Source: Armatimonadota bacterium
GTDB taxonomy: Bacteria > Armatimonadota > Chthonomonadetes > Chthonomonadales > Chthonomonadaceae
Direction: 5' to 3'
Assembly (NCBI GenBank): GCA_028871815.1
Contig: JAGWMJ010000002.1
Coordinates: 124,001 to 188,000, forward strand
Length of the DNA: 64,000 bases
Shown: positions 1-64,000 of the stretch, one piece after another
Numbering within the stretch: position 1 is the stretch's first letter
Layout of the letters: every line of letters starts with the position of its first letter
Translations under genes and position numbers: made by a program
Notes under the pieces: model-generated
Databases searched by the model: none
Seen by the model: only the letters and a program-made list of their open reading frames with translations
What the model was told of the DNA's origin: nothing

Positions 1-1537
1 CTTTGACAGCCTCCGACGGCACAACGACCACGTTCGATTTGCGGCCCGTCATAATGGTCGCCGTGGCTGTCATATCCGGTTTGAGGAGACCCACATAGCC
101 CGTGATCGCTATAGCGACGTCATACGTGATGACACCCTGCTGGATTGTGGATCCTGATGCAACTTTCGTGACCGTTCCGTGGAACACCATGTTTGGAAAC
201 GCATCCACCGTTACGTCTGCCCGCTGGCCCAGCCTTACCGAGCCGATATCGGTTTCGTCCACAAATACGTCGATCTGCAGGCGACTGAGGTCTGCAACGA
301 TGATCAGCGTGGGTGCTGAAAGTCCAGCGGCCAGCGTCTCGCCCTGCTGAGCAGCCAGCTGCAGAACCGTACCGGAAATCGGCGTACGTACGATTGTTTT
401 GGCCACCTGCGCCTGGTTGTAGCTTACCTGCGCAGCCGCCTGCGCCGCGGCGTCCTGGGCCTGTGCCACATCCTGCATTTTCAGCGTGTCGTTTGCGATG
501 CCTGCCTGCGCCGACCGCAGTGCCGCAGTATCCTGCACCAACTGCGCCTGTGCCTGGCGTACGGCCATTTGCTTCGACGTTACTGCGTACGTTTCGGCTT
601 TTGCCGCCGCGAGGGAAGCTCGAGCGGCGCGCACTGCCTGCTGTGCAGAGGTCAGCGCGTCGGCGGCCTGCTGCACGCCTGCATTGACGTTCTGCTTGAC
701 GATGCGGATGTTCTGCTGTGCGGATGCAACCTGCGACTGGTTCACCGCGTCGGTAGCACGAGCGGCATCCACCACGCTGGCAGCAACGAAGCCTTGTGCT
801 AGAAGCGCCTGTTGGCGCTTGAGTTGAATGGAGGAGTTGGTGGCGTTCGCCTGCGCCTGCGCCAACTGCTCATTGGCCGTGGCGATTTGCGAACTGGCAT
901 TGGCGTCGGCCTGCTGTTTGTTCGCCTGCGCCGTCTGCATATCGGCCTCCGCCGAACTCAGGCCCGTCTCGGCCTTGTTGATGTCGGCCGGCGTCTGCTG
1001 CTCCTGCTGACTCAAATCTGCCTGCGACTGCTTCAGGCTGGCTATTGAGTGCATCTCCGTAGCCCTGGCTTGATTGATCGTGGCCGCTGTCTGAACTCTT
1101 TCCATGCTCACGCCCGAGACTTGCTGGGCGTACTTCACCTGGCTATCGCGCAGGTTCGCCTGCGCTGCCGCCAGGTTGGCAACGACGTCGGGTAAATCCA
1201 ATTCCGCAATGATCTGGCCCTTCGTCACATGTTTGCCGATGTCGGTGTAGAGGTGCTTCACGATGCCGGTCAGCTGAGGACCGATTTTGACCTCGTAGCC
1301 GGTCTGGGCTGTTACGCTGCCCGTGGCCGTCACCGTCTCCACCAGGTTGCCTCGAGTGACCTTGGCCGTGATCATATCTGCCAGGGGATTGGCTGCCGGA
1401 TGGGCCTTGTCCCATATAAACCAGCCGATCCCGATAATCACCACCGCGCCGATCGCGGTCGGGATCATACGCGCGCGTTTCCGAGCTCGCCGTCGTCGTA
1501 CTCGCTCGGCCGCAGCCGATGAATCCATTGTTGCCAT
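1..1537 (-). CDS. HlyD/MacA-type efflux periplasmic adaptor, 3' end outside window
   Basis: Membrane-fusion/adaptor subunit of an RND or ABC (MacAB-type) exporter, linking an inner-membrane pump to the outside. Reading leftward from the ATG at 1537, the product has a basic N-terminus, one membrane anchor (about residues 25-42, AIGAVVIIGIGWFIWD), then the lipoyl/barrel-sandwich half-motif (VTATGSVTAQTGYEVKIGPQ, VTKGQIIAELD). A long Ala/Gln-rich coiled-coil hairpin follows. The last visible residues (GRKSNVVVVPSEAVK) are the typical beta-barrel end of MacA/HlyD proteins, so only a short C-terminal part is missing. It lies 129 bp downstream of a MarR gene on the same strand, the usual regulator-pump arrangement. 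A partner ABC or RND pump is expected left of the window. The adaptor family is clear; the substrate cannot be told. Confidence 0.9.
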   Translation of the reverse strand, partial: MATMDSSAAAERVRRRRARKRARMIPTAIGAVVIIGIGWFIWDKAHPAANPLADMITAKVTRGNLVETVTATGSVTAQTGYEVKIGPQLTGIVKHLYTDIGKHVTKGQIIAELDLPDVVANLAAAQANLRDSQVKYAQQVSGVSMERVQTAATINQARATEMHSIASLKQSQADLSQQEQQTPADINKAETGLSSAEADMQTAQANKQQADANASSQIATANEQLAQAQANATNSSIQLKRQQALLAQGFVAASVVDAARATDAVNQSQVASAQQNIRIVKQNVNAGVQQAADALTSAQQAVRAARASLAAAKAETYAVTSKQMAVRQAQAQLVQDTAALRSAQAGIANDTLKMQDVAQAQDAAAQAAAQVSYNQAQVAKTIVRTPISGTVLQLAAQQGETLAAGLSAPTLIIVADLSRLQIDVFVDETDIGSVRLGQRADVTVDAFPNMVFHGTVTKVASGSTIQQGVITYDVAIAITGYVGLLKPDMTATATIMTGRKSNVVVVPSEAVK

Positions 1538-1666
1538 GCGTTAAGCTCTCCGCTGTCCGATTACCATCCAGGTTGCAAATCGACGGCCGGCACGAACGCA
1601 CCGATACGCACGCGCATCGGTTCACGTATCTATGGACTGTGGAACCGACCTCACGTTACGCGGTCT

Positions 1667-2221
1667 CTACAACGGTTTGGTGTCGCCCGAATCGCCGCCA
1701 TCGACGGGATGCGCTCCGGCTTCGATTCGCATAGCTGCCGCCGTCAGCATTTGCACCGCCGTCAGCAGCGCTGCGCGTTCGCCCGTCTCCAGCGCCAGCC
1801 ACAGTCGTCGCACCGCTTCGCGGCGCATCTCCTGCCGCTCCGCCACCCATTGCTGACCAGCACGCGTCAAGCGCAGCCGCACAACGCGCCGGTCGCGTGG
1901 GTCGCCAAGACGCTCAGCCAGACCGTGGGCTATCAGCCGATCGGCCGCCTGGGTCAGCGCGCTCTGCCGTACGCCCATCCGCTCGCTCAGCCGACCCATC
2001 GTTTCGCCGACCGTCGGCGCTTCGGAACTACAGTTGTTCAGCGCCCAGCACAGCCTCAACTGCGCCAGTGGCAGTTGTAACAGCGTGCTGTCGGTGTCGC
2101 CGGCCTCGGTCAGCCGCCGCAGAACGGCGGGTAGGGCATGCACCAGCCACTCCGGCGCCGTTTCAGCGCTCCACTCGGATTCCAACGTGGTCGTCTTCCT
2201 CGAAGCTGCGCCGGCTCCCAT
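1667..2221 (-). CDS. MarR-family transcriptional regulator
   Basis: Winged-helix DNA-binding dimer that probably represses the adjacent efflux adaptor gene and possibly itself. The central part (LPLAQLRLCWALNN, VGETMGRLSERMGVRQSALT) is the MarR helix-turn-helix. It is followed by the wing with the diagnostic DPRDRRVVRLRLT segment and a C-terminal dimerisation helix. At about 184 residues it is slightly longer than the usual 140-160, with extra N-terminal residues. An ATG at 2221 was chosen; a TTG at 2233 is also in frame. Neither has a Shine-Dalgarno sequence. A TATAAT box at 2246-2241 would place the transcript start only about 13 nt upstream, so the mRNA may be nearly leaderless. The family is sure; ligand and regulon are inferred from context. 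Confidence 0.9.
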   Translation of the reverse strand: MGAGAASRKTTTLESEWSAETAPEWLVHALPAVLRRLTEAGDTDSTLLQLPLAQLRLCWALNNCSSEAPTVGETMGRLSERMGVRQSALTQAADRLIAHGLAERLGDPRDRRVVRLRLTRAGQQWVAERQEMRREAVRRLWLALETGERAALLTAVQMLTAAAMRIEAGAHPVDGGDSGDTKPL

Positions 2222-2240
2222 CGCATCGCGCAACCACTGG

Positions 2241-2271
2241 ATTATATTCTATTCGGACCATGAAATGTTCA
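2241..2271 (-). promoter_or_regulatory. Candidate promoter and operator of the MarR-efflux operon
   Basis: On the minus strand a perfect TATAAT (2246-2241) lies just upstream of the MarR gene. About 15 bp further upstream is the inverted repeat TGAA-ATG-TTCA (2261-2271), which overlaps the -35 zone. There is no good TTGACA, which fits a regulator-controlled promoter. The placement suggests MarR autoregulation; no binding data are available. Confidence 0.4.
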
Positions 2272-2273
2272 TA

Positions 2274-2302
2274 TTGGTGATATATTGTGCCTCGGGTATA
2301 GT
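2274..2302 (+). promoter_or_regulatory. Candidate sigma-70 promoter of the PLP enzyme gene
   Basis: TTGGTG (2274-2279), a 17-bp spacer and TATAGT (2297-2302) lie 30 bp upstream of the GTG start at 2333. The -10 matches 5 of 6 consensus bases and the -35 only the first three. It is divergent from, and almost abuts, the MarR promoter, so the regulator could affect both. Confidence 0.4.
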
Positions 2303-2332
2303 TGCCGCAGCGAGGGCACCGGGAGGCTGAGA

Positions 2333-3487
2333 GTGCGATTTTCAACGCGCGCCATTCATGTGGGTCAGGAGCCGGACTCGGTAACGGGTGGACTTGCGAC
2401 GCCGATTCATGTCACCAGTACCTATGCATTGGCGGAACCCGGCGTAACCCGTGGTGGCTTCTCCTATAGCCGGATCGGTAACCCCACGCGGAGTGCGTTG
2501 GAGACCTGCCTTGCGTCGCTCGAGGGCGCTCCGGCTAACTGTCCGGCTCTTAGCTTCAGTACGGGAATGGCCGCCACAGATTGTGCGCTCCGGTTGCTCC
2601 AGCCTGGAGATCGCCTCCTGCTGCCGAACAACGTTTACGGCGGCACCTGGAGCCTTGCCGACAAGCTGCTTCGCCCGGCGGGTATTCGTGTGGCGTCGGC
2701 CGACTTCACCGACCTGGACGCGGTGGCCGGAGCGCTCAAGGAGCCGACTTCAATTGTGTGGTCGGAGAGTCCCAGCAACCCGCTGATGATGATCACCGAT
2801 CTTGAAGCCGTCGCACATCTTGCCCACGACGCCGGCGCCCTGCTGATCACCGACAGCACCTTCGCCACACCCGCGCTCCAGAATCCACTTCAGTTCGGGT
2901 GCGATGTGGTTATGCACTCCACCACCAAGTATATCGGCGGGCACAGTGACCTGCTTGGCGGGGCGCTAATCGCCGCTGATCCATCGCTTCGCGAGCGATT
3001 GAACACAATTCAGTGCGCGACGGGAGCGACCGCGTCACCGTGGGATTGCTGGCTTACGCTGCGAGGTGTCCGCACCCTGGCGCTAAGGATGGCGGCTCAC
3101 GAGGCCGGCGCACGGCGCGTTGCGGCTTTCCTTGAATCGCACCCCAGGGTGAGCCACGTCTGGTATCCGGGCTCCTCCGGCGAGGCGCAACGGCAGCTGT
3201 ACGCCAGGCAGATGCGAGGCTTTGGTGGAATGGTGGCCTTTGAAGTCGCTGGCGATGCGGAAGCCGCCCGCCGGGTTATGAGGTCCGTACATCTGTTTGC
3301 GCTGGCTGCCAGCCTGGGCGGAGTTGAGAGCATTATGAGCTATCCTGCTCAGATGTCGCACGCTGATATTCCGGCAGAAATCCGCCGGAGACACGGCGTA
3401 TCCGACCAACTCATCCGCCTTTCGGTTGGTCTCGAAGATCCCGAAGATCTGGTCGATGACCTGTCCTCCGCGCTCGACGCCGTATGA
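2333..3487 (+). CDS. Trans-sulfuration family PLP enzyme (cystathionine gamma-synthase/lyase type)
   Basis: PLP-dependent enzyme of the Cys/Met metabolism family, acting on activated homoserine or cystathionine in methionine/cysteine synthesis. The 384-residue length is typical. Visible signatures are YSRIGNPT (cofactor phosphate binding, from Y45), SFSTGMAA, the cofactor-contacting TDSTFATP (D174) and HSTTKYIGGHSD with the Schiff-base lysine K199. The C-terminal SLGGVESIMSYPAQMSH is the family substrate-binding end. The GTG at 2333 is chosen because GGGAGG (2321-2326) sits at ideal distance; upstream codons lack a ribosome site. Cystathionine gamma-synthase, gamma-lyase and O-acetylhomoserine sulfhydrylase are not separable by eye, so no symbol is given. 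Confidence 0.9.
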   Translation: MRFSTRAIHVGQEPDSVTGGLATPIHVTSTYALAEPGVTRGGFSYSRIGNPTRSALETCLASLEGAPANCPALSFSTGMAATDCALRLLQPGDRLLLPNNVYGGTWSLADKLLRPAGIRVASADFTDLDAVAGALKEPTSIVWSESPSNPLMMITDLEAVAHLAHDAGALLITDSTFATPALQNPLQFGCDVVMHSTTKYIGGHSDLLGGALIAADPSLRERLNTIQCATGATASPWDCWLTLRGVRTLALRMAAHEAGARRVAAFLESHPRVSHVWYPGSSGEAQRQLYARQMRGFGGMVAFEVAGDAEAARRVMRSVHLFALAASLGGVESIMSYPAQMSHADIPAEIRRRHGVSDQLIRLSVGLEDPEDLVDDLSSALDAV

Positions 3488-3578
3488 TGAAGGATGCCGG
3501 CGCCGACATCGCGAATCGTATTTCAGGTCGGAGCGGAGTCACTTTCCGGCTTCCATGGCGCACGGAGGCGAGTTGTAA

Positions 3579-3878
3579 TTGGCAGAACTTCGTCAGCAGA
3601 TTCTGATCCTCTATTCGAATACGCCGGACCTCAACAGCGGCATCTGCTCGTGGGCAGAGTACGATGGCGCGGACCAGGCTCACCATACGACGGGAGACAG
3701 CGACAAGCCTCCGTACGACTCGGTGATCGGCGCCATGCGTGACGGTTGGCGGGTCATCCAGTTTCCGCAGCAGCTGCCGGCCTACCCCGGTATGGAACTG
3801 AGTACCTCTTACCTTCGCTTCGAACATATCCTGGAAAAGCTGGTTACGGCAGAGACCTCTAACAGCGCGCAAGGCTAA
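3579..3878 (+). CDS. Small conserved-looking protein of unknown function
   Basis: A 99-residue soluble protein starting at a TTG (3579) preceded by GGAGG at 3564-3568, and ending 36 bp before the PhyH gene. It has no signal peptide or membrane segment. Its composition is protein-like (ILILYSNTPDLNSGICSWAEY near the N-terminus, WRVIQFPQQLPAYPGMELST in the middle, FEHILEKLV near the end). I do not recognise the family. The position suggests an operon with the PhyH oxygenase, perhaps as a partner or accessory protein; this is inference. The non-ATG start adds some doubt. Confidence 0.6.
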   Translation: MAELRQQILILYSNTPDLNSGICSWAEYDGADQAHHTTGDSDKPPYDSVIGAMRDGWRVIQFPQQLPAYPGMELSTSYLRFEHILEKLVTAETSNSAQG

Positions 3879-3914
3879 CCTCGGCAGGATCGGCCGGAAA
3901 AGCGGGAGCAACCG

Positions 3915-4748
3915 ATGGCAAATCCACATCTACTTACTTCGGTCCAGATGGCCAACTTCGTGTCCGACGGCCTCCTGCGGTTTGACGAGTTGGTGCCAAC
4001 CGAGATCAACCGCGAAGTTATGGCTGAACTGGATGAAAAGCGGATCAATTTCGGCTACGAAGCCCAGGGCCAACCGCTTGAGAACCTGTGGCGCGAATCA
4101 AGCGGCATCGGCGCGGTGATAAGGCTGCCCGAGGTATCCGGCATTATCGAAAGCCTCATCGGTCCGGAGCCGCTTTACGACCACCACTGCCCTCATCGAG
4201 TTGCGCCTGGCCACCTGGAAGGGCAGGTATGGCACGCCGACGCGATTATCGACACACGCCTGCATTTCGATATTCAACTGTTCTACTTTCCGCATGATAC
4301 GCCGCGTGAAATGGGTGGCACCATGTTCTTGCCGGGAAGTCAATATCGACGAATTCACGAATCGGATATCGGCCGTTACCAGAATTTCCGCAACCAGCTG
4401 CCGGTAGTGTGCAAGGCGGGAACCGTGCTGGTCGGACATCATGGATTGTGGCATTGCGCGCAGCCGAACCACACCGACCAACTGCGCACCATGTTCAAGC
4501 TTCGCCTCAACCCCACTGTGCGACAGCTACTGCTCTGGAATACCGATGATCTGGATGACGCCGCGATTCCGGGCATTCTGTTCCGCGATCACGGTTGGTA
4601 TGGCAATGATAACCGGCTGGAATTTGCCAACCGAATCAAGATGTGGCGATTCCTGACGGGTAACGATCGATACGACGCCAACTACTGGTTGACGAGAATC
4701 GAAAACACTCCGGAGCGCATTCTGATACGAACGCACGCGGCTGCCTGA
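3915..4748 (+). CDS. Phytanoyl-CoA dioxygenase (PhyH) family protein
   Basis: Non-haem Fe(II)/2-oxoglutarate oxygenase of the PhyH family, 277 residues. The iron triad is visible as H107-x-D109 (QVWHADAII) and H180 in HGLWHCAQPN. R191 in DQLRTMFKLRL is placed to bind 2-oxoglutarate. Start ATG at 3915. The protein is cytoplasmic, with no signal peptide. PhyH proteins of this sort are very numerous in Armatimonadota and Planctomycetota, and their small-molecule substrates are mostly unknown. Nothing here points to phytanoyl-CoA itself. It follows the small unknown gene by 36 bp and converges on the SBBP-repeat gene. Confidence 0.88.
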   Translation: MANPHLLTSVQMANFVSDGLLRFDELVPTEINREVMAELDEKRINFGYEAQGQPLENLWRESSGIGAVIRLPEVSGIIESLIGPEPLYDHHCPHRVAPGHLEGQVWHADAIIDTRLHFDIQLFYFPHDTPREMGGTMFLPGSQYRRIHESDIGRYQNFRNQLPVVCKAGTVLVGHHGLWHCAQPNHTDQLRTMFKLRLNPTVRQLLLWNTDDLDDAAIPGILFRDHGWYGNDNRLEFANRIKMWRFLTGNDRYDANYWLTRIENTPERILIRTHAAA

Positions 4749-4856
4749 AGGCTCTACCGGGCGATCACTCTGCAAAACGGTCGGTTGAATCCAGGCGGCT
4801 CGAGCGGCCGCGCTCGCCTCACTCCCCGGATACCTAGTGGTGGCGCGCGCGCCGCG

Positions 4857-6212
4857 CTACGGAACGTTGTCGGCGATCAGCAGTGCATCGGGGTCGCTGG
4901 CAAGCCCGAAGGAGATGGATCCCACTTCATACAGCCTGGAGTTGTGGAATAGGGCGCATCCGACGGTGTTCTGGCTCAAGCCGGCTCCGAAAATCGATCG
5001 GGAAACCAGTTTGCCGCTGGGGTTGTATTGAAGTGTGACCACGCTGGAGCTCCCGCCCGAGTTCACAACGCTGTAACCGCACACAAACACAGCGCCATCC
5101 ACCTCCACCGCCAGCGCGGAGCCGGCGTCGTTCAGGTGGTTCGCGCCATCCCAGTGCGCGTTCCACATCTGGTTGCCGGATGCGTCCCACTGGATGGTGC
5201 TGATATCGGTTCCATGGCTCGTGGTGGCGATGGAACCGGTCGCGCAGGTGTTGCCGTTACCGTCAACACCAATCGAGGTAAGCCGGCTGCTGCTGTGGCG
5301 TATCCACTGAAGCTGCAGTTGAAGCGCTTTGGTGGTCGAATTGAAAGTCACTCCGTAGCTCAGCAAAGCGCTGCTGAGCGGCGAACTCCCCAGTACAAGC
5401 AGGCGATTGCCGACGAGAAGGGAGTGCGTTGCCGTTTCGGCATGAGATGAATCGCTATAATGTACTGCATCCTCCAACTGGCCGGTGGAGTTGTAGACCT
5501 CAATGCCAATGGCGGTGGCGCCACCCTGCATGCCGAGCGAGCTGGTTGCGTACACGTTACCGCCAGAGTCTATGGCGAGGTCACGCCCGGTATTGACGCC
5601 GGTGCTCGCGCCACCATACAACTGGGACCACGCCTGGATGCCGTTGGACTGATACTTCACCAGCGCCACTTTTGAGCTCGAACTGGAACCGGAGGGGGTC
5701 GTGAAATCGGAGATGCCGGTGACGTACACCCGCCCCAGGGCGTCGGTGCGTACCGCGGTCGCCGCGCTGTTTCCGCTGCCGCTTCCATTGAAGACCCGGG
5801 TCCACAGTGTGTTGCCACCGGTGTCGTACTTGATCGTTACCATCTGCCTGAGGCCGGTGACACCTGTGGTATAGCCGACCACCAGTACGTTTCCGGCGCC
5901 ATCCACCGTGATCGCGCTAGGTACGTCATCACCGTGACCGGCGCCGTCAAACCGCCGCGTCCACACGCGAGACCCAAGCAGGTTGTATTTGATGGTTACA
6001 ATATCCAGCCGTGTGCCAACTCCTTCGGACGCGATGGCTATGTAAGCACTACCAATCGAGTCAGTAGCCACTGCGACGCCCGAATCGGGTCCGTTGGCAG
6101 TGCCGTTAACGTGCTGATGCCACGCCTGCGAGATCTGGCCGCTGGCGCAAAGCGGCGTCAAGCCGAGCGCGCATAGGGCGATAGTGCTCGCCAGCCAACC
6201 TGATGTTCTCAT
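4857..6212 (-). CDS. Secreted SBBP-repeat beta-propeller protein
   Basis: Exported 451-residue protein with a clear Sec signal peptide (TSGWLASTIALCALGLTPLC, cleaved near ASG). The rest is a run of repeats of about 55-65 residues. Each has the pattern hydrophobic-VDGAGNVLVVGYT followed by VTIKYD-G-LWTRxFNG, i.e. SBBP (seven-bladed propeller) repeats; about six are visible. Such proteins occur on bacterial surfaces or free outside the cell, and their roles are mostly undefined. The ATG at 6212 has GGAGGAG upstream; the ATG 11 codons earlier lacks one. The gene stands alone, converging on the PhyH gene and following the glycosidase operon by 143 bp. Confidence 0.82.
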   Translation of the reverse strand: MRTSGWLASTIALCALGLTPLCASGQISQAWHQHVNGTANGPDSGVAVATDSIGSAYIAIASEGVGTRLDIVTIKYNLLGSRVWTRRFDGAGHGDDVPSAITVDGAGNVLVVGYTTGVTGLRQMVTIKYDTGGNTLWTRVFNGSGSGNSAATAVRTDALGRVYVTGISDFTTPSGSSSSSKVALVKYQSNGIQAWSQLYGGASTGVNTGRDLAIDSGGNVYATSSLGMQGGATAIGIEVYNSTGQLEDAVHYSDSSHAETATHSLLVGNRLLVLGSSPLSSALLSYGVTFNSTTKALQLQLQWIRHSSSRLTSIGVDGNGNTCATGSIATTSHGTDISTIQWDASGNQMWNAHWDGANHLNDAGSALAVEVDGAVFVCGYSVVNSGGSSSVVTLQYNPSGKLVSRSIFGAGLSQNTVGCALFHNSRLYEVGSISFGLASDPDALLIADNVP

Positions 6213-6355
6213 CCTGCGTACTCCTCCGGCCGGCGAGATGCACATTAAGTGACACTGCGGCTCTGCTGAAATCGGCGTCGGGATGCCGCAAGCGTGGCGC
6301 CCGTCGGTTCGCCGCTATACCGCACCGCGCCTCCTGGAAACGGGCAGCGGCGCTG

Positions 6356-7120
6356 TCACTCCACGCCGCGAGCCTTGGCCAATGGATCGATGCCGCGCAG
6401 CATCATGCCCTGGCCACGCGAGACGTGCGTCTCCACGGTTGGCGGGTCGGATGGGTCGCGCATCTGGATCAGCACGGTGGTGCGCGCCTCCGAACTTGTG
6501 TTGACACCGGACCCGTGGATCGTGAGATAGCTGAAAAAGAGCGCCTCGCCGGCCCTGGCCTCACAAGGCGTCGCTTTTGCCACCGGGTACTCATCTATCG
6601 GAAGATGCCATCCGCCATTCGGGTTATGTTCCAGTGGACCCAGCTTGTGGCTGCCGGGTACTACGCGCACGCAGCCCTTCTCTTCCGGTGCGTCGTCGAA
6701 ATGGACGATCGCCGCAATCATCGTGTTGTTGTCGTGTGGGAAGTAGGGATAATCCTGGTGCATCGGAAACGGCGATCCCTTTTCCGGCGGCTTTATAAAC
6801 ATCTTGGTGTGATGCAGTTGCACGTTTGGCGATCCAATGATCTCCGCGGCCGCCGATGTCAGACGGTCATTCACAAGCAGCCTCGTGAACGCGGCGCTGT
6901 AGAACTGCACGTTGTGGCAGTGGTAGATAACGGTTTTCTCCGCGGTGGCTACCGCTTCACTGGCGCTTCCCCAGGTGGCGTCGATGTTGGATATGGTGCG
7001 TAGGCGCTCCGCTAATTGGTGGCTTTCATCGCGCAGGTGCGTGGCTTCTTCGCGCGATAACAAGGGAACCAGAACGTAGCCATTCTCCTGGTAAAACGCA
7101 AGCTGTTCCGACGTGAGCAT
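6356..7120 (-). CDS. Phytanoyl-CoA dioxygenase (PhyH) family protein, last gene of glycosidase operon
   Basis: A second Fe(II)/2-oxoglutarate oxygenase, 254 residues, more like the classical PhyH family than the first. The motif PMHQDYPYFP (H121, D123), H202 in YLTIHGSGVN and the following R in EARTTVLIQM form the expected metal and co-substrate site. GCVRVVPGSHKLGP is the family core. The ATG at 7120 is chosen because GAGG lies 8 nt upstream; GTG 7129 and ATG 7126 are too close to that site. It is only 11 bp from the GH95-like gene and is the fourth gene of the operon. It may oxidise a product of the secreted glycosidases; the substrate is unknown. Confidence 0.88.
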   Translation of the reverse strand: MLTSEQLAFYQENGYVLVPLLSREEATHLRDESHQLAERLRTISNIDATWGSASEAVATAEKTVIYHCHNVQFYSAAFTRLLVNDRLTSAAAEIIGSPNVQLHHTKMFIKPPEKGSPFPMHQDYPYFPHDNNTMIAAIVHFDDAPEEKGCVRVVPGSHKLGPLEHNPNGGWHLPIDEYPVAKATPCEARAGEALFFSYLTIHGSGVNTSSEARTTVLIQMRDPSDPPTVETHVSRGQGMMLRGIDPLAKARGVE

Positions 7121-7131
7121 GCTCATCACCT

Positions 7132-9384
7132 CTATGTGGCCAGGCGGCCGTCAATCGAACCACCCTTCTTCAGCGTGAATCGAAACTCCTGCCCATCTCG
7201 CGCCGGCTGTACACCGCTCCATGTCGGCGTCGCTCCGCCGAACGGGTCGCGCATTCGGTAGGCGCCGCTCACAGTCGCGGCTACGTGCACCCGCACTGTC
7301 CGTCCTGCCTGCCTATGGGCAGAGACGACACAGCCGTTTTCCGCTGCCAGCCCGGCGAAGCCGGCGTTCGCCCAGGCGGCCGGCACAGCCGGAAAGATGC
7401 GCATCACACCGCCCCAGCTTTGAAAGAGCATCTCGTGAACGGCTTCCATCGCCAGAAAGTTTCCTTCGAGCGTCACCGGGCTATAAGTGAAGCCGCTCAG
7501 GCCCGAGTGCGTTTGATCGCCATTTGCATGGAACCCGTTTCTAAGGATGAATGCCTTCACATAGTCACGCAGATACCGGACCGCCGTCTCGCCTTCCGCG
7601 CACCGTGCCAGCATGCACGCAAACCACGAAAAGCTGTATCCGCACCACGCTGATGTGCCCAAAGCCTCCAGCTGCTTCAGCGTGGCGGCGATCATGCCGC
7701 GCTCAGCTTCCGATCCTTCCACCGAGACCAGGCCGAGCGGGTGAATGGCCATGGCATGGGAAAAGTGACGGTGCGACTCAAAGAACGGCACATTTCTGGC
7801 CAGGGCAAGAGCCCCGGTGGCCGGATCCACAGAGAGCGGTGGCAGGCTGCGCGCCGAATGCCGCCAACGCTCGGCCTCGCCGGGGATCTTCAACGCCGCA
7901 GCCATCTCGGCAAGCGCCACAAACAGATTGGCGATCAGCGCTGTGTCAAAGTTGCTGTTTGGCGGCAGCCACGCCTTCAGGCTGTTGTCGTAGATCTCCG
8001 GGGAGGACGAGAGCGGCAGCCTCAGAGTGCCATCGCCGGCTGGACGCAGGAGATGCAAAAGGGCATCACCGATTTCACGGCAGAACGGATAGTGGGTTTC
8101 GCGGAGCGCCTTCGCATCGCGCCGGATTCGCCAGTCACGAATGAATGACTGAGCGATCCAGGCGCCCATGGTTGGCGAATACGAGTACTGCGGCCAGCCG
8201 CCGAGTGGCTTGCCGTCCAGCGTCATCACCCCAGGAATTACTGCGCCCGGCGCCCGGTAGAACTCCTTTGCGAACCGCCGGTACTCAGGCAGAAGCCTCT
8301 GGTTAAACTCCAGCCAGCCGCTTCCCGAGTCGTTCACGCGGGCGACATGCCAGGCAAGGTATGTCATCTGCGTGTTCAGGTCGTTGTGGTAGTCGCCCTT
8401 CCACGGCGGAAGCCCGCCATCATCGGCGGTCCACACGCCCTGAAGCGGCAATGGCGCCTGCTCACTCCTGGCGCCGGCGCCGTAGAGGTACTTCACGAAA
8501 TCGTATTGCCGCTGAATCGCCGGTTCCGGCGTTCTTACCGATGAACCAGCCCAAAACTGCTTCCACCATCGGTTGTGCTCAGCCGTGAGGCTCACAAAGC
8601 TGGCATGGGCGGCGTCGTCCGCGAGTCGGCGGGCGCCGGCCAGCGCCAGATCGGCGCCGGCGGCGGTTACCGCTGCAATGGCCATCCCGGCTGCACCACG
8701 CTCCCATGTGGTCCGCTTAGCCAGGATGCACCAGCTGAGAGTGGCGGAACTCCGCTGCGTGAACCACACGCTGTCGGAGTCTGCGCCGTGCGTGGCAGGC
8801 TCGTAGTCCAACTGTTTCAGCGCGGGCGGCACCACAAGGTCCAGCGTGCGAAGCGCGCCGGCAATGCGCACAACGGCAACCGGCCTGTTGGGCAGCACCA
8901 TGCAGTCCACCGACTGCACTCCGCAGTTCACGTGTGCGACGGGTTTCGCCATTGGCAGAGAGAAGAGGCTGGCAGACGCGTCGTCACCAAGCGTCATCTC
9001 CAGCCGGCCCGCGGGAATCTTGGTCGGGAAAGCATACTTCGAGTAAGGAGTATCGAAGAGCTGTTCAATGCGTCCAACGTTCTTCGTCGCTACAAACTCT
9101 TGCATTGCTGGCCAATTGAAGTCCGGATCCTCCGTCTCAGGAGGCATTCTCAAGTCCCACAATCCGGCAATATCCAAAGAGAGACGGATGCGATTACCGG
9201 AACCCCACACCAGACAGCCGAGCAGTCCGTTGCCGAGCGGGAGCGCCTCGTCCCAACGGTCGATCGGACCGGTTAGATGCAGATCCGATGCCGGATCCGG
9301 ACCGGCAGGCCAGGGCAACTCCGGTGCGCGGGCCGCCAGAAGAGTGGATGCCGTGCCGGCAAGCAATGCTCTACGACTGATCAT
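7132..9384 (-). CDS. GH95-like glycoside hydrolase, probably secreted
   Basis: A 750-residue enzyme of the (alpha/alpha)6-barrel type. ALPLGNGLLGCLVWG near the N-terminus is the GH95 (1,2-alpha-L-fucosidase-like) opening, and SSSPEIYDNS carries the family's putative general-acid Glu. The stretch that normally reads DGNFG reads EGNFL here, so substrate or catalytic detail may differ. The N-terminus SRRALLAG followed by Ala-rich sequence looks like a Tat signal. The ATG at 9384 overlaps the previous stop in an ATGA, which fixes the start although the frame is open for another 111 codons upstream. Third gene of the operon. The glycosidase fold is confident; fucosidase activity is not. Confidence 0.8.
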   Translation of the reverse strand: MISRRALLAGTASTLLAARAPELPWPAGPDPASDLHLTGPIDRWDEALPLGNGLLGCLVWGSGNRIRLSLDIAGLWDLRMPPETEDPDFNWPAMQEFVATKNVGRIEQLFDTPYSKYAFPTKIPAGRLEMTLGDDASASLFSLPMAKPVAHVNCGVQSVDCMVLPNRPVAVVRIAGALRTLDLVVPPALKQLDYEPATHGADSDSVWFTQRSSATLSWCILAKRTTWERGAAGMAIAAVTAAGADLALAGARRLADDAAHASFVSLTAEHNRWWKQFWAGSSVRTPEPAIQRQYDFVKYLYGAGARSEQAPLPLQGVWTADDGGLPPWKGDYHNDLNTQMTYLAWHVARVNDSGSGWLEFNQRLLPEYRRFAKEFYRAPGAVIPGVMTLDGKPLGGWPQYSYSPTMGAWIAQSFIRDWRIRRDAKALRETHYPFCREIGDALLHLLRPAGDGTLRLPLSSSPEIYDNSLKAWLPPNSNFDTALIANLFVALAEMAAALKIPGEAERWRHSARSLPPLSVDPATGALALARNVPFFESHRHFSHAMAIHPLGLVSVEGSEAERGMIAATLKQLEALGTSAWCGYSFSWFACMLARCAEGETAVRYLRDYVKAFILRNGFHANGDQTHSGLSGFTYSPVTLEGNFLAMEAVHEMLFQSWGGVMRIFPAVPAAWANAGFAGLAAENGCVVSAHRQAGRTVRVHVAATVSGAYRMRDPFGGATPTWSGVQPARDGQEFRFTLKKGGSIDGRLAT

Positions 9385-12300
9385 CGCGCTTGCCCAGCGG
9401 ACTTCGGTGACATCACCAGCAGCATCCCGCGGAGCGGTGCAACGGGTATCGCTGCGTCCGGCGCGAATGTTGCTGCCGGCTGAAAGTGCTCTATCGCCGG
9501 CGCCGTGAGCGTGACGTCGCTGCTGCGGAATCCCAGTTGCCGCCAATCTATCTTCAAGTGGACCTCCACGTTGGTCTTTGCCCAGCTCCCTATCGCAATC
9601 ATCACGGAGCGCTTCCTGCGGTAAACGGTGGCCAGGACGTTGGGCGTGTCCGTTCGGACGGGACACTGCGGCTGCCAGTAGCCGATCATCCGCGCTCCGG
9701 CAATGCCGAACTTGTCCCACTCCTTCCAGATCGGTCGCGGATCAGCGTGGTTCGAGCCGCTTACCCACGGCAAGCGCAGCGTCATACCGTACACCATGCC
9801 GAGCCAGCGGTTACCGCCGCCCTGGAGCATGTCGCCCATCAGGCCAAACGGAATGCCGGAGCACTGCACCAGCCACTGATCGGGCGACATATGGTTGTAA
9901 TCGAAGCCCTCGCCGAACCAGGTCCGGTCTATGTACGGAAAATACTCCGTGTACTGGTTAGCCGGACCGATGGAGAAGAGCGTGTCGGAGTGCAGATCGA
10001 TGAGGCTGCCGGGGCGCGCGGCGTCCAGCGCTCGCCGCAGCCTCTGGATGATCGAGCGGTTGTAGGCAACATCGTCGAGGTACAGACCGTCGATGTGTGT
10101 GCTGCGAGCCATCCAGGCGGCGCCGGCTACGTAGTAGTTGTACCAGCGCGACTCTCCGCTTACCTGAACCGCAGCGTCGATCTGGCCATCCGGTAGCGGT
10201 GTATACCATGCCGGCTGATAGTGTGTGCGAAGATGCTCGCGGAGCCATGTGTAGCCGCCGCCTCCACCATCGTAGAGTATCTCGCTGCCAAGGCTTCTGA
10301 GCAGCGGCATCTCCAGCGCATGGTTGCTCAGTTCCCGGACCGTGTCGTAGATCTTCACCTTCATCCCGGCAGCGTGCCACCGGTGGGCAAACGTGCGAAT
10401 GCGCCCGGTGGCGCCCATCGGGTAGTTGATATACGGATTCACCAGGTTGCCCTGATGCACGTTGATAATGTTGACTCCGGCAGCGACGGCTGCCGGATCG
10501 GGCGCCGGACTGCCCCCGCTGTGGAAATATCGCTCTGTAAAGTGTTGACGCGTGTTCAGCGGCTTAACCGGCGTGGGCAATATGGCAAACTTCAAGGTCA
10601 CCGGCGCTCCGGGCTTGAGAATGCGACGACCGGTGAAGGCATCCACCAGCGCTTCGCGTGGGTTTGGTTCACCAATACTACAGCCACCAGCGCCGCCATT
10701 GAACCACGCGGGCGGCGGCGCGGGATGGTACAGGTTGAGCAGCGGGCCGGAGTAGCTCGCGCCAAGAAAGCGGAAGTGGAATCCGGCTCGGGCTGAACCG
10801 ATCCAGAAGCTGCTGTAGGGACCGGTCCACTGCCATAACCAGTGGCTTGGCCGGAATCCACCAGCCAGCCCGATTCCCATGAAGTACCGCGCCTCAGCGC
10901 GCCTTACCGGCATCAACAGTTGAACGTCTTTCAGGGGCGCTGCCTGGCGCGCCAGAAGCGTCACGGCGAAGTGGGAGTAGCCGTCGAACTCCTCCCAACC
11001 CCGGCACAGGATGACGACGTTACCGCGTACGGCGCGGCTCTGCCACTCGACACGGGCGGGCGTAACACGCGTAAACCGGAGCGCGCCAGACTGCGAGGCG
11101 CCTCCCAGGCCCGAGAGGTTCAACTGCAAGGGACCGGCAAGGACGGGGTGGCCGAATGCGCGAATCTGGGCCGGTATGCCGTCGGGGCCCAGCGTCATCG
11201 AACGACCTAAGCACTCAATCGTGTTGCCTCTCAATCGCAGCGGTACGTACGGCGGAGTGATCACTTCCCGCTCACCCACGCGGGAGTTCAACCAGCGAGC
11301 GCGCGAGAAGGCAGCTGACGAGTGCTCACCATCACCGCGATCGGCAAGCGTGCGCCGGGTTATGCCGAAAACAACGTGGATAGTCTGCGCCGGCGCGTTC
11401 GACGGCTTGATGGTCACCGTGCCGGAATAGTCGCCGGGCCTACAACGGCTGGGTACCGACACGCCAAACCAGAGCGGCTGTATGTGCCCTGCCGGCACAT
11501 CTACGCGCTTGGTGAACCGGCTGCCGTTCGGGCCAACACCGCCGAGATTGAAACAGGTGATGTCTGCAGCCGGAATCGCGCGGCCGGAGGGTCCGCGCAT
11601 CGCACTGCAGACCGCTCGGATGTTGGAGAGAGCACCACGACTTGCCCAAACGCCAAGCTGGTAGGTGGCATACTGGTTTTGCGCGAGGCCGCGCAGATTC
11701 AGCGTTTCGTTCGGCCGCTTCCCGATCCATCGCAGCGGCACGTTGTTGCGCATCCAGATCGGATGTGCCGCGTCTTCACCAAAGAGAAAGTAACTTTCCG
11801 GATTGCGGGCAATGAACGCCGCCGTCTCCTGCGGTGTGGCGCATACCTCCATCGGCGCGTCGTTGTCGAATGCCGAGCGCGACTCAAACCGCACCACCGT
11901 CGCGGCCGGCAGATCCCGCCACATGCCGGTCGTTAATCCGTGTGCATCCAGGCCGGATTTCACCAGCCACGAGGCGTCCGCGCGATTCGTGGGTTGCGTG
12001 TACCCACCGCTATATCCGCCATAGTTCAGCCATACGTTATGCTGCAGGTAGTAGATAGCATAGTCGCCGGGACCCGCAGTCGGCTGAAATACCACTTCCG
12101 CCTCAAATCGGTCACCCTGGATCCGGACTTCATTCTGAATGGGTTGGCCGCCACCCAGGGGCGTCACCAGAACGGCTTTGGCCGCAGTATCGTGGTCGCG
12201 TCTCCGCCACATGAGGCGGACGCGAACCGCGGCTGCCGTATTGCTGACGTGGACAATGGCGCGCTGGGATCCCAGTTTGGCCGGCCAAGGTGAAGCGGTG

Positions 12301-12392
12301 ACGATACGAGGCGTTTGAGCTGCTGCTGCGCTTGAGGCCAACAGCGTGCCGACGGCGACGGAGTGCCAACATTGCCAACCGCGTCCGGTCAA
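9381..12392 (-). CDS. Large secreted GH123/DUF6067-like glycoside hydrolase
   Basis: A 1003-residue exported protein: signal peptide (SVAVGTLLASSAAAAQ), beta-rich N-terminal half with Ig-like modules (RPGDYSGTVTIKP near residue 320), then an alpha/beta-barrel-like C-terminal half. The latter contains HIDGLYLDDVAYNR, ILYDGGGGGYTWLREH and ERYFHSGG. Paired acidic residues in YLDD and the Trp-rich ends of strands resemble the GH123/DUF6067 group found in Planctomycetota-type genomes. The start is TTG 12392, overlapping the TGA of the upstream gene (TTGA); no better start lies in frame. Second gene of a four-gene operon. Secretion and a hydrolase-like barrel are well supported; the exact family and sugar are not. 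Confidence 0.68.
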   Translation of the reverse strand: MTGRGWQCWHSVAVGTLLASSAAAAQTPRIVTASPWPAKLGSQRAIVHVSNTAAAVRVRLMWRRRDHDTAAKAVLVTPLGGGQPIQNEVRIQGDRFEAEVVFQPTAGPGDYAIYYLQHNVWLNYGGYSGGYTQPTNRADASWLVKSGLDAHGLTTGMWRDLPAATVVRFESRSAFDNDAPMEVCATPQETAAFIARNPESYFLFGEDAAHPIWMRNNVPLRWIGKRPNETLNLRGLAQNQYATYQLGVWASRGALSNIRAVCSAMRGPSGRAIPAADITCFNLGGVGPNGSRFTKRVDVPAGHIQPLWFGVSVPSRCRPGDYSGTVTIKPSNAPAQTIHVVFGITRRTLADRGDGEHSSAAFSRARWLNSRVGEREVITPPYVPLRLRGNTIECLGRSMTLGPDGIPAQIRAFGHPVLAGPLQLNLSGLGGASQSGALRFTRVTPARVEWQSRAVRGNVVILCRGWEEFDGYSHFAVTLLARQAAPLKDVQLLMPVRRAEARYFMGIGLAGGFRPSHWLWQWTGPYSSFWIGSARAGFHFRFLGASYSGPLLNLYHPAPPPAWFNGGAGGCSIGEPNPREALVDAFTGRRILKPGAPVTLKFAILPTPVKPLNTRQHFTERYFHSGGSPAPDPAAVAAGVNIINVHQGNLVNPYINYPMGATGRIRTFAHRWHAAGMKVKIYDTVRELSNHALEMPLLRSLGSEILYDGGGGGYTWLREHLRTHYQPAWYTPLPDGQIDAAVQVSGESRWYNYYVAGAAWMARSTHIDGLYLDDVAYNRSIIQRLRRALDAARPGSLIDLHSDTLFSIGPANQYTEYFPYIDRTWFGEGFDYNHMSPDQWLVQCSGIPFGLMGDMLQGGGNRWLGMVYGMTLRLPWVSGSNHADPRPIWKEWDKFGIAGARMIGYWQPQCPVRTDTPNVLATVYRRKRSVMIAIGSWAKTNVEVHLKIDWRQLGFRSSDVTLTAPAIEHFQPAATFAPDAAIPVAPLRGMLLVMSPKSAGQAR

Positions 12393-13255
12393 AGGTCGGC
12401 TCCGGTCGCGAGCTTCACCCAGGCGCCGTCTTTGCTCTGTGATTGGTCGGCCGCCTCAAGAATGGCAACTACCGCTAACGCGTCGACAACCGGCATATCC
12501 GGCTCGTGAGTCTGGAAGAATCGCACCACTGCCTCGAGTTGATTGGCATAGAAGGCGTCGTACTTGCGCACTTCGCCGGTTCTGAACTGGCGGCCACGGC
12601 GGATGCCAAACTGCCATGAGAAGAGCTCGTATCCGTTCTCGCAATCATGTACTTCAATCGTCGCCCGGCGGCCACCGTAATCCAGCGCAATCAACCGGCT
12701 CTCCGGCGTGCCGGTGTCGGCCAGGCGCATGGCGCCGCCGCCCATCCCGCGCACGATTGGCGATACGGAGTGGATGCCATAGCCTTGCCACTTGCCCATA
12801 CCACGCACGAACATCTCATCCGGCGGGCCATCCGCTAACTCCAGCGCCTCCGTCAGTTCGGCTGCATAGCGCAGCGCCGAGGAGCATAGAAGCGGCGCGC
12901 CATTCTGCTGTGCCAGCTCGACGATCTCACGCGCTTCGGCCAGCGTTGGCGCCAGGTACTTGTCAACAAACATCGGCTTTCCGAACGGCGCGATCTGGCG
13001 GCATAACCGCGCGTGGTCTTCAATATTGTCGGGCGCAAGGCACATCACGGCATCCGCCATCGATACCGCTTCCTCGATAGACGACGCGCGCGGCACCTCG
13101 TTGTCGCGGCACCAGTCGCCGTCACCGGAGTCGATCTCCCAGGCAGCCGCTACCTCACCGCCGGATCCCGCGGTACCGCTCCGCATCTGCTTCAGGAACG
13201 TGTCGGCATGCCAGTTGTGCAAATGGTGGTCAATGAATGCAATTCGAACGTTCAT
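12389..13255 (-). CDS. Gfo/Idh/MocA-family oxidoreductase
   Basis: A 288-residue NAD(P)-dependent sugar or cyclitol dehydrogenase-like protein and first gene of the operon. The N-terminus holds a Rossmann-type start, ADAVMCLAPDNIEDHARL and the Gfo/Idh signature FGKPMFVDKYLAPTLAEAREIV with the catalytic-type lysine in DKYLAP. The second half (IHSVSPIVRGMGGGAMRL) is the substrate-binding alpha/beta domain. It lacks the usual GxGxxG and is shorter than the usual 330-390 residues, so it belongs to the atypical branch common in Planctomycetota/Armatimonadota. It overlaps the next gene by 4 bp. It probably processes an uptake product of the glycosidases (inference). Confidence 0.82.
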   Translation of the reverse strand: MNVRIAFIDHHLHNWHADTFLKQMRSGTAGSGGEVAAAWEIDSGDGDWCRDNEVPRASSIEEAVSMADAVMCLAPDNIEDHARLCRQIAPFGKPMFVDKYLAPTLAEAREIVELAQQNGAPLLCSSALRYAAELTEALELADGPPDEMFVRGMGKWQGYGIHSVSPIVRGMGGGAMRLADTGTPESRLIALDYGGRRATIEVHDCENGYELFSWQFGIRRGRQFRTGEVRKYDAFYANQLEAVVRFFQTHEPDMPVVDALAVVAILEAADQSQSKDGAWVKLATGADL

Positions 13256-13815
13256 CGCAACTCTCTCCCGCGCTCAGGCGTTGCCGATGGCCGCCAGCCG
13301 ACTCTATTGAGATCATCCGACGGTTCCGCGCGGCTCGGCTGTTGGCTGCATCTGGCGATCGCATGCAGATTCGCCAAAACATCGGGATACCACTGCTTGA
13401 ACTGGCAAAACGGAAAGTGCACGGGAACGCCGGCGTAAACGCGTTGCCAACGGGATTCCAGGGCCCGGCGTCCGGGTCAATGTCAACGCGGTCCGCAGGT
13501 TACGGACAAACGCAAAGATAAGTCATTCGCGCACCTGGAATAAAGGCCGGTCGCGAGATACTACAACTGCTGCATTGCACGGGCGACTTCGCCCGTTTGA
13601 CGCGCCGACAAAGCTCAAGCGGCTCGACTCAATGTGCTGGAGCGAGGTTCAAACGGCGCTCCAGCCGCGACACCGTGCCGGTCAACGGCAGCAACCATGT
13701 ACGGCCGAAACAGCAGCACCGGATCCGTCGCGTGTGCCGTCCGCCGCGCCTGCCAGGCGCTCATGGCCGCTCCCGCACGGTTCCGGCTCGAAGCACACAT
13801 GCGACGCAGCGGTGG
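13256..13815. other. 560-bp region without a convincing gene
   Basis: Only short overlapping frames occur here, none with family similarity or a ribosome site. It contains the upstream region of the four-gene glycosidase operon (right to left) and, near 13579-13596, a compact hairpin just after the small exported peptide gene. A palindromic AACGCGTT core lies at about 13439-13446, which could be part of a regulator site. No AT-rich -10 is obvious. Confidence 0.5.
13579..13596 (-). terminator. Compact GC-rich hairpin, possible terminator
   Basis: ACGGGCGA-CT-TCGCCCGT is a perfect 8-bp inverted repeat with a minimal loop, lying 220 bp downstream of the 65-residue peptide gene. No T-run follows on the minus strand, so it may be a weak or factor-dependent terminator, or a structural element. 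Confidence 0.3.
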
Positions 13816-14013
13816 CTACTTGCCTTTGCCGTGTGTTTCCTGGCCGTCATCACAAACCAGCGAGCTGACGCATGCAGCGCCGATTATGGCGTTGTGGTTT
13901 GGCGGCACCGCGGCCCGCGAAGGCTGACCGGCGGCAAACACCATCAGCGCGGTGAGCCCCAGGGAAACCGCGACCAGTGTCAATCGGCGTCGTAGCGAAG
14001 TGAATCGATTCAT
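13816..14013 (-). CDS. Small exported peptide coupled to the sigma-like/TPR gene
   Basis: A 65-residue product whose ATG (14013) overlaps the TGA of the preceding gene as ATGA, so it is probably translated by re-initiation. It begins with a basic segment (NRFTSLRRRLTL) and a hydrophobic stretch (VAVSLGLTALMVFAAG) ending in SRAA, a good Sec signal peptide. The predicted mature part is only about 33 residues: neutral, two cysteines (AACVSSLVCDDG) and a basic HGKGK tail. I know no family for it. A secreted mini-protein or signalling peptide is possible. Coupling and signal peptide are visible; function is unknown. Confidence 0.65.
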   Translation of the reverse strand: MNRFTSLRRRLTLVAVSLGLTALMVFAAGQPSRAAVPPNHNAIIGAACVSSLVCDDGQETHGKGK

Positions 14014-15590
14014 CGTTCTGTCTCCAGTTCTCCGAGTTCGCCCTGCAGCCAGCCCAGCCATCTCACCAGGTCGGCGTCGCGAATTTGGAAAAGTGTCTGC
14101 AAAAATCGCTCGGCCCGGCATTCCGGCGTGTTGTTTTGCAACACCACATCCATCACGTCGCGTGCCTCGCGGTAGTAGTGATCCTTTACGTATGCCAAGA
14201 TCAGATTGCAAGCGCGCATCGGAGTCGGCGTTTCCATCGCCAATCGTGCATACCACGCCGCTTGTTGCAGGTTCGCCTCGCGGTTCCGGCCCGCGTCGTA
14301 CCACGTCAGGTAGATGTCGGCCGCGTTGGTGGCCGCTATCAACCGGTGATCACCGGAATTTGAACTGTCAACGATCTCCAGGTAGACGTTGAGTGCATCA
14401 CGCAGGTTGCCCATCTGGCTCAGCATTACGCCAACCTCGTTGTACGCTGCCACAAACTCGGGCTCTTTTTGCCACGCCTGCCGGTACAGCTTCGCAGCCG
14501 CTTCCAGGTTCCCGGCGCGCCGCGCCGCCTGAGCCTGCTCATACAACGCCTGTGCCTCCGGATCCCGGGCACATGGGTTATCGCCCAACGTATAGGTATC
14601 CATCACGCGCATTGCTTCGCGCATTTCGGGCGATGGCGGAGCGGCGGGTCCCGGCAGGGAGAGCTCGTTCACAACGGCCTCATCCACGTTGCCCTCCGGA
14701 TGACCGGCGGCGGCAGCTCGTTCACGCCACGAGCTCGTCAGAAGCCGTGACATAAGGTCGCTCTGCTGCGCTGCAGAGAGTGACATCGCCGATTTGGAGG
14801 ATCGTTGTCGCACGCGGCCAGTCCTCTGCCGGGCCAATATCTGAATGTAGATGTTATCCGGTCCGCATTCGCGTGTGATCAGCGTCGCGAGGGCGGCCCG
14901 TGCGCGGCAAACGGTTTGCCGCTCGCGATCCGTTTCGGGCTCAACCCGCTGGTTATTCTCACGACTCCGCTCGCGCGCGATATCCCTCTGTATGGCGGCC
15001 AGATAGTTCGCGGGGATCTTGGCCAATGCGGCGCGGAAGGCCCGGCGGAAGGCTTCGCGCTCATCCTGATCGATCACCATATCTTCCGGCCGGCTCTCGG
15101 GCGATTGGTCCGCCAGCGCATCGGCCAGGCTCAGGCCCGTTTCTCCACCGCCGGAATCACGCCCCAGTGGCGCATCCAGCGAAACTGTGGCCGGAACCCG
15201 TCGCTCCAGTCGCTCTGCATCGCGAATCACGGAGTAGATGCACCGCACCAGGTACGCAACGGGGTCGGGGAAGAGGCTGTCTACCGCCTGGTCGAACGGC
15301 TTGCCGGCGGCAGCGGGCGATTTGGCATAGTTGCGGACGGCGACGCGCGCCATCTTACGGAGCGACTCCTCAAGGGCCGCGTAGCAGTCGTTCGCGCTGA
15401 TCCGTGAAACGACGGTGCGCCCATCGGGCATCGTTCGCGGGCCGCTGATTACGCCAATGGCGCGGGCTGCATACCTGCGCAGCAGAACCTCAGCCGCAGT
15501 TACGGGGTCGGGTACTGCCTCGGCAACGCCAACCGCTTCACGGTTGACTGTTTCACCTAAAACCTGTTCTCTTATCGCGGAGTTACGCAT
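14010..15590 (-). CDS. Divergent sigma-factor-like protein fused to TPR domain
   Basis: A 526-residue soluble protein. The N-terminal half resembles a degenerate sigma-70 factor: a helical region near residues 70-130 (region-2-like) and then TVSLDAPLG at about 136-143. LADALADQ...PEDMVIDQDERE after it strongly recalls the region 3/4 linker of sigma factors. FRAALAKIPANYLAAIQRDIARE follows where region 4 begins. The C-terminal half (about 345-470) has tetratricopeptide-type helices (AAKLYRQAWQKEPEFVAAYNE). A sigma-TPR arrangement suggests a regulated alternative sigma factor, but core-binding residues are not clear enough to be sure. It is translationally coupled to a small exported peptide. 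The ATG at 15590 has no strong ribosome site. Confidence 0.6.
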   Translation of the reverse strand: MRNSAIREQVLGETVNREAVGVAEAVPDPVTAAEVLLRRYAARAIGVISGPRTMPDGRTVVSRISANDCYAALEESLRKMARVAVRNYAKSPAAAGKPFDQAVDSLFPDPVAYLVRCIYSVIRDAERLERRVPATVSLDAPLGRDSGGGETGLSLADALADQSPESRPEDMVIDQDEREAFRRAFRAALAKIPANYLAAIQRDIARERSRENNQRVEPETDRERQTVCRARAALATLITRECGPDNIYIQILARQRTGRVRQRSSKSAMSLSAAQQSDLMSRLLTSSWRERAAAAGHPEGNVDEAVVNELSLPGPAAPPSPEMREAMRVMDTYTLGDNPCARDPEAQALYEQAQAARRAGNLEAAAKLYRQAWQKEPEFVAAYNEVGVMLSQMGNLRDALNVYLEIVDSSNSGDHRLIAATNAADIYLTWYDAGRNREANLQQAAWYARLAMETPTPMRACNLILAYVKDHYYREARDVMDVVLQNNTPECRAERFLQTLFQIRDADLVRWLGWLQGELGELETER

Positions 15591-15985
15591 CGCTTTAACA
15601 GATGCCTCCTGCTCACAAAGCCCGGGCAGTTGCAGGTACTTCCATAGAACCTACGATGCTCCGTCCGCTTCGTGACACCCGCCTGCCGAAATCCCTGTCC
15701 GTCGGTCCATTTCGGCTGTTGCCGGCGAGCTCTGTATGCACTCACAGACGACGCGGTGCAGAGATTGTTCTGCCCAATTGTCTTAAAGAGTCTTAAGTGT
15801 GACCTATACCGCATCCGGGTTGTTACCACCCGAGCATGGGACAACGTGGCCCGGCATGCCTCTGCCCACAGCTGCCTGGATGATGGCGGCGGGGTAGAGT
15901 CGCGGCGAGCGGTCGACGGTACCGGCAGAGAGGAAACCTGATCGGGTAAGCGCGGACGTGCCAAACCGCTGCGCGGATGCAGATG
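15591..15985. other. 395-bp gap upstream of the sigma-like gene
   Basis: No gene is supported. It contains an AT-richer patch with the inverted repeat CTTAA-AGAGTC-TTAAG (15782-15797), about 190 bp upstream of the sigma-like gene's start, in otherwise GC-rich sequence. This could belong to its promoter or to the tail of the leftward gene before it. No clear -10/-35 pair was found. Confidence 0.4.
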
Positions 15986-16888
15986 TCATGCCGGGGTTTG
16001 TGCGGGGTTCGGCGCATCCGCGGTGGCCGGCAGCAACAGCTCATTTTCGGCGCTCGGCGCCGGCGAAGCGCGGAGCATCGTGGCGCCGTTACCGGTCGTG
16101 GCGCCTGCCGACCGGAGCAGTTCGTTCGGGGCGTTCCTGTTCCTGGCGGCAACCCGAAGCAGCGGTAGGATATCTTGAGCGCGCGCGACTACCTGCCGCG
16201 GAATCCTCTCCCGGGGCCCGGCGCCAGCCAGCTTCTCCACCGCCGGGATGCACGTTTCATCGCCAATTTGCGACCATGCCGCCAGAATCGCCAGTGCAAG
16301 ATCCGGGTGTTGCCGCGCGGTGGTCGAAAGCTGATTGTTCAACAAGGCGCGTTGGGCGGCATTCAGCATTGCTCGGTCGGAGTTGCGAAGCGTTGGCAGC
16401 AGGGAAACGAGCGAATGGTGTGCCAACGCGGTGCACTCCTTGTCTTTATGCCGAAGCGCATCCGCCATCGGTCCCACGATTCGTCGATCACGGGATGCGC
16501 CCAGGACGCGCAGCATAAGGCGCTCGCCGTACGTCGGCACGAGCAAGCTCCCGAATACTCCGACGACGGCAGCGCCGATGACCAAAGTTGGCACGACTAT
16601 CGGAAGGCCAGTGTACATGCGTAGATGGCTGATGCGGCTCACCAACAGGAGCAAGGCAATGAGGGGGAGGGCATTGAGAATACGCTCCTGGATGGCGCGG
16701 CGGAACTGCTTGCGCCGCGTCCGCCGGTCTCCAATAATTGCCAGAACGGCCTCGACGTCGTCCGGTCCCAGCGACTCCACCACCAGGTTGGCCGGTGCGC
16801 GCACTTCCTTACGGTTACTGCTGAGCGCCTCCAGCGCTGCCTGGAGCTCTGCCTGACGGGGTGTGGTGGTTGGGACGGATGGTTCCAT
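15986..16888 (-). CDS. Membrane-anchored HEAT-like protein of unknown function
   Basis: A 300-residue protein with a soluble N-terminal helical segment (1-65) and two membrane helices (about 70-84 LNALPLIALLLLV and 94-117 VVPTLVIGAAVVGVFGS). A cytoplasmic alpha-helical repeat part follows (RRIVGPMADALRHKD, AALAHHSLVSL-type spacing, DLALAILAAWSQIGDETCIP), resembling HEAT repeats. The tail is low-complexity Ala/Pro. No enzyme motif is present. It is probably a membrane-bound scaffold; no specific function can be given. It lies downstream of the NTF2-like gene on the same strand. Confidence 0.65.
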   Translation of the reverse strand: MEPSVPTTTPRQAELQAALEALSSNRKEVRAPANLVVESLGPDDVEAVLAIIGDRRTRRKQFRRAIQERILNALPLIALLLLVSRISHLRMYTGLPIVVPTLVIGAAVVGVFGSLLVPTYGERLMLRVLGASRDRRIVGPMADALRHKDKECTALAHHSLVSLLPTLRNSDRAMLNAAQRALLNNQLSTTARQHPDLALAILAAWSQIGDETCIPAVEKLAGAGPRERIPRQVVARAQDILPLLRVAARNRNAPNELLRSAGATTGNGATMLRASPAPSAENELLLPATADAPNPAQTPA

Positions 16889-16958
16889 GATCAGTCGGTC
16901 CGCGCGGAGGCTTAACGGTACGGCCAGTTATGGCCTTCCGCGACTGAAATGCCGCGCG

Positions 16959-17486
16959 CTAGCCGCCGCCGAAGTGAACCTCAGTCCCGTTCACATTCAT
17001 CCGCGAGTTGGCAACCTTCAGCAGCCGAAACTTCCAAACGCCACCAGTCTTGGCCAGTTCGGCATGGTAGGTGGTTTTCAATTTGAAAAGCTTTTGCGCG
17101 GCTTTCGTCGCGCCTTTCTGGTGCGGCGCTGGGCTGGGCAGCTCCGCAACGAATACGACAACCATCTCCTCCGTGGCAGCTTTACCTTTGAGCTTGAGGC
17201 CGGATTGCTGGACCGTGACCGACCTCATTTTGCCGATCCGTTGATAGCCGGATCGCATTGTGGACTCCAGTTCGGCGCCGGTCTCCGATTTGCCCTCGGC
17301 AATCGAGTGAAAGTCCGGCGTTTCCAGCTTTCGGAATGCAGCGGCATTCTTATTCATGATCGTGCCCTTCAAGCGGCCGAGAAGCGCCGCAATCTGCGCC
17401 CTGTCGCTGCCTGCTGCCGCAGCGCAAGTGGCTGTGAGAACTGACGCGGAAAGGCCGACAGAACCGATGACTCGTTGCAGTCGCAT
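16959..17486 (-). CDS. Secreted NTF2/SnoaL-fold protein
   Basis: A 175-residue exported protein with a signal peptide (RVIGSVGLSASVLTATCAAAA). The mature part looks like a cone-shaped NTF2-type fold (DUF4440/SnoaL-like). It has a long first helix (IAALLGRLKGTIMNKNAAAFRKL), then ETPDFHSIA and alternating strands (EEMVVVFVAELPS, KTTYHAELAKTGGVWKFRLLKV). The GGVWKFR end is typical. The ATG at 17486 follows AGGGGG at good spacing; an ATG 8 codons upstream does not. Such proteins bind small ligands or form dimers with varied roles, so no enzyme function is claimed. Confidence 0.68.
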   Translation of the reverse strand: MRLQRVIGSVGLSASVLTATCAAAAGSDRAQIAALLGRLKGTIMNKNAAAFRKLETPDFHSIAEGKSETGAELESTMRSGYQRIGKMRSVTVQQSGLKLKGKAATEEMVVVFVAELPSPAPHQKGATKAAQKLFKLKTTYHAELAKTGGVWKFRLLKVANSRMNVNGTEVHFGGG

Positions 17487-17745
17487 GAAAGAGTCCCCCT
17501 TCTCAAGCATTGTACTCCAGCGCCGGCGGAAGCCTCGGGACCGCGGAAGCGATTAATCCGAGTGTTTCAGGATCCTTCGCATTATCTGACCGGGCGTCGG
17601 CGCCGGACGAAAGCGCGAGTCGCTTCAGGAGACGCCGCTGCTGCCTATGGCCTGGATGCTCCCGGCGCGCGCTTCCGTATACAGGTGGTCGTCGACTGTC
17701 GGCCCCGGAGCCCAAATGACTGCCGCAGGCAGTGGCGCCGCGCGC

Positions 17746-17790
17746 AAAAACGCCCGGGTTGACGGGGGAGCATCCACCGTCAACCCGGGC
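17746..17790 (-). terminator. Strong rho-independent terminator of the MarR-DoxX-WrbA operon
   Basis: A perfect 14-bp stem (GCCCGGGTTGACGG at 17752-17765 against CCGTCAACCCGGGC at 17777-17790) with an 11-nt loop, followed on the minus strand by TTTTT (17750-17746). It starts 50 bp after the wrbA stop codon. One of the clearest regulatory structures in the window. Confidence 0.85.
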
Positions 17791-17839
17791 ATCTTGAAGT
17801 CTCGCGCCACACAAAGTGACCCGAAGGGATCCGTTATAG

Positions 17840-18448
17840 TTATGACGCCTTCAGGGCTTTAGCAACCCTGGCAACTTTGGCGCCCTGATGGCGTGCTACA
17901 GCCAGGTCGCCCTCCGTCGGCGGGCGATCGGCGTTCGCGGAAACCGACGTCGCACCATATGGCGAGCCTGCCTGGAAGGTCTCCTGGACGTCGTAGCCGG
18001 GAGGAACGATAATCATGCCGAAGTGCGCCATCGGTACATAGAGCGTAAGGATGGTGGTCTCGTTGCCGCCGTGGAGCGAGGAGGTGGAGACAAAAGCGCT
18101 GCCAACCTTGCCACTCAGCGCGCCTTTGGCCCAGAGTCCGCCAAGCGAATCGATGTAAGACTTCAGCTCTGCGGAAGCGTTACCGAACCGCGTCGGCGTG
18201 CCGAAGACGATAGCGTCCGCTGCCTCCGCATCCGCCGCGGTGGGCGCAGGGTAACTCTCCTTCAGCCGTGCCCGGTTCTCGGCCCAACCGGGTACGCCGG
18301 CGATAACGGCATCTCCCAGGAACTCGTCTACTCGCCGAAGCAGCACCGTGGCGCCTTCGGACCGCGCTCCCTCGGCAACAGCTTCGGCCAGCTGTGCAGT
18401 GTTGCCATTGCGCGAATAGAATGCAATCAATACTCGAACAGGATCCAT
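17840..18448 (-). CDS. wrbA: NAD(P)H:quinone oxidoreductase, WrbA type IV
   Basis: Flavodoxin-fold FMN enzyme of 202 residues that reduces quinones by two electrons and so protects against quinone/redox stress. The N-terminal FMN phosphate loop is FYSRNGNTAQLA. FGTPTRFGNASAELKSYIDS and SGKVGSAFVSTSSLHGGNETT are the WrbA signatures, and AHFGMIIVPPGYD and GSPYGATSVSA also match. The ATG at 18448 has AAGGA nine nt upstream; an ATG three codons earlier almost overlaps that site. It is third in an operon with MarR and DoxX genes, ends at a strong terminator, and is presumably induced by quinones or electrophiles through the MarR protein. Confidence 0.92.
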   Translation of the reverse strand: MDPVRVLIAFYSRNGNTAQLAEAVAEGARSEGATVLLRRVDEFLGDAVIAGVPGWAENRARLKESYPAPTAADAEAADAIVFGTPTRFGNASAELKSYIDSLGGLWAKGALSGKVGSAFVSTSSLHGGNETTILTLYVPMAHFGMIIVPPGYDVQETFQAGSPYGATSVSANADRPPTEGDLAVARHQGAKVARVAKALKAS

Positions 18449-18514
18449 CTCTCTCATTCCTTTCTGTGTGCTCTAAGCGGCCGGCAGGGCCGACCGATAT
18501 CCTCAAACTTGCGC

Positions 18515-18946
18515 CTACACACTGCGCTTGCGTCGCATCCATTGCTCAACCGGAATCCGGTACGAGCCCGGCCCGGCCACCAGGATCGCCGAGGCTACCA
18601 GCGCCTGGGTCAGCGCGTACTCCATGCCGCCATGGGCGATGTCAAACTTCGGCCAGTGCACCGTCGCGATCGCGCCCAGCATCACCAGCAGAATGCCGGC
18701 CGCGCCTGGCCTTGCCAGAATGCCGGTCAGCATTGCGACGCCGCCTGCGAACTCCGCGATTCCCACAAGTGCCGCGACCGCCGGCGGCTGATGCATGAAC
18801 TGCGCGAATCCTGCGATGCCGGGTCCGTCAAACGCATTGAACAGGATTCCGGAACCGTGGTAGAGAAACGCCGCGGCTGCACCAAGTCGTATGAGCAGCA
18901 AAGCGACATCGGTCCGCTTGCCGTCACTTGTTCGATCTGAGTTCAT
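18515..18946 (-). CDS. DoxX-family membrane protein
   Basis: A 143-residue integral membrane protein with four hydrophobic helices. The DoxX features are LLLIRLGAAAAFLYHGSGILF, the PPAVAALVGIAEFAGGVAML segment, LARPGAAGILLVMLGAIATVH and GGMEYALTQALVASAILV. The ATG at 18946 overlaps the TGA of the MarR gene (ATGA), so translation is coupled. DoxX proteins are often paired with quinone reductases and thiol/redox stress systems. Here the MarR-DoxX-WrbA order makes a role in quinone or electrophile defence likely. Confidence 0.88.
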   Translation of the reverse strand: MNSDRTSDGKRTDVALLLIRLGAAAAFLYHGSGILFNAFDGPGIAGFAQFMHQPPAVAALVGIAEFAGGVAMLTGILARPGAAGILLVMLGAIATVHWPKFDIAHGGMEYALTQALVASAILVAGPGSYRIPVEQWMRRKRSV

Positions 18947-19416
18947 GGCTCGTCTCCGTGGCCTTCGGCGGCCCACAGACCCAGCTTGCGCAGCAGTGAT
19001 GCGGCCTGGTCCTGTTCCTCGGCGTTCAAGCCGCCCAGAGCTTCGGCGATCACCGCGGCGTGCCCGGGGAATACCGCATCCAGTCGTGCCCGTCCTGCCT
19101 CGGTGAGTACGGCATACTGCACACGGCGATCCTTGGGACACGGCTCGCGAACGACCGTGCCTTCGCGTACCAGGGCATCCACAACGTATGTCACGCTGCC
19201 CGTGGCCATCAAGAGGCGCCGGGCGATATCGTGAAGCGGTGTTGGACCACGGTGGTAAAGCATCTCCAGCACACCGAACTCCGTCAGGCTCATGCCGCGG
19301 CTCAGAATGTCTCTCCTCGCGCGCTCCGAGACGGCCCGGTGGGCACGAGCGAGGACCACCCAGAGATGCAGGGCGCGACCTGTCTCTCGATCGTCTGTTG
19401 GTAGCTCCTCCGACAT
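18943..19416 (-). CDS. MarR-family regulator of quinone/redox-stress operon
   Basis: A 157-residue MarR protein: N-terminal helices, LTEFGVLEMLYHRGPTPLHD (recognition region start), ATGSVTYVVDALVREG (recognition helix) and the wing CPKDRRVQYAVLT. It is closest in character to the MhqR/OhrR-like group that controls quinone reductases and DoxX proteins. A cysteine occurs just before the wing (REPCPKDRR), which could in principle be a redox sensor, though this is not shown. A palindromic site lies immediately upstream of the gene, and it is first in the operon. Confidence 0.92.
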   Translation of the reverse strand: MSEELPTDDRETGRALHLWVVLARAHRAVSERARRDILSRGMSLTEFGVLEMLYHRGPTPLHDIARRLLMATGSVTYVVDALVREGTVVREPCPKDRRVQYAVLTEAGRARLDAVFPGHAAVIAEALGGLNAEEQDQAASLLRKLGLWAAEGHGDEP

Positions 19417-19439
19417 CGTTGGCGGCTCCCGCTCAATTA

Positions 19440-19466
19440 CTTCGATGCTGAATATCTCGAAGTCAA
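19440..19466 (-). promoter_or_regulatory. Candidate MarR/MhqR-type operator with -35 box
   Basis: CTTCGA (19440-19445) and TCGAAG (19457-19462) form an inverted repeat around an AT-rich 11-bp centre containing ATATCTCGA, similar in style to MhqR operators. On the minus strand TTGACT (19466-19461) overlaps the outer half-site and could be the -35. It lies 24-46 bp upstream of the MarR start. A convincing -10 was not found. Confidence 0.5.
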
Positions 19467-19648
19467 ACTAGTGTACGATCCAGCATGGCACAAAGTGCCG
19501 TCAATGGCGGATGTGGCTTAATTCACATGCGGGCGACCGAAACCAACTGCCACGCAGGATGGTAGTGCAGGTATCCGGCACGCCGGCTTAAGCGATGCCG
19601 ACCATTCGAACCGCGACACGCGCCCGTGGGGCGCAGGGAGATCGTGCT

Positions 19649-20176
19649 ATGACACTTGCCCAGGTTCAAGCGGCTGTTGCCCTGGTGGCGGCCCTGATAT
19701 TTACGGCTGGCGGACTCATGGTGGCTGTTGCTCTGCTTGCTCCAAGCGCAGCTCGCCGAGCGCAAGCCGCGGTGCGCGACACTCCAGCTGCCTGTATCGG
19801 CACCGGCGTTTTGTTGCTGGCGGTTCTGGTCGTGGCCTGGATCATCTTTCGAATTCCCAATCCGCTGGCAAAGCTGGCAGGGCTTGCGCTGCTCCTGGCC
19901 ATTGGCGGCGTGCTTTGCGTGGGGCTCGCCGGCATCGCCCTGCTCACGGGAGCTCGCATTGGCGAAATGGCCGGCGCTCGCACCGATTTCGGCATGCTCG
20001 TACGTGGCAGCGTGGTGTTGAGCCTGGCGGCATTCTTCCCACTGATTGGTTGGTGGCTGTTCTCGCCGGCGCTGGTGGCTGCGTCGCTGGGAGCAGGCGC
20101 TCGCGCGCTTCTGGCCCGGCCGCGGCCGGCAACCAATTCCACGCCGCAGTTCGACGTTCCCGGTACGGTTTCGTAA
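19649..20176 (+). CDS. Four-helix membrane protein of unknown function
   Basis: A 175-residue protein with about four hydrophobic helices (AAVALVAALIFTAGGLMVAV; GTGVLLLAVLVVAWIIF; LAGLALLLAIGGVLCVGLAG; VVLSLAAFFPLIGWWLF). It ends in a short polar tail. The ATG at 19649 has GGAG at 8 nt; upstream in-frame starts lack one. I recognise no family. It is immediately followed (1 bp after the stop) by the DUF1800 gene, which suggests co-transcription and perhaps a membrane role linked to the DUF1800/DUF1501 pair. Confidence 0.65.
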   Translation: MTLAQVQAAVALVAALIFTAGGLMVAVALLAPSAARRAQAAVRDTPAACIGTGVLLLAVLVVAWIIFRIPNPLAKLAGLALLLAIGGVLCVGLAGIALLTGARIGEMAGARTDFGMLVRGSVVLSLAAFFPLIGWWLFSPALVAASLGAGARALLARPRPATNSTPQFDVPGTVS

Positions 20177-20177
20177 C

Positions 20178-21728
20178 GTGAGCGCCGAATTCGCCGCGCC
20201 GGAAGCTCGCCGAAGTGAGTCGCCGCTCATGCGCGGAGCGGCGGGTGTGGCCGTGCTCGCGGCCGGCGCTGCTATCGCCCTTGAGGCTACGGAGGCTGCT
20301 CGAACCGAGTGGCGGGGTGTCCAGCCGCCCTCGGCAAACGGATGGAGGCTGCCGCCGTCAAGTGCAGCCGGCGCCGAAGCGGCTCATGTTCTGAACCGTG
20401 TGGCGTTCGGCGGCCGACCTGGCGACACAGCGGCGGTGGCCGAAATGGGACCCCAAGGCTGGATCGAGACGCAGCTTGCCGCGGATCTGCCCGATCCGGG
20501 CGTGGTTGCCCTTCGCACCGCCGGCCTGGACGTTCTGCAAAATGCGCAGGACGCTCCCGATGCACTCTATGGTATGTCGGACGATGAGTTAGTCACCGAG
20601 ACCGGCAGGGCTGCCCTGGTGCGCGCCATTTACGGCGCGAACCAGCTGCGGGAGGCCATGGCCGATTTCTGGACGAACCACTTCAACATCTACGCACTCA
20701 AAAACGATGGCCGAGTCCTGATTCCGCTCGATGTCGAGCGGGTGATCCGGCCGAATGCATTGGGCCGTTTCGACCGCCTCCTTGCAGCCACCGCCCAAAG
20801 CCCGGCGATGCTGGGATATCTGGATAACGCTCTGAACCGCAAGGGCGTACCAAACGAGAACTACGCGCGGGAGCTCCTGGAACTCCACACCGTTGGGGTG
20901 AACAGCGGCTACACGCAGCGCGATATCTACGAGGTTGCCCGCTGCTTCACGGGCTGGACCCTCCGTGGCGGATGGCGTCGCGGTGAGTTCGTGTTCAACC
21001 GCGCAATGCACGATTCCGGCGCCAAGGCTTCGCCTTTCCTCGGCATCACCATACCGGCCGGCGGCGGCATACAGGATGGCCGGGCGGTGCTGGCCGCGGC
21101 GGCGCATCATCCCGCCACTGCGGCACATATCGCGTCGGAACTCTGTATCCGGTTTCTCGGCACTCCACAACCTGTGATTGTGCGAGCGGCTGCGGCTGCC
21201 TATCTGAAGTCCGGAACCGATATCCGGGCGACACTTCGGCCCATCCTCTTGGACGGCCTCTTTATGCCGGATGCGGCGGCGCCGCTGCTGAAACGCCCAT
21301 TGGACTATGTGACTTCGGCTCTGCGCGCCACCGCGGCCGATACCGATGGTGGCGGCCCTATTCAGCAGGGACTCGCCTCCATGGGCCAGCCACTCTATCA
21401 GTGGCCGATGCCCGATGGATTCCCCGAAAAAGCCTCTGCATGGCGCTCGAGCCTGCTGCCCCGATGGCAGTTTGCTATCGAGCTTTGCGTGGGTGGAATC
21501 GGTGGCACGCGCCTGGACCTGAACGCACTGGCCCGGCACGCCACCACGCCCGAGGCAACCGCGGACGCGCTGATCGGCGCGACGCTGGGTGTCGCGCCAC
21601 AGTCGGAGCCAGTGGCGTCGCTCCGCCGCGCTCTCGTCGCGGAGCTGGCCTCACCGGGCGACGAACCTGATTCGCTGGGACGGGCTGCGGCGCTGCTGCT
21701 GGCTTCGCCTCAATTTCAGTGCCGATGA
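20178..21728 (+). CDS. DUF1800 family protein
   Basis: A 516-residue protein of the DUF1800 family, nearly always encoded next to DUF1501; function unknown, probably exported. Visible landmarks: AHVLNRVAFGGRPGDTAAV (start of the domain), LREAMADFWTNHFNIYALK, NRKGVPNENYARELLELHTVG, RDIYEVARCFTGWTLRG and LYQWPMPDGFPEKA near the C-terminus. A weak signal sequence (GVAVLAAGAAIALEATEA) precedes the domain. The GTG at 20178 is directly after the upstream stop; an ATG at 20229 is the alternative and gives a cleaner signal peptide. Followed by DUF1501 after 36 bp. Confidence 0.88.
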   Translation: MSAEFAAPEARRSESPLMRGAAGVAVLAAGAAIALEATEAARTEWRGVQPPSANGWRLPPSSAAGAEAAHVLNRVAFGGRPGDTAAVAEMGPQGWIETQLAADLPDPGVVALRTAGLDVLQNAQDAPDALYGMSDDELVTETGRAALVRAIYGANQLREAMADFWTNHFNIYALKNDGRVLIPLDVERVIRPNALGRFDRLLAATAQSPAMLGYLDNALNRKGVPNENYARELLELHTVGVNSGYTQRDIYEVARCFTGWTLRGGWRRGEFVFNRAMHDSGAKASPFLGITIPAGGGIQDGRAVLAAAAHHPATAAHIASELCIRFLGTPQPVIVRAAAAAYLKSGTDIRATLRPILLDGLFMPDAAAPLLKRPLDYVTSALRATAADTDGGGPIQQGLASMGQPLYQWPMPDGFPEKASAWRSSLLPRWQFAIELCVGGIGGTRLDLNALARHATTPEATADALIGATLGVAPQSEPVASLRRALVAELASPGDEPDSLGRAAALLLASPQFQCR

Positions 21729-21764
21729 GAGCTCAGCTCCTCCCGCCTGCAAAGTGAGGACACC

Positions 21765-23096
21765 GTGAACACAATACTTTCCCGCCGTCAGGTGATATCC
21801 GGCGCGGCCCTTGCAGCGGCAGCCGGCGCTGCCCAGGGCTTCGGTTCTCCGGCTTCGGCGCTTGCCGAAGTTACGCTCAACTCAGACCCGGCTGCCGGCA
21901 GTAAAAACGCGCTGATCGTAATCTTCTTGCGCGGGGGCGCCGACGGTCTGAACGTCATCCCACCGCACGGCGATGACGATTACTACCGGCTCCGCCCCAG
22001 CATCGCCATTCGCAGGCCCTCCGACAAGAGCGTCGCTCCAACTGCGCGCGCGCTCGATCTGGACGGGTATTTCGGCCTTCACCCTGCGCTTGCGCCGTTG
22101 CTTCCGTTTTACCATGGCGGCTCGCTCCTGCCCATTCACGCTGTTGGGTCGGGCGACCAAACGCGATCACACTTCGAGGCGATGGCTACCGTGGAGCGTG
22201 GTCTCTACCGTGATGCCGGCCCCGCCAGCGGTTGGCTGGCGCGATTCCTGTTGGCCGATCCTGAAGTCAACGAGTCGCCACTGCGCGCTGTGGCCGTTTC
22301 CGACACCATGCCCGATTCCCTTCGCGGCGCCTCCGGAGCGACGGCGCTTGAGGACCTGTCGGCTTATCGCCTGCGCAACCTGGCGCCAACCGGGGCGAGC
22401 GGAATACGGCACCATTCCGACGATTTGGGTATGGAACGAGCGCTCGCAAAGCTCTACGCCACGGGAACCACCGTGGAAGGCGCAACCGGCGTGATGCTGC
22501 GGGCTTCCGGCCGTGAGACGATCGCGGCGCTCGATGCAGTCCGGCGCCTGGATCCGGAAACGTACCGCCCGCGCGCCGGAGTTGAATACCCGCAAAACGA
22601 CGTCGGCAACGCACTTCGCCAGGTAGCCTGCCTTGTGAAAGGTCGGGTTGGGCTGGAGGTTGCGTGCCTGAACATGGAGGGTTGGGATACGCACGTGGCA
22701 CAGGGATCCGACACCGGATGGCAGGCCGGACGTCTGAGTCACCTGGCGCTTGCCTGCGCGGCGTTTGCCCAGGATCTTGGGTCGCGCATGAGCGGCGTCA
22801 CGCTGGTTACGATGACGGAGTTCGGCCGGCGCGCCTACGAAAACAGCGGGTTGGGCACCGATCATGGCCGCGCGAGCTTTATGTTCCTGCTGAGCGGGGC
22901 GGTTAAAGGCGGTCGCGTCGTTGCAGATTGGCCGGGCCTCGCCGCGCATCAACTGGAGGGTCCGGGCGACCTGCACGTCACGACGGACTATCGTGACGTG
23001 CTGGCCGAAATACTGGTTAGCCGCCAGCATTGCACAGACATTTCGCAGGTGTTTCCTGCGTTCGCGCCGCGTCGACTAGATTTGATCGACGCCTGA
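21765..23096 (+). CDS. DUF1501 family secreted protein (DUF1800 partner)
   Basis: A 443-residue protein with a Tat-like signal (SRRQVISGAALAAAAGAA). The body matches DUF1501, an alkaline-phosphatase/sulfatase-fold family: ALIVIFLRGGADGLNVIPPH, LGLHP-type segment (YFGLHPALAPLLPFY), ACLNMEGWDTHVAQGSDTG, MTEFGRRAYENSGLGTDHGR and the SGAVKGGRV end. The GTG at 21765 follows GAGGA. DUF1800-DUF1501 pairs are widespread, and their role in the cell envelope is not settled. No enzymatic claim is made. Confidence 0.88.
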   Translation: MNTILSRRQVISGAALAAAAGAAQGFGSPASALAEVTLNSDPAAGSKNALIVIFLRGGADGLNVIPPHGDDDYYRLRPSIAIRRPSDKSVAPTARALDLDGYFGLHPALAPLLPFYHGGSLLPIHAVGSGDQTRSHFEAMATVERGLYRDAGPASGWLARFLLADPEVNESPLRAVAVSDTMPDSLRGASGATALEDLSAYRLRNLAPTGASGIRHHSDDLGMERALAKLYATGTTVEGATGVMLRASGRETIAALDAVRRLDPETYRPRAGVEYPQNDVGNALRQVACLVKGRVGLEVACLNMEGWDTHVAQGSDTGWQAGRLSHLALACAAFAQDLGSRMSGVTLVTMTEFGRRAYENSGLGTDHGRASFMFLLSGAVKGGRVVADWPGLAAHQLEGPGDLHVTTDYRDVLAEILVSRQHCTDISQVFPAFAPRRLDLIDA

Positions 23097-23466
23097 CGCG
23101 CAGCTTGAATTGGAACGGAATCTCCGGGCGGACAATTGACGCAGGAGGTCGGCCCGCCGTGTCAAACCTCCGTTGTGGAAACACGCAGCACGGCAAGCAA
23201 TCCTCGCTTCCCGCTGAAGCATAGGCCAGCCCTCGCAAAGAATCTTCACAACAACGGCCACCACGGCTTCCTTCCGTCCGGCAGGTTTCCGAACGATGCC
23301 ATCCGGCATAGCGCCGAGCGTGTTGAGATGGCTATGCGTGAGGGCTGCCGGCCCGGTCTTGAATGCTTCCGTGCGCCGACGGCGGGCGCACTCACTGACC
23401 CGCTGTGCGGTGGCGAACGCCCCGGCTGCAACGGCGGGGTGAAGACGCGCAATAGCCCGCTCCCGC
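23097..23466. other. 370-bp gap at the left edge of the toxin island
   Basis: No gene with recognisable homology. A minus-strand frame stays open from about 23458 to 23076 (starts LHPAVAAGAFATAQ, later GRKEAVVAVVVKILCEGW) but has no clear start and runs into the DUF1501 gene, so it may be chance or a decayed coding remnant of the island. A short inverted repeat GGAGGT/ACCTCC (about 23144-23170) follows the DUF1501 gene. Confidence 0.4.
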
Positions 23467-24441
23467 CTACGGCAGCAGCCGGTCCTTCGGGTCCATGGCG
23501 TTTACTTCCTGCGTGGTGCGCAAAACGCCCCAGCTGCGCAGCAGGTCGAGGATCTCCTGCAGACCGTCGGTGCCGACGTCCGACGCGATCTCCGTCTTCC
23601 TCCACACGCCGAACCGCTGACGCGCGCCCGCCCACTGCAGTTCGTGCTCGCGCAGCGCACGGATACCAAGCCATCCTGTCTCGGTGCGGCTCTCGATCAC
23701 CGAGATCACGCGCGCAACCGTTTGCGGAAATTGGTCGATTACAAAATGGTCGTCGTCCTCAGGGAACAGCACGCGGTCGAGATTCAGTTTCCGAAAGTCG
23801 GTCAGCCAAAACCGGGACTTACGAAGATCGACGTTGATCATCTCGTTTGGAGGAAACTCGCCGGGTGGCCAGGCATCGCGCGCGAAGATCACTTCGCGCA
23901 GTTCACCTTCAAAGACGCAATCGATAAAATTGCTGCCCCAAAACTCGACCTTCCTGAGTCGGGTGTTTCTGAAGATGCAGTTGGTAAATGTAGATTTGTG
24001 CGAAAACGCCCGGCGCAGGTCAGCCTGGGTGAAGTCGACATTCACGTACGTGTCGCAGTAGCCGTCCTCCATGGTGCCGAGCGCAGCGCCCCGCATATCG
24101 GCCCCGCGGAAGCTGACGTTCTCGAGGCGCGTGGCCCAGATACGCAGGTCGGCGAGCACACAGTCATCGAATACACAATCCTCGATAATCCCATAGAGGA
24201 AACGCAGGCTTGGCAGGGTGGCCCCGGCGAAGTCAATACTGGTCCAGTGGAATCGCTCGAGTTCCGTGTACCACGTCAGCTCTCCCGCATCAAGCCCTTC
24301 GATCTTCGTGACGTTGACGAGGGAGGGCTCGGCCAGCTTGAGGCCGCGCATATCGAGCCGGCCATTGACGAGTTCCTCCTTCAGTCCGCTGAGGTCCCCA
24401 CCCTTTTTCATCCGCTCCCAGATTGTGAGTTTGCTGTCCAT
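23467..24441 (-). CDS. Pentapeptide-repeat protein A, candidate immunity protein
   Basis: A 324-residue soluble protein. The middle (about 65-215) is a pentapeptide-repeat right-handed beta-helix with A(D/N)LxF-type steps: SIDFAGATLPSLRF, CVFDDCVLADLRIW, NVSFRGADMRGAAL, NVDFTQADLRRAF, NCIFRNTRLRKVEF. The C-terminal 110 residues are helical and end in EVNAMDPKDRLLP. It is a close paralogue of the protein encoded at 27748-28722, especially in the last 150 residues. The position at the 3' side of an Rhs toxin fragment with other immunity-type genes suggests an antitoxin/immunity role. This is inference; pentapeptide proteins have other uses, e.g. DNA mimicry. An inverted repeat lies directly upstream. 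Confidence 0.82.
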   Translation of the reverse strand: MDSKLTIWERMKKGGDLSGLKEELVNGRLDMRGLKLAEPSLVNVTKIEGLDAGELTWYTELERFHWTSIDFAGATLPSLRFLYGIIEDCVFDDCVLADLRIWATRLENVSFRGADMRGAALGTMEDGYCDTYVNVDFTQADLRRAFSHKSTFTNCIFRNTRLRKVEFWGSNFIDCVFEGELREVIFARDAWPPGEFPPNEMINVDLRKSRFWLTDFRKLNLDRVLFPEDDDHFVIDQFPQTVARVISVIESRTETGWLGIRALREHELQWAGARQRFGVWRKTEIASDVGTDGLQEILDLLRSWGVLRTTQEVNAMDPKDRLLP

Positions 24442-24444
24442 GTT

Positions 24445-24504
24445 CAGGTGTCAGTAGTGGATCAGAATGCCGATACCGAACCGCTGGCTGTATTTTGACA
24501 CCTG
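24445..24504 (-). repeat. Inverted repeat upstream of pentapeptide gene A
   Basis: CAGGTGTCA (24445-24453) and TGACACCTG (24496-24504) are a perfect 9-bp inverted repeat separated by 42 bp. The inner copy lies 4-12 bp from the pentapeptide A start codon, which has no Shine-Dalgarno. It could be a paired operator, a 5' UTR hairpin, or the trace of an inserted segment. Confidence 0.5.
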
Positions 24505-24565
24505 GTCGGCGAACCCAGAGCGCGGGCGGAATCGTCGCTCGGCGCGGACACAGCCTGGCACGCGT

Positions 24566-25222
24566 TCAGACGGCATGGGAGAACGAGTAATCTTCCGGTG
24601 CGAGAACCACAACTCCGGTCAAGCCGGCCTCGGCCATGCCCTCCACGAATCGGCGGCTTACCAGAGTGGTGGATGCTAGGCCGCGCGCAGCGAAAATGTC
24701 CGCGCCATTCCACGAACCCGCCTGAAGCACGACCCTGTCGATCGCCTTGGTGCGCCGGCGACCGTAGGCGCACGGCACCGCCGGTCGAACGGCGCCGGAT
24801 GCCTCATCGTCGAGGTTGGCGCCCAATCTAGTTTTCCACACGTTGCCGTACTCGGGCAGCTCAACTTGCAGACTCTCGGGCTTCTTTCGACGCACACTTG
24901 CGATATGCGCTGGCGGATCCCGGTGCACGATGCCGGTCCACCCTCCTTTGTCGTAGAGTTCCAGCGCGGGCCGCGAGAGCATAAGATCGAAGCCGTGGCC
25001 GAGCAGAAAGTCGGGGAATACGCGGCCACGCAGGCTGAGATTCTGAGGCGGCAGCCACCGCCGCAGGCCCATGCCGATTCCGCACACGGGGCACCCCTCG
25101 TACAGGCCGCTGACCCCATAACTCTTCGGTTTCTCGGCCTCGCCCCAACCGTATTTGCTGCCGAACAGTAGTTTCCCCTAGTCGATTACGTAGAAGTCCG
25201 GCGTCGTGTTATTACGTACCAT
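24566..25222 (-). pseudogene. CXXCG-motif immunity-type gene broken by in-frame TAG
   Basis: Reading leftward, ATG 25222 has AAGGA upstream and encodes MVRNNTTPDFYVID, then TAG (25180-25178), then continues in the same frame as GKLLFGSKYGWGEAEKPKSY. After that come a zinc-type CPVCG motif, CRIG-like residues and a 170-residue domain ending in FVEGMAEAGLTGVVVLAPED. The end and the CXXCG element resemble the double-CXXCG/Imm11-like immunity proteins of polymorphic toxin systems (family assignment tentative). The second motif is degenerate (CAYG). The continuous frame across the stop argues for a recent nonsense mutation. A shorter product from GTG 25087 is possible but would lack the first cysteine region context. 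Confidence 0.68.
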
Positions 25223-25430
25223 TGCTACTTTTCCTTCACGGTGCTCCAGGGACCTTGTACCCCGGAAAGCGCCATTACACGTCAGGGCGGGAACATATCT
25301 CTCTGAGAAGGGCCCGGACTTCGTCCGGCGCTGCCGACTGGTGGTTGAATCGTACCAGATGTTTTCAGCGCGGACTCCGAGGCGCATGCAGGAGCGGCGC
25401 CACCTGCAACGCAGCCCGCGAACGCCACGC

Positions 25431-26591
25431 CTATAAAGCGCGGGCAAACGCCTTCAACAGGCCGTCGCCGTACTCCTCGTCCTTGATATGGATGGCTCCG
25501 GTTCCGGCCGACGGGTTCAGATCGAGGTAGAACTCCAGCCGGTCGTTGACGGATGCCTTCATGCGGATCCAGGGATCGGTTCGTTCGTCCAGCGCCTCCC
25601 GCGTGTTGAGCACGACCAGATCGAACTTCAGCGGCCGCTTTCGCGCCGCCGGCCCGACACTCACACCGGCCTCCAGCTCATTCGCGAGCGCGGAAAGGAG
25701 CGCGGAAGCATCGCCGTCGCCTTCGGCGAGCAGCCAGCCCGTGCCGGCTGCAAAGGGCGAAAGCTCAAGCCTCGGCTTGAAAGCCAGCTCCAGCCGGAAG
25801 CGAGCTGTTCGACTTATCGTGCTGTGTGTGCAGAGCCAGGTCTGCGCGTCAGCCGTGGCGGCGCCATCCGGTTGGATTGCGAAGAGTACGGGGCCATCCG
25901 GCACGGCATCCGCCTCGCTGTCGCCCAGCGAGCCGGGCGGGTGAGCCCGATCTATTTTGGCGATCGCCTTGCGGGCGACACGACGGATCTCGGAATCATG
26001 GTGGTGCAGAAGGGGCTCGATGAGCGGGCGCGCCTTCACAGACTTCAGCTTGCCAAGGGCCTCGACCGTGCAATACAGTACGCTCGGATCCGACAGGGAC
26101 TCGATCAGCATCGCCTCGGCACGCAGATCCTTCACCTTCCCGAGCCAAAGTACGATCATCGCGCGGCTGTACCCGTTGCTGCGATCGCCCGCAATGGCCA
26201 GCAGTTGTTCAAACGCCGACTGGTCAGCGACTAGTTCAATGGCGTTTCCAACTGACCACTTATAGCCGTCGTCATTGTTGGGCCACGTCAAGAACTCGCG
26301 AATGAGCGGCTGGATCACCGCGGTGCGTGCCCATGGGACGGAGAGTGCGCTGAGGATAGACCGCCTAATGTTGAGCTCCGGGAATAGCGGAAGCCATTTG
26401 AGCAGTATCGGTATTGCGGCGTCGTAGCGGATGCCGCTCGTTCGCAGCCCGGCCAACGTGGCATGGTTGATCCCTGCCGCGCGGAGTTCGGCAAATACGG
26501 GGGACATGGCTAGATCGTATTGCGCCCTGTTCTCCTGCAGTCTCCGTTCGATAAGCTCGCTGACGAGCGGCTCGATTTCGTTTTTCCGCAT
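25431..26591 (-). CDS. HEAT-repeat protein, candidate immunity to the adjacent Rhs nuclease
   Basis: A 386-residue soluble protein. Residues about 55-215 are HEAT-type helical pairs (AIPILLKWLPLFPELNIRRS, LSDPSVLYCTVEALGKLKSV, ARPLIEPLLHHHDSEIRRVA). The C-terminal 150 residues are a separate beta-rich domain (WLCTHSTISRTARFRLEL ... KFDLVVLNTREALDER) ending GDGLLKAFARAL. Start ATG 26591 with GGAG at 7 nt. It lies 51 bp downstream of the Tox-REase-7 domain in the same direction, exactly where immunity genes sit, and HEAT-type immunity proteins are known for polymorphic toxins. A relic of its last 13 codons occurs at 27613-27651, showing that the module was once duplicated. The immunity role is inferred from position. 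Confidence 0.82.
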   Translation of the reverse strand: MRKNEIEPLVSELIERRLQENRAQYDLAMSPVFAELRAAGINHATLAGLRTSGIRYDAAIPILLKWLPLFPELNIRRSILSALSVPWARTAVIQPLIREFLTWPNNDDGYKWSVGNAIELVADQSAFEQLLAIAGDRSNGYSRAMIVLWLGKVKDLRAEAMLIESLSDPSVLYCTVEALGKLKSVKARPLIEPLLHHHDSEIRRVARKAIAKIDRAHPPGSLGDSEADAVPDGPVLFAIQPDGAATADAQTWLCTHSTISRTARFRLELAFKPRLELSPFAAGTGWLLAEGDGDASALLSALANELEAGVSVGPAARKRPLKFDLVVLNTREALDERTDPWIRMKASVNDRLEFYLDLNPSAGTGAIHIKDEEYGDGLLKAFARAL

Positions 26592-26642
26592 TCGGTGGCT
26601 CCTGTTGCGCAGCCGGTCGATTTGTGGCCGGTCCGCCTCCGG

Positions 26643-27536
26643 TCAGGGAATGACGCGGCGCACCACGATCTTCCCGGCACGCTCCATAGCTTGAAGAGCG
26701 GGCGACAGAACCGTGCCCTTGCCGCCGCGAATGTACAGGCGGAGAGTGTAGTTGTTGTCCACCGCCCAGGCATAGTAGTCTTGCAGTTGTCTCGTGTAGC
26801 TCAGGCTCTTGACATTCTTGACCTCTCCGATCACCTTCGCGACATGGTCCAGTTCATCCGGGATACGGTGGCTCGCCCAACTGGGCAGTGTGATCCACTC
26901 GGTGTTTTTCACGATACCCGCTGCGGCCTCGCCAACTTGGCCCAGCCAGCGCACACGCGCCATGCCGGTGAGGCCGGCCCCGGCCAGCCGCTCGGCCCGT
27001 GCCGCCCGGGCTGCATTGATCGCTGCACCGGCGGCTTCAAACGCCTTGTCTTGCAGACCCCAGAGCGCGGCTTACCGGCCGATTGTGGCGAGAACCACGG
27101 AACCGCCGTAGCCTGATTGATGCGCGTAGTGCCGGTTTGTATAGTGGCCGCAGCTTAGCGCGTGGGCGGTAGCGGCAAGCCCTGTCTTGATGCCCTCCAA
27201 AATAACGTGTGGGGTGAATTCGAAACCCCAGATCGTCCACCCCGGCCCGAGACCCAGCGGGTCAAACGCGTTGACCGGGTCATCGCCGCAGTACTCGTAG
27301 AGGTTTATGCCGCCGTCCCACAGCGTGGGATCGCGTGTCAGCCAGATGCCGTTTGCGGGGTCGTAGTAGCGGAGGCCGCAGAGGATGAGCGCGGGGAAGG
27401 GCGACTGAAGAATCGGGCCGTACCGGGTGGGTCCGGTCTGGGCCGTCACCAGCCAGTCGGTGTAACACCCAAACTGGCCGTCAAAGGCAACAGGATCGGG
27501 GCGGCGAAATGGCGCGGCTGCAGCACCGCCGCAACG
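26643..27536 (-). pseudogene. Rhs-core fragment with Tox-REase-7-type C-terminal nuclease, split by TAA
   Basis: A leftward frame open from 27536 opens inside an Rhs core: PVAFDGQFGCYTDW, LILCGLRYYDPANGIWLTRD and GGINLYEYCGDDPVNAFDPL are diagnostic of the Rhs-repeat-associated core end. After a linker (FTPHVILEGIKTGLAATAH) a TAA (27074-27072) interrupts the frame. The same frame then continues ALWGLQDKAFEAAGAAINAA into GIVKNTEWITLPSW, RIPDELD and IGEVKNVKSLSYTRQLQDYY. This is a Tox-REase-7-type nuclease with the PD...ExK catalytic pattern intact. The N-terminal thousand or more residues of a normal Rhs protein are absent. So it is an orphan, nonsense-mutated toxin tip; the 106-residue domain from ATG 26963 could still be made alone. 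Confidence 0.85.
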
Positions 27537-27612
27537 TCATGCGGGCCGAAGCGGGCAGGTCGCGGGGATGGGCGCCAATATCAGCGCGGCGGGGCCGGCG
27601 CAATGCGTATGC

Positions 27613-27651
27613 TTACAACGCGCGGGCAAACGCCTTCAACAGGCCGTCGCC
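27613..27651 (-). pseudogene. 13-codon relic of a second HEAT immunity gene
   Basis: Minus-strand codons for GDGLLKAFARAL followed by TAA match the last 12 codons plus stop of the HEAT gene (25431-25469) at 36 of 39 bases. The differences are silent or in the stop codon (TAG versus TAA). Nothing upstream of this patch resembles the HEAT gene. It marks the end of a lost, once-coding paralogue and a recombination joint with the Rhs fragment. Confidence 0.75.
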
Positions 27652-27691
27652 GCCCGGATTCCGATGCGGATGCGGGAACTCTGCCACGACC

Positions 27692-27727
27692 GCGCGGCCG
27701 GCAAGCCCCGCGCGAGCGCGCCAGCCT
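27692..27727. repeat. 36-bp direct repeat, copy 1 (flanks pentapeptide gene B)
   Basis: GCGCGGCCGGCAAGCCCCGC followed by GCGAGCGCGCCAGCCT; identical to 28750-28785 at 35 of 36 positions. It lies 20 bp beyond the stop of pentapeptide gene B. Both copies are open on the minus strand in a frame giving GWRARAGLAGRAV. Confidence 0.8.
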
Positions 27728-27747
27728 TCGCGCGCGCCCATGCCCAC

Positions 27748-28722
27748 CTACGGCAGCAGCCGGTCCTTCGGGTCCATGGCGTTCACCTCTTGCGCGGAGC
27801 GCGGCACGCCCCAGGCTTGGACCCACCCGAGAAATTCGCTCAGGCCGTCCTCACCCACTTCTGCAACGATGTCCTGTTTGCTCCACACACCGAAGCGCTG
27901 TCGCGGCCCGACGCATTTTTGATCCCATTCCAGCAGACCGGCAACCCCCAGCCATCCGGATTCCGTGCGGGCGGCAAGCTGCTCGAGCAGACGATCCACC
28001 GTCTCTGGATATTGGTCGAGGATGATGTGCTCATCGTCCTCGGGAAAGAGCACGCGGTCAAGATTCAGCTTACGGAAGCCGCACATCCTCAACTTAGCCT
28101 TGCGAAGATCGACGTTGATCATCTCGTTTGGTGGGTTCTGGCCGCGGGGCAAGCCGTCGCGGCTGAATATCACCTCGCGCAGCTCTCCTTCAAATACGCA
28201 ATCGGTGAAGTTGCTGCCCCAGAACTCCACCTTTGTCAACCGGGTGTTTCTGAACAGGCAGTTGACAAACACCGTGGAATTGTAGCTGGTGTCTCGGAGG
28301 TCGGCGCCGGTGAAATCCACGTTCCGGTAATATGTACTTCCCTCCGGGCGGGCCGGACCAAGACTCCCGGAAACGACCGCGGATAGAAACCGGCAATCCG
28401 TGCACTGTAACGTCCACACGCGAATGTCGTGGATGTCACACCGGTCAAAAATGCAGTCGGTCAGGGAGCTGTCGAAGAACCTCAGTCTAGGCAGCGTAGC
28501 GCCCGTGAAGTCGAGCCCCCGCCAGGAACCGTTTCGAATGATCGTCGGGCCGCTGAGGACCCGCGCCTCTCCGATTGGTGTTTGGAGCGTTCGGGTTACA
28601 ATCGGCCCAGCCACACTGACCCCGCGCATGTCAATGCGGCCGTCAATCCGGGCGGGGTTGAGCCCATCCAGGCTTTCGCCGCTTACGAGCCTTTTTTTTT
28701 TCTCGCGCTGGATTTCGTTCAT
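27748..28722 (-). CDS. Pentapeptide-repeat protein B, paralogue of A, candidate immunity protein
   Basis: A 324-residue pentapeptide-repeat protein: GLDFTGATLPRLRF, CIFDRCDIHDIRVW, NVDFTGADLRDTSY, NCLFRNTRLTKVEF. The C-terminal region is almost the same as protein A (NEMINVDLRK, FRKLNLDRVLFPEDD, RQRFGVW, EVNAMDPKDRLLP). The N-termini differ more, so the shared part may hold a common function. ATG 28722 is used because it aligns with A; a TTG three codons earlier is the alternative. Codons 7-10 contain a run of ten A (REKKKR), a slippage-prone tract. The gene is bracketed by a 36-bp direct repeat. The immunity role is inferred from neighbours. Confidence 0.82.
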   Translation of the reverse strand: MNEIQREKKKRLVSGESLDGLNPARIDGRIDMRGVSVAGPIVTRTLQTPIGEARVLSGPTIIRNGSWRGLDFTGATLPRLRFFDSSLTDCIFDRCDIHDIRVWTLQCTDCRFLSAVVSGSLGPARPEGSTYYRNVDFTGADLRDTSYNSTVFVNCLFRNTRLTKVEFWGSNFTDCVFEGELREVIFSRDGLPRGQNPPNEMINVDLRKAKLRMCGFRKLNLDRVLFPEDDEHIILDQYPETVDRLLEQLAARTESGWLGVAGLLEWDQKCVGPRQRFGVWSKQDIVAEVGEDGLSEFLGWVQAWGVPRSAQEVNAMDPKDRLLP

Positions 28723-28749
28723 AGCAGGCAACTATCCACGGCGGACACA

Positions 28750-28785
28750 GCGCGGCCGGCAAGCCCCGCTCGAGCGCGCCAGCCT
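28750..28785. repeat. 36-bp direct repeat, copy 2 (flanks pentapeptide gene B)
   Basis: Second copy, 1058 bp from the first, 28 bp upstream of the pentapeptide B start codon. One mismatch (T for G at the twentieth base). With copy 1 it frames the gene as a discrete cassette. Confidence 0.8.
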
Positions 28786-29269
28786 GCCTTGCAAAAAAAC
28801 AGGCTCTTTTTCACGCTCGTCCTTGAGGGTTGACCGAATCTGCGCAAGCGTGGCAAGAACTGGAACGTAATGTAGGGGATACTTGGCAGTCGTTTGCGGG
28901 TGCTTGCGAACGTGGACGATGGAGTACTGCGAACGCTCATAGGCGTTGTGGCTGCGGTTGGGAACCGCACGGCCCCGCATGACTTGAGGCGAATCCCAAT
29001 GGTCGCCGTGATCGTGACCACGAGCGGCACAAAGTCACGACGCAGGTGCGTTGCGCATAAGCAGGCGCACCTCGCGATCCGCCTGGACCGGCTGAAAATG
29101 CGCCCGCCGACACAAATCCAAATCACCGGCGTATAGTGGGAACGTATTGGCGCAAACCACCAGATTGAAGCTCAGCTAATCGCTCGCCGGCCATGAATCT
29201 GCGGTCGTCGGGTTATCTGCGCCGCGGTCGCGGGAAGAATCGTCACCGACTGATCGGAAAGCGATCCGA
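28786..29269. other. 484-bp gap with possible decayed toxin tip
   Basis: No sure gene. On the minus strand a frame free of stops runs from 29034 to 28732. It contains GHDHGDHWDSPQV, then GRAVPNRSHNAYERSQYSIV and KYPLHYVPVLATLAQIRSTL. The composition is protein-like, but there is no good start and upstream the frame is closed by TGA. Its place directly before an immunity-type gene makes a degraded Rhs C-terminal tip plausible. I do not recognise the fold. Confidence 0.35.
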
Positions 29270-29313
29270 CCAAAAGACGCACCCTCCACTCTGAGCGTTA
29301 GTCCGAGTGGAGG
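29270..29313 (-). terminator. Hairpin terminator after the TPR gene
   Basis: CCTCCACTC (29283-29291) pairs perfectly with GAGTGGAGG (29305-29313), 13-nt loop. On the minus strand a TTTT run follows about 8 nt later. It is 32 bp past the TPR stop and separates that gene from the toxin island. Confidence 0.65.
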
Positions 29314-29345
29314 ATCCGGCCTGCGTCCCTGTCGTGCGGCGGCGC

Positions 29346-30839
29346 TTACTGTTTGTGCTTCAGCGCCTCTTGTACGCGAGCGAGGTTCGCTTTGGCCACC
29401 GAGTTTCCAGGATCTGCCTGGACAGCGTGGCGATAGGCGCCCATTGCCTGCGCGGCCTCGCCCTTGTACTCATACGCAACACCAAGGTTATTCCAGGCGT
29501 CCACCATCTTCGGGTCTAGCGCGACAGCCCGCTTGTAGTACGTGATCGCGGAGTCCGGATGGCTGTGCCGCTGCGCTACCTGGCCCAGCCCGGTCAGCGC
29601 CAGAGCGCTGTTGGGATCCTCTTGCAGCGACGATTCGAACAACGCCTGGGCGCGATCGAGGCTGTCTGGATCGCTGCGGCCGAGGTAGTAGCTGCCAAGC
29701 ACGCGCCTGATTTGAGCATCGCGCATACCGGCGTGGCCATGCTTCAGCGCTTCTTCCATCGCAGCCGCCGCGCCGGTCATGTCGCCCGTACGCTGCAGGC
29801 ACGCACCGAGGTTCACCCATCCCGATTGATCATCGGGCGTTACTGCAGTAAGCCTGCGGTACGTTCCGGCAGCCGCGTCGAAGTTGCCCATCTTGCGCTG
29901 AACCTGCGCCAACGCCGTCAGCGCCATCGGGTTGTTCGGCTGTATGGCCAGCGCGTTTTGATACTGCTGCTGCGCCTGCCGCAGGTTGTTCTGCCGCTCG
30001 GCAACCAGACCCATATTAAATGTGGGATTAAAGTCGCTTGGGCTCAACTGCCGGGCTTTGGCGAACTGATCCTCGGCCTCGCTGCCGCGGCCCATGTCGT
30101 ACAGCGTCTCCGCATACGTTTCCCGGATACTGTAGTTGTTTGGCGCCAGCGCCACGGCATGGCTGAACGCCTGACGGGCATTCTCATCATCACCCTTGTG
30201 CCTGTAGGCAAGACCAAGGTTCATCCAGAAGCTCGACTCATTCGGCGCCAGAGCGGTGGCCTTCTGGTAGGCCACAATGGCCGCATCCGGATTGCCGGTG
30301 TGCTCTTCCGAAATCCCGATCCCGTTTTGGATATAGGGATCCTTCGGCGAGAGCGCCTCGGCGCGATGGAACGCATCCAGTGCGTCGGCATCCCGGCCCA
30401 TATCCTGATCGGCGGTGCCCAGGTCGTACAGCGGGTCCGGCGACTTGGGCTCAAGGCGGGCGGCGTCCGAGAACTGCTGCGCCGCGTCGGCATACCGGTG
30501 AACGCCACTGTAAGCGTTACCCAGATTCAGGTGGGCGTCGCTCGAATTCGGGCGCATCTTGACGGCCGGCTCGAGCGCCTCCACAGCCTCTGGATACTTC
30601 TGCTCCTGCAAGTTGACGAAGCCGACCCAGTAGAGCGTCATGGCATCCTTGGGATCCATCCGACGGGCCGTGTTGAATTCAGCAAGCGCGGCATCCAGCT
30701 TGTTCTGCTTGTAGAGCGCAATGCCTTTGTTGTAATGGTCTTTGCCATTGTCCGCACGGGCGCCGAGGCTGGCGGCGGTAAGCAACAGCGCCGCTAGCGC
30801 AACCTGCGCAGCGGCATGGTAATGGGGCGAACGGCGCAT
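29346..30839 (-). CDS. Exported TPR-repeat protein
   Basis: A 497-residue protein with a signal peptide (AAAQVALAALLLTAASLGARA) followed by about thirteen consecutive tetratricopeptide repeats (e.g. YNKGIALYKQNKLDAALAEF, AYRHKGDDENARQAFSHAVA, AWNNLGVAYEYKGEAAQAMG). Almost no other domain remains. The ATG at 30839 has GGAG about 9 nt upstream; two earlier in-frame ATGs are less likely. It is probably a periplasmic or surface scaffold for protein-protein contacts; no specific partner can be named. It is downstream of the haemoglobin-GNAT-TlpA cluster on the same strand, with a 114-bp gap. Confidence 0.85.
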   Translation of the reverse strand: MRRSPHYHAAAQVALAALLLTAASLGARADNGKDHYNKGIALYKQNKLDAALAEFNTARRMDPKDAMTLYWVGFVNLQEQKYPEAVEALEPAVKMRPNSSDAHLNLGNAYSGVHRYADAAQQFSDAARLEPKSPDPLYDLGTADQDMGRDADALDAFHRAEALSPKDPYIQNGIGISEEHTGNPDAAIVAYQKATALAPNESSFWMNLGLAYRHKGDDENARQAFSHAVALAPNNYSIRETYAETLYDMGRGSEAEDQFAKARQLSPSDFNPTFNMGLVAERQNNLRQAQQQYQNALAIQPNNPMALTALAQVQRKMGNFDAAAGTYRRLTAVTPDDQSGWVNLGACLQRTGDMTGAAAAMEEALKHGHAGMRDAQIRRVLGSYYLGRSDPDSLDRAQALFESSLQEDPNSALALTGLGQVAQRHSHPDSAITYYKRAVALDPKMVDAWNNLGVAYEYKGEAAQAMGAYRHAVQADPGNSVAKANLARVQEALKHKQ

Positions 30840-30953
30840 TGTATCTCTCCTCATAGGCGCACCGGTCGAAGTAAGAACTTCAAAAGAGGTCAACGTGTAA
30901 GTGCATCGCGCCGAATAGTTGTGCAGCATCGTCGTGATATTCTCCGGCACACC

Positions 30954-31397
30954 TTAGTACCGCGGATCAGACCCGGGCGTGCTGCTGCGCCGGACCAGAA
31001 ATGTTGCCGTGTCCTCGAAGTATCGGAGCATCGCCGACCTCCACGGTTCGGGGATAGCGATCTCATCCACAGATGCGCTCATCGCGCGAACCCACGCATC
31101 ACGCTCCCGTTGACCGATGTCGAATGCCATGTGCCGCATTCTCAGGCGCGGCGCACCGCGCTGCTCGCTGTACAGACGGGGTCCGCCGAAGAACTGCGCG
31201 AGGAACAGCGCCAGGCGCTCCGCCGCCGGCGCCAACTCGTCCGGATACATCGGCCGCAGCAGCGGCTCCTGCTCAATTCGCCGATAGAACGCGCTCGTCA
31301 GCCGCCGAAAGGTATCTATGCCCCCCACGCCCTGGTAGACAGCGCCGGTTGCCGTCACGAGTGGAATCAGGCCGGCGGTATGATCGTCTCTCGTCAC
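30954..31397 (-). CDS. Truncated haemoglobin, group II (GlbO-type)
   Basis: A 147-residue haem protein with a 2-on-2 globin fold. Signatures: VYQGVGGIDTFRRLTSAFYRR (helix A/B with the Gly motif and B10 Tyr), DPLL-like EPLLRPMYP, FFGGPRLYSEQRGAPRLRMRH with proximal H89, and W102 at position G8 in ERDAWVRAM, the hallmark of group II. It probably binds O2/NO and helps in oxygen or nitrosative-stress handling. The only start in frame is a GTG at 31397. It lies 17 bp after the GNAT gene. Confidence 0.9.
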   Translation of the reverse strand: MTRDDHTAGLIPLVTATGAVYQGVGGIDTFRRLTSAFYRRIEQEPLLRPMYPDELAPAAERLALFLAQFFGGPRLYSEQRGAPRLRMRHMAFDIGQRERDAWVRAMSASVDEIAIPEPWRSAMLRYFEDTATFLVRRSSTPGSDPRY

Positions 31398-31414
31398 TTA
31401 CCCGTCCGGTTCGC

Positions 31415-32389
31415 TCAAACGCCTGACGACGAATCGAGCTGCTTGCGCATCACATCGAACCGGCGGGATTCTACGAATCCCATCGGGGTGTAGACGCGCG
31501 CCGCCGACGCATCATCGCTCCACATAAACCAGGCATGGCGGCCACCCCGGGCCTGGATGTGCTGCAGCATCCGCGCCAGCAGAGTAATGCCAATACCCTT
31601 GCCGCGCTCCGCCTGAGCAACGCCAAACGGCCCGAACCTTTCGCGGAAGCAGTGCGCGAAACCGAGAATCTCGTCGCCGCGTGAGGCGGCGAGCAGGTCG
31701 GAACCGTGGCGCCGCTGCGCCAGGATGTCCCTTACGGCGCCGCGTACCTGTGCCTGCCACGGACCAGGAAACTCGGCTCGGAGGAAATGGAGCAAAGCCG
31801 AAAGCTGGTGTGGCTCAACGGGATGGACGTGAATGCCCTGCCGCTGCAGGTCGATACTCAGCTGGTTGGCGAACGGTGGTATCTGCCAGCCCATCGGTAG
31901 CGAGATTGACATGGAGAGTGGACGCGCAGTGGACGCATACCCACGGCTCTTCAGGAATGCCAGAGCCTCCGGGTACGCCACGCCATCCACACCGGGAACG
32001 AAGTAGCCGGGAGCGTACGCCGAAATGTCCATGATCGTCCGGCCGGCTTTGCGCACATAGTTTTCCGCAAACTCGAGCAGTCGCGTGCCTATGCCCTGGC
32101 GCCTCCAGGCTTCATCCACGGCGAATGCCGTTACCCAGCCGCGTTCCGTATCCGGTGTTCCATCCTCTACGGGGCGCCGCTCAACTACCGCAATCGCGCA
32201 TCCCACGACGCCGCCCGCGGGCGTGGCAGCAACCGCTATGCCGGAGCTCCGGATGTTGGGATCGAGCAGCACCCGCCCCCAAAACAGCGGGTTCGAGATT
32301 CGCTCCGCGCTCATGCACCGAGCCAGCAGGTCGCCGATCAGCAAGCTGTCGCCGGCTGTCATCGCTCGTACCTCAACGTCAACGGGCAT
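31415..32389 (-). CDS. Tandem GNAT-type N-acetyltransferase
   Basis: A 324-residue protein with two GNAT folds. Domain 1 has the acetyl-CoA motif AFAVDEAWRRQGIGTRLLEF (residues about 90-110). Domain 2 has QAERGKGIGITLLARML and the typical VYTPMGFVESRRFDVM end. The second shows a weaker pyrophosphate loop, as is common in tandem GNATs where one half is structural. The substrate is unknown. The start codon directly abuts the stop of the TlpA-like gene (TAG-ATG). Confidence 0.87.
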   Translation of the reverse strand: MPVDVEVRAMTAGDSLLIGDLLARCMSAERISNPLFWGRVLLDPNIRSSGIAVAATPAGGVVGCAIAVVERRPVEDGTPDTERGWVTAFAVDEAWRRQGIGTRLLEFAENYVRKAGRTIMDISAYAPGYFVPGVDGVAYPEALAFLKSRGYASTARPLSMSISLPMGWQIPPFANQLSIDLQRQGIHVHPVEPHQLSALLHFLRAEFPGPWQAQVRGAVRDILAQRRHGSDLLAASRGDEILGFAHCFRERFGPFGVAQAERGKGIGITLLARMLQHIQARGGRHAWFMWSDDASAARVYTPMGFVESRRFDVMRKQLDSSSGV

Positions 32390-33691
32390 CTAATGCGCTC
32401 CTGCTCGTGCACCCGGGAGCCAGTGCCTGAATGCCGCCGCCACCGTAGCCGCCAGCTGCGGTCCGCGTAACGACTGGCCGTCGGCGACTACCTCGCCGCT
32501 GTCGCCATCCACCAGAAACCCCGAAGGCGTGGTATTGACGAAGTAGAGCTGTGCCACGGCCGAGCTCATATACTTACCTTCGTATATCTGCGGCCATGGA
32601 AGCGCGTTTTCTCGCTCGAAATCCTCAACCCGGGCCTTCTGGTTGGCATGGTCCAAACTCACGCCGAGAATCTCAAGGCCCTGTGTATGGTAGCGGCTGT
32701 AGACCGCGCGTACACGCGGCATATCCAGTTGACAGCCGCCGCACCAGGTCGCCCAGAAGTAGAGCAGAACCAGCTTTCCGTGATAATCCGCCGGAAAGTG
32801 GACCGTGCCACCGTCGAGCGTCGGCATGGTAAATGCCAGGGCAGGCTTGCCCGGTCGAAGATCTGGCGGCGCCGGAATCAACGGTACGGAGGTGGCCGAC
32901 CGGCGCAGTACGAACTCCGTGCCATCTGGAGCAACATCTGCAATCTTGTAGGTAGTCCCGGCAATGTTGAATGGCTGAGAAGCGGAATACACTTCACCCT
33001 GAGAATCGAAAACGCCATTGCCGTTGACATCGATGCAGAAGACCGCCCCGCCGGGCTGCGCCGCCGCAGCGGTGAAGTCCGCCTTTGCTGTGGCGTCTAG
33101 CAGAGCCGCACTGTAGGCTTTGCCGGCCAGGGTGACGTGCCCCGTACAGGCGTAGTCGGCGTAGCACACCAGTTGGTCGCGCAGCGCTCCGTGGCTGGGG
33201 TCCGATGGATCAAACAACCGGACGTATAACGATAGCGGCACCGTCCTGGACCCATAACGCACATCTACGGTTACCGTGCCATCGTGCAGCATATACGTAT
33301 GGCCACCGAGACCGGTGTAGGTGGAGCTTCGCCAGACGGCCGGTGGATCGTCGGTAAGGTCGCCATCGCCGTTGGAATCGACATACAGATGCGAGTTTGG
33401 GCTGGAGGGGTCATCCACGATCACGGCGGAGGTTGAGGTGTCACCGGACGGCCCCATCGATATAAAGCCGTAGAGCGGAGATATCAGGCCGGCCGGCGCC
33501 TTGACAACCTCTGTCGGCGCGACAGGGCTGAGTGGCACGCGGGCCGGCATCGAAAGCCCGTACCGTGCAACGGCCCCCTTCGTCATCAAGCGGAGCTTTG
33601 CCTGGATCGGCGCACTCTGCGCGCAGGCCGGCCTCAGGGGCGCCAGCGCGATTATGCCGCACGTAATGCCTACAGACGCCAGCTTCATCAT
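32390..33691 (-). CDS. Exported TlpA-like thioredoxin-fold protein with long N-terminal domain
   Basis: A 433-residue exported protein: signal peptide (LASVGITCGIIALAPLRPACAQS), then about 250 residues of beta-rich sequence. That part includes a Ca-binding-like DSNGDGDLTDD and a second VNGNGVFDSQGE. It ends in a TlpA/ResA thioredoxin domain with the redox motif WATWCGGCQLDMP and GFLVDGDSGEVV. The domain should act as an extracytoplasmic disulfide reductase. The unusual N-terminal domain resembles those of Planctomycetota-type redoxin proteins. ATG 33691 or 33688; the first was chosen. It is upstream of the GNAT and haemoglobin genes, so a redox theme is possible. Confidence 0.86.
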   Translation of the reverse strand: MMKLASVGITCGIIALAPLRPACAQSAPIQAKLRLMTKGAVARYGLSMPARVPLSPVAPTEVVKAPAGLISPLYGFISMGPSGDTSTSAVIVDDPSSPNSHLYVDSNGDGDLTDDPPAVWRSSTYTGLGGHTYMLHDGTVTVDVRYGSRTVPLSLYVRLFDPSDPSHGALRDQLVCYADYACTGHVTLAGKAYSAALLDATAKADFTAAAAQPGGAVFCIDVNGNGVFDSQGEVYSASQPFNIAGTTYKIADVAPDGTEFVLRRSATSVPLIPAPPDLRPGKPALAFTMPTLDGGTVHFPADYHGKLVLLYFWATWCGGCQLDMPRVRAVYSRYHTQGLEILGVSLDHANQKARVEDFERENALPWPQIYEGKYMSSAVAQLYFVNTTPSGFLVDGDSGEVVADGQSLRGPQLAATVAAAFRHWLPGARAGAH

Positions 33692-33752
33692 CAAGTGCCC
33701 CACATTCCAATCTGGAGTTGTGGCCGCAGAACAGCCGCCATCACTTGAGCCA

Positions 33753-35066
33753 TTATACGATATGGCGCGATCCGCTGCCGTCTCCGGTTTCGCCGTTGCG
33801 GTATGCCTCATCCAACAGCTCCACCGGGTGCTTCAGCGTGAGGTCAAGCCCTTGCGTGACGGCGCCCTGCTCAATCCACGCGAGGCAGCCCGGGTTCCCA
33901 GCGGCAATTACCGTTGCACCGCCCTCGCGTATAAACTTCATTTTCCGAGCCAGCAGCTCCGAGGCCATCATCGGCTGCAGCATGTTGTAGGTGCCTGCGC
34001 TTCCGCAGCATGTATCCGATTCTTCCAGCTCCACCATCGAAATTCCGGGAATCGCGCGGAGCATCTCGCGCGGCTCGCTGCGTATTCGCTGCCCGTGAAC
34101 CAGGTGGCATGCATCGTGGACGGCGACCACACCCTTTACGCCGCCGGTAGGCGGCCTGATTCCGGTGTGATGCAGCCACTCGCTGATGTCTCGCACTTTT
34201 GAGGCGAACCTGGCGGCTCGGTCGCGCCAGGCCGGCTCGTTTTCAAAGAGTTGGCGATACTCCTTGAGGGCGGACCCACACCCCGCAGAGTTGACCACTA
34301 TCGCATCGAGGTCAGGCAGAATCGACTCGAACGCCGCGATGAGCCGCCGCGCGCGTACCCGTGCCTCCCGCTGCAGGCCGGTATGCAGGTGCAGGGCGCC
34401 ACAACAGGCTGCCGATTTCGGCGCCAGAACATCGCATCCATTGCGCTGAAGCACTCGAGCCGTAGCGGAGTTGGCGCCGGCGAACATCACGCGCATCACG
34501 CAGCCCTGCACTATACCCACACGGTATTCGCGCGTGCCTATGGACGGCGTCAGCTCGGGCAGCGGCGGCGCTATTTGTGATGCATCGAGTTCCGGAAGTC
34601 CGATGCCGGCGCTGCTTCCTCCGGTGAGCAGGCGCGTCAATACGCCGGGTACGCGGCCGCCGGTGAACGAACGCATCGCGCGGCCAGCTTTGAGCGCAAT
34701 GCGAAGGCGCGTTGGCGAGGTCAGCGTCTCAATCAGCTCGCGGCGGGCAAAGCTCTGGCCCGACGGCCGTAAACCGCTCTCTTCAATAGCGGCACGGGCC
34801 TCTTCCAGAATTGCGCCATACTCAACGCCGCTTGGACAGGCCGTTTCGCAAGCTCGACAGCCGAGGCAGGTGTCCAGCGCATCGATCACATCTGCATCCA
34901 ACTCAATGGCGTTCTCACGCCATGAACGTGTCAGGTAGATACGGCCGCGTGGGCTGTAGGTCTCCTTGCCGGTCAGGCGGAAGGTGGGGCAAGCATCAAG
35001 GCAGAACCCACATCGGATGCATTTCGCCAGCCGGTCATCCAGCTTTCCGGCGGCATTGGAATCCAC
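33753..35066 (-). CDS. glcF: GlcF/LutA-type two-[4Fe-4S] heterodisulfide-like Fe-S protein
   Basis: A 437-residue iron-sulfur subunit of a glycolate/lactate-type dehydrogenase. Two ferredoxin-type clusters are visible (KCIRCGFCLDACP; TCLGCRACETACP), then two CCG domains (AACCGALHLHTG; VHDACHLVHGQRI and EESDTCCGSAGTYN). The length and order match GlcF. It would pass electrons from a flavoprotein (GlcD/GlcE) to quinone, but no glcD or glcE lies beside it here. GTG start at 35066; no strong ribosome site. Glycerate kinase and serA elsewhere in the window give a loose glyoxylate/glycerate theme, not a direct link. Confidence 0.86.
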   Translation of the reverse strand: MDSNAAGKLDDRLAKCIRCGFCLDACPTFRLTGKETYSPRGRIYLTRSWRENAIELDADVIDALDTCLGCRACETACPSGVEYGAILEEARAAIEESGLRPSGQSFARRELIETLTSPTRLRIALKAGRAMRSFTGGRVPGVLTRLLTGGSSAGIGLPELDASQIAPPLPELTPSIGTREYRVGIVQGCVMRVMFAGANSATARVLQRNGCDVLAPKSAACCGALHLHTGLQREARVRARRLIAAFESILPDLDAIVVNSAGCGSALKEYRQLFENEPAWRDRAARFASKVRDISEWLHHTGIRPPTGGVKGVVAVHDACHLVHGQRIRSEPREMLRAIPGISMVELEESDTCCGSAGTYNMLQPMMASELLARKMKFIREGGATVIAAGNPGCLAWIEQGAVTQGLDLTLKHPVELLDEAYRNGETGDGSGSRHIV

Positions 35067-35117
35067 TAGCTGCCGCAGCCGGCCATCGCAACCGCGGCGC
35101 CGAATCGCGTAATCCGG

Positions 35118-35558
35118 CTAGGCAATTGCCAGAACCTCGCGCAGGCCATTGCGCAGGCGATCCAGCGTCAAGCCCTTTTCGGCAAGCACCTGTCCGGCGG
35201 GCACGCGCTGCTCGCGGGCCAACGCCAGCAGCAGATGCTCGGAGCCGATGAACTCGTCACCAACCTGACGTGCCTCGTCCGCCGCAAGGGCAAGAATCTG
35301 TTTGCCGCTGCCGCTCAGCTTGACATTGCCGGAGGGATCCGGCGTTCCCGGCTTTAGCCGCGCCTCGATTGCTTCCCTGAGCTCCTCGCGGGTCACGGAG
35401 GTCTCTTGAATGAGGCGAACCGCAACCGAGTTGCGACGGCGCAACAGTCCGAGGAGTATGTGCTCCGACGTCAGCACGCTATCGCCCAGGCGCCTCACCT
35501 CGGCTTTTGCCGATGCAATCACCGCCATGCCTTGCTGTGTGAATTGATCCCAGTCCAT
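35118..35558 (-). CDS. Stand-alone Clp N-terminal domain protein
   Basis: A 146-residue protein consisting of the two Clp-N repeats: FTQQGMAVIASAKAEVRRLG with SEHILLGLLRRRNSVAVRLI, then GKQILALAADEARQVGDEFI with SEHLLLALAREQRVPAGQVL. There are no AAA+ modules, so it is a ClpC-N/ClpS-like adaptor or a protein that binds ClpC substrates and inhibitors. ATG at 35558 with GAGG nine nt upstream. Divergent from the ankyrin gene, and 51 bp before glcF on the same strand. Confidence 0.88.
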   Translation of the reverse strand: MDWDQFTQQGMAVIASAKAEVRRLGDSVLTSEHILLGLLRRRNSVAVRLIQETSVTREELREAIEARLKPGTPDPSGNVKLSGSGKQILALAADEARQVGDEFIGSEHLLLALAREQRVPAGQVLAEKGLTLDRLRNGLREVLAIA

Positions 35559-35686
35559 GCAGGAAAACCTCGAAAAACGTGGAATTATGTACGGGTAATT
35601 GCGATCAATCCCGGAGACTGACCACAATTCATCATACCCGGATCGTCGCCTTCGCCGTAGCGCCAACGGAAAGGAACTGGAACAGC

Positions 35687-36079
35687 ATGACCGACGAGCG
35701 GCCGCCGCGCCTTAACGCGGAGTTGGTAGAGGAGTTTGTGGGGGTATCGCACGGGCGGCTTGAGCGCGTGACAGAGATTCTGGCGGAAGCGCCGGCTATC
35801 GTGAATGCCGCGTGGGATTGGGGCGCCGGTGACTGGGAGACCGCGCTCGGCGCTGCGTCACATATGGGCCGGCGGGACATAGCCGAGGTGCTGCTGAGCT
35901 CCGGTGCGCGCATGGACGTGTTCGCAGCGGCAATGCTGAACCGCGTCGATATCGTCCGCGCGATGATCGATGCCGATCCGGCCACGGCGGCTCTGCTTGG
36001 TCCGCACGGTATACCGTTGGCGGTGCATGCCGAAATGGGCGGCGCGGCCGAAGTACTGGCGTTCCTGCGAAGCAGATAG
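35687..36079 (+). CDS. Small ankyrin-repeat protein
   Basis: A 130-residue protein with about three ankyrin-type repeats (LERVTEILAEAPAIVNAAWD, WETALGAASHMGRRDIAEVL, LNRVDIVRAMIDADPATAAL, GIPLAVHAEMGGAAEVLAFL). No signal or membrane segment. ATG at 35687 with GGA upstream. It ends one base before the helicase start, so the two are probably co-transcribed and coupled. Likely a protein-interaction module; the partner is unknown. Confidence 0.8.
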   Translation: MTDERPPRLNAELVEEFVGVSHGRLERVTEILAEAPAIVNAAWDWGAGDWETALGAASHMGRRDIAEVLLSSGARMDVFAAAMLNRVDIVRAMIDADPATAALLGPHGIPLAVHAEMGGAAEVLAFLRSR

Positions 36080-36080
36080 C

Positions 36081-39000
36081 ATGTCCCGCTCTGCCGCTAG
36101 CCAGGAATCCACGCCGGCGCCTCCGTCGCAGACCGAGGACGTTCTCGCCGCGTTCCATCCGGTGGTTCAGCACTGGTTTCGGAGCGCATTCGGAACGCCC
36201 TCACCACCGCAGCAGGAGGGTTGGCCCCATATTGCCAGCCGGCGCAACACGCTGGTTTGCGCGCCAACCGGCTCGGGCAAAACGCTGACGGGATTCCTGG
36301 CCGGCATAGATCGACTCTATCGCGCGGCGTTCGACGGCGAACTCAAGCCGGAAACCACCATCCTCTATGTTTCGCCATTGAAGGCGCTCTCCAACGACGT
36401 ACAGAAGAACCTGCGCGAGCCCCTGGATGGTATCGCTCAGTCAGCGCGCGAGCTGGGGTTAGAACCGCCGGAGATCAAAGTGCTGGTTCGCACCGGCGAT
36501 ACGCCTCAGCCGGAGCGCGAGGCGATGATCCGACGGCCGCCACACATCCTGGTCACCACACCCGAGTCGCTCTACATCCTGTTGACTTCGGACCGCAGTC
36601 GTCGCTTCCTCCAGTCCGTCGACACCGTCATCGTCGACGAAATCCACGCGGTCGCACGCGATAAACGGGGTTCACACCTGGCGCTAAGCCTCGAGCGGCT
36701 CGAACACCTATGTGGGCGGCCGCTTCAGCGAGTGGGCCTCTCCGCCACACAAAACCCGGTAGATCTCGTGGCGCGGTTTCTCGTTGGCGCACGGATCCGC
36801 CCTGGCGGCGCTCCCGATTGTGACATCGTGAACCTCGGCCATCTGCGCTCGTTAGACCTTTCGATTGAGACGCCGCGCTTACCGCTGGAAGCCGTCTGCT
36901 CACACGAAACCTGGGCCGAAATCTACCAGCGCCTGGCCGACTTGATCGAGGCGCACCACACCACCCTGATCTTCGTCAACACGCGGGCGACCTGCGAACG
37001 GCTGGCGCAGCAACTCACCAGGCGTCTCGGCGAAGAGGCGGTGACATCGCATCACGGCAGCCTGTCACGGAAGCAGCGTCTTTTGGCGGAGCAGCGCCTC
37101 AAAGCGGGCGAGCTGCGCGCCCTCGTGGCTACCGCTTCGCTGGAGCTGGGAATCGATATCGGCGACGTCGATCTGGTCTGCCAGATCGGGCCGGTCAAGG
37201 CCATCGGCACCCTGCTTCAACGTGTAGGTCGCGCGGGGCACAACCTGAAGGCCATCTCCAAGGGGATTCTCTTCGCCCTGACACTCGACGATCTCGCAAC
37301 CGCCGCCGCACTGTCCGCGGCCGTCCGCCGGCACACACTGGATCGCCTGATTGTGCCCGATAAGCCGACCGATATCCTGACGCAGCAGATCGTGGCGGCC
37401 TGCGCCTGTGAGAACTGGGATGCCGACGAGCTCTTTGAGATGGTGCGCCGCGCATGGCCATGGCAAAACCTTTCCCGCGAAGAGTTCGACGCCGCCGTTC
37501 AGATGATGCACGACGGCATCTCAACCCGCCGCGGCCGGTCCGGCGCGCTGATCACTGCCGACGGCGTTCAAGGCACCGTTCGTGCGCGCCGTGGCGCCCG
37601 CCTGGCCGCCATCACATCCGGCGGCGCCATTCCCGATACCGGCGACTACCTCGTTATCCAGGAGCCCGAGAATATTACGGTTGGCACAGTCCACGAGGAC
37701 TTCGCCGTTGAGAGCGCCGTTGGCGATATTTTCCAGCTCGGCAATACGTCGTGGAGGATACTTCGGGTTGAAACGGGCCGGGTTCGAGTGGAGGATGCGC
37801 ATGGCCAGCCGCCCAGCATTCCGTTCTGGTTGGGAGAAGCGCCCGCGCGAACGGCCGAACTCTCCAGCGAGATCAGCCGGCTGAGGGTCGGCGTGGAGCA
37901 TGCCCTGACGCAGAGTAGCGGAGCCGGCGCCCGCGAAGAGGCTGTACGCTGGATAGCGGCCGAGACCGGCATTGAGACCGCCGATGCCGAGCAGCTGACG
38001 AGCTACCTTGCCGACACCGTGGAGGTGCTGGGAGCGCTTCCAACCACGGATACGCTCATCCTGGAGCGCTTCTTCGATGAGAGCGGGGGTATGCAGCTGG
38101 TGCTGCATGCGCCGTTTGGCCGCCGCATCACCTGGGCGTGGGGCCTGGCGCTGCGCAAGAGGTTTTGCAGGGGATTCAACTTCGAACTGCAGGCGGCCGC
38201 GTCCGAGAACGCGATCCTGCTCTCCCTCGGCATGCAGCACAGCTTCGTTCTTTCCGACGTCTTTGAGTATCTGACGGCCGATACCGTGCAGCATCTGCTC
38301 GAGCAGGCAATGCTTACGTCGCCGGTGTTCGCCTCGCGGTGGAGATGGGACGCATGCCGGTCGCTTGCCCTGCTTCGTTTTTCCGGTGGCAAAAAGGTGC
38401 CGCCGGCCTTGATGCGTATGCGAGCGGACGATCTTCTTGCTGCCGTGTTTCCTCACGCCGCCGCATGTCCCGAAACGCTCGAAGGTGAGGACCGCGACAT
38501 CCCCCGCGACCATCCGCTGGTCAATGAGGTACTGCACGATTGCCTTACCGAAGCGATGGACATTGAGGGCCTTCGAGCCGTCCTGCGACGCATCAAGAGC
38601 GGCGAAGTCAGCCTGATTGCACGCGACACCGTCTCGCCGTCATCACTGGCCACCGAGATCATTACGGTTAAGCCCTACGCCTTCCTGGATGATGCGCCGC
38701 TGGAGGAGCGCCGGACGCAGGCGGTAATCACAAGACGCTCAGGGGCCGGTCCGCGCACCGAAGCTGAGCGGCTCGGCGCCCTGGATAGCGATGCGATCGC
38801 GCGAGTTCGCGACGAAGCGTGGCCCGATGCCCGCGATGCCGACGAGCTTTACGACGCTTTGATGCTCACGGGATACGTTACGGAGAGCGAGGCGGCGGCG
38901 TTCGAGCCGTACGCCACCGAGCTGCTCGCCACGGGCCGTGCCGCGCGCGTTCGGGACGGTGCAGCTGGCGGACATTGCCTGCTCGTCGCCGGTGAGATGC

Positions 39001-40517
39001 TCTCTGCTTTCGACGCGGCTTGCCCGGGCCGGATGTCCGACACCAGCGTGCACGTGAGGGCTCCACGGACCTGGACTCAGGAGGACGCGCTTCTCACAAT
39101 TGTTCGGGGCCGGTTGGAAGCGCTTGGGCCACTGACCACGTCGCGCCTTGCCGACGAACTGGACCTGCCGACCGCCGAGGTGGAGAATGCTCTGATTGGT
39201 CTTGAAACTCAGGGCGTGGCGCTGAGGGGACACTACTCACCAGACGGCGGCGAATTGGAGTGGTGCGATCGGCGCCTCCTCGCGCGCATCCACCGATACA
39301 CGCTGGACCGGCTGCGACGCGAGATATCGCCGGTGAGCGCCGCTGATTTTGTACGCTTCCTGTTCGAGTGGCAGCACGCAGCGCCGGGCACGCAGCTAAC
39401 CGGCATTTCGGGTTTGCGCCAGGTTGTCGGAATGCTGGATGGCTGCGAAGCGGCAGCCGTGGCCTGGGAAGAATCGATCTTGCCGCTCAGAATGCACCCG
39501 TGGCTGCCGGCCGACCTGGACACCTTATGCCTCTCCGGCGAAGTCCGGTGGGGCCGGCTGCACTGCGCGGAACGCTCGCCGGGCCGGCGATCTGCCGTCA
39601 GCGTCAAGCAGACGCCGATCGGCCTCTATCAAACAGCTTCGCTGCCGATCTGGGCGCGGGATGAGATGGGCGAGCCCGGAGACGGCGGGCTCTCCGGCGC
39701 CGCTGTAGACGTACTGGATGTACTCACATCCGGAGGTCCGCAATTCTTTGGCCAGTTGGTCTCCGCAGCAAACAGGCTGCCGGTAGAAACGGAAAGCGCC
39801 CTGGCCGAACTGGTGAGCGCCGGTCTTGTGACCTCCGACGGGTTCGGTGGGTTGCGTACCCTCATCACCCCTGCCTCGCGGCGGAACGACGCCCACCGTG
39901 CCCGGGCTTTGCTTGCCCAACGAAACATCAGGTCCGTATTCACACATGCGGCCGCCACGAACCGCCTTTCGGCAGACAACCAGGCTGGGCGCTGGTCGCT
40001 GCTTCGCAGCTTCGCGCCCACTCTCGCCGCCGGCAGCGCCTACGATGAGGCATGCGAATACGTGGCGCGCCAACTGCTGCGGCGGTGGGGAGTGGTGTTT
40101 CACCGCATCACACTTCGGGAGCAGGGGCTGCCGCCCTGGAGGGATATCCTGCGGGTTTACCGGCGCATGGAGTTGGCCGGTGATCTGCGCGGCGGTCGTT
40201 TTGTGGCCGGCTTCAGTGGGGAGCAGTATGCACTGCCGGAAGCCGTGGAATCGCTTCGCGGAATTCGACGGCGGCCGCCGAACGGACAGATGGTCCGTAT
40301 TGCGGCGGCCGATCCGCTCAACCTCTCCGGCATCATCACGCCTGGAGAAAGAATTGCCGCGCGAAGCGGTTCACGCATTCTCTACCGCGACGGCGTTCCG
40401 CAGGCCGTGCTCGAGGGCGGCGACATCCGGATGCTCACCGCCGGCGACGAAGCCGCCGAGCGACATGCGTTCGAGCAGCTTCGACGTGGCAACCGCAAGG
40501 CGCCGGTGGCGCCCTGA
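36081..40517 (+). CDS. lhr: Lhr-type large DEAD/DEAH-box helicase
   Basis: A 1478-residue superfamily-2 helicase. Residues 61-68 are the Walker A motif (APTGSGKT), 186-189 the DEIH box, and SATQNPVDLV is motif III. LIFVNTRATCERLAQQL, SHHGSLSRKQRL and IGTLLQRVGRAGH are the C-terminal RecA motifs (IV-VI). Downstream are the winged-helix/Lhr core and a long C-terminal extension (LTTSRLADELDLPTAEVENA, SGISG and GVVFHRITLREQGLPPW), as in Lhr of Mycobacterium and E. coli. The role is DNA:RNA or DNA unwinding in repair (3'-5' translocase). ATG at 36081 directly after the ankyrin stop. Confidence 0.93.
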   Translation: MSRSAASQESTPAPPSQTEDVLAAFHPVVQHWFRSAFGTPSPPQQEGWPHIASRRNTLVCAPTGSGKTLTGFLAGIDRLYRAAFDGELKPETTILYVSPLKALSNDVQKNLREPLDGIAQSARELGLEPPEIKVLVRTGDTPQPEREAMIRRPPHILVTTPESLYILLTSDRSRRFLQSVDTVIVDEIHAVARDKRGSHLALSLERLEHLCGRPLQRVGLSATQNPVDLVARFLVGARIRPGGAPDCDIVNLGHLRSLDLSIETPRLPLEAVCSHETWAEIYQRLADLIEAHHTTLIFVNTRATCERLAQQLTRRLGEEAVTSHHGSLSRKQRLLAEQRLKAGELRALVATASLELGIDIGDVDLVCQIGPVKAIGTLLQRVGRAGHNLKAISKGILFALTLDDLATAAALSAAVRRHTLDRLIVPDKPTDILTQQIVAACACENWDADELFEMVRRAWPWQNLSREEFDAAVQMMHDGISTRRGRSGALITADGVQGTVRARRGARLAAITSGGAIPDTGDYLVIQEPENITVGTVHEDFAVESAVGDIFQLGNTSWRILRVETGRVRVEDAHGQPPSIPFWLGEAPARTAELSSEISRLRVGVEHALTQSSGAGAREEAVRWIAAETGIETADAEQLTSYLADTVEVLGALPTTDTLILERFFDESGGMQLVLHAPFGRRITWAWGLALRKRFCRGFNFELQAAASENAILLSLGMQHSFVLSDVFEYLTADTVQHLLEQAMLTSPVFASRWRWDACRSLALLRFSGGKKVPPALMRMRADDLLAAVFPHAAACPETLEGEDRDIPRDHPLVNEVLHDCLTEAMDIEGLRAVLRRIKSGEVSLIARDTVSPSSLATEIITVKPYAFLDDAPLEERRTQAVITRRSGAGPRTEAERLGALDSDAIARVRDEAWPDARDADELYDALMLTGYVTESEAAAFEPYATELLATGRAARVRDGAAGGHCLLVAGEMLSAFDAACPGRMSDTSVHVRAPRTWTQEDALLTIVRGRLEALGPLTTSRLADELDLPTAEVENALIGLETQGVALRGHYSPDGGELEWCDRRLLARIHRYTLDRLRREISPVSAADFVRFLFEWQHAAPGTQLTGISGLRQVVGMLDGCEAAAVAWEESILPLRMHPWLPADLDTLCLSGEVRWGRLHCAERSPGRRSAVSVKQTPIGLYQTASLPIWARDEMGEPGDGGLSGAAVDVLDVLTSGGPQFFGQLVSAANRLPVETESALAELVSAGLVTSDGFGGLRTLITPASRRNDAHRARALLAQRNIRSVFTHAAATNRLSADNQAGRWSLLRSFAPTLAAGSAYDEACEYVARQLLRRWGVVFHRITLREQGLPPWRDILRVYRRMELAGDLRGGRFVAGFSGEQYALPEAVESLRGIRRRPPNGQMVRIAAADPLNLSGIITPGERIAARSGSRILYRDGVPQAVLEGGDIRMLTAGDEAAERHAFEQLRRGNRKAPVAP

Positions 40518-40593
40518 CCTGCAATGACGCATAGGTCAGGGTTTGGCGCCTTCTGAGGCCTGTTGGCTAGCACAGCGCTGCCGATAGCCCTAA

Positions 40594-40608
40594 CTACAAC
40601 TGTTGTAG
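40594..40608. repeat. Short perfect palindrome in the post-helicase gap
   Basis: CTACAAC-T-GTTGTAG, 7-bp arms with a single central base. Sited in gene-poor sequence 77 bp after the helicase stop. Possibly a regulator half-site pair or a weak hairpin; no function can be shown. Confidence 0.35.
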
Positions 40609-40782
40609 CGCCGCGATGGCCCACAATTGGTGACGGTCGGCGGTCTGAGGTGCGCTGTGGCATGGGCAGCTTCCCTCAACGTCGACTCCGCTGCGAGCGG
40701 ACGTCCGCCGTGCATTCTTCGTGGCCGGTATCTGCCCATGCAGCGTGCGCATGTTGCGATGCACATCCCTCTCGCGCCGCGC

Positions 40783-41247
40783 TTACGCTTCGAGCATCTT
40801 GCGTCCGTTCGAGCCGCAGGGCAATCCGGCGGAGAAGGTCAACTCCAGTGACATCGGCCTTGCCTCTTTCGCCTTCGATGCCCGCTCGATCTCCGGTACG
40901 GCAACCGATCCGTACTTCGGGTTCGGGTCGGAATATGGGCGCCACAGCGAAATGGAGTTGGGAGTGTAGCGGCTCGGAGACGGGTTAGTCTGTGTCGGCA
41001 AGAGCACCGACGCGGTACAGCTGTTCCATGGGCCCGCAACGGCTCCAGTGCCTTGGCGTCGCCCACCAACAACGCGTTGCGCCGGCGCCCGATTCTGTAG
41101 CCCGATCGCAGCCTGGCGGTTCAGCCCTGTCGTTTGGCAAAACTCGTCCGGAATAATCGCATTCTGCCACGGACGCGATCGCCCAAATCGCTTCGCCTCG
41201 GACCGCACCGAGTGCAGCCCCGCGCTCATCAGCACCGGTTTGGTCAA
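40783..41247 (-). pseudogene. Degenerate transposase/integrase-like fragment
   Basis: A 154-residue minus-strand frame. The part NAIIPDEFCQTTGLNRQAAI followed by RVVGGRRQG resembles the N-terminal helix-turn-helix of integrase-type IS transposases (pattern DEFxxTTGxxRxxAI). The expected continuation seems to shift into another frame (DAKALEPLRAHGTAVP). The rest of the frame (ISLWRPYSDPNPKYGS ... GLPCGSNGRKMLEA) is not recognised. No catalytic DDE residues and no flanking inverted repeats were found. Together with the roughly 890-bp gene-poor gap (40518-41407) this looks like an old insertion remnant. Tentative. Confidence 0.35.
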
Positions 41248-41316
41248 TGCCTCCCCGCTTGCTCACAAGCCCTTTCGGTCCTCGGTAAGGCTTTACATGA
41301 GGCAACTCGCAATGGG

Positions 41317-41345
41317 TTGTAACCATTTCCACAAAAAGGTATCCT
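41317..41345 (+). promoter_or_regulatory. Candidate sigma-70 promoter of the cytochrome/DUF1501 operon
   Basis: TTGTAA (41317-41322), exact 17-bp spacer, TATCCT (41340-41345). This is a locally AT-rich patch 63 bp upstream of the ATG at 41408, directly before a three-gene operon, in otherwise GC-rich DNA. Confidence 0.5.
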
Positions 41346-41407
41346 ATCTAAACGGCAGGCAGCAGAATTGCGCGGCCGCATGCTCCTGTGTGAAACTCCA
41401 CGGCTTC

Positions 41408-43177
41408 ATGAAGCTTAAGGCAACCATCCGGATTGCAGCGCTCAGCGCGCTTTTTGTGCCTGCTCTTTGCGCCGCACGTTTCGCAGCCCAAGCCGAGGCC
41501 GCGCCACCTGCGCCCGTCAGTTTCTACCGCCAGATCTTCCCGATTCTGCGTGAGCACTGCCAGATGTGCCACCAGCCGCGGTTCCAGGCTGCAAGCGGCA
41601 AGCTGGTGGTGACCACCTACGCGCTTTTCACCAAGGGGGGCGCGCACGGCGCCACCGTCAAGCCGGGTGATCCGGCGCACAGCCTGGTGTTGGACTACCT
41701 CACCGGCAAAACGATGCTGATGCCCAAGGGTGGCCCACCACTAATGCCTGCACAGATCGACATGTTCCGTCGATGGATTGCAGAGGGCGCGCACAACGAC
41801 ACACCGGCCGTGCACGCCACCTACGACGCCGCCCATCCGCCGATCTACAGCCAGCCGCCGGTCATCGTGGCAATGGCCTGGTCGCCCGATGGCAAAACAC
41901 TGGCGGTCTCCGGCTATCACGAGGTAGTGCTCCACAGTCTGCCGGACTTTCGCGTAACGGCCCGGTTGATTGGGGACGCCCAGCAGGTTGAGTCGATTTC
42001 GTATTCGCCCGATGGAAGCCTGATCGCGGTTGCGGGTGGCACGCCTGCGCGAATGGGCGAAGTCCAGTTCTGGTCGGTAGCGACGCACAAGCTGGTGCGG
42101 GCAGTGCCCGCCGGCTTTGATACCGTCTTCGGTGGCGCCTTTTCGCCAGATAGCAAGCAGTTTTCTTACGGTTCATCCAACAACAGCGTGCACGTCATAA
42201 CCGTGCCCGATGGCAAGCCGGTGATGCGGCTCGACAGCCACAGCGATTGGGTGTTTTCAACGGCTTTTTCGGACAACGGACGTCACGTGTTGAGCGCAAG
42301 CCGCGATGAGGCGATCAAGCTCACGCTGGTTTCGACCGGGCAGTTTATCGATGATATCAACACGCATACGACACCGCTCCGCTGCCTCGCCCGCTTTCCG
42401 CGGCCTCTGGCGACCCTGAGCGGAATCAGTCCGCAGCACTTCTTGCTGGTTCTGGACCGCAATGTGTTACCCGATGTGGCGCCAACCGGTACGGCATGGC
42501 TCCATCTGAACGGGGCCGGCATCAACGCTGCCGGCGATTTTAGCGTTCAGCTGCCTACCGGCAGCATTCCAACGCAACCATCGGTTGCCGTGACATTGCC
42601 GGGCGGCGCCAAAGACGGTGTTTACGACGTCAACATCACCGCCGCCAGGGCGCCTCTGCCGGATACCGACACAACCTCGGTCCGGCTGGATATCGGCAAG
42701 CTCACCGTGAGTGGCGCCGGCGCCAGGTTTCGTCTGCAGCCCGATCAGGTGGTATGCGGCGGCTCAGACGGCATACCGCGCCTGTACAAGGTCTTTCGTA
42801 CCGAGCCTCGCACGATGAATATGGAAGATCACAATATGCTGCGGGAGTTTCCGCGCCAGCTTTCGGCAATTACCTCCGTCGGTATCAGCCCCGACGACGG
42901 CATTCTCGCGGTGGGCAGTGAAAACCCGGTGATAAACCTGTACAACATGGTGACGGGAAAGCTGATCACAACCATGCACGCCACTGCAGGCGCAACCTAT
43001 GCGCTGGCGTTCAGCCCGGATGGCAGGCTGCTGGCTGCCGGTGGTTTCGACGGCTCAGTGCGCCTCTTTCAGGTGCCGGGCGGCGCCCTCAGGAAAAGCT
43101 TTTCGCCGGTGCCACTATCGAAACCGCTGGCAGAAAAGCGGCAAAGCAAGGCCGGCTTATCGAAGAGGAATTCGTAA
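41408..43177 (+). CDS. Exported Planctomycete-type cytochrome c / WD40 protein
   Basis: A 589-residue protein: signal peptide (IAALSALFVPALCAARFAAQ), a Planctomycete-type cytochrome domain (PILREHCQMCHQPRFQ with the CxxCH haem site, ending MPKGGPPLMPAQIDMFRRWI), then WD40 repeats of a beta-propeller (AMAWSPDGKTLAVSGYHEVV, SISYSPDGSLIAVAGGTPAR, YALAFSPDGRLLAAGGFDGS). This domain pair is common in Planctomycetota, Verrucomicrobiota and Armatimonadota surface systems. ATG at 41408. First gene of an operon with the DUF1549/DUF1553 and DUF1501 genes. Confidence 0.88.
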   Translation: MKLKATIRIAALSALFVPALCAARFAAQAEAAPPAPVSFYRQIFPILREHCQMCHQPRFQAASGKLVVTTYALFTKGGAHGATVKPGDPAHSLVLDYLTGKTMLMPKGGPPLMPAQIDMFRRWIAEGAHNDTPAVHATYDAAHPPIYSQPPVIVAMAWSPDGKTLAVSGYHEVVLHSLPDFRVTARLIGDAQQVESISYSPDGSLIAVAGGTPARMGEVQFWSVATHKLVRAVPAGFDTVFGGAFSPDSKQFSYGSSNNSVHVITVPDGKPVMRLDSHSDWVFSTAFSDNGRHVLSASRDEAIKLTLVSTGQFIDDINTHTTPLRCLARFPRPLATLSGISPQHFLLVLDRNVLPDVAPTGTAWLHLNGAGINAAGDFSVQLPTGSIPTQPSVAVTLPGGAKDGVYDVNITAARAPLPDTDTTSVRLDIGKLTVSGAGARFRLQPDQVVCGGSDGIPRLYKVFRTEPRTMNMEDHNMLREFPRQLSAITSVGISPDDGILAVGSENPVINLYNMVTGKLITTMHATAGATYALAFSPDGRLLAAGGFDGSVRLFQVPGGALRKSFSPVPLSKPLAEKRQSKAGLSKRNS

Positions 43178-43280
43178 GCCGAATCGTGTAACAAGCTAAA
43201 AGTAACTGGATTCTTGACATGCGCTGCATCTCACAGTAGCGCAAATCCGTGGCTTGGACCACGGCTCGGGGGCATTCGTT

Positions 43281-45767
43281 ATGGTATCTGCTTCGACAAA
43301 GCTGTCTGCAATGGTTGGACTGGCGCTCGCCGCGGTTAGTGGCATGCGCCCCGCGCTGGCCGCCGGGACCGCTCCGCCGCCCCGTCCCAAATTGCCGGCG
43401 ATTACCTCCATCAGCGTCCAGCCGGCCAGTTTGGTACTCAGTAACATTCGCGACGTTCGCACATTCATCGTTACCGGCCAGACCAAAGCTGGATACGCGG
43501 TAGATTTGTCGTACCTGGCGCACGCCGTTTGCCACTCACCCTGCGTCCGAATCGACGCGCAGGACTTTGTCCATCCGGTACGAGCGGGTCGGGCCACCAT
43601 CATCGTTACGGCCGGCGGCCGCCGGGCCGTGCTGCCCGTACTGGTGAAAAGCGTTAGCTCACCACCTGTCAGCTTCGTAGAAGAGATTGAGCCGGTCATA
43701 AGCAAAATCGGCTGCAACGCCGGCACGTGCCACGGCGCTGCCAAAGGCAAAGATGGCTTCAAGCTGTCGCTGCGTGGTTACGACCCAGCGTACGACTATC
43801 AGGCGTTGATTGATGACGTCTCGGGACGGCGGTTCAATCGCACAGATCCGGCGAAAAGCCTGATGCTCCTGAAGCCCACAGAGGCCGTACCTCACATGGG
43901 TGGGTTGGTGTTGAAGCCCGGCAGCCGGTACTACAAGCTGATCAAAGACTGGATCGCGCAGGGTGTCACCTTCGACGGCAAAACGGCATCGCGCCCTGTA
44001 TCCGTTTCGGTGCTGCCCAAAGTTCCTAACGTCACGCTGCCAGGCATGACGCAGAAGACGATTGTCATCGCAACGTACAAGGATGGCGTTACGAAAGATG
44101 TGACGCGCGACGCGGTCCTCAGCAGCAGTCAGCCGCTGGTGGCCACCGTGCAGCCGAATGGCACGGTTACTGCCGTACGCCGCGGCGAGGCCGCCCTTTT
44201 GGTGCGTTACGAGGGCAACTACGCCACCCAGAATATCCTGGTGCTTGGAGACCGTGCCGGTTATAAGTGGGCTTCGGCTCCGGAGTACAACTACATCGAC
44301 AAGCTGGTTGACGCCAAGCTGCAGAAGATCAAGGCGCTGGCGGCGCCGGTTTGCGGAGACGCCACCTACCTGCGGCGCGTTACGCTTGACTTGACCGGCT
44401 TGCCGCCAACCCCGTCCGAGGTGGTCAAGTTCCTTGCCGATAAAGCTCCGACGCAGCAGAAGCGTGCGGCGCTCGTCGACTCCCTTATCGGCTCGCCAGA
44501 CTTTGTGGAGCACTGGACAAACAAATGGGCTGACCTGCTTGATTGCAGTTCGCGGTACCTGGGCGATGATGGTGTGCGCAAGTTTCACAACTGGATTCAC
44601 TACGCCATGGCGACCAACATGCCGTACAACCAGTTTGTAAAGTCGATGCTGACGGCCAGTGGCGACGCCTACACCGTGGCGCCGGCCAACTACCTCCGGA
44701 TTGTGCGCGACACATCTACAGCTACTGAAGATGTGACGCAACTGTTCCTCGGAGTTCGGTTTTCGTGCTGTAAGTGCCATGACCATCCGTTTGAACGCTG
44801 GACGCAGGACCAGTACTATCAGATCGGCGCCTATTTTTCGCAGGTCGCCTTCAAGCCGGGAAGCCGCCCCGGTGACGAGGTCGTGTACGACTCGGGTAAA
44901 GGCCAGATGATCAGCCCGCGTACCGGTGACGCAGTAGCCCCGGATGTGCCGGTGGGCTATGCGAAACCGATCACGGCATCGTACGACGATCGGCGTGAGG
45001 TTCTTGCCGACTGGCTCACGTCGGCAAAGAATCCGTTCTTCGCACAGGCAATGGCCAACCGGGTATGGAGCTACTTCCTGGGCAAGGGGATCATCGATCC
45101 GGTTGATGATATCCGCTCCAGTAATCCGCCAAGTAACCCGGCTCTGCTGGCGGCGCTCACTAAGGATTTCGTGGCACACGGGTTCGATGTACGGCACATC
45201 ATGCGTGAGATCGTGTTGTCGAGAACATACCAATCGACTATCCGCACCAACAAGTGGAATAGCGACGATGACACGAATTTCTCGCACTTCATTCCAAACC
45301 GGCTCCAAGCGGAGGAGCTGTTGGACGCGATCGACCTTGCCACCGGTGCTCAAACGCACTTTACGGCTGAGCCCGTCGGGATGCTTGCAGAAGACCTGCC
45401 CGATTCCTCCGCTCCCGGAAGTGGCGGCTTCCTGGACGTGTTCGGTAGGCCGTCCCGCCAAACGCCGTGCGAATGTGAACGCACGGTGAATGTAAGCCTT
45501 GGCCAGGCGATGAACCTCATAAACGGTCCCACGCTGTCGGATGCTGTCGACAGCCCAACAGGACGCATCGCCGCGCTTATGAAAACCAATCCGAGTGACG
45601 CCGATTTGGTGAACAGCATCTTCCTTGCGTCACTGTCGCGCTATCCAACTGCCACCGAAATGGCCGCATCCACGCGCGCACTGCATCAAGCCTCAACCCG
45701 GGAGCGTGGCGCGCAGGATTTAATGTGGGCGCTACTCAACAGCCCGGCGTTTCTCTTTAACCGGTAA
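43281..45767 (+). CDS. Exported PSCyt2/PSD1 (DUF1549/DUF1553) protein with Ig-like domains
   Basis: An 828-residue exported protein. After a signal peptide (STKLSAMVGLALAAVSGM) come an Ig-like module, a cytochrome-like CNAGTCHG motif, a second BIG2-type Ig module (VATVQPNGTVTAVRRGEAAL), then DUF1549 (LDLTGLPPTPSEV, HWTNKWADLLDCSSRYLG, CCKCHDHPFERWTQDQYY). DUF1553 (MANRVWSYFLGKGIIDPVDD, SRTYQSTIRTNKWN, FIPNRLQAEELLDAID) closes the protein. ATG 43281 with a G-rich ribosome site. The family is typical of the Planctomycetota superphylum and Armatimonadota; its chemistry is unproven. Operon with DUF1501 (16 bp). Confidence 0.9.
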   Translation: MVSASTKLSAMVGLALAAVSGMRPALAAGTAPPPRPKLPAITSISVQPASLVLSNIRDVRTFIVTGQTKAGYAVDLSYLAHAVCHSPCVRIDAQDFVHPVRAGRATIIVTAGGRRAVLPVLVKSVSSPPVSFVEEIEPVISKIGCNAGTCHGAAKGKDGFKLSLRGYDPAYDYQALIDDVSGRRFNRTDPAKSLMLLKPTEAVPHMGGLVLKPGSRYYKLIKDWIAQGVTFDGKTASRPVSVSVLPKVPNVTLPGMTQKTIVIATYKDGVTKDVTRDAVLSSSQPLVATVQPNGTVTAVRRGEAALLVRYEGNYATQNILVLGDRAGYKWASAPEYNYIDKLVDAKLQKIKALAAPVCGDATYLRRVTLDLTGLPPTPSEVVKFLADKAPTQQKRAALVDSLIGSPDFVEHWTNKWADLLDCSSRYLGDDGVRKFHNWIHYAMATNMPYNQFVKSMLTASGDAYTVAPANYLRIVRDTSTATEDVTQLFLGVRFSCCKCHDHPFERWTQDQYYQIGAYFSQVAFKPGSRPGDEVVYDSGKGQMISPRTGDAVAPDVPVGYAKPITASYDDRREVLADWLTSAKNPFFAQAMANRVWSYFLGKGIIDPVDDIRSSNPPSNPALLAALTKDFVAHGFDVRHIMREIVLSRTYQSTIRTNKWNSDDDTNFSHFIPNRLQAEELLDAIDLATGAQTHFTAEPVGMLAEDLPDSSAPGSGGFLDVFGRPSRQTPCECERTVNVSLGQAMNLINGPTLSDAVDSPTGRIAALMKTNPSDADLVNSIFLASLSRYPTATEMAASTRALHQASTRERGAQDLMWALLNSPAFLFNR

Positions 45768-45783
45768 CCACCGGAGGTGTAAT

Positions 45784-47238
45784 ATGCTCTCCATTCCTGG
45801 TAAACAGGGTCGGCTGTGTGATAGCCTGACGCGCCGCGAATTGATGCGCGTCGGCGGCGCCGGCATGCTTGGTCTTGCCCTCCCCGCGTTTCTTCGATCG
45901 GAAGCATCGGCCGCGCCCAGCACGCTGCCGGGATTCAAATCGGTCAAATCGGTGATTCTGCTCTACCTGCAGGGCGGTCCCAGTCACATCGATATCTGGG
46001 ACCCCAAGCCCGATGCGCCTGCCGACGTCCGCGGCCTCTTCAAGCCAATCAAGACCAACGTACCCGGCGTTTGGCTTTCAGAAACAATGCCGCTGTTGGC
46101 TCAGCAGATGGATAAGTGCCAGCTCATCCGGTCGGTATCGTACACGCCGAACGGTCTGTTCAACCATACCGCCGCGATGTATCAGATGCTCACCGGCGAA
46201 CAGGCCGACAAGGTCTCGCCCTCGGGGCAGCTGGAGCCGCCTTCACCGTACGACTATCCGAACGTTGGCTGCCAGATTGTCAAAAGGTTACCACCAGCGG
46301 TTCCGATGTTGCCGTTCGTGATGATGCCGCGCCCACTGCAGGAGAGCAACGTCATCGGCAAGGCAGGAACAGCCGGCTTCCTCGGCAAGGCTCTGGATCC
46401 TTACTACCTCTATCCGCCGGGCGACGATATGGACCAGACCAAAATGGACCATATCAAACTCGACGACTTTACGCTCCGCGGTGAGGTATCCAAAGCCCGT
46501 ATGGAGCGCCGGGCGAATCTGAGGACGCTCATCGATTCCTCCATGCCCGATCTCGAGCAGGCAGTAAGCAGCTACGCCCTCGATGACTACTACAAGGACG
46601 CATTGAGCCTGATCCTGTCCGGTCGAGCACGAAAAGCGTTTGACCTGACCGAAGAGCCGGCGGCTATTCGTGACCGGTACGGCCGGCATACCTGGGGTCA
46701 GTCCTGCCTGCTGGCTCGTCGTCTCATCGAGGCGGGTACTCGGTTTGTGCAGGTCAACTGGCCCTCGGTGGCAAACGGCGACCCGAAAACGACCGCGTGG
46801 GATACGCACGCAGCCAACTTTGGACCGCTGAAGAACCTCCACTGCCCCAAACTCGACAGCGCCGTATCGGCCCTGCTGGAGGATATGACGCACCGCGGCA
46901 TGCTGGAGGATACGCTGGTACTGGCCGTTGGCGAGTTTGGCCGCTCGCCGCGACTGGGCGTCAGCACTTCCGGCAATGGCAACGCGCCGGATGGCCGGGA
47001 TCACTGGCCGTACTGCTACACAGCGCTCATCGCCGGCGGCGCCATCAAGCCTGGGCAGGTTTACGGAAAGTCGGATGAAACGGCGTCGTCGCCAAAGGAG
47101 AATGCGGTAACGCCCACCGATATACTGGCCACCGTTTACCACATGCTCGGCATACCGCCCAGCACCATCTACCACAACAACCTGGGCCAGCCGCGCGAAC
47201 TGGTAAAGGGCAAGATAATAACCGGCCTGTTTTCGTAA
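45784..47238 (+). CDS. DUF1501 family secreted protein (PSD1 partner)
   Basis: A 484-residue DUF1501 protein with a Tat-like N-terminus (LTRRELMRVGGAGMLGLALP). Features: VILLYLQGGPSHIDIWDPKP (metal-site start), TPNGLFNHTAAMYQMLTG, AWDTHAANFGPLKN, AVGEFGRSPRLG and DHWPYCYTALIAGGAIKPGQ. It belongs to the alkaline-phosphatase/sulfatase-like superfamily by fold. ATG with GGAGG 6 nt upstream. Last gene of the operon, followed by a strong hairpin. It differs clearly from the DUF1501 at 21765, so the window has both DUF1501 subtypes. Confidence 0.9.
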   Translation: MLSIPGKQGRLCDSLTRRELMRVGGAGMLGLALPAFLRSEASAAPSTLPGFKSVKSVILLYLQGGPSHIDIWDPKPDAPADVRGLFKPIKTNVPGVWLSETMPLLAQQMDKCQLIRSVSYTPNGLFNHTAAMYQMLTGEQADKVSPSGQLEPPSPYDYPNVGCQIVKRLPPAVPMLPFVMMPRPLQESNVIGKAGTAGFLGKALDPYYLYPPGDDMDQTKMDHIKLDDFTLRGEVSKARMERRANLRTLIDSSMPDLEQAVSSYALDDYYKDALSLILSGRARKAFDLTEEPAAIRDRYGRHTWGQSCLLARRLIEAGTRFVQVNWPSVANGDPKTTAWDTHAANFGPLKNLHCPKLDSAVSALLEDMTHRGMLEDTLVLAVGEFGRSPRLGVSTSGNGNAPDGRDHWPYCYTALIAGGAIKPGQVYGKSDETASSPKENAVTPTDILATVYHMLGIPPSTIYHNNLGQPRELVKGKIITGLFS

Positions 47239-47279
47239 GCCCGTCCCGGTGAAAGCCGGCCGCCGCCTGCCTTTGCTGT

Positions 47280-47323
47280 AAACGAACGAGGCGACCCGCC
47301 GTAGTGGGCCGCCTCGTTCGTTT
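47280..47323. terminator. Bidirectional hairpin between convergent operons
   Basis: AAACGAACGAGGCG (47280-47293) pairs perfectly with CGCCTCGTTCGTTT (47310-47323), enclosing CCC/GGG. TTT flanks both ends, so it can stop transcripts of the DUF1501 operon (rightward) and gpmA (leftward). Confidence 0.75.
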
Positions 47324-47378
47324 GGTACCGGACTCTATCGTGAAGCCTGGGCGATGGCTTCTGCAAATCTGCTGCTTG

Positions 47379-47990
47379 TTATAACTCGGTTTTAGACGCG
47401 GGCAAGCCGTCGGCGCCGATCTCGTAGATGATCGGAACTCCGTTTGGTATATTCAGGGCCACCACCGCCTCTTCGGAGAGGTTATCCAGCGCCATCACGA
47501 TAGCTCGCAGGCTGTTGCCGTGAGCTGATACCAGAACGCAGTTTCCCGCCTGTAGCTTGGGCAGAATCTCACGTTGGTAGTAGGGCAGGGTGCGAGCGGC
47601 GGTGTCCTTCAGACTTTCCCCGTTTGGCGGCCGCACATCGTAGCTGCGGCGCCATAACATTACCTGGGCGTCGCCAAACTTCTGAGCGGTCTCGGCCTTA
47701 TTCAAGCCCTGCAGGTCACCGTAGTGGCGCTCGTTAAGCGCCTGATTGTATGTAACCGGCAGGTCCTCCTGCTGCGCCGCCTTCAGGCAAATCTCAAGCG
47801 TGTCGATCGCCCGCCGCAGCACTGAGGTGTACGCCTCTTGAATGACAATGCCGGCGGCAAGCAGCTTCTCTCCGGACTCGCGCGCCTCCACCACCCCTTG
47901 TTCGGTTAGCGGAATATCGACCCATCCCGTAAACCGGTTCTCCAGGTTCCAGGTGGATTGTCCATGCCGCAGCAGTATTAACTTTGCCAA
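47379..47990 (-). CDS. gpmA: 2,3-bisphosphoglycerate-dependent phosphoglycerate mutase
   Basis: A 203-residue enzyme interconverting 3- and 2-phosphoglycerate in glycolysis/gluconeogenesis. LLRHGQSTWN with phospho-accepting H9, FTGWVDIPLTEQG, NERHYGDLQGLNKAE with acid/base E87, and VSAHGNSLRAI with H157 are the diagnostic residues. It is about 45 residues shorter than E. coli GpmA, like the short bacterial forms. Last gene of the serA-mqnD-AAA-gpmA operon, 12 bp after the AAA gene, ending before a bidirectional hairpin. Nearby glycerate kinase feeds the same 2-/3-phosphoglycerate pool. Confidence 0.94.
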   Translation of the reverse strand: MAKLILLRHGQSTWNLENRFTGWVDIPLTEQGVVEARESGEKLLAAGIVIQEAYTSVLRRAIDTLEICLKAAQQEDLPVTYNQALNERHYGDLQGLNKAETAQKFGDAQVMLWRRSYDVRPPNGESLKDTAARTLPYYQREILPKLQAGNCVLVSAHGNSLRAIVMALDNLSEEAVVALNIPNGVPIIYEIGADGLPASKTEL

Positions 47991-48002
47991 TCGTGTACTC
48001 CC

Positions 48003-49268
48003 TCAGCCAAGATTCTCCAGCGCCGTTCTAAAATCGGCCAAAGTCAATGATCGCGACTGGTTCTCATCGCCGTCGGCGATCCGGATGAGCGCCTGGAGCC
48101 CAGCTTCATCAACCAATGCCCGGATATCCGCGCCGCTGTAACCATCCGTGATGCGGACCAGTTCGTCCAGCTCAACATCATCGTCGAGCTGAGCCGAGCG
48201 GGTGCAAAGTTGCAGCAGTTGCAGCCGGCCGTTGGCTTCCGGCATCGGTATCTCAATCTCGCGCGACAGCCTTCCCCCTCGGCGCAGAGCCGGGTCGAGC
48301 ATATCGGGTCGGTTCGTGGCGGCAATTACCAGCACGCGTTCGTTACGAGTAAGGCCGTCCATCTCCTGCAGAAACTGATTGACCACCTTGTCGGAATGAA
48401 TCGCCACGCCACCCTGACGCATCGGTAGGAGCGCGTCGACCTCATCGATGAAGATGATGGCGGGCGGCGTGGCGCGCGCCCGTGCAAACAGGTCGCGCAC
48501 GCGTTTTTCACTCTCGCCAACATACATCTGGTGAATATCGGCCGGCGTTATCGAGTAAAAGCTGCACTTTGCTTCGTGGGCTAACACACGCGCAATGGTG
48601 GTTTTGCCGGTCCCGGGCGGGCCCTTGAGCAGCAGACCGGTGGGCGGCTGCACACCGAGCTGCTGCGCCAGCTCCGGCTTCTCCATCATCAGCTGCACCT
48701 GCCGCAACTCTCGCTTGGTCTTATCGTTGACCACCAGATCCGCCCACGTAAGAGGCTCGCGAGGTGTTGTTTCTGGAGCCACGGAGTCGATGCCCTCCAG
48801 CGAGCGCGCCAATCCCCGATAGCCGGTGTTTGCAGGCTCCAGTTCGGCGGCTTTGCGCGCTGCTTCGGCCGCCTCGGGACGCCGCTCCAGTGCTTGAAGC
48901 GTTCTTCCCAGGTAGTGCCATGCCCGGGCGTGTGCCGGATCCCGCGAGGTAACCGATTTCAGGTAGTGGGCGGCGTCATTCAGATTCTGTCGGTACGCTC
49001 GATAACGACGCTTCCCATCGCGGGCGGTTTCATCAAATCCCAGCACATGCGCGCCATACGCAACCGCAAGGTCGGCCAGCGTGGGTTTCTCAGCTTCAGC
49101 CAGGTTCCAGAGTGCCCAGCCAAGCCGGAATCGTGCTTCAACGTTCTCGGCATCGGCAGCTACGGCCCCTCGGAAAAACTCAATGGCGCTATTCCAGTTG
49201 TACACGCGGGCGCGCTGCATGCCTTCGTGCAGCAGGTCTTCCAGCGGTACAGGTGGTAAATCGGCCAT
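48003..49268 (-). CDS. TPR-AAA ATPase
   Basis: A 421-residue protein: N-terminal TPR-like helices (about 15-165: AIEFFRGAVAADAENVEARF, AHARAWHYLGRTLQALERRP), then a single AAA module. Walker A is LKGPPGTGKTTIARVL, Walker B AIIFIDEVDALLP, the second region of homology is TNRPDMLDPALRRGGRL, and sensor-2 is DGYSGADIRALVDEA. It lacks membrane helices and a protease domain, so it is not FtsH; it is closer to katanin/Cdc48-like AAA proteins. A chaperone or remodelling role is likely, substrate unknown. ATG 49268. Confidence 0.87.
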   Translation of the reverse strand: MADLPPVPLEDLLHEGMQRARVYNWNSAIEFFRGAVAADAENVEARFRLGWALWNLAEAEKPTLADLAVAYGAHVLGFDETARDGKRRYRAYRQNLNDAAHYLKSVTSRDPAHARAWHYLGRTLQALERRPEAAEAARKAAELEPANTGYRGLARSLEGIDSVAPETTPREPLTWADLVVNDKTKRELRQVQLMMEKPELAQQLGVQPPTGLLLKGPPGTGKTTIARVLAHEAKCSFYSITPADIHQMYVGESEKRVRDLFARARATPPAIIFIDEVDALLPMRQGGVAIHSDKVVNQFLQEMDGLTRNERVLVIAATNRPDMLDPALRRGGRLSREIEIPMPEANGRLQLLQLCTRSAQLDDDVELDELVRITDGYSGADIRALVDEAGLQALIRIADGDENQSRSLTLADFRTALENLG

Positions 49269-49320
49269 TATTGGTCGGTTGCAGATTGTAGCAGCCGCGC
49301 CGCATCCGCCAACGCCGGGT

Positions 49321-50181
49321 CTATTCCACGAACTCCACCATGCCAACAGGAGCCGAAATGCCCTTGTCGGCGCCCCGCTGAAGGAACAACTCAATACTGC
49401 GGCGGCCGGCGTCGCCCATCTCAAGCGTCCAGTCGTTTACATACATGCCTACAAACCGGTCGGCGGTGTCGGTGTCCATATCTCGCGCATATTGAAGCGC
49501 ATGCTGCAGACCGGCTGCTCGATGCTGCAACGCGTATGAAATACTGGCCTTGAGCGCCCTGCTAACCTTCTCCTGCGTTTCGGCGCTCAGGTCCTTGCGG
49601 ATCGCGTTCACGCCAAGCGGCAGCGGCAAACCGGTGTCATCCTTCCACCATCGGCCCAGGTCGGCGCTGCAGTGCAGACCAAGCCGACCGTGCGTCAGTT
49701 GTCCCTCATGGATCAACAGACCGGCCTCGTGCTCGCCGCTTGCCACCGCCTCCATGATCTGATCAAACGGCATCACCACGGCTTTGAACGGACCAGGCAG
49801 AAAGAGCGAAAGTGCGAGAAATGCCGATGTCATCCGACCCGGTATCGCGATGGTGAGGTTGCAAAGCTCTTCCGGTGAACATGGCTTGCGAGTAACGACG
49901 ATCGGCCCGTAGCCGTCACCCATGCTGGCGCCGTGCGTCAGGATCGCGTAGCGGTCACTCACCTGCGTGTAGGCGTGTACCGATATCGCCGTACACTCGA
50001 GCCGGCCATCGCGCGCCCATTCGTTGAGCGTTTGAATATCTTGAAGCGTGTGGTGGAACTCCAGTCCCTCCGAATCCACAAGATGGTTTGCCAGCCCGTA
50101 AAACATGAAGGCGTCATCGGAATCCGGACTGTGGCCAAGTTGAATGAGAGTTGGTTGGGCCGATGCGGAGGAAGTGTGCAT
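49321..50181 (-). CDS. mqnD: 1,4-dihydroxy-6-naphthoate synthase (futalosine menaquinone pathway)
   Basis: A 286-residue enzyme that converts cyclic dehypoxanthine futalosine to 1,4-dihydroxy-6-naphthoate. LGHSPDSDDAFMFYGLANH is the family N-terminus, ECTAISVHAYTQVSDRYAIL, HGASMGDGYGPIVV and IAIPGRMTSAFLALSLF form the ligand-binding site, and HEAGLLIHEGQLTHGRLGL matches. So menaquinone is made by the futalosine route here; other mqn genes are not in the window. ATG 50181, nine bp after serA, in the same operon. Confidence 0.93.
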   Translation of the reverse strand: MHTSSASAQPTLIQLGHSPDSDDAFMFYGLANHLVDSEGLEFHHTLQDIQTLNEWARDGRLECTAISVHAYTQVSDRYAILTHGASMGDGYGPIVVTRKPCSPEELCNLTIAIPGRMTSAFLALSLFLPGPFKAVVMPFDQIMEAVASGEHEAGLLIHEGQLTHGRLGLHCSADLGRWWKDDTGLPLPLGVNAIRKDLSAETQEKVSRALKASISYALQHRAAGLQHALQYARDMDTDTADRFVGMYVNDWTLEMGDAGRRSIELFLQRGADKGISAPVGMVEFVE

Positions 50182-50190
50182 AGAGTCCTT

Positions 50191-51771
50191 CTACAGCGTT
50201 ACGGACTGAGCCGTTTCAATGCCCGGCAGTTTTGATATGGCATCCAGTGTGCCGGCATCGACGGGACTATCCAGGACCAGCGCCATTAGCGCGGCTCCAC
50301 CAACCCGTTCCCTTCCGAGGTGCATGCCGGCGATGTTGATGCCATGCTCACCCAGTAGCGTACCGATCCGGCCAACCACGCCGGGCCGGTCACCGTGCCG
50401 GGTCATAAGCACAGCGCCTTCTGCGCCGATATCCAGTGTGTACCCCTCTATACTCGTCACCCGTGGTTCGCCGTCGGCAACCCGGCCGGTTACGCGCCGG
50501 TTTGAACCGTTGAACTCCACGCGCACCTCAATCGACGCAGGCTCGGAACTGCGCCGGTGCGATGTTGAGAAGGCAATGCCCTGTGCCGCAAGCATGCCGG
50601 GTGCATTCACGGCATTCACCGGAACGTCGCCGTGGCCCTCCAGCAATCCCTCCGCGGCCGCACGCCCAAGCATCTCCGTTGGAAGATTGGCGAAGTCGCC
50701 AATGCATACCACCTGCATAGCGGTCGCAGAACTGCTTCCGGCAAGCTGGCGCTGCAGGCTGCCGAGCCGCTTGGCGAGTACGAGATAGGGCGTAAGTCGG
50801 TCCATATCCTGAGGAGAGACTGCCGGCAGGTTTACCGCGCTGCGCGCCGGCTGCCCCTGCAAAACGGCAGCGATCTGTTCGGCAATGTCGATGGCCACGC
50901 CGATCTGGGCCTCCTCCGTGGAGGCGCCGAGGTGTGGCGTCAACACGTTCTGTGGAAGCGCCAGCAGCGGGTTGCCGGCATCCACGGGCTCGCTGGTGAA
51001 AACATCGAAGCCGACGCCGGCAACCTTGCCACTCGCCACCGCCTCAGCGGCTGCGGCCTCGTCAATGATGCCGCCTCGGGCACAATTGATCAGCCTTACA
51101 CCGGGTTTCATTCGGGCAATCTGCGCTGTACCCAGCATTCCGCGAGTTTCCGCCGTGAGCGGCACATGAACCGAGATGTAGTCGCTCTGCTGAATCAGGT
51201 CGTCCAGCGTCACCAGCTCGGCGCCAATGGCTGCCGCTGATTCGGCATTGCTGAACGGGTCAAAGGCGATGACGCGCGCCTCAAATGCCGCGACGCGCTG
51301 TGCCACCGCCTGGCCGATTTTGCCGAGACCGATAATTCCCACCGTCTTACCGAATATCTGGGCGCCCATGTACTTTTTGCGGTCCCAGCGGCCCGCCTTC
51401 ATGCCGGCATCGGCCTGCGGTATGTTGCGGGCAAGCGCCAACATCATGCCAATCGCCATCTCCGCCGCTGCCAGTGTGTTGCCACCGGGCGAATTCACGA
51501 CGACGACACCGCGCCGCGTGGCTTCCGCCACGTCGATGTTATCGACGCCGACACCGGCTCGGCCGATGATCCGCAGGCGCGGTGCGGCGGCTAGAATCGC
51601 CGCCGTAACCTTGGTTTCACTGCGAACCGCCAACGCGTCAAACTCACCGATCACCTGGATCAATTCGTCCGGTGTCATTCCAGTACGGACGAGCACGCTG
51701 CAGTCGGGTATAGCCCGCAACAGGTCGATACCCTGTTCCGAGATTGGGTCACTTACCAGCACGCTGGGCAT
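50191..51771 (-). CDS. serA: D-3-phosphoglycerate dehydrogenase
   Basis: A 526-residue long-form PGDH that oxidises 3-phosphoglycerate, the first step of serine synthesis. N-terminal substrate domain (VLVSDPISEQGIDLLRA), NAD fold with MGAQIFGKTVGIIGLGKIGQ, catalytic INCARGGIIDE (Arg) and LTPHLGASTEEAQIGV (His), then the ASB and ACT domains (DRPGVVGRIGTLLGEHGINI) at the C-terminus for serine feedback. The ATG at 51771 matches the family N-terminus; the frame is open further upstream but has no domain. First gene of a four-gene operon, divergent from glycerate kinase. Confidence 0.95.
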   Translation of the reverse strand: MPSVLVSDPISEQGIDLLRAIPDCSVLVRTGMTPDELIQVIGEFDALAVRSETKVTAAILAAAPRLRIIGRAGVGVDNIDVAEATRRGVVVVNSPGGNTLAAAEMAIGMMLALARNIPQADAGMKAGRWDRKKYMGAQIFGKTVGIIGLGKIGQAVAQRVAAFEARVIAFDPFSNAESAAAIGAELVTLDDLIQQSDYISVHVPLTAETRGMLGTAQIARMKPGVRLINCARGGIIDEAAAAEAVASGKVAGVGFDVFTSEPVDAGNPLLALPQNVLTPHLGASTEEAQIGVAIDIAEQIAAVLQGQPARSAVNLPAVSPQDMDRLTPYLVLAKRLGSLQRQLAGSSSATAMQVVCIGDFANLPTEMLGRAAAEGLLEGHGDVPVNAVNAPGMLAAQGIAFSTSHRRSSEPASIEVRVEFNGSNRRVTGRVADGEPRVTSIEGYTLDIGAEGAVLMTRHGDRPGVVGRIGTLLGEHGINIAGMHLGRERVGGAALMALVLDSPVDAGTLDAISKLPGIETAQSVTL

Positions 51772-51901
51772 AATGGATTCGTCGCTCCCCGGGCCGGCGG
51801 CGGTGCAACGGAACGGCGAACGACGCGAAGCGTGAAAACCAACCGTTTTAGCGCCTGGCCGCAGGCAAAGTGGGCTTGCAGGCGGAACTGAGATTACCAG
51901 A

Positions 51902-53128
51902 ATGGCCGGCTCAGTGTCAACCAATGTGGATAGCCCTAATAACCTCACCGGTGAGCTCGCCATTCTTGCCTGCCCCAATGCATTCAAGGGCAGCCTCACT
52001 GCATTGGAGGCGGCACACGCGATCTGCTGCGGCAGCGAGGTCGCTCGCGAGCATGGAGCGCGAGTTACGTGCCGGATGCTGCCACTGGCCGATGGTGGCG
52101 ACGGCACGCTCGACGTGCTGGTTGCCGCCTCACACGGCGAGGTTCGCTACTGCCGGGTTACCGGTCCACTCGGCGAGCCGGTTGAAGCACGCTGGGGGCG
52201 GCTCGCCGGCCGCCTTGCGGGCACAGCAGTTATCGAGAGTGCCGAAGCCGCGGGCTTGCGCCTGCTGCAGCCGAATCAATATCAACCGCTGCTCACCACA
52301 ACGCGCGGTGTAGGTGAACTCATGCTGGACGCATTGGAGGCTGGGAGTCGTAGGCTCGTCGTGGGGATCGGTGGCACGGCGACAAATGATGGAGGCGCCG
52401 GGATGCTGCAGGCGCTGGGCGTTCACCTGCGCGATGGTCAGGGAAGCGAGCTTGTCGCAGGCGGTGCTGCTCTCGCACAACTGGACTCAATAGATACGTC
52501 CTCAATCCGCCTGCCGAGTCGCGTGGAGGTGGTGGTAGCGTCCGATGTTACAAATCCGCTCTGTGGGCCAGACGGCGCGAGCGCAGTCTACGGACCGCAG
52601 AAGGGCGCCACACCGGCTATGGTGGCTCAGCTAGACAGCGCGCTCATCCGCTTCGCGAGCATTGCCGAGGCTGCGCTCGGCATACCGATAGCCGCCAGAC
52701 CGGGTGCCGGGGCGGCCGGCGGGATGGGCGCTGCCCTAATGGCCTTTTGCCACGCCAAACTGCAATGCGGTTCGGACCTGGTGCTTCAACTCGCAGGATT
52801 TGACGAAGCGGCTCGTACGAGCCAGGTCCTGATTTCCGGCGAAGGTCGCCTGGACGCGCAAACGGCGCAGGGCAAGTTGATCAGCGTTATCGCCCGCAGG
52901 GCCGCTGAGCTTCGGCTGCCCCTCTATGCATTGTGTGGCACGGTGGAAGCCGAAGCTGCCGCCCAGCTGCACGAGATCGGCGTTACCGACGCGGTCGCCC
53001 TCGCAGGACCGGCCACGTCCACGGAAGAAGCGATGGAGTCTGCCGGCCCCCTTCTGACTGCGGCTGCGGCGGCGCTGATACGCCGCCTTGCGTCGCCCCA
53101 GAGCACGAGCCGGCCGGCCGGCGCGTGA
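51902..53128 (+). CDS. Glycerate kinase (GarK/GlxK family)
   Basis: A 408-residue kinase that phosphorylates glycerate, giving 2-phosphoglycerate in this family. Signatures: ILACPNAFKGSLTALEAAHA, LPLADGGDGTLDVLVAA, GGTATNDGGAGMLQALGV, SDVTNPLCGPDGASAVYGPQ, RPGAGAAGGMGAALMAF and ISGEGRLDAQTAQGKL. Complete length. Start ATG 51902. It is divergent from serA (130 bp shared upstream region), so one promoter region may balance glycerate use and serine synthesis. The product is two steps from GpmA's substrate pool. Confidence 0.92.
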   Translation: MAGSVSTNVDSPNNLTGELAILACPNAFKGSLTALEAAHAICCGSEVAREHGARVTCRMLPLADGGDGTLDVLVAASHGEVRYCRVTGPLGEPVEARWGRLAGRLAGTAVIESAEAAGLRLLQPNQYQPLLTTTRGVGELMLDALEAGSRRLVVGIGGTATNDGGAGMLQALGVHLRDGQGSELVAGGAALAQLDSIDTSSIRLPSRVEVVVASDVTNPLCGPDGASAVYGPQKGATPAMVAQLDSALIRFASIAEAALGIPIAARPGAGAAGGMGAALMAFCHAKLQCGSDLVLQLAGFDEAARTSQVLISGEGRLDAQTAQGKLISVIARRAAELRLPLYALCGTVEAEAAAQLHEIGVTDAVALAGPATSTEEAMESAGPLLTAAAAALIRRLASPQSTSRPAGA

Positions 53129-53135
53129 CGTTGAG

Positions 53136-53573
53136 CTAGCCGCCCGCCTTCTTTACGTTGGGATTTGGTTTGACGTTGACTTCCGGTAACACCTTGCGAA
53201 GATGCCGTACCCAAATTTGCGCTAACTGAAGCGGAGTGCTGGTATTGAACTTGGCCGTTCGCTCATCCAGAGTCACCAGGAGCCGGTCCTTGACCATGAT
53301 CTTCGCATTGTTCTTGTCGATCGAGACCGCCTGAATATCATCGGGCCGCAGGTTCGGATCGCTAAGTATCGGCACCAGACGGTCGGCGATGGCGCTGGCA
53401 CGCTGCTCAACAGTCATACCGGCCGCAGGAAAGCGGATGGTGAACAGATGCTCGCCGCCAACCGATACGTCGCCATCGCCCTGAGCGGCGGCCGACAGCG
53501 GCGAAAGAAGCGCGGCACACCCCAGCACACCAGCAAAGACTGTAAATCCGCGAACACAACCTCGCCAGGTCAT
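53136..53573 (-). CDS. Small exported protein, similar to periplasmic part of MscS-type channels
   Basis: A 145-residue exported protein with a signal peptide (GFTVFAGVLGCAALLSPLSA). The mature part (HLFTIRFPAAGMTVEQRASA, then IADRLVPILSDPN, and a strand-rich middle KNNAKIMVKDRLLVTLDE) resembles the periplasmic domain that precedes the membrane part of some MscS-family channels in Cyanobacteria and Armatimonadota. It has no membrane helices after the signal, so it is a free domain. ATG 53573 with GGGAG upstream. Converges on glycerate kinase with only 7 bp between. Confidence 0.62.
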   Translation of the reverse strand: MTWRGCVRGFTVFAGVLGCAALLSPLSAAAQGDGDVSVGGEHLFTIRFPAAGMTVEQRASAIADRLVPILSDPNLRPDDIQAVSIDKNNAKIMVKDRLLVTLDERTAKFNTSTPLQLAQIWVRHLRKVLPEVNVKPNPNVKKAGG

Positions 53574-53602
53574 CAGCACTCTCCCTCGGTTTCTGGAATT
53601 GC

Positions 53603-53893
53603 TCAATCGGAATCTGCCGCAGGCTCGGCGCCACCCGCGGCGCCGTTTGTACCACGCTTCTTGACCATGGTCTGGGCACGCTCACTCACTGAGGAAACCG
53701 TTTCACGCGCCCGCTGGCCGGCTGCCTGGGCGACGTTCGAGGCGCGGTCACGCGCTGTGGTTGCCTTTTCACCAAGAATACGGCGTGTCTCCGTGCCTTC
53801 CTGAGGTGCGTACAGCAGCGCGATGGCCGCGCCCGTAGCGGCGCCCAACAAGAAGAAAACCAGATTGCCTCCGGCGGATGAATCGCTGCTCAT
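53603..53893 (-). CDS. YtxH-domain protein
   Basis: A 96-residue protein with one N-terminal membrane helix (GGNLVFFLLGAATGAAIALL) directly followed by the YtxH signature YAPQEGTETRRILGEKATTA and an amphipathic helical tail (SNVAQAAGQRARETVSSVSE). Stress-linked family of unclear function. ATG 53893 with GAGGGAG; an ATG 6 codons upstream lacks one. It is 29 bp upstream of the small exported gene. Confidence 0.8.
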   Translation of the reverse strand: MSSDSSAGGNLVFFLLGAATGAAIALLYAPQEGTETRRILGEKATTARDRASNVAQAAGQRARETVSSVSERAQTMVKKRGTNGAAGGAEPAADSD

Positions 53894-54003
53894 TGTAATC
53901 TCCCTCGCCATTGGTCAGCACGACGCCGACTGCGACTGGCGGTCACTGTGCATTGAGCATACCTTTCACCGCACAGCAACTGCTATTCGTTCCATAAACC
54001 GTC

Positions 54004-54678
54004 CTAGACTGCTGCCCATCCAGGAGGCGGAAGCGCAATCTGGTCGTCGCTGGTTTGGCTCTGCGACACGCGCTTCATACTCGCTGAGAGCCACTGAAAC
54101 ATCTCCACAAAGTTCAGGCCGCTCAACTTTACCGGTGGCCTGGGCGATATGGCCGCAAGGCGTACCATATTCGCACCCTCCACTCCCACGGCGAAGAATG
54201 CGATACGCTTGTTACCGACCGCATCGTGCAGGCGACGCTCAGCGGCGGATACATCCGCATCCGATTCGCCCTGCGGCTCACCGTCGGTGATCATAAACAC
54301 CCAGGGGCGGTAGTAGGCGATCCCGTTGGCCTTGTACTCCTCTTTGCGCGCTTCGATCAGGTCGAGCGATTTTTCAATCGCCGCTCCCATGTGGGTCAGG
54401 CCACTGGCTGCCAATTGCGGCGGATCAAACGCGTCCACGGTCACGAAATCCTCTTCGACGCGCACCGCGTCATTGAAGGTCACAAGGGCGGTTTCGACCC
54501 GACGGCTGGCGAGGGCATCGCCGGAAAGGTGAGCCTTGTAGGCCACCAGGCCCTCGTTCAGCGCAGCAATGGCCGCACCTTGCATCGATCCCGAAACATC
54601 CAGCAGCAAAACGCACGGGCACCGTGGCTCGGGGTTTTCGGCGAACTCTACAGAATCCAGTTGCCCGTGAGTGATCAT
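54004..54678 (-). CDS. VWA-domain protein, TerY-like
   Basis: A 224-residue von Willebrand factor A domain protein. The MIDAS motif is complete (LLLDVSGSMQG, D27/S29/S31; ASGLTHMGAAI; FMITDGEPQGESDADV). The domain type is that of TerY in tellurite-resistance/stress clusters, although no ter genes are near. The start overlaps the stop of mutY in an ATGA, so it is translationally coupled to the repair enzyme. The role is unknown; metal-dependent protein binding is likely. Confidence 0.85.
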   Translation of the reverse strand: MITHGQLDSVEFAENPEPRCPCVLLLDVSGSMQGAAIAALNEGLVAYKAHLSGDALASRRVETALVTFNDAVRVEEDFVTVDAFDPPQLAASGLTHMGAAIEKSLDLIEARKEEYKANGIAYYRPWVFMITDGEPQGESDADVSAAERRLHDAVGNKRIAFFAVGVEGANMVRLAAISPRPPVKLSGLNFVEMFQWLSASMKRVSQSQTSDDQIALPPPGWAAV

Positions 54679-55784
54679 CTCGCCATACCTTCTTTACTAC
54701 GGTTCGGCGACGCCATTGAGGCCGCAAGTTCCAACAGTCGCTTCTGCGGTGCAGGAAGCGCGCGCGACGTGGCGTCCGCCAGTGGAATCCACTCGGAGGA
54801 ACGCGGAGATACCGGTGCCCCCCGGCGCATTTCGGACTGCTGCAGTGCTACACCGGTCAGAGTGATGCGACAGTTCATTACGCTGTGCTTTATCGTGCCA
54901 AACGTCCTCACCGGCTGCGCTCGAATTCCCGTCAGCTCCAATACGGCGCGCGCAGCGGCATCATACGGGGATTCGCCAGCCTCCTGCACCGCCCGTGGTA
55001 ACTCCCACATTCCGCCCCACAGACCATCTTCCGGGCGGCACACCAGCAGCGCTCGGCCCGCTTCATCCTGCAAAAGCCCGGCCGCGTGCATCTGGTGCGA
55101 TGTCTTCTGCCGCCGGCCTACCGTCGGATAGTGTGCGGTCTGTCCCGCAAGATGGGCCCGGCAGTATTCGCTCACCACGCATGAGGTGCAGACCGGATTC
55201 TTCGGACGGCACACTCGCGCTCCAAATACCATAAGCGCTACATTGAACTGGCCCGGATTCTCATCCGGCACCAAGTCTGCAGCCAACCGCCAAAGCTCAC
55301 GTGCGGTCCTGGGCGTTTTGGGATCGCCATCCACAGCGTACAGACGGCACAGCGCTCTCGCCGCGTTTGCATCCACGGCGGCCGCCTGAACACCGAAAGC
55401 TTGCGAGGCTACCGCACCGGCGGTATATGCGCCGACACCGGGGAGGCGACGAAGAGCCGCGAGGTCTTCGGGAAGTCTGCCGCCATACTCCCGCCAAACC
55501 TGGCCTGCCGCCGCATGCAGCTTCCGAGCACGCGCATAGTAGCCAAGACCGGACCACACTGCGAGCACCTCTTGAACCGGCGCTGTAGCCAGGGCGTCAA
55601 CGGTGGGAAATCGCGCCATGAAGCGCTCGTGGTACGGCAGAGCAGTTTGCATCTGCGTTTGCTGAAGCATGACTTCGGATACCCAGATGGCATAAGCGCT
55701 CATCCCGGCAAACGGAGACTTGAGGCCGGATGCATCGTACCAGGCCGTCAAGCGCCTGGATATGGCAGTTGCGGATTGTATCAT
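54675..55784 (-). CDS. mutY: A/G-specific adenine DNA glycosylase
   Basis: A 369-residue base-excision repair enzyme that removes A opposite 8-oxoG. Catalytic E37 (SEVMLQQTQMQ), helix-hairpin-helix LPGVGAYTAGAVAS and D138 (AAAVDANAARALCR) are in place. The [4Fe-4S] cysteines C192-x6-C199-x2-C202-x5-C208 are all present. The C-terminal NUDIX-like 8-oxoG recognition domain follows (RALLVCRPEDGLWGGMWELP). Complete length. It is unusual in being coupled to a VWA protein gene through a 4-bp overlap. Confidence 0.95.
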   Translation of the reverse strand: MIQSATAISRRLTAWYDASGLKSPFAGMSAYAIWVSEVMLQQTQMQTALPYHERFMARFPTVDALATAPVQEVLAVWSGLGYYARARKLHAAAGQVWREYGGRLPEDLAALRRLPGVGAYTAGAVASQAFGVQAAAVDANAARALCRLYAVDGDPKTPRTARELWRLAADLVPDENPGQFNVALMVFGARVCRPKNPVCTSCVVSEYCRAHLAGQTAHYPTVGRRQKTSHQMHAAGLLQDEAGRALLVCRPEDGLWGGMWELPRAVQEAGESPYDAAARAVLELTGIRAQPVRTFGTIKHSVMNCRITLTGVALQQSEMRRGAPVSPRSSEWIPLADATSRALPAPQKRLLELAASMASPNRSKEGMAR

Positions 55785-55928
55785 GTGCCAATTGGGTGTC
55801 GAGTTGGCAGCGACACTACGATCAGGTCGTCCGGTCAGGCAAATGCAGCGTGTTAGCGGGTTTACTGTACCGGATTCTGCGCGGTCCCGGCTGATCGTGT
55901 TGACCTATAAACCACCAAACAGAAAAGC

Positions 55929-56906
55929 ATGACGGCACCTGCGTCTTCATCTGCAGTTACGGTTCTTGCCCTCCAGCAACTTCCCGACGTTGGCGACCAG
56001 ACGATCTCGCATGTGCTGCGATTGATGGCACAACGGGGCTGTGCCTGGGATGCACTATGCCGAGTGTCGCCGGACGACCTCGTGCGCGAGTGGCGCCTTA
56101 AACCGGCCGCAGCTGCCCGGCTTGTATCTGGAGGCGAAGCGTTGGATGCCGCCGCGCGGGCTTTGTGGCGGCGCTTGACGTTGGCCGGCGGCCGCATCGT
56201 GACCTGCACGGATGCCACCTGGCCCGACCGAATTGTGCGCTGTTACGAGGAGTCGCCACCGGCCGCGCTCACGCTCGTCGGTCGCGAAGCGCTCCTGGCG
56301 CCCTCCGCCGCCGACAGATTTACATTCGGTGTTGCGGTATCGAGCGCCGTGCCGGGATCCTCAACCCGGGCCGCGCAGGCTGGCACGCTGCAGCGCTGTG
56401 ATGAAGCGACTTCAGCGCTTGCGCGCCTTGGAGGCGTTGTGGTTACAGGGCACAATCGACTACCGTACCAACGGGCGGCACTGGCAGCCCAGCGTATACG
56501 AACCCCGGTGGTTTACGTGATCGATAAAGGCTTGACGAACGCCCTCGGACCCGAGCTCAACCATCCGCTCTTTCCTGCTGCCCGTATACGCGATGCCGAG
56601 TTTCAGGCGAATATAGATCTTGCGCTCTCTCCCTTCGCTCCGAGTGCGCCGTTTGTGAAGGATAACAATCGCCGGCGCGATCGAGTGCTGTTTGCCCTCT
56701 GCGACCTGGTGGTGGCGGGCGACGTAAAGGAGGACGGCAACATGCTGGAAGCATGTCTATCGGCGCACAGGCAGCGGCGCTGTGTTGTGGTGCTGGACGG
56801 CGGTGGGGGCGGGAACCGCCGCCTGCGCGAAGCAGGCTGCTTACGCCAACCCGACTCGGATCTCGGCTGGCGGCAAATTGTCAGCACGTGTGTGTCTGCA
56901 TCATGA
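55929..56906 (+). CDS. Divergent DprA/Smf-like protein
   Basis: A 325-residue protein. The N-terminus (LALQQLPDVGDQTISHVLRL) is the helical domain found before DprA Rossmann domains. DATWPDRIVRCYEESPPAAL with TLVGREALL matches the typical YPxxL...PPxxLxxxG DprA start. The Rossmann core is degenerate: instead of GSR and SGGARGID it shows FGVAVSSAVPGSSTRAA and LGGVVVTGHNRLPYQRAALA. RRDRVLFALCDLVVAGDVKE stands where RNRIIAGLS is expected. It probably binds DNA or a nucleotide rather than acting as a full RecA loader. Its stop overlaps the start of the kinase-regulator gene. Confidence 0.65.
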   Translation: MTAPASSSAVTVLALQQLPDVGDQTISHVLRLMAQRGCAWDALCRVSPDDLVREWRLKPAAAARLVSGGEALDAAARALWRRLTLAGGRIVTCTDATWPDRIVRCYEESPPAALTLVGREALLAPSAADRFTFGVAVSSAVPGSSTRAAQAGTLQRCDEATSALARLGGVVVTGHNRLPYQRAALAAQRIRTPVVYVIDKGLTNALGPELNHPLFPAARIRDAEFQANIDLALSPFAPSAPFVKDNNRRRDRVLFALCDLVVAGDVKEDGNMLEACLSAHRQRRCVVVLDGGGGGNRRLREAGCLRQPDSDLGWRQIVSTCVSAS

Positions 56907-59281
56907 GTTCCGCCGACGTCAAGCGCTCGCACGATGCCGCAACCGCTCCCGCGAAGCCCGGCCGTGCGATAGGTACGCCGCTATCCAGTTTTGAACTGGA
57001 TGCAGCGACTGCCGCAGCGATGGACGAACTCGCGGATGCCCTCGGCCTGGATCGCCTCATTGCGCTTTCGGTGGTTGACAGGGAGCGGGTTCTGCTGTGC
57101 GCCAGAGCCGTCGGCATCCCGGATTCTTCGGTGATGGGCATGCGGATCGAGCTCGCAGATGCGCCTGGCCTGGAAGCCGTTGAACGCTCTGGGGAAATCG
57201 TTACCTGGCAAGATGCGGAGAGGATTCCAGCGCCGTTGAATCGCTGGCTGAATGGCGAGAGTGTTGTGATACCACTCCGCCTGGGTGGTCGGTCGCGAAG
57301 CTTGCTGGTCGGGCAGCTGCGCCACGGTATCTCGTCTCGGTCGGAGCGGTGGCTGGCTCGCGCTCGGACGGAAGCTCGTTTCGCCACCATGCTGGTCGAA
57401 TTGGTCCGCACCGCGGCCGCATACCGGTCGGAAGTCGATCTCCGCCAGAATACGCGCGAAATTGCGGCGCACATTCTGGAAGGTCGCGGCCTACCGGACG
57501 TAGCGTCATTGGTTATAGATGCTATATGTAAACAGCTTGCCGTGTCAAACGCTGTCTTTCTGCTTCGTCGCGATGACGGGACGTTTGAACCGATCCGCAG
57601 TATTGGTGTCGTCGACGCCATCGCAGAGCCGTTGGGGCAGTTCATACTGGGTCCCACTTCCGGCTCGCGCGAAGTCGCCACGCGCCTGCCGGTGCGTGTC
57701 CACGAAGTGGCCACCGACACGCGGGTGCCGGCCGCGCTTCGTACGCAGATGGAAGCGGAGAGCCTCCAGTCGCTGTTGGCGCTGGTGATGCACGTCGGAA
57801 GTACGGTCAATGGCGTCGTTGCGGTGTTCTCTGAAACGAGCCGTGTCTTCACACCCGCCGAACTGACCACGTTTCAGATTTTTGTCGATCAGGCGACCCT
57901 GGCAGTAGAGTTCGCGCAACTGCTGAGCCGGCAGCGTGAACTGGCAACCATGGCTGAGCGCAGCCGGCTGGCGCGCGAAATGCACGACACAGTCGCGCAG
58001 TCGATAATTGGCGTCCTCACGCATTTGCAGACACTTCGGACAGACTGCACGCAATTGCATTCTGAGCCACCCGCAGCTCTGTTGACGGCGATACGAGAGG
58101 CACAGAAGGCGCTGGCAGAAACCCGTCGCGCCATCCAGGGCCTGCAGCCGCAGGAACTGGAACAGATGGACCTGACGCACGCCATTCAGGCTGCAACTCG
58201 CGGCTTTGAACAGCGGACCAGCATGCCGGTACTCATGAACGTTGATGGCCGCGAACCGGATTTGCGGCCCGAAGTTAGAAGTACGCTACTGCGCATATGC
58301 CAGGAGAGCCTGGCGAACATTCAGCAGCACGCACACGCGCGGCGTGTACGGCTTCGTCTGGAGTTCGGCGCAGCAGGAGCGCATCTTACCATCGAGGATG
58401 ATGGCGTAGGCTTCGATCCGGAAGGGAATGCGCCGGGCGAACGAGAGCCCGGCTACGGCCTGGAAGGTATGGCGGAGCGTGCCAGGCTGACAGGTGGCAC
58501 CTTGCAGGTAGAGAGCAGGCCCGGCTGGGGGACACGAGTCACCTGCGTTATCCCGTACCGCAATACCCCGTCGGTGCCGCTGCGTGGTGCGCAGCATCCT
58601 CAAACACGAAACGATGTGACGAGCCACGAAACGCACCCGGCTGGCGCAGTGGTGCGCGTCATTGTTGTCGATGACCACACCGTAACCCGTGAAGGGATCC
58701 GGTCGCTCATCGAGACGAGCGGAGATATCGAGGTAATTGCCGAGGCGGAGAACGGCCTCGAGGCTGTCGGCCTGGCCGAGGAGCTTGAACCCGACCTGGT
58801 GCTGATGGACCTTCAGATGCCGGTGATGGACGGTATCGAAGCTACACGTCGTATTCGGGCGCTGAATCCAAACCTCCCAGTCGTGATTCTAAGCACTTTT
58901 GCAGGAGAAGCCCGTATACGTGACGCGTTAGCGGCCGGCGCCATCGGCTACCTGCTGAAGGATTCCGAGCCCGAAGAGCTCGTCTCGGCGATTCGCGCCG
59001 CCGTCCAGCGCGAAGTGGTGCTGTCGCCGGAGCTCGCCAGCCGGATCGCCAGCCAATCGGAGCCGGAGATACTTCTCAATCCCCGTGAGACCGAGATTCT
59101 GTCTGAACTGGCAAAGGGCGCTCGCAACAAGGAGATCGCCGGCCACCTCTTTATCGCCCCCAGCACCGTGGAGTACCATCTGAGTAACCTGTTTGCAAAG
59201 CTCGGCGTAACCAACCGGACCGAGGCCGTACGGGTTGGCATGCAGCGCCGTCTGCTGGCCCCGCCGGAAGCGGACGGATAG
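56903..59281 (+). CDS. Fused histidine kinase - NarL/LuxR-type response regulator
   Basis: A 792-residue cytoplasmic two-component protein. Two GAF-like sensor regions (about 30-175 and 195-340) precede the HisKA_3 motif RLAREMHDTVAQSIIGVL with phospho-acceptor H361. A HATPase (LTIEDDGVGFDPEGN, GYGLEGMAERA, GWGTRVTCVIPY) follows, then a short linker. A receiver domain comes next (IVVDDHTVTREG; phospho-acceptor D636 in LVLMDLQMPVMDG), and last a LuxR helix-turn-helix (LNPRETEILSELAKGARNKE). Normally NarX-like kinases and NarL-like regulators are separate; here they are one chain. ATG 56903 overlaps the dprA-like stop (ATGA). The signal is unknown, probably soluble. Confidence 0.92.
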   Translation: MSSADVKRSHDAATAPAKPGRAIGTPLSSFELDAATAAAMDELADALGLDRLIALSVVDRERVLLCARAVGIPDSSVMGMRIELADAPGLEAVERSGEIVTWQDAERIPAPLNRWLNGESVVIPLRLGGRSRSLLVGQLRHGISSRSERWLARARTEARFATMLVELVRTAAAYRSEVDLRQNTREIAAHILEGRGLPDVASLVIDAICKQLAVSNAVFLLRRDDGTFEPIRSIGVVDAIAEPLGQFILGPTSGSREVATRLPVRVHEVATDTRVPAALRTQMEAESLQSLLALVMHVGSTVNGVVAVFSETSRVFTPAELTTFQIFVDQATLAVEFAQLLSRQRELATMAERSRLAREMHDTVAQSIIGVLTHLQTLRTDCTQLHSEPPAALLTAIREAQKALAETRRAIQGLQPQELEQMDLTHAIQAATRGFEQRTSMPVLMNVDGREPDLRPEVRSTLLRICQESLANIQQHAHARRVRLRLEFGAAGAHLTIEDDGVGFDPEGNAPGEREPGYGLEGMAERARLTGGTLQVESRPGWGTRVTCVIPYRNTPSVPLRGAQHPQTRNDVTSHETHPAGAVVRVIVVDDHTVTREGIRSLIETSGDIEVIAEAENGLEAVGLAEELEPDLVLMDLQMPVMDGIEATRRIRALNPNLPVVILSTFAGEARIRDALAAGAIGYLLKDSEPEELVSAIRAAVQREVVLSPELASRIASQSEPEILLNPRETEILSELAKGARNKEIAGHLFIAPSTVEYHLSNLFAKLGVTNRTEAVRVGMQRRLLAPPEADG

Positions 59282-59309
59282 CCTGGGCCGCCCACGGCAA
59301 AACAGGTTA

Positions 59310-60269
59310 TTACGGTGGCGCGATCTCGGTGCCGAGTCCGCGCTGCCGGGCCATTTTGAACGCCAGCGTAGCTGCGGCCGTATCCTCCAGCGCAACTCCG
59401 CACGATTTGAACAGAGTTATATCAGTTTGGTTCAGGCGGCCGGTCTGCTTGCCGCTGACAACATCTGCCAGCTCGCTTACCGTGTCCCAGCGCAGAATGC
59501 CACGCTCCGCGGGCTCAAGCAGGTCGCCGGCCTCGAGTTTCGCCTGCTCGACCGAATCTACCGTCACGTTGTCGCATCGCCTTACAGCTTCCAGGTCCAA
59601 CTCACGCCTCGAGAGTATGTTGCTGCCAACTGCGTTGATATGTTGCCCGGGTTTCAGCCATGCTCCAAACAGAACGGGATCCCGCGCGCTTGTGGCTGTA
59701 ATCAGCACATCGGCGGCGCTTACAGCCTCCTCCGCATTCAATCCCACTCGTACCGGCAGGTCAAGCTGGCGCTCCATTCTCAGAGCGAAGTCGGCCGCGC
59801 GTTCGGCGGAACGCCCAATGCAGACCACCGAGTCCACGCGGCACGTGCAGCACACCGCGGCCAGTTGCGTGCTCGCCTGAGCGCCGCATCCGAAAATGGC
59901 AAGGCGGAGGGAGTCGCTCTGCGGCGCCATCGCAGCTGTTGCGATGCCTGTAGCGGCTCCTGTTCTGAGCCGACCCAGCAGGTCCGCCTCCATGAGGCTG
60001 AGCAGCTCCCCGGTTTCGCTGCTGTACAGTAGAACCAGAAAACGCACACCGTCGCGAAATGCCGTATAGCACTTTTGGCAAAACATGCCGGTTTGCAGAT
60101 CAACCGCTGCCATCTGATGATAGGTGCCACGCGGCATGCGGAGGCGCCGCCGCGGCTGGCAGATGGTCTGTCCGGCCGCCGCGTGGTGCACCGCATCACG
60201 GACGGCTGTCACAACGTCCGGCATCGTCAACACCGATCCAACGTCAGCCTCGGTAAGATAGAGGGCCAT
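59310..60269 (-). CDS. Ornithine cyclodeaminase/mu-crystallin family protein
   Basis: A 319-residue NAD(P)-binding enzyme of the OCD/mu-crystallin family. The N-terminal dimer and substrate part (PRRRLRMPRGTYHQMAAVDL, FCQKCYTAFRD with the family KxxY-type residues) is followed by SLMEADLLGRLRTGAATGIA. The Rossmann fold (RLAIFGCGAQASTQLAAVCC; KPGQHINAVGSN) completes it. Possible activities are ornithine deamination/cyclisation, alanine or ketimine reduction, or lysine derivatives; they cannot be separated by eye. It starts 5 bp after the LarC stop, so the two genes form an operon. Confidence 0.9.
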   Translation of the reverse strand: MALYLTEADVGSVLTMPDVVTAVRDAVHHAAAGQTICQPRRRLRMPRGTYHQMAAVDLQTGMFCQKCYTAFRDGVRFLVLLYSSETGELLSLMEADLLGRLRTGAATGIATAAMAPQSDSLRLAIFGCGAQASTQLAAVCCTCRVDSVVCIGRSAERAADFALRMERQLDLPVRVGLNAEEAVSAADVLITATSARDPVLFGAWLKPGQHINAVGSNILSRRELDLEAVRRCDNVTVDSVEQAKLEAGDLLEPAERGILRWDTVSELADVVSGKQTGRLNQTDITLFKSCGVALEDTAAATLAFKMARQRGLGTEIAPP

Positions 60270-60274
60270 TAGCG

Positions 60275-61111
60275 TCAGTGGTCCACAGCGGGCGCATCGC
60301 CGGCGTGCTGGCCGGATCCGTGGGGCCGCTTCCTCGAGGTCGGACCGCCGCCGGAGGGAACTCGTTGCTCCACGGCCACCTCCTCGCCGATCATCATTCG
60401 CAGCAGGTTCGGTATCCAGGTGTCGCGCTGGCCGGCGCCATAGCCCGTGAGCTCCAGCCGGAATACAGGTGGTGGCTGTGCCCCGCCCAGAGGGTCACGT
60501 ACGGCGAATTCTGCCAATACGGCTGCTCCGGTTGGCGTCACGAGCTCCATTCGTCGTTCATCGGGCCGCAGGACGAAGCCCGCCAGCAACTCCAGCGCGG
60601 CCGGTGCGGGAGAGGGCATAGTGCCGTGCGCACACTCTATCCAGCCCCGGTTCATCGGGATATCGGTAACGTACAAGCGCTCGATGCCTAGCAGGTCGAA
60701 GCCAATGCATGCGCCGGTGATGTCGATAATTGCATCAACAGCGCCGACCTCGTGAAAGTGAATATCGTCTACCGTGGCGCCGTGAATTCGCGCCTCCGCG
60801 CCGGCGAGCCGTCGAAAGGTACTCACTGCACGCGCCACCGTTTTCACCGGCAGAGAGCTGGATGCAAGAATCGATTCGATATCGCTTAACCGCCGACCGT
60901 GGCCTTCGTCGCGCTCCTCCAGCAAAACGCCGGCGCGCACACCGGAGATCCCTTCCTTCAGAACATGCTCGCAGTGGAGTGACCAGCCTGGTACGTTCAA
61001 TTGACGCAACTGTGCCTCCAGTGCGTGCTGTTCCACACCGCAATGGAGCAGCGCGCCCAGTAGCATGTCTCCGCTCACGCCACTAAAGCAGTCAAGTACG
61101 CCGATCCGCAT
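60275..61111 (-). CDS. larC: Short LarC (DUF111) nickel-insertase-like protein
   Basis: A 278-residue protein matching the N-terminal two thirds of LarC, which inserts nickel into the pincer cofactor of LarA-type racemases. CFSGVSGDMLLGALLHCGVE, VDDIHFHEVGAVDAIIDITG, RGWIECAHGTMPSPAPAALE and TPTGAAVLAEF are diagnostic. Full LarC is about 400 residues; the C-terminal domain (LarC2), expected after NLLRMMIGE, is replaced by a short Arg/Gly/Pro-rich tail. In Lactobacillus LarC is made by frameshifting from larC1 and larC2, but no larC2 remains here: the next gene starts 5 bp after the stop. No larA or larB is in the window. Confidence 0.86.
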   Translation of the reverse strand: MRIGVLDCFSGVSGDMLLGALLHCGVEQHALEAQLRQLNVPGWSLHCEHVLKEGISGVRAGVLLEERDEGHGRRLSDIESILASSSLPVKTVARAVSTFRRLAGAEARIHGATVDDIHFHEVGAVDAIIDITGACIGFDLLGIERLYVTDIPMNRGWIECAHGTMPSPAPAALELLAGFVLRPDERRMELVTPTGAAVLAEFAVRDPLGGAQPPPVFRLELTGYGAGQRDTWIPNLLRMMIGEEVAVEQRVPSGGGPTSRKRPHGSGQHAGDAPAVDH

Positions 61112-61163
61112 TCACATGCCTCCTGCCGGGTCTCCCGCACCGTGGTGTACAATAGTACCGCCC

Positions 61164-62486
61164 ATGCGCTATACCGCCCCGCCGTACATGAACGACGTGC
61201 TGCCGCACGAGCCGGTTCGTGAGCCATGGCTGCATACGGCCCGGTGGCGTGCTGCCGAATCGCGGTTTCGGGCAATCTGCCAGCAGTGGGGCTACCGCGA
61301 GATCCGTACGCCCATTGTTGAGCAGACCGAGCTCTTTACGCGCAGTATTGGTGGCGAAACCGATATTGTAAGCAAGGAGATGTTCTCCTTTGAAGATCGC
61401 GGCGGCCGGGGACTGACGCTCAAGCCGGAAGGCACTGCGGGCGTTGTGCGCGCCGCGCTGGAGCATGGCTTGCTGAATGTCGCGCCGGTGACCCGCCTGT
61501 GGTACATCTCGCCGGCATTCCGGTACGAACGCGGTCAGCGGGGCAGGTATCGCCAGCACCATCAGTTGGGCGTTGAGGTATTTGGTGCCGGCGGCCCGGA
61601 GATCGATGCGGAAGTCATTCTGCTCGCTTTGGCGTTTTATGCAAGTGTCGGCATTCCCACCCTGCCGGTGCGCATCAATTCGCTGGGTACACCGGAGTCC
61701 CGCGCAATCTATCGGGAAGCGCTTCGCGACTTCATCCGGCCAAACCTCGACAAACTCAGCGAAGAGGGTCGCAGGCGTTTTGAAGTAAATCCGCTTCGGA
61801 TGCTCGATACAAAGAGCGCCGGCGACCTGGAGCTTCTTCAGGGCGCGCCTGCCCTGCTGGATTGTCTGGACGCCGGCAGTCGAGACCACTTCGATGAACT
61901 CCAGGCGTTACTGCGCGCAGAACAAACGCCATTCATTGTGGATCCGCATCTGGTGCGCGGCTTCGACTACTATACGCGCACCGCATTTGAGATAGCCGGC
62001 GAAGGGCTGGGCGCACAGAATGCTCTCGGCGGAGGAGGGCGCTACGACGGACTGGTTCAGGAGTGTGGCGGGCCGCAAACGCCGGCGATCGGGTTTGGTT
62101 TGGGGCTCGAGCGCTTGTTGATCTCGCTCAATCAACTTGATATTTCGCTCCCGGTGGAAGACGAAAACATCGATGCCTTCATCGTAGTGCTAAGCGAGTC
62201 ACAGGAGGTCTGGCGCGCTGCCTTTGGATTGCAGCAGGCAATTCGGCGCGCCGGGTTGGCCGCAGGAATGTGTTACCACGCCCGCAAGTTCAAGGCACAA
62301 ATGAAGGCGGCTGACCTTGCCGGCGCCCGCTATACGGTACTGTTGGGTGACGACGAGTTCCGTCGCGGTACCGTAGCGATAAGGAAGCAAGAGACACATC
62401 AGCAAGCCGATATTGCGACACATGAGGCCGTTACGGAACTCAAACGGCTGCTGAGCAAACCGGGCAGCCAAACGGAGGGCAGCTGA
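61164..62486 (+). CDS. hisS: Histidyl-tRNA synthetase
   Basis: A 440-residue class II synthetase that charges tRNA-His. Class II motif 1 region (RFRAICQQWGYREIRTPIVE), motif 2 (LWYISPAFRYERGQRGRYRQ), histidine-specific RGFDYYTRTAFEI and GGGGRYDGLV, and motif 3 (PAIGFGLGLERLL) are all present, followed by the anticodon-binding domain (DAFIVVLSES...YHARKFKAQMKAADLAGARY). ATG 61164 chosen; the frame is open upstream into the larC promoter region. Divergent from larC by 52 bp. Confidence 0.94.
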   Translation: MRYTAPPYMNDVLPHEPVREPWLHTARWRAAESRFRAICQQWGYREIRTPIVEQTELFTRSIGGETDIVSKEMFSFEDRGGRGLTLKPEGTAGVVRAALEHGLLNVAPVTRLWYISPAFRYERGQRGRYRQHHQLGVEVFGAGGPEIDAEVILLALAFYASVGIPTLPVRINSLGTPESRAIYREALRDFIRPNLDKLSEEGRRRFEVNPLRMLDTKSAGDLELLQGAPALLDCLDAGSRDHFDELQALLRAEQTPFIVDPHLVRGFDYYTRTAFEIAGEGLGAQNALGGGGRYDGLVQECGGPQTPAIGFGLGLERLLISLNQLDISLPVEDENIDAFIVVLSESQEVWRAAFGLQQAIRRAGLAAGMCYHARKFKAQMKAADLAGARYTVLLGDDEFRRGTVAIRKQETHQQADIATHEAVTELKRLLSKPGSQTEGS

Positions 62487-62487
62487 A

Positions 62488-62874
62488 ATGAGCCTGCATG
62501 TCCACCTCGGGTTCGTCACCTCGCAATCACGCGACTACTTTTCAGAAAAGTGGCTCTATCGTCTGCCTGGTTGCAACGTGCTGGTGGACGGCGGCGATCC
62601 TCCGGCGGCCGGTGATGAAGGCGATGCCGAGCGCTCCATGACCCTGGATGTGTCGTCGCCCACCGCCGCCAGGGCATTGTGCCACGCACTGCTCTCCGCA
62701 GTGCAGCACGCTAAGGCGACGGTCTCAATCGACTGGGTGGCCGCCGGCGGCGAGCCGCAACAGGTGCGCATCACCAGCCAGAACACCTCAGACGGAGACA
62801 TTGCCGCTACCCGGCTTTCCGCCGCTCTGCACGCAGCTAAACCTGCCACATCGAATCCGGAGTCGCCGAAGTGA
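62488..62874 (+). CDS. Small protein of unknown function downstream of hisS
   Basis: A 128-residue soluble protein whose ATG follows the hisS stop by a single base, so it is almost certainly co-translated. Regions: LGFVTSQSRDYFSEKWLYRL, MTLDVSSPTAARALCHALLS and VSIDWVAAGGEPQQVRITSQ, alternating strands and helices, with a polar Ala/Pro tail. I recognise no family. Converges on hemW (17 bp between). Confidence 0.65.
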   Translation: MSLHVHLGFVTSQSRDYFSEKWLYRLPGCNVLVDGGDPPAAGDEGDAERSMTLDVSSPTAARALCHALLSAVQHAKATVSIDWVAAGGEPQQVRITSQNTSDGDIAATRLSAALHAAKPATSNPESPK

Positions 62875-62891
62875 CCTGGCGCGAGGCACTG

Positions 62892-64000
62892 CTACACAAA
62901 CTCGAGTGCGACCACGTTCGCCAGCATGATGCCCTGCGGTGTTGGAAGCAGACGCGTCCCGACCTGCCTGGCCAACCCGCGTGAAACGATGCGGTTGATT
63001 CCGTCGCGGTAGACCAGGCGTGGATCCACTCCGAACCGCTGCGTCAGGTCGGCAAGGTCCACCCCATCCACGGTCCGCAGCCCCACCATCAACGTCTCGC
63101 CCAATGCGCGTTCTGGTGGCAGCATCTCACTCTCCGAGATGATGCCGATTCCGCTCCGTGTCGCCTCCACGTAGTGGCGGACGCGCGGCTCACGCTTGAG
63201 TCGGCGCCCGCGGATGTAACCGACGGCGCCGGGGCCGAAGCCCATATACTCACCGTTGTTCCAATAGGTCATATTGTGCCGGCACCTGTGCCTACTTTTC
63301 GCGAAGTTGCTCACTTCATACTGCAGCAGACCGGCGTCGTTCAGGCGGTCTCGCGCCATTTCGTACATTTCGGCGTCACAATCCTCATCGGGCAACGCTA
63401 TAGAACCCTGGCGCGCCAGGCGCGCGAAGCGGGTATGCGGCTCTACGGTGAGCGAGTAGCACGAGACATGCTCCGGGCCAAGCTCAACGGCCGTGGTCAG
63501 CGCGGCGGACCAGTCAGAGAGTGACTGACCTGGCAGGCGGTACATCAAGTCGAGGCCCACGGTCTGGAATCCGGCCGCACGCGCGTCATTCATCGAGCGA
63601 ACCGCGTCGCTGCCGGTGTGATCCCGTCCAATGGCCCCTAGCAAGCGGTCGTCGAAGCTCTGGACGCCGATGTTGATGCGATTGAAGCCGATCGACCGGA
63701 TTTCCGCGAAACGGGCCCGGTCTGCGCTCGATGGGTTGGCCTCGAGGCTGATCTCCGCATCGTGCGCCACCTCGAATCGAGCGAGGACGGCAGCCATAAC
63801 CTGCGCCAGTTGGTATGGCGCTACGTAAGATGGTGTGCCGCCGCCGAAGAAGATCGTATCGGCTGCAACAGGTTCACTGCTCTCCATCTGCGTCGCCCCG
63901 ATATCCGAGCAGATGGCATCAATAACGCCTTCAATGAAGGAAGACCCCGGCTTTGCCACATAGACGTTGAAGTCGCAATAGGGACAGCGGCGTGAACAGA
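62892..64000 (-). CDS. hemW: HemW-like radical SAM protein, 5' end outside window
   Basis: Radical SAM protein of the HemW family (haem chaperone, formerly oxygen-independent coproporphyrinogen oxidase-like). The right edge still shows the [4Fe-4S]-SAM motif CSRRCPYCDFNVYV. Further along are FFGGGTPSYVAPYQLAQVM, SLEANPSSADRARFAEIRSI, GFNRINIGVQSFDDRLLGAI, VGLDLMYRLPGQSLSDW, and the HemW-specific YEVSNFAKSRHRCRHNMTYW. The C-terminal HTH-like HemN_C domain is complete. The start codon and only about ten residues lie beyond the window. Confidence 0.92.
   Translation of the reverse strand, partial: CSRRCPYCDFNVYVAKPGSSFIEGVIDAICSDIGATQMESSEPVAADTIFFGGGTPSYVAPYQLAQVMAAVLARFEVAHDAEISLEANPSSADRARFAEIRSIGFNRINIGVQSFDDRLLGAIGRDHTGSDAVRSMNDARAAGFQTVGLDLMYRLPGQSLSDWSAALTTAVELGPEHVSCYSLTVEPHTRFARLARQGSIALPDEDCDAEMYEMARDRLNDAGLLQYEVSNFAKSRHRCRHNMTYWNNGEYMGFGPGAVGYIRGRRLKREPRVRHYVEATRSGIGIISESEMLPPERALGETLMVGLRTVDGVDLADLTQRFGVDPRLVYRDGINRIVSRGLARQVGTRLLPTPQGIMLANVVALEFV

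Follow-up and report, generated by a model that had tools for sequence, protein, structure and literature searches.

The window, meaning the whole stretch of 64,000 nucleotides that was analysed, carries an orphan Rhs tip on its minus strand at 26643-27536, in which the end of an Rhs core is followed in a single frame by a nuclease toxin domain. Sequence and translation confirm the layout given in the first-pass annotation, with one internal stop, the TAA at 27074-27072, splitting an otherwise open frame. The Rhs N-terminal delivery part is absent, as that annotation had also described: the frame does not continue beyond its 5′ end, and the DNA upstream holds no body of an rhs gene. The tip and its neighbours comprise the following features, all on the minus strand.

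23467..24441, minus: pentapeptide-repeat protein, paralogue of 27748-28731 (PF00805; repeats D1 and D2)
24566..25447, minus: double-CXXCG/Imm11-like immunity gene with an in-frame stop at 25180-25178 (family scan, copy comparison)
25431..26591, minus: HEAT-repeat protein of 386 aa, predicted cognate immunity protein (PF13646, E 6.7e-11; pairing in relatives)
26599..26603, minus: Shine-Dalgarno AGGAG of the HEAT gene, spacing 7 to the ATG (start-site scan)
26643..26963, minus: 106-aa ORF from ATG 26963, containing the entire toxin domain, without a Shine-Dalgarno match (ORF list, start-site scan)
26643..27071, minus: linker and Tox-REase-7 nuclease domain (PF15649 match, motifs)
27072..27074, minus: in-frame TAA between core and toxin domain (sequence, translation; a sense codon in the copy on contig C14)
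27075..27536, minus: truncated 3′ end of an Rhs core, open frame (TIGR03696 match, translation)
27611..27652, minus: 42-nt remnant, a 3′-terminal piece of a second HEAT gene (repeat D3, 93% identical to 25429-25470)
27748..28731, minus: pentapeptide-repeat protein, paralogue of 23467-24441 (PF00805; repeats D1 and D2)

Family assignment and gene neighbourhood

Profile searches assign both parts of the frame to the families that the first-pass annotation had named. The core end (27075-27536) matches TIGR03696 with 50.6 bits (cut-off 32.5; E 2e-13) over model positions 30-76 of 76, that is, the core end only; a genome-wide search located this match at 27249-27389, and GTG 27449 is the sole start codon ahead of it. 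The segment past the stop (26643-27071) matches Pfam Tox-REase-7 (PF15649) with 68.9 bits (cut-off 25; E 4.6e-19), the domain match spanning 26700-26942. Both matches are far beyond chance and lie in one frame, joining an Rhs core fragment to a variable C-terminal toxin. Zhang et al. 2012 (PMC3482391) give GxxxE, IxD, ExK and Q as the Tox-REase-7 motif set, and all four motifs are kept here, as GQVGE, IPD, EVK and the Q of RQLQD, in agreement with the catalytic pattern first read from the letters. The predicted structure of the domain has a mean pLDDT of 58.6 (low confidence), with residues 1-44 unreliable; its strand-strand-helix-strand order fits the restriction-endonuclease fold. Among solved structures, the search returned only a coat protein, at a level expected by chance (E 0.047).

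Directly downstream of the toxin, the HEAT gene begins 51 nt past the toxin stop. Its product carries an additional C-terminal region of about 170 aa (window 25431-25950) with no Pfam match; this region is missing in related HEAT proteins and is common to the paralogue on contigs C14 and C21. The adjoining Imm11-like gene has a counterpart at contig C1:495k (L051) that is open where the window has its 25180-25178 stop. Upstream of the tip, the remnant at 27611-27652 marks a former tandem unit. Since this remnant and a pentapeptide-repeat gene occupy the upstream side, removal of the TAA would not restore a full-length rhs gene, an outcome that the first-pass annotation had allowed for. The pentapeptide-repeat paralogues, of about 325 aa and ending in MDPKDRLLP, lie within Rhs tip arrays, and two more are found at C1:495k; they may represent a further immunity type, and pentapeptide proteins go unmentioned in the available part of the PMC3482391 text. 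Rfam and tRNA scans of the window returned nothing.

The same toxin and immunity families are also paired in other genomes. In six of six related loci from public genomes, belonging to Armatimonadota (two labelled Chthonomonas), one Oscillospiraceae and Bryobacter, a HEAT gene directly follows the toxin. Five of these loci also have an Rhs core or Rhs-like frame ahead of the toxin; the sixth (L091) is a fragment near a contig end. The pairing thus occurs in three phyla, Armatimonadota, Bacillota and Acidobacteriota, and HEAT repeats are given as an immunity type for Tox-REase-7 by Zhang et al. 2012 (PMC3482391). This conservation across genomes indicates that the HEAT neighbour is not accidental, in line with the relevance already attributed to it. 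Among 291 Armatimonadota genomes, 17 contain the Tox-REase-7 domain; three carry it in long open frames (1315, 1598 and 1885 aa), open orphan tips occur in G201 (three times) and G029, the G194 tip runs off a contig end, and frame-broken tips are found in G030, G047 (two), G097, G005 and G102.

Copies, divergence and stops within the genome

The 3.68-Mb assembly (22 contigs), which belongs to Armatimonadota and has its nearest matches in Chthonomonadales, contains 47 Rhs-core matches, none of them inside an open frame longer than 542 aa. Most lie in head-to-tail arrays of orphan tips with a small number of core types, for example at C1:713009-716872, C9:146999-153052 and C2:292347-296394. C5:176k holds an Rhs frame of 1061 aa whose N terminus is Tat-like and whose core type differs from that of the window tip. 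No full-length parent with the window core type was found in the assembly, where this type occurs only three times, always as an orphan; several contigs end inside Rhs cores, so a full-length parent may be missing from the assembly. In enterobacterial loci, orphan modules are usually linked to a full-length main rhs gene whose core they share, but this is not a strict requirement.

A second orphan Tox-REase-7 tip lies on contig C14. It is 94% identical to the window tip over 856 nt, free of stops and followed by the same HEAT neighbour, which is cut at the contig end; the 3′ part of that gene starts contig C21, so that C14 and C21 are probably neighbours. The surroundings occur once more at C1:495k, but there the tip is gone and the match ends within the first bases of the core. 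One stretch of about 28 nt at the beginning of the core end, window positions 27470-27498, contains both the start of the C14 match and the end of the C1:495k match, which suggests a repeated recombination point. Elsewhere in the genome, five tips of one core type (C9:152825, C12:75925, C2:292347, C1:297394 and C10:36552) have an identical 5′ boundary, a stop followed by IMITLVSISY..., that includes an ATG. The five tips thus seem to have a duplication or recombination boundary in common, and possibly a start as well.

The window tip and its C14 copy differ at 58 bases over 283 codons, plus an in-frame indel, and 3.4% of random changes in the tip sequence create a stop; at this rate, each branch should acquire about one stop in the absence of selection. 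Past the stop, 20 of 141 residues differ between the copies, and the chance that all seven motif residues escape change is 0.33 for 20 changes and 0.59 for half that number on one branch. Neither the stop nor the kept active site is therefore surprising, and the first-pass view that retention of the catalytic residues was unexpected does not hold.

Over the whole copy pair, dN/dS is 0.34, with too few nonsynonymous changes for neutrality (p 2e-4). This result is driven by the part before the stop, core plus linker (dN/dS 0.13, p 9e-5); in the toxin domain, dN/dS is 0.49 and the nonsynonymous fraction is 0.61 against 0.75 expected (p 0.07), while the N-terminal part of the HEAT gene, at 0.73 (p 0.18), is indistinguishable from neutral. 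These ratios indicate that the window and C14 copies had a shared constrained ancestry, and selection on the toxin domain may have lasted until recently or may continue. Divergence is also patchy: dS is 0.07 in the linker and 0.21 in the toxin domain, and the HEAT N terminus is divergent, with the rest of the gene near identical. Such a pattern suggests gene conversion and weakens any dating. The first-pass proposal that the stop is a recent mutation gains weak support from the dN/dS of the pair as a whole, although the toxin domain on its own reaches just p 0.07.

Interrupted tips recur in this genome. At least four other orphan tips have one in-frame stop past the core with the tail otherwise open. 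Those at C12:114565 (TGA), C1:713009 (TGA) and C1:714210 (TAA) each have a stop-free paralogue, and those at C16:33151 and C13:172 have a post-core TAG in common. In the latter two (L053 and L058), the TAG is followed immediately by an ATG and an open tail of more than 100 aa, an arrangement common by descent. Four further tips (C13:1691, C13:26780, C7:216115 and C2:364138) contain stops within the core, so that at least nine tips among the 47 Rhs-core ends, the window tip included, are broken by stops. A recoded stop was considered and rejected: TAA, TGA and TAG all occur at such places, and the window TAA is a sense codon in the copy.

A probable decayed toxin/immunity module and its alternatives

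Taken together, these observations favour, with a probability of roughly 0.8, a decayed orphan Rhs tip/immunity module, part of a store of spare tips on the chromosome, whose toxin was disabled by a nonsense mutation in the linker. The displaced module consists of the core end, the Tox-REase-7 toxin and the predicted HEAT immunity gene, and would have been deposited in this store by tandem duplication and recombination; we infer that the nonsense mutation came later. As it stands, the toxin is presumably neither made nor delivered, because gene body and start signal are absent and a stop precedes the nuclease. With the stop in this position, a full-length rhs gene joined to the core end would still yield a product that ends short of the toxin, and the domain could return to use only if recombination took place downstream of the stop, the intact C14 copy being one possible partner. 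The HEAT gene, which has its own ribosome site, is probably still translatable and may still protect the cell when a matching toxin comes in. Two points count against this reading: the bias of the toxin domain toward synonymous change, and the internal expression known for orphan Rhs toxins of Salmonella (PMC7043789).

If the TAA were an error of sequencing or assembly, the window tip would be a normal open orphan tip of the C14 kind, and the only other copy in the genome is indeed open. We consider this very unlikely: the two copies differ at too many sites, and by an indel, for the window sequence to be a collapsed mixture, and comparable stops are present in further tips and in the adjoining immunity gene. 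Even without the stop, the window tip would still be an orphan tip. The store might, on the other hand, be a live one, in which gene conversion with the intact copy and selection on HEAT keep the module serviceable despite the stop. The patchy divergence fits conversion, and core and linker are under strong purifying selection over the copy pair; yet for the HEAT gene (dN/dS 0.73, p 0.18) neutrality is not rejected, and the stop sits in the conserved linker, unremoved by conversion. This reading, which is compatible with decay, is a tentative one that we would put forward as possible rather than probable.

The first-pass annotation had also raised the idea that the nuclease is made from ATG 26963 as a free intracellular protein that needs the neighbouring HEAT protein. 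With this start or a different internal one, toxin and HEAT would form an Rhs-derived toxin-antitoxin pair. The ORF from this ATG holds all four motifs and the full Tox-REase-7 match, the HEAT immunity gene follows directly, and orphan Rhs tips of Salmonella act as toxin-antitoxin modules through internal promoters and a CTG start (PMC7043789). Against this, the start-site scan found no Shine-Dalgarno match at ATG 26963 or at GTG 27449, whereas the HEAT ATG has its AGGAG. No sigma-70-like site was found on the minus strand over 25300-28800, in a scan that carries little weight for this phylum. Frame-broken Tox-REase-7 relatives have no start in common, and in G097 the open part begins past the GxxxE motif. 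The methionine of ATG 26963 is also present in L087, in which a long Rhs frame runs into the domain, and is therefore no evidence of a start. Stand-alone expression from this ATG thus gained no positive support, and we regard such a pair as improbable. A more specific version, in which the stop itself uncouples the nuclease from its Rhs frame and the domain, made alone at a low level, pairs as an intracellular toxin with the extended HEAT protein, so that nonsense mutations would turn Rhs tips of this bacterium into toxin-antitoxin pairs, appears highly improbable; if true, the tips at C16:33151 and C13:172, with their TAG followed by ATG, would be further cases.

Relation to known Rhs systems

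The decayed-module reading places the window tip among systems that are already described. Orphan modules usually lack translation starts and have immunity genes that look expressible, and in an orphan module of Yersinia pseudotuberculosis IP32953 the rhs sequence that remains is interrupted by an in-frame stop (Poole et al. 2011, PMC3150448). In the study of Koskiniemi et al. 2014 (PMC3967940), an orphan Rhs toxin was deployed only once recombination had fused it to the main rhs gene. Like these rhs-CT/rhsI modules (PMC3150448, PMC3967940), the window element is a displaced core end and tip without start signals, with an immunity gene directly downstream that has its own ribosome site. Unlike them, it does not adjoin a full-length rhs gene of the same core type, and its stop lies beyond the core, in the linker ahead of the nuclease.

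In Salmonella, orphan Rhs toxins are known to be expressed internally (PMC7043789). The window resembles those type II toxin-antitoxin modules in combining an orphan Rhs tip with a cognate immunity gene, which is a predicted one here, and differs from them in that internal transcription and translation starts were shown there and none was found in the window. Relative to the Tox-REase-7/Imm-HEAT pair as set out in PMC3482391, it shares the PF15649 domain, the four motifs, the position C-terminal to Rhs and the adjoining HEAT gene, and differs in the extra C-terminus of its HEAT protein and in its interrupted toxin frame.

The window tip leaves the current view of Rhs systems as it is. It extends the list of orphan Rhs modules by a case from Armatimonadota and illustrates how stores of spare tips decay, and the count of stop-broken tips helps to calibrate what share of such a 'silent arsenal' can still be used. 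By its anatomy and family matches, it is an ordinary case: an orphan Rhs toxin/immunity module of the known class, broken by a stop, in which toxin and neighbour form the familiar Tox-REase-7/HEAT pair.

Follow-up and report, generated by a model that had tools for sequence, protein, structure and literature searches.

A 36-bp direct repeat around a pentapeptide-repeat gene as the probable spacer of a tandem immunity array shaped by recombination between paralogues

What does it mean that a nearly perfect 36-bp direct repeat encloses a single pentapeptide-repeat gene, gene B, in the genome of an Armatimonadota bacterium? The preliminary description of the window (the whole 64,000-nucleotide stretch of DNA analysed here) had taken the repeat to frame an immunity cassette that recombination could add or remove. 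We reproduced the coordinates of the two copies (Table 1), which are 35/36 identical, 95% identical over 39 nt when extended, and 1058 bp apart. Copy 1 lies 20 bp past the B stop codon, as had been described, and the distance between copy 2 and the ATG is 27 bp rather than 28 bp. Both copies are intergenic. Gene B, which encodes 324 residues from the ATG or 327 from an upstream TTG, is the only gene between them: there is no transposase inside, in agreement with the earlier account, and a Pfam search with the two long plus-strand frames overlapping B gave no match.

The 36-mer is rare. No match with up to three mismatches occurred in 100 dinucleotide-preserving shuffles of the window, and the 3.68-Mb genome contains only three copies, all beside the same pentapeptide gene family. 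The third copy, at C1:495873 with one mismatch, is located behind gene C, a paralogue 59% identical to B. A genome-wide search, which the preliminary description had proposed, thus returned one further close copy, also flanking a pentapeptide gene; neither a dispersed repeat nor conserved coding sequence, the two findings named as counting against a cassette, was encountered. A dispersed REP-like repeat is ruled out by the three copies confined to one gene family. No copy was found in 60 relatives, which include no congeneric genome, or in viral contigs. Another candidate is a terminator or REP-like hairpin standing behind these genes by coincidence, since a minus-strand stem (GGCTGGC with GCCGGCC) can form shortly past the B stop codon. 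However, the folding energy is no better than that of dinucleotide shuffles (z -0.24 and -0.99), there is no U tract, and the low copy number and restriction to one gene family also speak against it. A hairpin is therefore a poor candidate, to which we assign little probability.

The genome encodes exactly four full members of the B family, A to D. A further pentapeptide-repeat gene with a 608-aa frame, at C2:251681-253147, lies outside this family. Window genes A and B are separated by 3.3 kb of DNA that contains toxin debris. On contig C1, D directly precedes C in tandem, and D resembles window gene A; the same contig carries a 93% identical counterpart of window stretch 27470-27750. The spacer between D and C can be aligned to the surroundings of B in two ways. 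Followed through the end of gene D, window positions 27694-28264 (B and the downstream repeat) align with positions 10932-11498 of locus L004; followed through the start of gene C, window positions 28027-28766 (B and the upstream repeat) align with L004 10204-10946. The similarity between the B-flanking spacers and the D-C spacer exceeds that of 1000 mononucleotide shuffles, and the DNA after A shows none. Contig C14 has the right half of the spacer alone, with the same segment next to it on the downstream side.

Table 1. Features of the pentapeptide gene region (window coordinates).
Feature	Position	Strand	Remarks
Gene A, paralogue of B, D-like	23467..24441	-	Array homology stops 5 bp past the A stop codon
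SitI6-like (double-CXXCG) immunity gene	24566..25220	-	Broken by in-frame stop 25178-25180; C1 copy open
HEAT-repeat protein, presumed immunity for Tox-REase-7	25431..26591	-	Pfam; HEAT/Tox-REase-7 pairing catalogued in PMC3482391
Tox-REase-7 nuclease toxin domain of the orphan RHS tip	26643..26963	-	PF15649, 3e-19; downstream of in-frame stop
Orphan RHS tip, RHS core end	27072..27449	-	TIGR03696, 1.5e-13
Relic of HEAT immunity gene 3' end, GDGLLKAFARAL-stop	27611..27652	-	Repeat family D4, 93% identical to 25429-25470
Repeat copy 1	27692..27727	-	Spacer behind gene B (minus-strand reading), joined to the HEAT relic
Conserved 3' block of gene B, last 20 codons, QEVNAMDPKDRLLP-stop	27748..27807	-	Near-identical in the four paralogues
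Gene B, pentapeptide-repeat protein, putative orphan immunity gene	27748..28722	-	Pfam pentapeptide-repeat matches above cut-off
Repeat copy 2	28750..28785	-	Spacer before gene B, putatively of a preceding unit now gone; alignable to the D-C spacer on C1
Upstream limit of the array, 560 bp between copy 2 and TPR gene	28786..29345	.	No Pfam-positive frame

Because the D-C spacer matches the DNA on either side of B, the repeat is best regarded as the spacer of a tandem unit and not as an att site, an attC site or a transposon end. The spacer behind one unit is the spacer before the next, so repeats on both sides of B are the trace of a tandem array of 'gene + spacer' units. We therefore consider it likely that the 36-bp repeat is the spacer trailing each gene of a tandem pentapeptide immunity array that evolves by recombination between paralogues. 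Copy 1 would be the trailing spacer of B itself, and copy 2 the remaining trailing spacer of another unit that formerly preceded B. Since the sequence to the right of copy 2 (28786 onwards) is not a pentapeptide gene end, we can only infer the lost upstream unit. The 560 bp beyond copy 2 have no second copy anywhere in the genome; with unrelated DNA behind A and unique DNA beyond 28785, the window array is broken at both ends. The 95% identity between the two window copies is higher than that of the D-C spacer to either of them; a plain old duplication would therefore require later homogenisation, or the event was recent.

The spacer alignments also bear on the original idea of a discrete immunity cassette, in which recombination between the two 36-bp ends would add or remove B in one piece. 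The repeats do bracket exactly one gene, the third copy flanks a pentapeptide gene too, and homologous recombination between the copies would remove B together with one spacer. However, the ends around gene C are unequal, with a full copy behind and a diverged spacer before the gene, and the C1 homology continues through the repeat into the neighbouring DNA, which means that the repeat does not mark the edge of a cassette on C1. A length of 36 bp is short for homologous recombination. An integron cassette is ruled out: the 36-mer lacks an attC core (GTTRRRY/RYYYAAC), and no integrase in the genome scores above the TIGR02249 cut-off. This absence of an integron integrase, like that of a transposase between the copies, counts against any discrete cassette, which we consider unlikely. 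Neither a B-less nor any other allele turned up among the 60 non-congeneric relatives, in the viral contigs, or when genome contigs were searched with protein B or with an alignment of the four proteins. A regulatory sequence under selection before and behind these genes would explain why the copies have been held at 95% while the genes diverged, but the D-C spacer has lost half of the sequence and there is none behind gene A. This makes a regulatory function very improbable.

The similarity among the four genes changes abruptly from one block to the next. Between A and D, identity is 99% in codons 141-200 (dS 0.03) and 60% in codons 221-305 (dS 1.67); between B and C, it is 90% in codons 1-65 (dS 0.17) and 57% in codons 66-140 (dS 1.30). 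Over the last 20 codons, nucleotide identity is 87-97% in all pairs, compared to 50-62% just upstream, with dS values of 0.07-0.36 for every pair and often >1 elsewhere. dS was calculated by the NG86 method, and negative output values were taken as saturation. The codon segments were picked after viewing a sliding-window profile; a permutation test of whether third-base identity clusters among codons for the same residue is independent of these segments. Clustering was pronounced for A/D (p 0.0002) and B/C (p 0.0006). It was weaker in the other four pairs (p 0.03-0.31), being borderline for A/C (p 0.042) and C/D (p 0.030) and not significant for A/B and B/D. Whole-gene dN/dS ratios of 0.21-0.42, to be read with the caveat of saturated dS, are consistent with genes maintained as functional.

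The mosaic structure and the shared gene ends point to homologous recombination between the paralogues. The array would change by ordinary homologous recombination, either by unequal crossing over or by gene conversion. The anchors would be the near-identical last ~60 bp of the genes plus the spacer, as well as conserved blocks within the genes, with codons about 66-140 and 221-305 varying between them.

Genes A and B stand among toxin and immunity genes. On the minus strand, copy 1 is followed by the HEAT relic, the RHS core end, the Tox-REase-7 domain, the HEAT gene, the SitI6-like gene and gene A. The RHS tip, Tox-REase-7, HEAT and SitI6-like genes occur beside A and B and again on C1 and C14. 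An in-frame stop in the RHS tip (27072-27074), absent from the copy on C14, cuts off the Tox-REase-7 domain. The SitI6-like assignment is based on sub-threshold matches (0.005, weak, for the C1 copy, and 7.8e-09, under the curated bit cut-off, for the C14 relative). On C14, an RHS tip with a SitA6-like toxin and its SitI6-like gene is followed, in the immunity position, by an ankyrin-repeat gene (L016:9568-10383). The end of C14 (L016) and the start of C21 (L017) each break within a copy of the HEAT gene; the two contigs are thus probably one locus that was split by the assembler at a repeat.

A partial RHS core with a toxin domain stands beside an immunity gene in the window, as is characteristic of a dissociated Rhs tip. 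The whole genome contains 44 RHS core ends (TIGR03696); none of their frames exceeds 542 aa, and several are located near contig ends. There is no full-length rhs gene in the window array and no long one among the 44, so these core ends are either orphan debris or the main rhs gene is located at a contig break. Several relatives have 20-40 RHS core ends each. We regard the region as a decayed array of Rhs toxin and immunity genes.

Distant homologues of B are present in four of 300 other genomes searched. In three, the pentapeptide gene lies close behind an RHS tip: 20 bp behind the toxin tip in G013 (L082), behind a tip in G231 (L083), and, in G249 (L084), behind a tip that carries a WHH nuclease domain, plus a SUKH gene. 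The homologue in G243 follows a small gene that shows weak similarity to one located behind the G013 case. A second G013 homologue, on contig C312, has no toxin gene in view. The three cases support an immunity role for B, on the basis of gene position. By the same reasoning, we infer that both A and B are orphan immunity proteins that counter toxins delivered by Rhs. An orphan immunity gene located behind an Rhs locus can confer protection from incoming toxins (PMC10539506). PADLOC returned nothing for A and B. The third repeat copy also stands beside a pentapeptide gene, and the surroundings are of the toxin/immunity type; the view of B as a probable immunity gene shaped by recombination therefore holds. 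What has to be given up from the preliminary description is the role of the repeat, which is more plausibly an array spacer than a cassette border, with the signs of recombination found within the coding sequences and at the 3' ends of the genes.

The predicted structure of B (pLDDT 72.6, medium confidence) is a pentapeptide-type solenoid with weak fold matches. MfpA, Qnr and HetL are the best of these, with low TM-scores on this medium-confidence model. Unlike these proteins, the B family has ~85 C-terminal residues with helices, which vary between the paralogues. A run of ten T residues at the start of gene B (window positions 28692-28701) aligns without gaps with a non-repetitive stretch of gene C, and an Ile-Trp pair conserved in A, C and D is Lys-Lys in B at this run, which is possibly a slippage site or a sequencing error.

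The pentapeptide family is not listed as immunity in the literature searched; the recombination mechanism itself has been described for a different immunity family. The polyimmunity catalogue of Zhang et al. 2012 (PMC3482391) assigns HEAT repeats to Tox-REase-7 as its immunity, and the word 'pentapeptide' does not appear in the portion examined. There is an even chance that pentapeptide proteins with a variable C-terminal domain constitute an unlisted Rhs immunity family in the phylum, in which specificity is rebuilt by swapping the variable segments that lie between conserved blocks and gene ends. This leads to a testable prediction of which part of these proteins recognises the toxin.

The closest parallels are the arrays of esaG (and tipC) immunity genes of the type VII secretion system (T7SS) in Staphylococcus and Streptococcus (Garrett et al. 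2022, PMC9484751). Recombination between paralogues alters the number of genes in esaG arrays, and in S. aureus a third homology block extends across the end of the gene into the spacer that follows it (PMC9484751). The array described here is similar in that it has tandem paralogues of one family (D and C are adjacent on C1) and conserved blocks alternating with variable ones, the last spanning the gene end and spacer. It differs in that the proteins are pentapeptide-repeat proteins and not EsaG, the toxins are Rhs tips and not T7SS toxins, and there are only two genes per locus. The unit number of the present array is known from one genome. Recombination-driven immunity arrays are documented for the T7SS immunity genes of Firmicutes; our reading would add an Rhs setting and the pentapeptide repeats, which are better known from gyrase protection. 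The region also resembles the dissociated Rhs C-terminal tips described by Jackson et al. 2009 (PMC2935791): leftover core fragments with toxin tips, some decayed by stop codons, are mixed with immunity genes. Unlike the tips of that study, those found here are scattered over many places in one genome, and a pentapeptide family takes the immunity position. Finally, the keeping of immunity genes without a toxin is shared with orphan Rhs immunity genes (PMC10539506) and with polyimmunity loci (PMC3482391).

Follow-up and report, generated by a model that had tools for sequence, protein, structure and literature searches.

A divergent DprA-fold protein encoded next to a one-chain two-component regulator in the Armatimonadota

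The DprA/Smf proteins (Pfam DNA_processg_A), represented by the structures 3uqz of S. pneumoniae and 4ljk of H. pylori, carry the motifs GSR and SGGARGID. Pneumococcal DprA binds ComE~P and thereby ends competence, so that in this organism DprA and a response regulator act as functional partners (PMC7665891). Non-canonical relatives of DprA include the DprA-like antitoxins ShosA and PsyrA.

A HisKA_3 kinase and a NarL/LuxR regulator form the pairs of the NarX-NarL type, with kinase, receiver and helix-turn-helix domains and both phosphoacceptors. In the hybrid two-component systems (HTCS) of Bacteroides the output domain is of the AraC type. According to PMC11253607, these HTCS are membrane sensors in which one polypeptide holds the sensor kinase together with the receiver and the DNA-binding domain. 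PMC12471899 discusses hybrid kinases and cites work on two-component gene fusions, and one-chain designs are therefore already a known kind.

Here we compare with these systems a locus in a 64,000-nucleotide stretch of Armatimonadota DNA (the window). Two genes follow each other on its forward strand: DPR, a divergent DprA-fold protein of 325 aa (55929..56906, stop included; open reading frame, Pfam and family profile), and HKRR, a sensor kinase and LuxR-type response regulator in one chain of 792 aa (56903..59281; open reading frame, Pfam and alignment). The HKRR start ATG at 56903 lies within the DPR stop (ATGA, 56903-56906), and the overlap reported in the first-pass annotation is correct in coordinates and frames. 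A promoter scan returned 3 sites, compared with an average of 0.6 in shuffled sequence; one of them, on the forward strand ahead of DPR (55757-55784, 9/12), could be a potential DPR promoter. A terminator scan stayed at chance level. DPR and HKRR are two intact genes that probably share a transcript. No relative was recovered from a plasmid collection by tblastn at E 1e-6. Eight upstream neighbours were scanned and 7 of them have a Pfam family; one, an ABC transporter, also matches a model with AbiEii in its description.

The reading we prefer, at a probability of about 0.65, is that DPR is a DprA paralogue with a rebuilt pocket that does not act as a mediator, and that HKRR is a one-chain regulator, the two likely being transcribed together.

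Linkage of DPR, HKRR and threonine synthase

The genomes of the host's family (Chthonomonadaceae) allow an alternative to be weighed in which DPR would serve HKRR as a dedicated partner, binding and shutting off the phosphorylated receiver or feeding a nucleic-acid signal to the kinase. In its favour, HKRR lies directly 3' of DPR on the same strand in 11 of the 16 DPR-bearing family genomes, with the ATGA overlap in the window, and this linkage leaves room for a functional pair. Against it, 3 family genomes carry DPR without HKRR (E 1e-60) and 2 have the two genes on separate contigs, while threonine synthase (thrC) is an equally constant neighbour, preceding DPR in 14 of 16. No HKRR adjoined DPR in the loci fetched from other families of the phylum. 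HKRR was found only in family genomes that also carry DPR (13/13), a co-occurrence of little weight because 16 of the 17 family genomes have DPR.

The mirror-tree analysis bears on the same question. Across 9 genomes the DPR-HKRR distance correlation was 0.70, compared to 0.43 for DPR-thrC, which would speak for a partnership; when each genus was represented by a single genome (7 in all), it fell to 0.15, a value reached by 1378 of 5040 permutations. The nine-genome correlation is carried by same-genus pairs, and the controlled co-evolution test is negative. The most fitting reading of the adjacency is a row of genes, thrC-DPR-HKRR, at the level of the family. A DprA-response regulator interaction has its precedent in the pneumococcus (PMC7665891), but there a canonical DprA meets a separate ComE, whereas DPR and HKRR are known as neighbouring genes. 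We consider a dedicated partnership unlikely, though it keeps a modest share of the probability. The earlier suggestion that DPR is a sensor or target of HKRR thus describes something possible but unsupported, for which adjacency is the argument.

A related version, in which DPR would be a signalling protein with no role for incoming DNA, bind a nucleic-acid or nucleotide ligand and hold or release the phosphorylated receiver of HKRR, a linked form of the DprA-ComE~P interaction, appears to us quite improbable.

The DPR family and its binding pocket

DPR occurs in 151 of 291 sampled Armatimonadota genomes at E 1e-48 or better, and in none of 240 genomes sampled outside the phylum at that level. 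In a tree, a branch with 100/100 support separates the 37 DPR rows from 8 canonical DprA rows and 8 other DprA-like rows. The host genome also encodes a separate, ordinary DprA (244.5 bits), with 413 aa as opposed to 325 aa for DPR. DPR thus belongs to a distinct family of DprA paralogues, probably one of the Armatimonadota, as judged from these sequences. It had been called degenerate, a term that does not fit a conserved family in which S138, Y180, R250 and D251 are invariant in 37/37 rows, nor a host cell with a separate canonical DprA. Among papers listed under the phylum spelling Armatimonadetes, no title or abstract opening dealt with a DprA of this type.

The window protein scores 21.9 bits against DNA_processg_A, under the gathering cut-off of 29.6, which some of its relatives do exceed, and 14.1 bits against the NCBIfam dprA equivalog, whose cut-off is 191.15. 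Nevertheless, DNA_processg_A is matched by 31/31 rows of the family alignment A1 (E 0.1 or better), and a profile built from these rows finds S. pneumoniae DprA 3uqz at E 1.2e-15 and 3maj at 5.6e-13. By profile comparison, therefore, DPR is a Rossmann-fold homologue of DprA. A single-sequence structure prediction reached a pLDDT of 39.8, too low for use.

The loss of the GSR and SGGARGID motifs, already noticed in the first-pass annotation, extends to the 37 aligned DPR rows. The pattern SGxAxG[IV]D is found in 0/37 DPR rows as opposed to 16/16 other DprA-like rows, which were hand-picked, and the Gly of GSR, by alignment column, is lost in 37/37 and kept in 16/16. S138 (codon 56340..56342, forward strand) aligns with the Ser/Thr in the canonical motif G-S/T-R; an 8-residue insertion at this place makes the position of the Arg uncertain in the window protein. 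On the same strand GHNRLPYQ (56448..56471) replaces SGGARGID by alignment and motif scan, and NNRRRD (56664..56681), which holds the invariant R250 and D251, replaces FPxRNR by alignment. When the rows are searched as plain text, 5/37 contain GSR or GTR at other places. A canonical DprA motif hidden from a poorer alignment is ruled out by the alignment columns together with the motif scans, in which none appears.

These positions also bear on whether DPR could be a second working DprA, binding ssDNA and helping RecA despite its altered motifs. R250 occupies the position of H. pylori R143 and S. pneumoniae R208 and is kept in 37/37 rows, with extra arginines alongside it in NNRRRD; 32/37 rows have R or K at the position of S. 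pneumoniae K144, and the profile match to 3uqz points the same way. On the other hand, the Arg crucial in both species (H. pylori R52, S. pneumoniae R115) is R in just 14/37 rows, so that of the H. pylori R52 and R143 positions the second one alone is kept throughout. The GSR Gly is gone, the Asp column of GID is Tyr in 37/37 rows and the Asn of RNR is Asp in 37/37, although this Asp also occurs in 2/16 other DprA-like rows. Given also the canonical DprA that coexists in the host, a second working DprA is an improbable outcome.

DPR is very unlikely to act in the manner of ShosA or PsyrA, as an antitoxin-like or a defence protein. The PADLOC models do match DPR, PsyrA with 26.3 bits (E 9e-7) and ShosA with 12 bits, and ShosA 9vzo is among the structure matches of the DPR profile. 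However, the host's canonical DprA scores 206.9 (ShosA) and 108.2 (PsyrA) on the same models, and since these values are far higher, the DPR matches may only mirror DprA homology. On these weak scores, and with no toxin-like partner among the eight scanned neighbours, we rejected this reading.

HKRR as a one-chain regulator

All of the following HKRR domains score above the Pfam cut-offs: GAF (residues 199-335, 57497..57907), HisKA_3 (352-419, 57956..58159), HATPase_c (460-553, 58280..58561), Response_reg (REC, 586-698, 58658..58996) and the LuxR-type helix-turn-helix GerE (725-778, 59075..59236), all on the forward strand. The predicted phosphoacceptors, supported by alignment, are H361, the His of REMHDT (codon 57983-57985), and D636, the Asp of LVLMDLQMP (codon 58808-58810). 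HKRR thus has the H-box His and HATPase of a HisKA_3 kinase and the REC Asp and GerE of a NarL/LuxR-type regulator, and is by sequence a one-chain two-component regulator. The first-pass description of both phosphoacceptors in one chain that ends in a LuxR helix-turn-helix is confirmed in residues, codons and domains, and its idea of a NarX/NarL-like fusion stands in that the residues for His-to-Asp transfer within the protein or its dimer are present.

H361 is found in 12/13 family rows and D636 in 12/12. One relative (G008) has Q at the H361 position and a degraded H-box; phosphotransfer within the chain is therefore not universal. All parts are present in 12/13 family rows, the 13th stopping at a contig end, and exactly one frame combining HisKA_3 with GerE was found in each of 6 genomes examined. 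An internal control is provided by contig C6 of the host genome, where a kinase and a regulator of the ordinary kind are encoded separately, ~1 kb from each other. We describe HKRR as probably an ancestral one-chain regulator.

That faulty sequencing or assembly fused two genes, by a hidden deletion for instance, has a negligible probability and is refuted by the relatives: although the two-gene form is commoner elsewhere (kinase and receiver share one ORF in 2/39 fetched kinase-matching loci) and 3 further E 1e-60 matches (relatives G001, G040 and G055) run across stop codons, HKRR is one open frame in 13/13 family rows, the order-level relative G017 has a one-frame form of 607 aa, and Aquabacterium parvum (locus L034, 752 aa) has GAF-HisKA_3-HATPase-REC-GerE in one open frame.

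This full-length fusion in another phylum means that the architecture is not special to the host's family; the Aquabacterium genome (G292) matches DPR at DprA level only (E 9.2e-13). The best NCBIfam match of HKRR is NarL, with 157.2 bits and under its cut-off, but HKRR departs from NarX-NarL pairs in being a single chain and in having a GAF sensor region. It differs from the Bacteroides HTCS in its HisKA_3 kinase and LuxR output (GerE), and by this output does not belong to them.

HKRR is probably soluble. Its hydropathy maximum of 1.89 (residues 291-309, 19 aa) exceeds the value of 1.6 often applied to membrane segments; the stretch falls inside the GAF match, and we therefore still read the protein as soluble. 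Residues ~30-190 may form a second, unrecognised GAF-like domain. Sensing of heme or Fe-S by the GAF region is unlikely because conserved Cys and His columns are nearly absent: column 49 is the only one of the 340 N-terminal columns where Cys reaches 7/13 rows (exactly 7/13, the window protein being without it), and His reaches this share in none.

Proposed roles and their meaning

The fold family, residues, fusion, conservation and linkage were observed directly, and beyond them we propose the following for DPR as a non-mediator paralogue and HKRR as a one-chain regulator. DPR would retain the DprA Rossmann fold around a rebuilt pocket and would not serve as a recombination mediator, a role that the canonical DprA encoded elsewhere in the genome can fill. 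Its ligand may be a different nucleic acid or a nucleotide-like molecule; DNA binding is possible because R250 is kept in 37/37 rows with arginines adjacent to it. The GAF region of HKRR would sense a cytoplasmic signal, upon which the dimer would autophosphorylate on H361. The phosphoryl group would then move to D636 of the same chain or of the dimer partner, and the LuxR helix-turn-helix would bind its DNA targets.

A regulator of the HKRR type offers a system for the study of intramolecular phosphotransfer, with the relative that has no kinase histidine as the natural comparison. The invariant pocket of DPR, its occurrence in roughly every second genome sampled from the phylum and the ordinary DprA in the same host suggest a second use of the DprA fold.

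Two overlapping genes and a kinase-regulator in one chain

The DPR gene (55929-56906, forward strand) encodes a DprA-fold protein of 325 aa and is followed on the same strand by the HKRR gene (56903-59281), which encodes a GAF-HisKA_3-HATPase-REC-LuxR protein of 792 aa. The two genes lie where the first-pass annotation placed them and overlap as it described, with the ATGA at 56903-56906 serving both as the DPR stop and as the HKRR start. We took ATG 56903 as the HKRR start; the ORF listing gives 842 aa, beginning further upstream within DPR. Five Pfam domains score above cut-off in HKRR: GAF (residues 199-335), HisKA_3 (352-419), HATPase_c (460-553), Response_reg (586-698) and GerE (725-778). 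The window covers positions 124001-188000 of contig C2; the genome comprises 3.68 Mb in 22 contigs, and we infer that its host belongs to the Chthonomonadaceae, Armatimonadota.

That kinase and regulator form one chain, as initially proposed, is confirmed by an alignment of the window with twelve relatives, in which each of the 13 rows comes from one open frame. HKRR is an ancestral fusion of an already known kind. The phosphoacceptor H361 is kept in 12 of the 13 rows, and D636 in all 12 that reach it, the G009 row ending before REC at a contig end. The exception at H361 is G008 (L120, 5658-7982): Gln replaces the His, the H-box is degraded and the acidic pair of the receiver contains Glu, while D636 and the helix-turn-helix are kept; this HKRR is likely a pseudokinase. 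Six genomes were examined for frames that combine HisKA_3 with GerE, and each has a single one (871, 802, 780, 809, 830 and 607 aa). On contig C6 of the window's genome, a HisKA_3 kinase and a LuxR regulator are also encoded by two separate genes about 1 kb from each other.

Kinase and receiver share one ORF in 2 of the 39 loci with a kinase match, among 80 fetched loci that were picked by similarity to P0002 and are no census. An Aquabacterium locus (L034) shows the complete GAF-HisKA_3-HATPase-REC-GerE order, and an Akkermansiaceae locus (L070) a one-ORF kinase and receiver without helix-turn-helix. One-chain kinase-regulators, including those of this order, are already known.

The most hydrophobic 19-mer of HKRR scores 1.89 and falls within the GAF match; with this reservation, we take the protein to be soluble. 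Its residues best support operation as a hybrid system, in which HKRR would autophosphorylate at H361, the phosphoryl group would pass to D636 and the LuxR domain would then bind DNA. One account of Bacteroides hybrids states that tethering a kinase to a DNA-binding domain requires a means to prevent DNA binding without stimulus (PMC11253607), and the same problem would arise for HKRR.

DPR as a DprA-fold family of its own

The first-pass annotation regarded DPR as degenerate. This view is not supported, as DPR forms a family of its own and a canonical DprA is present separately on contig C9 (244.5 bits); judged from its sequences, DPR is a family rather than a decayed DprA. In the window it falls below the named cut-offs (residues 86-291 reach 21.9 bits against DNA_processg_A, Pfam cut-off 29.6), and some relatives pass DNA_processg_A. 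No publication on the family was found in a literature search for DprA together with the phylum name Armatimonadetes.

At E 1e-3, DPR relatives were found in 40 of 61 relatives. Sixteen of the 17 genomes in the window's family carry DPR, the sole miss (G016) being 64% complete. Across the phylum, 170 of 291 genomes match at E 1e-20, with up to seven candidates scored per genome. In 19 of them the best E-value is weaker than 1e-48, and these matches may represent fragments or different DprA-like proteins; setting them aside leaves 151 of 291. Scores of the phylum rows listed range from 194.5 to 414.8 bits. Outside the phylum, the best score was 95 bits in 40 genomes (reached by half of the 80 loci) and 116 bits in 201 genomes from the phylum to which G304 belongs, with up to 11 candidates scored; G304, a Herpetosiphon locus, is common to both sets, giving 240 distinct genomes. 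Four of the five best matches in that phylum were examined, and all four carry SGxAxG[IV]D, three with GSR or GTR as well.

From the E 1e-3 matches, G059 left out, 38 relatives and the window gave 39 DPR rows. Alignment A1 is built from 31 of them; for the tree, the motif scan and the counts by column, 37 rows served, the short rows L124 and L126 being omitted. In the tree, whose root serves for drawing only, a 100/100 branch splits these 37 rows from eight canonical and eight other DprA-like rows. Members of the larger families cluster by family, and the window's DPR has the longest branch in its own family clade (1.03). The f6 rows (L132, L144) come from a family outside the window's order, but join the window's family inside that order (support 96/85). 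Strictly vertical inheritance therefore need not apply; transfer or tree error is possible on this placement. Four other DprA-like proteins of the phylum (L162, L163, L164, L166) have intermediate PF02481 scores (121.6-192.8 bits) and do not form one group in the tree.

Residue roles follow what two sources report for DprA (PMC4489622, PMC4066776), and H. pylori (Hp) and S. pneumoniae (Sp) residues were mapped through HMMER alignments and counting of chain positions. The GSR Gly is found in 0/37 DPR rows versus 16/16 comparison rows; the next position is Ser in all 37. The GID Asp is Tyr in 37/37. The RNR Arg (Hp R143/Sp R208) is kept in 37/37 and is always followed by Asp, where the comparison rows have Asn (14/16) or Asp (2/16). 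As only six of these 16 carry FPxRNR, this text motif is no strict mark of DprA. At the Hp R52/Sp R115 position DPR has Arg in 14/37 and Asn in 19/37 rows; the window's Arg there is uncertain because of an eight-residue insertion next to S138 (about 56341-56364), which the other aligned rows lack. The Sp K202 position is Lys in the window and Gly in 23/37 rows, and the host's canonical DprA also lacks the K202 residue. On the best reading, DPR keeps the DprA fold while its pocket has been rebuilt.

Linkage of thrC, DPR and HKRR

Of the 16 family genomes with DPR, 11 have HKRR immediately 3' of it on the same strand (the window, G001, G002, G004, G006, G008, G009, G010, G011, G013, G014). The two are on different contigs in G005 and G007, and HKRR was not found in G003, G012 and G015, a single genus, at E 1e-60 with 16 candidates scored per genome. 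The unlinked HKRR of G005 (L151, 4573-7041) overlaps by four bases the start of a gene that clusters with window ORF 62892-63998, which NCBIfam identifies as a HemW.

The threonine synthase gene thrC, in some cases fragmentary, precedes DPR by one or two genes in 14/16 genomes (about 0.5 kb away in G009), G014 having a contig edge where thrC cannot be scored. The G010 thrC passes its equivalog cut-off (291.3 versus 167.1 bits); the other calls rest on clustering. In the window thrC is absent upstream of DPR (55785-55928), the best thrC-like gene elsewhere being 39% identical, and a divergent MutY-like gene abuts DPR where thrC stands in relatives. Since the G010 row reads MutY-like, thrC, DPR, HKRR, this suggests that thrC was lost from the window locus. 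Other gene clusters recur less often around DPR. Pilin-like genes, typical of Armatimonadota, occur in relatives' loci.

In a set of nine genomes, the distance correlation is higher for DPR with HKRR (0.70) than for either of them with thrC (0.43, 0.48), and the correlation across 11 genomes (0.66) was reached by none of 2000 shuffles. With one genome per genus (seven genomes) it fell to 0.15, a value reached by 1378 of 5040 permutations, indicating that the signal came from same-genus pairs; co-evolution was not detected at this depth of seven genera. Contact between DPR and HKRR, for which the sole evidence here is adjacency, is thinkable by analogy, because one report describes a DprA-ComE~P interaction in pneumococcus (PMC7665891).

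The Chthonomonas calidirosea genome is described in one account as disorganised, with dispersed operons (PMC4959169). Upstream of DPR in other families of the phylum, the seven neighbours scanned comprise a GHMP kinase, a sulfatase, an ABC transporter, a peptidase, a nucleoside phosphorylase, ParB and one protein without a Pfam family. These neighbours, together with the five of 16 family genomes in which DPR has no linked HKRR, indicate that DPR does not require HKRR, and the linkage pattern marks the thrC-DPR-HKRR row as a trait of one family.
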